The position numbers were made by a program, and so were the translations under genes. Below, piece by piece: positions 1 through 64,000 of a stretch of DNA of 64,000 nt. Source of the stretch: Conus ventricosus (lineage: Eukaryota > Mollusca > Gastropoda > Neogastropoda > Conidae); assembly GCA_018398815.1 (NCBI GenBank), contig CM031595.1, positions 144,028,540 through 144,092,539 of the forward strand. The letters run 5' to 3'. Each line of letters starts with the position of its first letter. Position 1 is the first letter of the stretch. The notes beneath the pieces are model-generated. The model searched no databases. It was given only the letters and a program-made list of their open reading frames with translations, and was not told the origin of the DNA.

Positions 1-480
1 ACTGAGACAAGGGGAAGACTGGGAAGGGGGCTAAAGCTATGTTTTTAAACCAATGGAAGCAGAAAGAAATTGAAACAAGGGGTAATGTGATTTTAATTTT
101 CCAGTGGAAATGGAAAGAGACTGCAACAAATGTAGCAAAGTCAATTCTCTTCCCAAGAGAAACAGAAAATGAGTGGATGCAAGATTATTCCTTTTCAAAT
201 GGAAACATAGATGGATCAAGGGAGTGCTGATTTTTACCAAAGGAAAACAAAGCGACAAAAGCTGTAACTGATTTTCTATTTTCAAACTGGAAACAGAAAA
301 CGATGGAAGCAAACAGAAAAGTCATTTTTCACCCAATAAAAACAGCAAGAGAATGAAACAAGGATTAAACTGATTATTCCCCCTTAATGAAACAGGACTG
401 AAGCAAGGGAGATAAGTACTTTCCCCCCAGGAGAATGGAAGGATACTGAATCAAGAGGGGAAGGGAGTAAATGTTCTTTT
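1..480. repeat. Degenerate tandem repeat of about 50-60 bp
   Basis: The phrase TGGAAACAGAAA...GA..GAAGCAA(G)...TTTTC recurs with drift about eight times (GGAAGCAGAAAGAAATTG, GGAAATGGAAAGAGACTG, GAGAAACAGAAAATGAG, GGAAACATAGATGG, GGAAACAGAAAACGATGG, and so on). It is A-rich with no coding signal; the overlapping open frames are repeat artefacts. Its left edge is cut by the window. Confidence 0.55.
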
Positions 481-1639
481 TGTTTTCTCAGTAAAAAACA
501 AGTAGTAGTTTTTTCACTCCCTTGGGAATCAGAAAGAGTTGGAAGCTGCACATCAAGCCAATCACAAACCTGCACCAGTCTAAAGAACTGAGAACCACTG
601 TCCTCACTGACGTCGGACGCTAGTTCTGACCAAACGTCAGCCTGTGGAGCCAACATGCATAGGTACAAACATTTGTATCAACTACGTTACAAACAAATAT
701 ATCTATAAATACCAGAAAGGATGAAACATAATTTTCATTATCAATTAGTCAGAAAAATCCAAAACTATGGTAAAGACAAAGTCAGATAAATCCAAAACTA
801 TGGTAAAGACAAAGTCAGCTTTAACAACAATGCTACTCTGAACATTGACAGTTTCATGGACCATTCCTAAAATCCACTTCAACATTTTTTCGTAAAACCA
901 GTATGGGATTATTTTCAATGTGCACAGAAATTTGTGTTTTCAGTACCTACCATTCAATATTTTGAAAAAAATCCAAACTCTAATAGAAATGGGGGAAAAA
1001 GCCACAAACTCACAGCAGGTCCCCTTGGTGTGCGTATTTTCTTTTTGATAGATAGTGCTCTCTTCTTCAGAGGGTCGGCAGCATCATGCCTGTAACATTT
1101 TATCCATGACACCATGCACATTATTTAATACACATCAAAGGACCACAGTATTGATGATATCAATACAAAAACTCAGGCTTTTTTAAAAATAATTTTAGCT
1201 TTCATGATCTCCAAATGCTATCCTCATTTGTTATAGATAAAATGTAAGCAATTTTCTAACAAAATATATTTTTTACACAGACATATGTCAATGGAAACCA
1301 AAAAAAATGTCACCACTAACTTTTCTTTCTCAATTCAATTTAACAGCCATCGTTGCTTTTGGAAATTTTCAACAATGCTTTACTTTTTCTTAAAGTGACC
1401 AACATCAAGGTCCTAGTGAAACTTGTCACACACTTCAGACGGGATGCCATAAAGAAGAAATGACAGAAATCAGAGTTACAGTTTTGCCTGCGAAGTAAGC
1501 CATACACATGTATTACAGGACTGCGGTAAAAAAAAAGACTGGCTTCATTACCTACGAAATAAAATCACCTCCACAGCATGGGAAAAAGGCATTCAACTCT
1601 TCAAATCTTAATTTCATGCTGCTTTAATGTTCATATCGG
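481..1639. other. No gene seen (probably NPHP3 intron)
   Basis: AT-rich single-copy-looking sequence. There is one short direct repeat (GTCAGATAAATCCAAAACTATGGTAAAGACAAA at about 750-815). A minus-strand open stretch at 575-640 is flanked by AG and GT but its peptide (ADVWSELASDVSEDS) does not resemble any NPHP3 TPR. Confidence 0.5.
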
Positions 1640-2673
1640 TCTCACAATCAATGGGGTGCACACAACAAACACTCACTTATCCTGTTTCTGATAGAGCACT
1701 GCCTTATTGTTCTCACAATCAATGGGGTGCACACAACACACACTCACTTATCCTGTTTCTGATAGAGCACTGCCTTACTGTTCTCACAATCAATGGGACA
1801 CTGGCAACAAACACTCACTTATCCTGTTTCTGACAGAGCACTGCCATATTGTTCTCACAATCAATGGGGTGCACACACAACAAACACTCACTTATCCTGT
1901 TTCTGATAGAGCACTGCCTTATTGTTCTCACAATCAATGGGTGCACACACAACAAACACTCACTTATCCTGTTTCTGATAGAGCACTGCCTTATTGTTCT
2001 CACAATCAATGGGGTGCACACACAACAAACACTCACTTATCCTGTTTCTGATAGAGCACTGCCTTATTGTTCTCACAATCAATGGGGTGCACACACAACA
2101 AACACTCACTTATCCTGTTTCTGATAGAGCACTGCCTTATTGTTCTCACAATCAATGGGGTGCACACAACAAACACTCACTTATCCTGTTTCTGATAGAG
2201 CACTGCCATATTGTTCTCACAATCAATGGGACACACACAACAAACACTCACTTATCCTGTTTCTGATACAGCACTGCCATGTTGTTCTCACAATCAATGG
2301 GGTGCACACAACAAACACTCACTTATCCTGTTTCTGATAGAGCACTGCCATATTGTTCTCACAATCAATGGGACACAGGCAACACTCACTCACTTATCCT
2401 GTTTCTGATACAGCACTGCCATATTGTTCTCACAATCAATGGGACACACACAACACTCACGTATCCTGTTTCTGATACAGCACTGCCATGTTGTTCTCAC
2501 AATCAATGGGGTGCACACAACAAACACTCACTTATCCTGTTTCTGACAGAGCACTGCCATATTGTTCTCACAATCAATGGGACACACACAACAAACACTC
2601 ACTTATCCTGTTTCTGATAGAGCACTGCCTTATTGTTCTCACAATCAATGGGACACAGGCAACAAACACTCAC

Positions 2674-2690
<17 letters not shown>
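1640..2690. repeat. Minisatellite, about 15 units of about 71 bp, made of a duplicated 5' splice site
   Basis: The plus-strand unit runs from TTCTCACAATCAATGGG through ACACAACAAACACTCACTTATC to CTGTTTCTGATAGAGCACTGCC. Units vary from about 66 to 74 bp by small indels in the CACA tract and by a few substitutions (GATAGAG/GACAGAG/GATACAG). On the minus strand each unit contains the last 26 or so coding bases of NPHP3 exon 19, its GTGAGT donor, and about 40 bases of intron. The authentic junction is the unit nearest 2674; the array extends into intron 19. Confidence 0.95.
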
Positions 2691-46625
<43,935 letters not shown>

Positions 46626-47291
46626 GGTGACTGAAGGTTTCAAAATCCCTAAGAACTATATTCAGCTGTACTGAAATTGTGGTAAAATAAATCTTTGCTA
46701 TGAAGTTCTAAAATTCTTGCCTGGTACATCAATTATCAAAGTCATCAAATTTGTCCACTGTTTGTGATACATGACTTTTCCCCCCCTTGATGTAAACGTA
46801 CCAGAACAGCCAGCCAAGTCTCTTATCAATGCTTTCCTTTGTATTTCACACGCTGAAGCCGTGGTAAATGTGCATTCTCAGTCTCTGATGATGAGAAGCA
46901 TTCAATTGTCAACAAATCCATTCTCGTTTCGTCTGAAGTTCGCACTGGTGTAATACAAGTTTGCACTTTTCAAAATGTGTCCACACAGCCTCGTCACAAG
47001 CACATACAAGTCAATATAGCCATTTGTATAGATTTAAACGTAGTTCTAACCACATAAATTCAGACTCTGGCTAAGCCAGAACCTATCATTGATTCTAATT
47101 GTTTTCATGCCAGCAATAAATGAATAATCTTCATAGGCTTCTCTGACAACCGGACAAACTTCGACCGGAAGTACGAAACACAAAGCCAGCTTTTTTGTTT
47201 ATTACATTAATTTACGTATCCGAGGGAGCTCATTCTATTTTCATTCTCTTATGAAACTTGACACAGACACACCCCATCCCCATGCATACCC

Positions 47292-47328
<37 letters not shown>

Positions 47329-47485
47329 CTTCTTTCTATTTATAGCGTTTATGTATGTTTACTTCTATTCTAGATCAGTTTTGCTGATCTTGTTATTGCA
47401 TTTTCTATATATTTCCCTTCATTGAGGGCCGGATGTAAAAAAAAGCCATTTTGTGCTTATTCCGCTTTTTCCCTCATTAAAAAGA

Positions 47486-47532
<47 letters not shown>

Positions 47533-47616
47533 CACCTTCTTCTTCTTCTTCCGACTTGTCTAGGCCTATCTATGATTCTGCCACTAGGTTCAATTCGGTG
47601 TTTGGTTTAACTGTCC

Positions 47617-47661
<45 letters not shown>

Positions 47662-48030
47662 AGAAGAATGGGGGGGGGGGGGGGCAGAAAAAAGAAAGAA
47701 AGAAAGAAAAGGGTTGGAAAATACAGAAAGAGTGGGGGAACCCTAATGAAACGTAAGTGACAGGATGGGTTTTCAAGTATGGTCTAGGCGAGATGTTTTA
47801 TGAGGGCGAGGGAGGACATGGGTGTGAGCAATGATATGGGGGGAGGGAGAGGAGGGGGGAATTGGGAAGAGGGCCCCGGATAGAACCGAATCAATTATTT
47901 GAGGATCGGAGGTTTCAAAAGTGGTCTTCTTCTTCCGTATAATAGCCGTCATCAACCGGTTGATGATTCTGCCACTTTGCGATGGTCTGTTTATGAATGG
48001 AACAGAGGTGCCACAAACAAACAAACCTAC
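46626..48030. other. NPHP3 upstream region
   Basis: Should contain the NPHP3 5' UTR and promoter. I see no clear TATA box or CpG island. (TC)n tracts at 47300-47325 and 47491-47529 and (GA)n at 47621-47657 are followed by a 14-base G-run near 47671. Confidence 0.4.
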
Positions 48031-48463
48031 GGCCTTCACGAGCCAGCAGATGCTGCCCTGGCTGCACGCACTGTCGGACAGCCCCGACCCACCACAGGTT
48101 GGAGGGGGGGGGGGGGGTGTTAAGCCCACACCTTGCGCTAGGCCGGCAGGGATTTTTTTAAAAACTTTTTGTTGTGACAAGTGTTTAGTGACCCTTGACA
48201 CGAAAGCGTCAAGAGTGTACGGGATGAAATTTGCCTATGGTATCGAGTCCCAGTCCCTGATGGTCCTTGGGAGGAAGGAGCTCTGTCGGCACTATGTTCT
48301 GCAGCGAATAAGGGCAAATTGCTGGTCATGTTCGCGTCGCTCACTTGGTGGCAGACAGAACTGTACACCTATACATCTAGGTATTATACAATGTATTCAC
48401 TATCAGACTTTCAAAGGAATGGACGGGTTTTGTTTTTTTATCTTTACAGTCTTGGTGTCGTAA
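47921..48463 (+). other. Open reading frame of unknown status (180 codons)
   Basis: Starts MVFFFRIIAVINRLMILPLC, passes through a poly-G (GGGGGG residues) and ends with KCLVTLDTKASRVYGMKFAY and ANCWSCSRRSLGGRQNC. No domain is recognised. A G-run supplies part of the frame, so the frame itself is doubtful. It could be a decayed element or chance. Confidence 0.15.
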
Positions 48464-48500
48464 TGACTCCATAACAGAAAGGAGGAAAGAAAGAACGTTC

Positions 48501-48511
48501 AGAGAGAGGAG

Positions 48512-48577
<66 letters not shown>

Positions 48578-48582
48578 GAGAC

Positions 48583-48621
<39 letters not shown>
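48501..48621. repeat. (GA)n with ACAG interruptions
   Basis: About 120 bp of GAGA with an ACAGACAGACAG core. Confidence 0.97.
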
Positions 48622-48623
<2 letters not shown>

Positions 48624-49450
48624 CGTTCACACATGTAAGTCAAAGTTATATGTGTAGCATTTAGTTTTGCCGTATATCTCTAGAACCTTTTTTTTTTCAA
48701 AATGGAATGCTTTTTCTATATTTAGGTTTGGTTTGAAAAAAATCCAGATCAGCTATCAGTTGTATATACCGCCGATCTAGCAGCATAGAAGTTTAGGCGA
48801 TATAGGTAACCCTTTTACAAATCTTCTCTCACATATTAATACATTGGTATTTTCGTTTATCTTGAATTTTGTATAGTCATTTTAAGAGATCACTAAAATC
48901 TGTTAAATCGATGTTACATTAGCGTGACAATTTGACAAAAGATTCGAGGTAAAATTTCTAAGCTGGCCGAATGTGGGAAACGCTTTTTGCTCTCTTTGGA
49001 AAATCATCCTTGGAAACAATGAAAATTTAAAATCTATGTGTGAATTTTGGACCAAAAGGTTCCGGACAAGATAATTTGATACATAAAGATTTCTTTGCTA
49101 CTAACTGAAGAGGTGAAATATTTGCCGCCTTGTATGATCTATTTGTATTTGCATGTACCGGGACCCTAGACCTGTAGTTGAACTGCTTTGCTATCTGGAC
49201 TTTGTATCACTTTCAAGACTGAATTTAGTTGCTGCAGAGAAGAAAAAAAACTTCTTTGTTCATATTTTATTTTTGATCGGACTAAAAGCAAGGGTCAGAT
49301 GTCAAGAGCTTTATATCTTAAGTCCGCAGGGCTGACAATTTATGATGTTGAAAAAGCAAGTCTCTTTCTTGCTTTTAATCGTTACTTTTCCATATGCGTA
49401 TTCTTGCTTAATTTGGGAGCTCAAAAGACTCCTAAAAACGTCACCGATTC
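48622..49450. other. No gene seen
   Basis: AT-rich intergenic sequence without repeats or motifs I can name. Confidence 0.55.
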
Positions 49451-49455
49451 TCTCT

Positions 49456-49495
<40 letters not shown>

Positions 49496-49520
49496 CTCCC
49501 CCCCCCCCCCCTTTTTTTTT
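49451..49520. repeat. (TC)n-(C)n-(T)n tract
   Basis: About 45 bp of TC, 13 C, 9 T, directly abutting the left end of the TIR-bounded element. Confidence 0.95.
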
Positions 49521-50004
49521 GTACTCCCAGTTCTTACAGAATAGGGAGTACTTTAGAATGGGAACGAAGACATGCTGTCTGTGTGTGTGTGTATCTGTCT
49601 GTCTGTCTGTGTGTGTGTCCGTGGTCAAAATGTGTTCCACTCGCTCCAGACAAAACTACTGGACCGATCTTTATAAAGATGTGTAGGTATGTTCATTATG
49701 GGCCACGGATGATGCCCGATGTTTTAGTTTAAGGAATATCTCAGAAAGTACTTGGCCGATCTTTGCAAAAATGAGCAGATACATTCATTATGGGTCACGG
49801 ATGATGCCCGATGTTTTAGTTTACCCCGTTATAGCCGTTACTAACGGCTGTAACGGCCTGTAACGGTTTTTCTTCTTTATGGAATATCTCAGAAAGTACT
49901 TGGCCGATCTTTCTGAAAATTTGTAGGTATGTTCATTATGGGTCACGAATAATGCCCGATGTTTTAGTTAACCGTTATAGCCGTTACTGGGAACGAAGAA
50001 ATGC

Positions 50005-50077
<73 letters not shown>

Positions 50078-50084
50078 GTGTGTG

Positions 50085-50132
<48 letters not shown>

Positions 50133-51737
50133 GTCCATGGTCAAAATGTGTTCCACTCGCTCCAGACAAAACTACTGGGTCGATCTTTCTGAAAATGTGT
50201 AGGTATGTTCATTATGGGCTACGGATGATGCCCGATGTTTTAGTTAACCGTTATAGCCGTTACTAACGGCTGTAACGGCCTTAACGGTTTTTCTTCTTTA
50301 TGGAATATCTCAGAAAGTACTTGGCCGACCTTTATGAAAATGAGCAGGTGTGTTCATTATGGGTCACAGATGATGCCCGATGTTTTAGTTTACCCCGTTA
50401 TAGTCGTTACTAACGGCTGTAACGGCATGTAACGGTTTTTCTTCTTTATGGAATATCTCAGAAAGTACTTGGCCGATCTTTCTGAAAATGTGTAGGTATG
50501 TTCATTAATGGTCACGGATGATGCCCGATGTTTTAATTTCCCCGTTATAACCGTTACTAACGGCTGTAACGGCATGTAACGGTTTTTCTTCTTTATGGAA
50601 TATCTCAGAAAGTACGTGGCCGTTCTTTCTGAAAATGTGTTGGTATGTTCATTATGGGCTACGGATGATGCCCGATGTTTTAGTTTACCGTTATAACCGT
50701 TACTAACGGCTGTAACGGCCTGCAACGGTTTTTCTTCTTTATGGCATATCTCAGAAAGTACTTGGCCGATCTTTGTGAAAATTGGTAGGTATGTTCATTA
50801 TGGGTCACGGATGATGCCTGATGTTTTAGTTTACCCCGTTATAGCCGTTACTAACGGCTGTGACGGCCTGTAACAGTTTTTCTTTTTAAGGAATATCTCA
50901 GATATCTCAGAATATCTCAGAAAGTACTTGGCCCATCTTTCTGAAAATGTGTGGGTATGTTCACTATGGGTCATGGATGATGCCCGATGTTTTATTTGAC
51001 CAGAATAGCCGTTACTATCGGCTATAACGGCCTAGAACGGTTTTTCTTCTTTATGGAATATCTAAGAAAGTACTTGGCCGATTTATAAGCGGTTTGTATG
51101 ATCTTGTGACAAATCGGAGCCTCTTTCCATATGTAAGTGATGTAACACTAAAAATCGATTAAACAAATTAAAACCCGTTATTTTGCCGTTATTTCTTATA
51201 TATATTTTTAATGAAATTTGGTATACTGAAAGGTTATCCCACACAAATGGCACGTCTATATAGTGTTTCACAATTCGACTGTTAAAAACCGTTATTCTTG
51301 ACATATTGTCCGATTTGGATGAAGTTCGGTATGTACATAGGCTTCAGCTCAGTGATGACTAAAATACCAGTTTCAAAAGTGTACATTGGTTATATAACCG
51401 TTAAAATCGTTATTTTGCCGTTATTTTTCACATATTGGTGGATTTTTAATGAAATTTAGTATACAGAAAGGTTGTCACACACAAATGGCACTTCCATATA
51501 GTGTTTCAAAATTTGACCGTTAAAAACAGTTATTCTTAACATATTGTCCGATCTGTATGAAATTTGGTAGGTACATAGGCTTTAGCCCAGTGAGGACTAA
51601 AATACCAGTTTCAAAAGTGCACATCGGTTAAATAACCGTTAAAACCGTTATTTTGCCGTTATTTATCTCAGAAAGTACTTGGCCGATTTAAAAGCGATTT
51701 GGGAGACTGGGAGTACGTTCATATGCTTTGCATCTTG
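49521..51737. mobile_element. TIR-bounded repeat with two internal tandem arrays, copy 2
   Basis: Left end GTACTCCCAGTTCTTACAGA...TAGGGAGTAC, right end GACTGGGAGTACGTTCATAT then GCTTTGCATCTTG, as in copy 1 at 4040-5524. The first array is longer (about eight units of about 165 bp, 49630-51070) and the second shorter (about two units of about 235 bp, 51130-51660). The left module GGGAACGAAGAAATGCTGTC with its (TG)n is duplicated internally at about 49987. No ORF. Confidence 0.75.
50008..50133. repeat. (GT)n then (CTGT)n microsatellite
   Basis: About 65 bp of GT and 12 CTGT units inside copy 2 of the TIR element; copy 1 has only a short TG/TCTG tract at the same place. Confidence 0.97.
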
Positions 51738-52388
51738 GTTTTTTGTTTGTTTGTTTTTTTTGTTTGTTACATTACCATCTAAAACTAGAGAGAGAAGAAT
51801 TTTAGGATTTTCGCCTAATTCTTTGTTCAAATCTAGATATTTTAACTCATTTTCTTTCATGTATTTAATCATACTTGGTATAATTTTTACACATGGTTGA
51901 TTATTCTCCTTCTTCAATGTTGTTTTTGTTGTTTTGTTTTGTTTTGTTTTGTTTTCTTAAAAAGTCCTATGTCCTATGAAGTAGCCTGGCAAGCCACACT
52001 CAGGTAAAGGACAATAAAATAAAGATTCTTCTTCTTCCGTTGAGTCTCCACAATCAACAGGCTGATTATTATGAGACTATAAACGGGGGATCTGCTGGGG
52101 AAAAAAAAGAAAAAAAAAACCTATTCTAATTCCTTTTTCATAAACATGAGATTACACACATTCATACCACAAAGTGACACCCCCCACCCCTAACTTACCT
52201 ACTCACTAGCCTACACAAAAAAAAGCAAAACCAAAAAAAAAAGGTAAAAACTAAGTGCGGAGCTGCCAGCAGGCTACCACGGTCGCTTTTCATCCATTAC
52301 TATGGACTAGCTGGCCCCAGGCTGCAGTAGGCAGCTCAGGCCCACAACTTCCTTCCACTCATCCATGCACGCAACAAGACAGCTTTAT
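51738..52388. other. Spacer and LINE 3' UTR
   Basis: T-rich spacer with a TTTTG pentamer run near 51925-51955, then (from about 52200) sequence that is probably the 3' UTR of the LINE ending its coding region at 52389. The exact LINE 3' end is unclear. Confidence 0.4.
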
Positions 52389-55209
52389 TTAGAAATCTAC
52401 TGAAAGGTGCCTATTGACCAGTGACACAAATGTGTCAGTGGTTTTGGCATCAACAGTATTCTGGGGTAGGGAGTTCCAGTCCACAATTGTTCGTGGGAGG
52501 AACGACATTAGCCGGTAGTCGGTGTCTGCAGCTAGTTGGCTGAACTGCTGGTCGTGACCTCGTCGCTCTCTCTTCTTGGGAGGATGGAGTTGCTGTTTTA
52601 ACCTCGGGCAGCTGACTAGGTTGTTCTTGATTTTATACAACATGGAGAGCCTTGCTTTCTTCCTTCTGTCCTCAAGGGACGTCCAACCTAGAGTCTGCAG
52701 CATGTTGGTAACGCTGGCAGTACGTTGGTAGCGGTTAAGCACAAAGCGGGCTGCCCTACTCTGAATTTTTTCTAATTTCACCTTGTGCTGTTTCTCATAG
52801 GGGTCCCAGACGGATGCCGAACATTCCAGCAGAGGCCTAACAAACGTTTTATAGGCTTTAGCCTTTATGCTAGGGGAGCTGATTTTCAATATTACGTCTG
52901 AGGAACCCCAGGGCCTGGTTGGCTTTGGTCCAGATGGAGTTGATATGGTTGTCCCAATCCATCTTGTTCTGTAGAGTGACTCCAAAATATCTCGCAGAGT
53001 CTACAACTTCCAGGGTGTGGCCGTGGAGGTGGTATTCACACTGTAATGGCCGTCTCTTTCGCGTGACAGGGAGGGTGCTGCACTTTGCAGGGTGAAACTG
53101 CACGTCCCAACTCTTCTCCCAAACAGCAAGCTGTTGGAGGTCGTACTGTAGCTGGACTTGGTCCTGAGCAGATCTGACTCTGTTGTATATTGCTGTGTCG
53201 TCTGCAAAGAGCCTGCTGTTTGTAGTCAGATTGTCGGGCAGGTCATTGATGTAGGCCAAAAATAAGGATGGTCCCAGCACTGACCCCTGTGGCACACCGG
53301 ATCTGACTGGTACAAACGATGAGCATGACCCGTTCACAACCACTGCCTGTCGTCTGTTCTTCAGGAAGCTCGCTATCCACCTGTTGGTATGACCTTGGAC
53401 ACCGTATCTATGGAGCTTATGAAGGAGAAGACTGTGGTTGACTTTGTCGAATGCCTTAGCAAAGTCCATAATCAGGACATCGACTTGACCTCGTCCCTCC
53501 ATGTGTCCAACAATCTCGTCAACAAATTCAAGGAGCTGTGTTTCGCATGAGCGACCCTTTCTGAAGCCATGCTGGCGGTCGGTGAGGATCCTCCGGGAAT
53601 CCAGGTGTTCCATCATGGCACTTGATACCACATGTTCCATGACTTTGCATACGACGCATGTGAGGGAGATTGGCCTGTAGTTAGCAGGATTGTACTGTTC
53701 TCCCTTTTTGAAGATGGGCGTGACGTATGCATCTCTCCAGTCTGCTGGAACAACTCCACTGGTCATGGAAGACTGGAACAGTATGGCAAGTGATGGGGCC
53801 ACCTCTTCCGCAATCTCGCGGAGGACTCTGGGTCCGATTCCGTCAGGGCCACTGGCCTTATTCGGGTCTAGCCTTCTCAACACCTTGATGACTCCATCAG
53901 AGGTAATGACGATGTTGTCCATTGGTGGATAGTTGGCGCCGTTCATTCCGGTTTTCTGCGTGAACTCTTCAGACGAATACTCCTTTCCATCGCTGAACAC
54001 AGACTGGAACTGTTGATTCAGTATTTCAGCTTGGGTTTTCGGATCTGAGAAGAGCTGCCCATCTTTCTTGAAGGGTGCAACACCGGTGTTGGATGTTCTT
54101 TGGTGCTTTATGAAGCTCCAGAACTTTTTGTTCTTAGTTGCTTGTGGCTGTTGCTCCTCCTCTTCAAAAGTATCGTTGAGGTAGCTCCAGTAGTTCCGTC
54201 GCAATTGTCGCTGAGCGATTCGTCGGAGATTCCTTGCTTTTTCTTTGTCCGCTTGCCTACCAGACTTCTTTTTCTTCTTGTAAGCCCTGTCACGTCTGTT
54301 CATGAGTTTACGCAACTCTGGAGTAACCCATGGCTGATGGGGCTTAGAACGAACAGTCTTCGGGGGGATAAACGTCTTGATGGCATTTTGCAGGGTGTCC
54401 TTAAAGAGATTCCAAAGCTCCTCTGTAGAGGCCGAGTTTTCTTTCTCTCGTACTTCATCATGGAGGTCATGCATTGTACTTTTGATGCTTTCCCAGTCTG
54501 CTTTCGCATATAGAGGAATGTCACGTTGTTCTTGACTCTTTATCTTCTGCGCCTGGATGTTGAACTCACAGTAAACCATATCATGGTCTGAGAGACCCTG
54601 CAAAACCTCGACCCTTGGAATTCATTGTGGATGATTCGTCACAATTAGGTCAAGTGTGTTTATTCCCCTAGTAGGTTCCATGACCACTTGTTCAAGGCCG
54701 TTGTCATAGAGCGTCTCCATGAAGTTTCTGTGAAGGGTAGGGTACTGTGGTTTGGGTTTCAGTGTCCTGGTGGGCCAGTCCCAGCTGGGAAAGTTAAAGT
54801 CGCCGCCGATGAGGAAGTAGGCATTTCGGAGCCCCGTGGCTCTGTTTATGGAAACTTAAAACTTTTCTTGACTGACTTTATCACCAACGTCTGGTCTGTA
54901 ATAGGCGCACACATAAAGTGAACGACGACCAGTCACTTTGACCTTGACCCAGATGATTTCACAATCCGTGGATAGCTCTGGCACTTCTTCGTGGTTAAGG
55001 TTTGTTCGGACAGCTACTAGTACCCCCCCCTCCCCCTCCCGACCTGTCACGGTCCTTTCTATAGACTTTGTATAGCCTCTCATCGAAAACTCCGCACTCT
55101 TGATACCCTTCTCAAGCATAGTTTCTGTCATGATGATAACATCTGGTTTCAAGCGCTGAATGACATCTTCTAACTCAACTTTTTTATCTGTTGCAGATCT
55201 TATATTCAT
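52389..55209 (-). mobile_element. CR1-like LINE ORF2: AP endonuclease plus reverse transcriptase
   Basis: ATG at 55209 (MNIRSATDKKVELEDVIQRL) opens an APE-type endonuclease with DVIIMTET, YRPDVGD and later GGDFNFPSWDW and GLSDHDMV. The RT follows with KASGPDGIGPRVLRE, YRPISLTCVVCKVMEH, GFRKGRSC, DFAKAFDKVNH, GVPQGSVLGPSLF and the catalytic LFADDT. Two in-frame stops interrupt one otherwise continuous frame (TAA at 54856-54858, TGA at 54622-54624). A one-base shift near 52890 moves the end into another frame (KTFVRPLLECSASVWDPYEK ... FLPRTIVDWNSLP, stop 52389). So it is recently dead rather than ancient. Family: CR1/L2-type by the RT and by the PHD ORF1 upstream. Confidence 0.9.
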
Positions 55210-55227
55210 GTTTACAATTCTGAGCGG

Positions 55228-55845
55228 TCAATGTTTCCATTTATTTTGCTGACTAGCTCTTGTGGGGGTGGATGTATGTTGGGGTTGCCATTCTTTCTCT
55301 GTTGGAGTGGGACACGAGTCGTCGAGCCAGCCATCCGAGAATGTGAAAACTGGTCCGTCATCTGTGGCATGATCACCTTGTAGCGGCCAATACATAGTAC
55401 GGCTGTTTGGGTTGCCACACAAAGCACAGAACCAGGGCACATCTAGTTGGCTATCGTCTAATATTTCATAGGTTTGGGTGTAGATGCTCTGGCAGTTGGC
55501 GTGGTACCACTGACCGCATGTTTCACAAGCTACACCTTTCTGTCCCCATTTCACACTATTACTGCAGTCGCCACAGGGGCACCTAGAGTCATCAGAGCGA
55601 GACGAGGGCTGTTGACTGTGTTGCTGGTTTTGACCGGTTGAGTTTTTAGAGCATGTGGAACAAGTCTTTCTTTCTTTCTTCCAGATGGGATGTTTAACCT
55701 GCCCCGTGCCCACAGTCTTCACGTAGACTATTCTGGCACACAGGTTGCATGCATTGTGTATTTTCGTGTAGCCGGTACTCACCCGTCTTAGGACATGAGC
55801 ATCGGGATCTTTAGAGTCCGTGTATGATCTTAGTGCATGTGACAC
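55228..55845 (-). CDS. LINE ORF1 protein with a PHD-type zinc finger
   Basis: An open frame of about 205 codons ends 18 bp before ORF2. It holds a first Cys pair (CNLC, CSTC) and then CPCGDC...GVACETCGQWYHANCQ...WFCALCGN, a complete Cys4-His-Cys3 PHD-like finger of the sort found in ORF1 of CR1/L2 LINEs, followed by a Ser/Thr/Gln-rich tail. The start is uncertain: the frame runs upstream without a canonical ATG into SINE-like sequence (the 55845 codon is GTG). The protein presumably binds nucleic acid or protein during retrotransposition (inference). Confidence 0.85.
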   Translation of the reverse strand: MSHALRSYTDSKDPDAHVLRRVSTGYTKIHNACNLCARIVYVKTVGTGQVKHPIWKKERKTCSTCSKNSTGQNQQHSQQPSSRSDDSRCPCGDCSNSVKWGQKGVACETCGQWYHANCQSIYTQTYEILDDSQLDVPWFCALCGNPNSRTMYWPLQGDHATDDGPVFTFSDGWLDDSCPTPTEKEWQPQHTSTPTRASQQNKWKH

Positions 55846-56005
55846 AGACTAGACCTCGGTTTATAGTCCCATCCGAACGACTATATGGGGAATGGAGTCA
55901 GAACCAATGTTAACTCCGAGGGAAAAATCCCCCTATACCGAAATTCGAACCCGCAACCCCAGGATCACGAGTCCGGCGCTCTACCAACTGAGCTATCCGG
56001 CCCCC
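55805..56005 (-). mobile_element. tRNA-derived SINE abutting the LINE 5' end
   Basis: The minus strand starts GGGGGCCGGATAGCTCAGTT then GGTAGAGC (box A) and has GCGGGTTCGAATTTCGG (box B), so the head derives from a tRNA; the anticodon loop CTCGTGA would read CGT. The T stem is mispaired and no acceptor 3' strand follows, so it is not a functional tRNA. Downstream comes GGATGGGACTATAAACCGAG, then GTC...CATGCACTAAG, resembling the conserved central core of invertebrate SINEs. It runs directly into LINE ORF1 at about 55805. Confidence 0.75.
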
Positions 56006-56825
56006 TAGTCCAAGTCCAAGGTAGATTTAAGTCAGATTCAGATTAACGAAACTACCAAGCATAAATAAAAGTCTTTAAAGTGCTAATTTCTTGCAGTTTT
56101 AGATGACAGAAATGTCCCATTCATACTGATTATTTTTGTTCTTGGCTCAAAGTTTTTCTAATACCATCGCCGGGTTTAGTTTCAGTGAGATGCCAAAACA
56201 TCATGGCGAGATCGAAGCAGACGACCACAGCAGTGAAAACATTTTCTTTGAGATATTGGCGTGTTGTAACTATCTGTTCATCAAAACATTCGTTCCCCCG
56301 AAGATGGGTTATTTTCTGAATTGAAGAAAGCTTGTTTGCACGTAAGAGTAAGAAATAAAGTAGACTAGGCTAGATGCAATGTACCCTTTAGAGTTATTTC
56401 CCTTGCATAAATCCAACCAAAGCAGAGGGTACGAAAAAGAATACTTTGTAAATAAGTTTAGACTTGGCTCTTCAATAGGTCTGTTTATGCCCAATTCTTA
56501 CACATATATTGCATTATTATGCATGTATCTTTCTGTTATGAAGATATAGGATGTATCTGTTATTGCATGTGGCTTCGTGCTAGGGAGGAGATTGAAAAAG
56601 ACGTGTCATCGTCACATTGAACGACATTGTTAGGTGTGTAAGTGTGGGCAAGACCTTTTCCCTCCCAGCCACCACACCCGTTCGACTTCCATGATGATAT
56701 AACTTTTGTTGAAAAAAATCAGCTTGTTGAAAACTTTTTGTGTGTGTCAAGCACACGTTCGTTAAATTCATACCATGTCGTTTCATGCTGTCATGTTAGT
56801 TGAATGGGGTGGGAATGAGTCCACG

Positions 56826-56856
<31 letters not shown>

Positions 56857-57531
56857 ATGTGTATGTATGCCTATGTGAAGCGCACATTGTAACTGTCATC
56901 ACACTGATCTTTTACAGGCAAGCAAATCGCAAAATTTGTTGTTGCAGGGATTTTGTTTTATAAAACAGCCTTTCCCATCAAGATAAAAGATGTATAAATG
57001 TCATTTTGATGAGGCAAATTAGACAACACGGGCGAGATGGAGAGGAGGATGAAGTCTTCAATATGCTTTCTAATCTATGAATAAACAAACTAGCATCTGT
57101 GTCTATCCACATTATACCCACATACCTAACTTTCTAAGTAATTAAAACTTCAGTCTACATCTTTCATTTCTAGAAGTATGTGGTGACTTTGAAAGATGTG
57201 TGTGTATATGTATTTGCAGGCTAGAAAGACTGATTGATGTCACTATAGTGTTTAGTAATGTGCACTTGCTATGGAGAGATCTTTTTAATGTGTAGGACTT
57301 TGAAAAACTTTGCATTGGCATACCTCCTGTTTGACATTTTACTGTGTTTTAGCTTTGTCTTTCTTTGACCTTTCATTAGGCTGTGGTTACCTAGCTGTAA
57401 TGCAAGCACAGTGTGAAAGTTCTGTACATTTGGGGTTGTTCACCAGTTTTGGAGAGGCGCTTTGTGTACCTGCTGGAGCTTCACTGTGCAGTCTGAGGGC
57501 ATAAGTATAGGTTTATGCATGCACATGCATG

Positions 57532-57541
57532 CCCACACACA

Positions 57542-57606
<65 letters not shown>

Positions 57607-57630
57607 ACACATACACTCACACACAAGCAC
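57532..57630. repeat. (CA)n microsatellite
   Basis: About 95 bp of CA with few interruptions; similar tracts at 58011-58060 and 58310-58345. Confidence 0.97.
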
Positions 57631-58691
57631 ATGCATACCCTACATACGTGCACAACCCCCTAACAGGGTTAATTGGCATTTCATATGCAGTAAATTATAA
57701 AGAATATTATGCTTTACAAAAAGAATGCAAAGTTTACATTTAAGGCATTTGCAGATTAAAACCATCATTCAAGTGTATTCTGTGACTTTTTGAAAAGACT
57801 TTTTCTCAACAATGTAGAAATGGAACTTTTAAAATCTACCTGTGATATCTCTGCTTTTGTTTAATAGATCAAGTCTCCAGAAAGTCTAGGCTATTTTAAA
57901 AATATTTCTGACAATAAAACCAAGTTAAGATCTGTGGGCAATCAGACTGAGCTGATGGAAATCAAGGGTTTAATTAAGAAAATGGAACTCAGTTTCTGGG
58001 TGTTTGACTCACACACACACACCACACACACACACACACACCACACACACACACACACACACTAACTGAGTCACTGAAAACACAGATAAGGTCACACGAC
58101 ACACACACACATGCATGCACGCATACATTCACACACACACACATATATACACTCAAACTTACACACATCAAGTCACAAAACGTGCACTGAGTCATGTAAC
58201 ATACACAAGCATGTACATGTACACGCACAGAATGATGCATGCACATCACCAGCCATTCAAACACAGACACATACACGCGTACGCACAGAAATACTTCTTG
58301 CTCACTGTCTTACACACACGCACACACACACACACACACACACATACACAGTTTTCATAAAGTATCTTTGTTTTTACACCCAATGTTGATGAATTTGGTT
58401 AGGAACATAAATCAAACGTTCCTGTCAAGTATAATTTTGAAATGACGGAAATATTGTGTTGTTCAGATTTTAGTTGCAATTGATTGTAACTGATTATGAA
58501 ATGGAAGGATCTGTATGATATCTAATTTTTCACTCTGAGTACGAATATGTGTGTAATCAAGATGGGGGTGGGTTAGAGAAGTGGGTGGGGAGGGAGGGAA
58601 GAATTGCAGCATACCTGTGGTTTTCCATCAGATGTCATTTAACATTTATAAAGAAATGATATTAGATTTAACTTTGTGATTAAAGTGTGTT

Positions 58692-58742
<51 letters not shown>
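58692..58742. repeat. (TG)n microsatellite
   Basis: About 50 bp of uninterrupted TG. Confidence 0.97.
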
Positions 58743-58744
<2 letters not shown>

Positions 58745-59062
58745 CTATTGCAAAGAAATTTCCCTGTAGACGAAATCTTAAGATTTTCTCTTTATTTTCA
58801 GATGACTGATTAGTCAGTGTCACTTTTACTGCATTGCTTTGTATTTTTTTTCTGTTTATGTGATAATATATAAAGTCCTCAGAGTTCTTGAAGGATAAGG
58901 GATAAGAGTGCTACAAAATTTTATCATTATTATTTCCACAGAGCATGAATGATGACAACTGGAACAGAAATTGCTTCCATTTTTTAAAAGCATACAGAAG
59001 TTCGCTCTTGACCAACAGTGGTATTGAGCTGTCTTTACATGCCTTTCTGATTGCTTTCCAGA

Positions 59063-59225
59063 CAAAAACGCTTGGAAGCTGTGAAATCCAAACAGAATGG
59101 ACAAGGAAGAAAACGGGCGCACGGATGAGGTGAAGGCAGACAGTCGTGATGAGAATGCCCTGGTAGCAGAATCCACCTGGGACAAACGAATGCGTCTAAT
59201 TATCAGCAAGAATTTTAAAAAGGAG
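59063..59225 (+). CDS. First coding exon of an unidentified gene
   Basis: A pyrimidine-rich acceptor (CTGATTGCTTTCCAG) ends at 59062. The ATG at 59097 (context CAGAATGG) opens MDKEENGRTDEVKADSRDEN then ALVAESTWDKRMRLIISKNF and KKE, with a good donor GAG|GTATGT at 59225. The first 25 residues are acidic and charged; the rest looks structured and amphipathic. I do not recognise the protein. The codon quality and both splice signals make a real exon likely; later exons should lie right of the window because the following 4.7 kb shows only transposon and intron sequence. NPHP3 is divergent from it, 12.5 kb away. Confidence 0.65.
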
Positions 59226-59272
59226 GTATGTTTCACTTATATTGTTATCCTGCTGATGCTGTTGATTCAGGT

Positions 59273-59469
59273 TGTTGGAATGATCTTATAAATTTACATA
59301 CAATTGCGGAGAGTTGTCTCCCTTACAGTTCTTCACTGCTATGAGTATAATAATAAAAATGTAATAATGTTCCCGTCGTCAAGTACGCTGTGTGTTCGTG
59401 TCTGCTGGAAGGCTGGTTAATCGTAACCGAATGTATTAGTTATAATCCTCCATCATGAACAACTCAACA
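59273..59469 (+). repeat. copia 5' LTR
   Basis: TGTTGGAATGATCTTATAAA to AACTCAACA. It differs from the 3' LTR by a handful of changes (GTTGTCTCCC/GTTATCTCCC; AAAAATGTAATAATGTTCCC against AAAATAAAATAACGTTCC). Contains a possible AATAAT/AATAAA signal near 59350. Confidence 0.95.
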
Positions 59470-59489
59470 GGTTATGGGCCCAGTGCCTC

Positions 59490-59827
59490 TCAGAGTAGAT
59501 ACTCAAAGATTGATTTTCGATGGAGACGAAAGAAAATACGAGCAATGGAAGTGAAATTTCCTCGGTTACATGCGCCTACAGAAATTACGCGACACGATTT
59601 TAACGGCTGACGACGATGAGATTGATGATGACAAGAATGCTGAAGCTTTTGCTGAGTTGATTCAATTTTTAGATGACAAGAGTTTGTCATTGATAATGCG
59701 AGATGCAGTTGATGATGGAAGACAAGCTTTGAAAATTCTTCGTGCACATTATGCAAGCCCAAGTACCCCAAGAATAATTTCTTTGTATACAGAATTACAT
59801 CCTAGTCAAACGTTCGACGAGACGTGA
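59490..59827 (+). pseudogene. copia gag remnant
   Basis: In one frame VPLRVDTQRL precedes FDGDERKYEQWEVKF; a slip then gives GYMRLQKLRDTILTAD, followed by DDDEIDDDKNAEAFAELIQF and SLSLIMRDAVDDGRQALKIL. This is the retrotransposon gag (UBN2-type) region of copia elements, where the element names its own capsid. One frame shift near 59560 and a loss of frame after 59827 make it non-functional. Confidence 0.8.
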
Positions 59828-61060
59828 TGTTTATGTAGGGCTAAAACAACTGCAGAAGCTTTGAAGAATGTAGGAGAAACAGTGTGAAGTTTATTGTCGC
59901 CATGGTTTGAAAGGTTTACCAAACAGCTATAAATCTTTTGTCCCCGTTGTCACCAAAAAAAAGAAAAAAACTTTTTTTGTTTTCAAAACTTCTTACGTAT
60001 TTTTGAGAAACTGAAGGTCAAGGTATCTAAAGTGAAGATCAATTTTGAAGTCAGTGCAGGGTGGACTTCTATTCTTCCATTGGTGACAGCAAAAGGCCCC
60101 TTTTTGCACAACTGTCAATGGCGGCCCCACATTGCAAAGGTTTGAAAGAAGCCAAAGAAAAAACTGTGGTGTAGATTTGTGAAGAAAAACCCCCCGAAAA
60201 AGCTTGTGACGCAACAAAAGACTTCAGAAAGGTCATGAAGTTGGTGATTCCTGCTGTGAAAAGGGTAAAACATCTTTTCTTTTCGAGAAGCCCTGAGGGG
60301 CAAGACTTTGGGGAGAGAAGCACATTGCTGGTGGTTTGTGGAGCAACCACGCATTCTCAACGATGAAACAAAGTTCAGCAAATTTGATGCCATTTTTCAA
60401 CCTGAAAAACTTTCATTGAACTGGCAAAGGGAGAGAAGTAAAAAAATTGCCTGAAAAAAGGGGGAAGTAAAATTTTTGATTATGGACCTATGGGATGTGT
60501 TTAAAACTGTTTGAAAAAATGCTTATTTGTCCTTTTACATTTTTCCCCAAAACATTTTCCGTACAGGCAGCAACGAAAGAGGGGGGAAGTTCATTTAAAA
60601 AAAGACCCCGGCAGAACTTGTGTATAAAGATGGTACCAGTTTAAATAGAAAACATGGGAAAAATGTACTACTTAAATACGTGTGCCCGGCAATAGTCAAA
60701 CGAATGCAGGTGAATTATGTAAGTGACGAAAGGGGGTGGATTTTGGTCATTGTAATTATGATGATGTGTGAATGTTGAGAGGTGGTTGATGCTGAAAATT
60801 GTTGGTTTTAAAATAAGAAGCCGTTTTTGTGATGTTTGCTTGCAGGGCAAAAGCCAGAAGAACCCAAAGCTGTGGGAAGCTTGATTTCATCATGTTGCAC
60901 TAGCCTGATTTTGTTGGTTTTATTACCCGCTATCCGCTTTGTCCCCAAACCCCTCATTCCGGGTAGCCCTGAAACAGGGTGGGGGAATTTTTAAAGGGGA
61001 GTATCGCAAAGAAATGGCTACCCCAAGTTGATGTGGGCTGTGTTAGTTGGTACAGTGTGT
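59828..61060 (+). other. Blurred copia interior
   Basis: Expected protease, integrase and RT are not readable. Homopolymer-rich texture at 59950-60980 (AAAAAAGAAAAAAACTTTTT, GGGGGAATTTTTAAAGGGG) resembles the 32-45 kb smear on a smaller scale. Confidence 0.4.
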
Positions 61061-61099
61061 GACTGGGCTCTCTGTTTTTGGCAGACGCGCACTCAGGTA

Positions 61100-61503
61100 C
61101 TGCTTAGTCTGACAAATTTTGGACCCTTGATTTCTTGGAAATCAAGAAAACAGCCTACTGTGGCATTGAGTTCTTGTGAAGCAGAATATGTTGCTTTGGC
61201 ATCTGCTGTGCAAGAGAGTCTGTATCTCAGCAACTGATGAAAGACATTGACAGAAAAGGTCACTATGATTCTGTGTTGATCTTTGAAGACAACAGGGCAT
61301 GATTGCTTTGGCAAACAATCCAGTGAACAGACAGAGATCAAAACATATTGATATCAAATATCATTTTCATCCGCTCAGAAGTACATAGGGGCAGAGTTTC
61401 TCTTGAATACTGTCCCACTGCAGAGATGCTGGCTGATCTCATGACAAAACCTGCCACCAAATTCCAACTTCAGAAATTCAAATTGAAGATCTTTGGTGAA
61501 TAA
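61100..61503 (+). pseudogene. copia RNase H remnant and 3' end of pol
   Basis: Reads PLISWKSRKQPTVALSSCEA then EYVALASAVQESLYL, the conserved copia RNase H C-terminal half. After frame slips it continues with DIDRKGHYDSVLIFEDN, NRQRSKHIDIKYHF and TAEMLADLMTKPATKFQLQK, stopping TAA at about 61501. The motif order is exactly that of the copia pol end. Confidence 0.88.
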
Positions 61504-61805
61504 ATGCACATAGTCCTGCATTATTCATGCTTCAGATACTGTTAGATTGTAAATTACCAGTGATAAATAAGACCAAAAGTCAAGTTATAAGATTACCAAA
61601 GACATTAATTTACAGTTTACATATATGCCAATATGTGTGTTGGTATGTTAACTGTTATTGAGAACTTATCTCAATTTTGTCTTAAATGGCTGGATGATTT
61701 GTTAAAGTTGCTGTTTTATTCAGAACTTTATTGGTTATTAATGCATTGTTATTTGAAATGATTGTGACACTTTGTTGCTAAAAATTTATTTAGATCAAGT
61801 GGGGG

Positions 61806-62000
61806 TGTTGGAATGATCTTATAAATTTACATACAATTGCGGAGAGTTATCTCCCTTACAGTTCTTCACTGCTATGAGTATAATAATAAAATAAAATAAC
61901 GTTCCGTCGTCAAGTACGCTGTGTGTTCGTGTCTGCTGGAAGGCTGGTTAATCGTAACCGAATGTATTAGTTATAATCCTCCATCATGAACAACTCAACA
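61806..62000 (+). repeat. copia 3' LTR
   Basis: Starts TGTTGGAATG after the polypurine stretch and ends CAACTCAACA, followed by the CAGGT target duplication. Confidence 0.95.
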
Positions 62001-62189
62001 CAGGTTTTAACACATTATTGTTATGCTTCGCGACTTTGGAGCATGATTGTTGATGGTTATTTGGAATATGATTGTTGACTGTATTATTTCCAATTGGCAA
62101 ATCTAAATGAGGATAAGACACTGGGTCATTATAGACTCCCACCAATTCACCTATTCAGAAACTACAGATGGAGTCGCTAGACCCTAGTC

Positions 62190-63270
62190 CATTTATTCAG
62201 AGTATGTCTAAAGACTGGACAAGTTTCAGATGAGTTAAGGATGGCCCTGGTTACATGAGCGTTTTAGAAAGGGAGCAAAAGGTTTGTAAACAACTGCAGA
62301 CCAGTCAGCCTGATCTGTATTGTATGTAAAATTATGAAAGAAGAGTCAGAGAGTAAGTACCTTCAGCAACATTATTTTATCAGAATGAATCGACATGGCT
62401 CTGTGCCAGGCAGATCACGTATCACCGAGTTGTTGGAAGTTAGTAATATGTGGACAATCACTGATGAAGGAGAAAAGGCGCACATCGTTTACAAACAGCT
62501 TCTCATTCAGTGTCCCACCAACAGACTCCTAGCAAAGATAGCAGTAGGATTGGCAGGCATCAAAGGAAATTTCTGTACTGGATCAATGCCTTCCTGTCGG
62601 AACGGACATGGTTGGTCTCAACTAATAGAATGTGTTTAGAAGAGGCAAAGGTTACCAATGGCATTCCCTAGGGAAGTGTCCCAGGTCCATTCCTGTGTGT
62701 TGTTTTCATTGTTGACCTACCCAGCAATAGATGGTCAGGATCTAGGTAGACTTCGATAGGTGACAGAAATGGTCAGACAAGGGGCTGTTAAAGTTTCCTC
62801 CACAGAAACGTAGTGTGATGGAGATTGGAAGACAGAAGTCTGCCGCAGTTTACCACTTGAAAATGAGGAGTGCAGAACTCAGTGGAATGAGTGATGTTGA
62901 GAAGGGTTGGGGTCTTTATTGACGCTGATTTAAAAAAAAAAAAAGACATGTAGCCAGCTTATTGACTCTGAACTTGCATCGTAAAAGTTAACGGCATACT
63001 GGGTATAATGAGGAGGTCCTTCAGCTGCTTCACAGAGAAAGCATTTGTTCAACTTTTCAAGAGCTTTGGATGCCCATAGTATCAGGCATCACTATAAAGA
63101 AATTGTGTGTTGTAGAATTGAAGATGTGCAACTTTGAGCAACCAGATTTTAGCTGATCTGAAAGATAAACCTAATGGAAGAGACCAAGGCTGTCAGATAA
63201 GGGATACCAAAGATCAGCTAGTCTCAAGGAGACTTTTAGAAATATATGCACCCTGCATGGCTGTTGCAGC
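62190..63270 (+). mobile_element. Old LINE reverse-transcriptase fragment
   Basis: Frames read NNCRPVSLICIVCKIMKE (RT motif YRPVSLTCIVCKIME) at about 62290, then GSVPGRSRITELLEVSNMWT, then NRLLAKIAVGLAGIKG, and AKVTNGIP*GSVPGPFLCVV (VTSGIPQGSVLGP) at about 62650-62700. A tail near 62990 reads NGILGIMRRSFSCFTEKAFV. Many stops and shifts; older than the CR1-like copy at 52-55 kb. Confidence 0.78.
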
Positions 63271-64000
63271 ATCTCACACCCAAGCTGTGATCTGGCTTTA
63301 GCAACAAATCTCCAAGGAAATTTCAGTTCTGACTGCCATTAGAAGTTTGCTCAATGATGTTTTTACAGCATCCGTCACCAATAACAATATTGATCATCAG
63401 ATGTGTGCTAAAATTTACAGTGGAAATGAACACACAATTGAGGTTCCTCTCAGAATTTGACATGCATGTTATCTATTATTTATCTGATCTAACTGTTCAT
63501 ACATTTTTCAGATTTACAAGATTTATGTGCAGTAATGATCAAAGAATAATATAAATTACTGCTTAAAGGTGTTCAAACCCTCAATGAGTAAGAAACTTCA
63601 CTCATGCACTGTGATGTCAATTGGTTATACAGAAAGTACCAGAGAAATGACATACCAACCATATGAAATTTCATGCGTAGGTTAAGTGATTGGGTCAAAG
63701 TTGCATGAATGGAATTCCTGACTGTACTATGTACTGACAACACAGTGTTGAGTGTTGCAGTACTGCAGCATGTTTTTAGTTGGCCTGCAATGCAGTAAGT
63801 TACAGATTGAAACTAAACTACATGAAGTCGTGAAAACTTTAGTTCACTACTGATCACTGATACTTCCGAATACCATCAGGTCATTTTAACAAATGATGTT
63901 GAAATGGTCGTTTGTAAGTGCTGAAGTTTGGTTTGTAAGAAGTGTTTTAGATTTGAGATAATTCATTGCCCAGAAGTTGCAGATGGAAATGATCGTAACA
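63271..64000. other. No gene seen
   Basis: AT-rich, presumably intron of the 59097 gene. No repeats or splice-flanked ORF that I can support. Confidence 0.5.

What the first reader, a model, noticed from the sequence alone, without database searches (positions are those of the whole stretch)
1640..2690. A minisatellite built from a 5' splice site: about 15 tandem exon-end/donor copies behind NPHP3 exon 19
Each 71-bp unit carries the last 26 or so coding bases of the TPR exon, its GTGAGT donor and 40 bases of intron. The spliceosome therefore faces about 15 near-identical donors in a row. Use of any donor but the first would add GAT AAG TGA, an immediate stop, so strict proximal choice or frequent truncated TPR isoforms are both testable. 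Sequence and copy count are seen directly; the splicing consequence is inference.
Basis: partly seen in the sequence, partly recalled or inferred. Interest (0 to 1): 0.78.

Follow-up and report, generated by a model that had tools for sequence, protein, structure and literature searches.

The report
Snail gene's repeated splice-donor array
In a sea snail's NPHP3 gene, a short piece of DNA holding the end of one exon and its splice signal is repeated 15 times in a row, and an older array of the same kind lies behind another exon, which makes the gene a natural test of how cells choose the right splice site among copies; similar arrays are known in two human genes.

Summary
On the minus strand of a gastropod NPHP3 gene, 15 units of 67-73 bp (window 1632-2701) each carry 28 exonic bases, an intact GTGAGTG donor and about 43 intronic bases. 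The exon is 2915-2674. The next exon is also in the window (1089-1018), and the split lysine codon AA|G fixes the phase: only donor 1 gives the protein predicted in the closest relative; donors 2-15 all read AAG TGA, with the stop 67-993 nt before the junction. So 2 of 18 donors examined founded such arrays. The kind is known: human F7 intron 7 (37-bp repeats, only the most upstream donor used) and human IFI6. Best explanation: tandem duplication across an exon/donor boundary, tolerated because the exon-most donor is normally chosen; leakage would make NMD substrates. Donor use is inferred, since no RNA was available. Copy number comes from one assembly that has noisy, apparently falsely duplicated stretches elsewhere in the window. 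No sign that the extra donors are themselves under selection.

The parts
1632..2701 (-). Array A: donor minisatellite, 15 units of 67-73 bp; GT of the donors at 2673, 2602, 2531, 2460, 2393, 2322, 2251, 2180, 2109, 2036, 1963, 1891, 1818, 1747, 1676
2674..2915 (-). NPHP3 TPR exon (242 nt) whose last 28 nt are unit 1's exonic part; P0001 aa 943-1024 match 82 of 82
2668..2673 (-). Inferred authentic donor GTGAGT (unit 1)
   Evidence: phase from next exon; use itself not shown
1018..1089 (-). Next NPHP3 exon (KHDAADPLKKRALSIKKKIRTPRG; its end near 1018-1014 is approximate)
9534..9666 (-). NPHP3 exon matching P0001 aa 708-752, ending CATCAG|GTATGT
9221..9548 (-). Array B: older donor minisatellite, 11 units of 27-31 bp; 6 of 10 downstream units keep GT in the gapped alignment; in-frame TAG at 9446-9444 precedes all six
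   Evidence: TRF rows 9233-9334 and 9317-9394
9695..10125 (-). 59-bp minisatellite (7.7 copies) ending about 26 nt upstream of the acceptor of the 9666-9534 exon
2919..3127 (-). (CA)n/(TA)n/(TC)n tract directly upstream of the acceptor of the 2915-2674 exon; no AG for about 210 nt before the acceptor

Best explanation
A 71-bp segment spanning the end of an NPHP3 exon and its 5' splice site was tandemly duplicated and then expanded to 15 copies by slippage or unequal exchange (inferred; the copies are shown). The exon stays functional because the splicing machinery normally joins the exon-most (5'-most) donor to the next exon, by the oriented 5'-to-3' choice described for the human F7 repeat and helped by exon definition, since donor 1 gives a 242-nt exon and donors 2-15 give 313-1239 nt (lengths shown, choice inferred). 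Any use of donors 2-15 puts a stop right after lysine and would make an mRNA open to nonsense-mediated decay (stop shown, decay inferred). Array B is an earlier event of the same kind, now decaying.
For: 15 of 15 intact donors, copies 92% alike. AA|G phase and next exon at 1089; 14 of 14 downstream donors give an immediate stop 67-993 nt before the junction. Relatives' proteins need donor 1 (38 of 45). Units 2-15 begin after ...ATATG or its variant and the last unit ends GATATG|AACATT while the exon reads CTCTGGCAG, so the first joint shares 2 bases, TG (inference). Second array of the same build in the same gene. Precedent: in F7 only the most upstream donor of a 37-bp repeat array is normally used (passage in PMC6627357).
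Against: No RNA evidence. In the human IFI6 array two downstream repeat units are also used as donors (PMC4526556 passage), so use can leak. SRSF1 favours intron-proximal donors (PMC5585400 passages), and simultaneous U1 binding at several donors affects the choice (PMC5389562 passage); such rules could favour the last copy rather than the first. Unit 1 has no stronger donor than the rest (same matrix score for the 14 exact copies found by the pattern; near-equal U1 pairing energies, pairing register not checked).
Confidence: 0.8

Rival explanations
1. Regulatory reading: the array leaks by design or by chance, and distal donors feed a steady share of transcripts into decay or a truncated NPHP3 lacking the last TPRs (after residue 1024 of 1306), so that array length tunes the amount of protein.
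For: 14 intact decoys, all with an immediate stop at least 67 nt before the junction. IFI6 uses downstream repeat donors.
Against: No RNA. No excess conservation of the donor columns: 41 of 73 nine-column blocks vary as little or less. In array B 4 of 10 decoys have lost GT, so decoys are not kept.
Confidence: 0.12
2. Assembly artefact: the copy number, or the array, comes from misassembly of noisy long reads.
For: Elsewhere in the window 41630-44820 is a 79% identical, broken copy of 44966-48017 with a second, damaged exon 1, and exons near 21.9, 20.7 and 11.0 kb look frameshifted.
Against: The exons beside array A are clean: 28 of 28, 82 of 82 and 23 of 24 residues match P0001, the one mismatch lying at the junction. 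Variants are shared among non-adjacent units, unlike random read error.
Confidence: 0.05
3. Neutral passenger without any consequence: a common minisatellite that happened to touch an exon end.
For: Many tandem repeats in the window (64 TRF rows); no structure signal in the unit (z -0.10); no donor-specific conservation. This differs from the best explanation only in denying any leak.
Against: Two arrays start inside the last 15-28 exonic bases of donors; random placement of three arrays gives two or more such starts with probability 0.0004 (a post hoc test with hand-picked arrays).
Confidence: 0.45

Closest known systems
Human F7 intron 7 37-bp VNTR (Borensztajn et al. 2006; paper not held, known from the PMC6627357 passage and recall)
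   Same: First repeat spans the exon-intron boundary; the authentic donor is followed by near-identical donors; the most upstream one is used in normal conditions (F7, reported).
   Different: Unit 37 vs 71 bp; mammal vs gastropod; here 15 copies, every decoy gives an immediate stop, and a second older array lies in the same gene; donor use not measured here.
Human IFI6 (6-16/G1P3) minisatellite with multiple splice donor sites (Turri et al. 1995; paper not held, known from title and the PMC4526556 passage)
   Same: Minisatellite that supplies several donors at one exon end.
   Different: In IFI6 two downstream repeat units serve as donors and give three mRNA species; here downstream donors would stop the frame at once. 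Repeat unit of IFI6 not seen by me.
[quoted passage not shown] Hellsten 2011; Ma 2016, PMC4974935 passages)
   Same: Tandem duplication that copies splice signals.
   Different: There an AGGT-bearing exonic segment makes a new intron; here an existing donor was copied, no unit contains AGGT (0 of 15), and no new intron is indicated.

Membership tests
F7-type donor VNTR | First repeat spans the exon-intron boundary | tested here: met
   Unit 1 = last 28 exonic bases + GTGAGT + intron; exon confirmed by 82 of 82 residues
F7-type donor VNTR | Downstream units carry donors (near) identical to the authentic one | tested here: met
   15 of 15 GTGAGTG; 14 of 15 identical from -3 to +6 including unit 1
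F7-type donor VNTR | Copy number varies between individuals | not testable with these tools
   One assembly only; the genome search did not complete
F7-type donor VNTR | Only the most upstream donor is used | tested here: inconclusive
   Only indirect: protein join in relatives; whether the relatives carry the array is unknown
IFI6-type multi-donor minisatellite | Several repeat donors used in mature mRNAs | not testable with these tools
   No RNA data
Intron gain by tandem duplication of an AGGT segment | Duplicated exonic segment with AGGT supplying both splice sites | tested here: not met
   0 of 15 units contain AGGT; the intron and its acceptor at 1090 lie outside the array

The most novel reading that the evidence does not exclude
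Exon-end/donor boundaries in this genome are recurrent founders of minisatellites. Two arrays of different age in one gene show a life cycle: birth at the donor, expansion with all donors intact, then decay of decoy donors. In array B the three decoys next to the true donor have all lost GT, against one of seven further out. This would extend exon-most donor choice to molluscs, with array length as a heritable dial on NPHP3 output.
Probability: 0.12. Interest if true: 0.75.

Novelty: new member of a known kind. Interest (0 to 1): 0.45.

Why it matters
Choice among identical donors is an open mechanistic question: oriented scanning, exon definition and U1 occupancy rules make different predictions. 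A gene with 14 exact decoys behind one exon and a decayed array behind another gives a natural test outside mammals, in a gene needed for cilia (recalled). It also warns gene predictors, since every decoy looks as good as the real donor.

Tried and rejected
Array coding in frame: rejected; unit length is mostly not a multiple of 3 and TGA follows the first donor. Micro-exon splicing inside the array: not scored; considered unlikely because the gap between one unit's donor and the next unit's exonic part is only about 43 nt and has no pyrimidine tract (by eye). Special DNA structure of the unit: z -0.10, 87 of 200 shuffles fold as well. Selection on decoy donors: variable columns 3 of 25 exonic, 2 of 9 donor, 15 of 39 intronic; 41 of 73 nine-column blocks are as little variable as the donor, so no support. 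Poly(A) masking: no AATAAA in the intron, ATTAAA at 1628 and 1129; not pursued. Same species as Babylonia areolata: rejected; 8 of 45 residues differ in the clean 9666-9534 exon.

Limits of counts: donors examined = 17 with shuffled controls plus one without (D2); three further exon ends (D7, D10, D12) had no clear boundary and were left out, and D5 and D13 lie at doubtful exon ends. Donor scores use a human-like matrix from recall. The placement test used three minisatellites I picked (1070, 310, 431 bp) and left out the transposon-like 146- and 237-bp arrays and several small or low-copy TRF rows. In one search, 7 of 10 downstream copies of array B exceeded the best shuffle and 3 did not.

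Full report
What was checked. The window is from a gastropod. Exon 1 (46625-46161) matches nephrocystin-3-like of Babylonia areolata (P0001) at 99.4%; the species is not B. areolata itself, because clean exons differ (8 of 45 residues in the 9666-9534 exon). The gene runs on the minus strand from 46.6 kb past the left edge of the window. The stretch of the finding is a tandem array at 1632-2701 with 15 units of 67-73 bp, all with GTGAGTG, mean pairwise identity 0.919.

The junction. The TPR exon is 2915-2674: P0001 residues 943-1024 match 82 of 82 (the first residue of that match comes from the acceptor's own CAG). It ends GAT AA. 38 of 45 NPHP3 proteins align across the join without a gap there; P0036, P0023, P0005 and P0028 align with a gap or to another repeat; P0009, P0037 and P0039, 612-716 aa long, do not match. 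These are predicted proteins, and whether those animals have the array is unknown.

Consequences of the other donors. Donors 2-15 lengthen the exon from 242 to 313-1239 nt and in 14 of 14 cases stop directly after lysine, 67-993 nt before the junction. By the usual 50-55 nt rule (recalled) these mRNAs would be decay substrates. A truncated protein would end at residue 1024 of 1306.

No donor advantage by sequence. 14 of 15 units are identical from -3 to +6. The donor scores 3.5 on a recalled human-like matrix, above 98.2% of minus-strand GTs in the window, while other donors of the gene range from -1.9 to 8.6. Position, not strength, must decide.

Origin. The last unit ends ...GAGACCGATATG|AACATT, other units run ...AACAATATGGCAG or ...AACAATAAGGCAG, and the exon reads GATGCTCTGGCAG. 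The original joint therefore joined intron ATATG to exon TGGCAG with two shared bases; this is inference. TRF also fits a 280-bp period of about four units, a sign of block-wise expansion. The variable columns cluster in a TG-rich intronic stretch; the donor is not specially conserved.

A second array. The exon at 9666-9534 ends CATCAG|GTATGT and is followed by ten more copies of a ~30-bp unit TTCCATCAGGTATGTCTTCTGCAC..., down to about 9221. Mean pairwise identity is 0.604, so it is older or less homogenised. 7 of 10 downstream copies exceed the best of 100 shuffled probes. GT is kept in 6 of 10 (b5, b6, b7, b8, b10, b11 in the gapped alignment; without gaps b11 reads as lost). A TAG at 9446-9444 in the exon's frame precedes all six, so there too every usable decoy would stop the frame. 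The three decoys nearest the true donor have all lost GT against one of seven further out; with four losses among ten this has a chance of 4 in 120, noticed after the fact.

Is it a pattern? Of 18 donors examined (17 with shuffles, one), two founded arrays. Random placement of the three minisatellites I selected puts two or more starts in the last 30 exonic bases with probability 0.0004. The selection was mine and after the fact, so this is a hint only.

How it most likely works. [quoted passage not shown] the original is not held). Human IFI6 shows that downstream repeats can also be used (PMC4526556, passage; Turri 1995 not held). Competing rules exist: SRSF1 promotes and hnRNP A1 opposes intron-proximal donors (PMC5585400, passages), and multiple U1 occupancy affects choice without lowering efficiency unless sites are very close (PMC5389562, passage). 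Since NPHP3 must be made, exon-most choice is the likeliest state.

Novelty. The kind is known; I found no report of a mollusc example (two searches returned no papers; open-licence papers only). Two arrays in one gene, with every usable decoy followed or preceded by a stop, are the new points.

Doubts. The assembly has noisy, apparently falsely duplicated stretches (41630-44820 against 44966-48017 at 79%; damaged second exon 1). The exons flanking array A are clean, but copy number rests on one assembly, and no genome-wide or population check could be run (genome search did not complete, eight calls).

Noticed in passing
window 9548-9221 (-): Second, degenerate donor minisatellite (11 units of about 30 bp) behind another NPHP3 exon.
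   Followed up: yes
window 9695-10125: 59-bp minisatellite (7.7 copies) ending about 26 nt before the acceptor of the same exon; several units carry CACTTTCAG and CTGAC motifs like acceptor and branch point (motif meaning recalled).
   Followed up: partly
window 2919-3127: The acceptor of the array-A exon follows a (CA)n/(TA)n/(TC)n tract with no AG for about 210 nt, so both splice sites of this exon sit in tandem repeats.
   Followed up: partly
window 41630-44820 and 44966-48017: 79% identical copies; the first holds a broken second NPHP3 exon 1. Looks like unpolished, falsely duplicated sequence. 25903-29992 and 28468-32518 are likewise alike at 72%.
   Followed up: partly
window 21926-21772, 20770-20637, 11034-10784 (-): NPHP3 exons whose match to P0001 switches frame or is locally poor, as from assembly indels.
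   Followed up: no
window 4171-5453 and 49653-51664: Related 146-bp and 237-bp tandem arrays, probably parts of one repeat family present twice in the window.
   Followed up: no
window 52389-55848 (-): Long open frames that look like a non-LTR retrotransposon reverse transcriptase (by eye; not tested).
   Followed up: no
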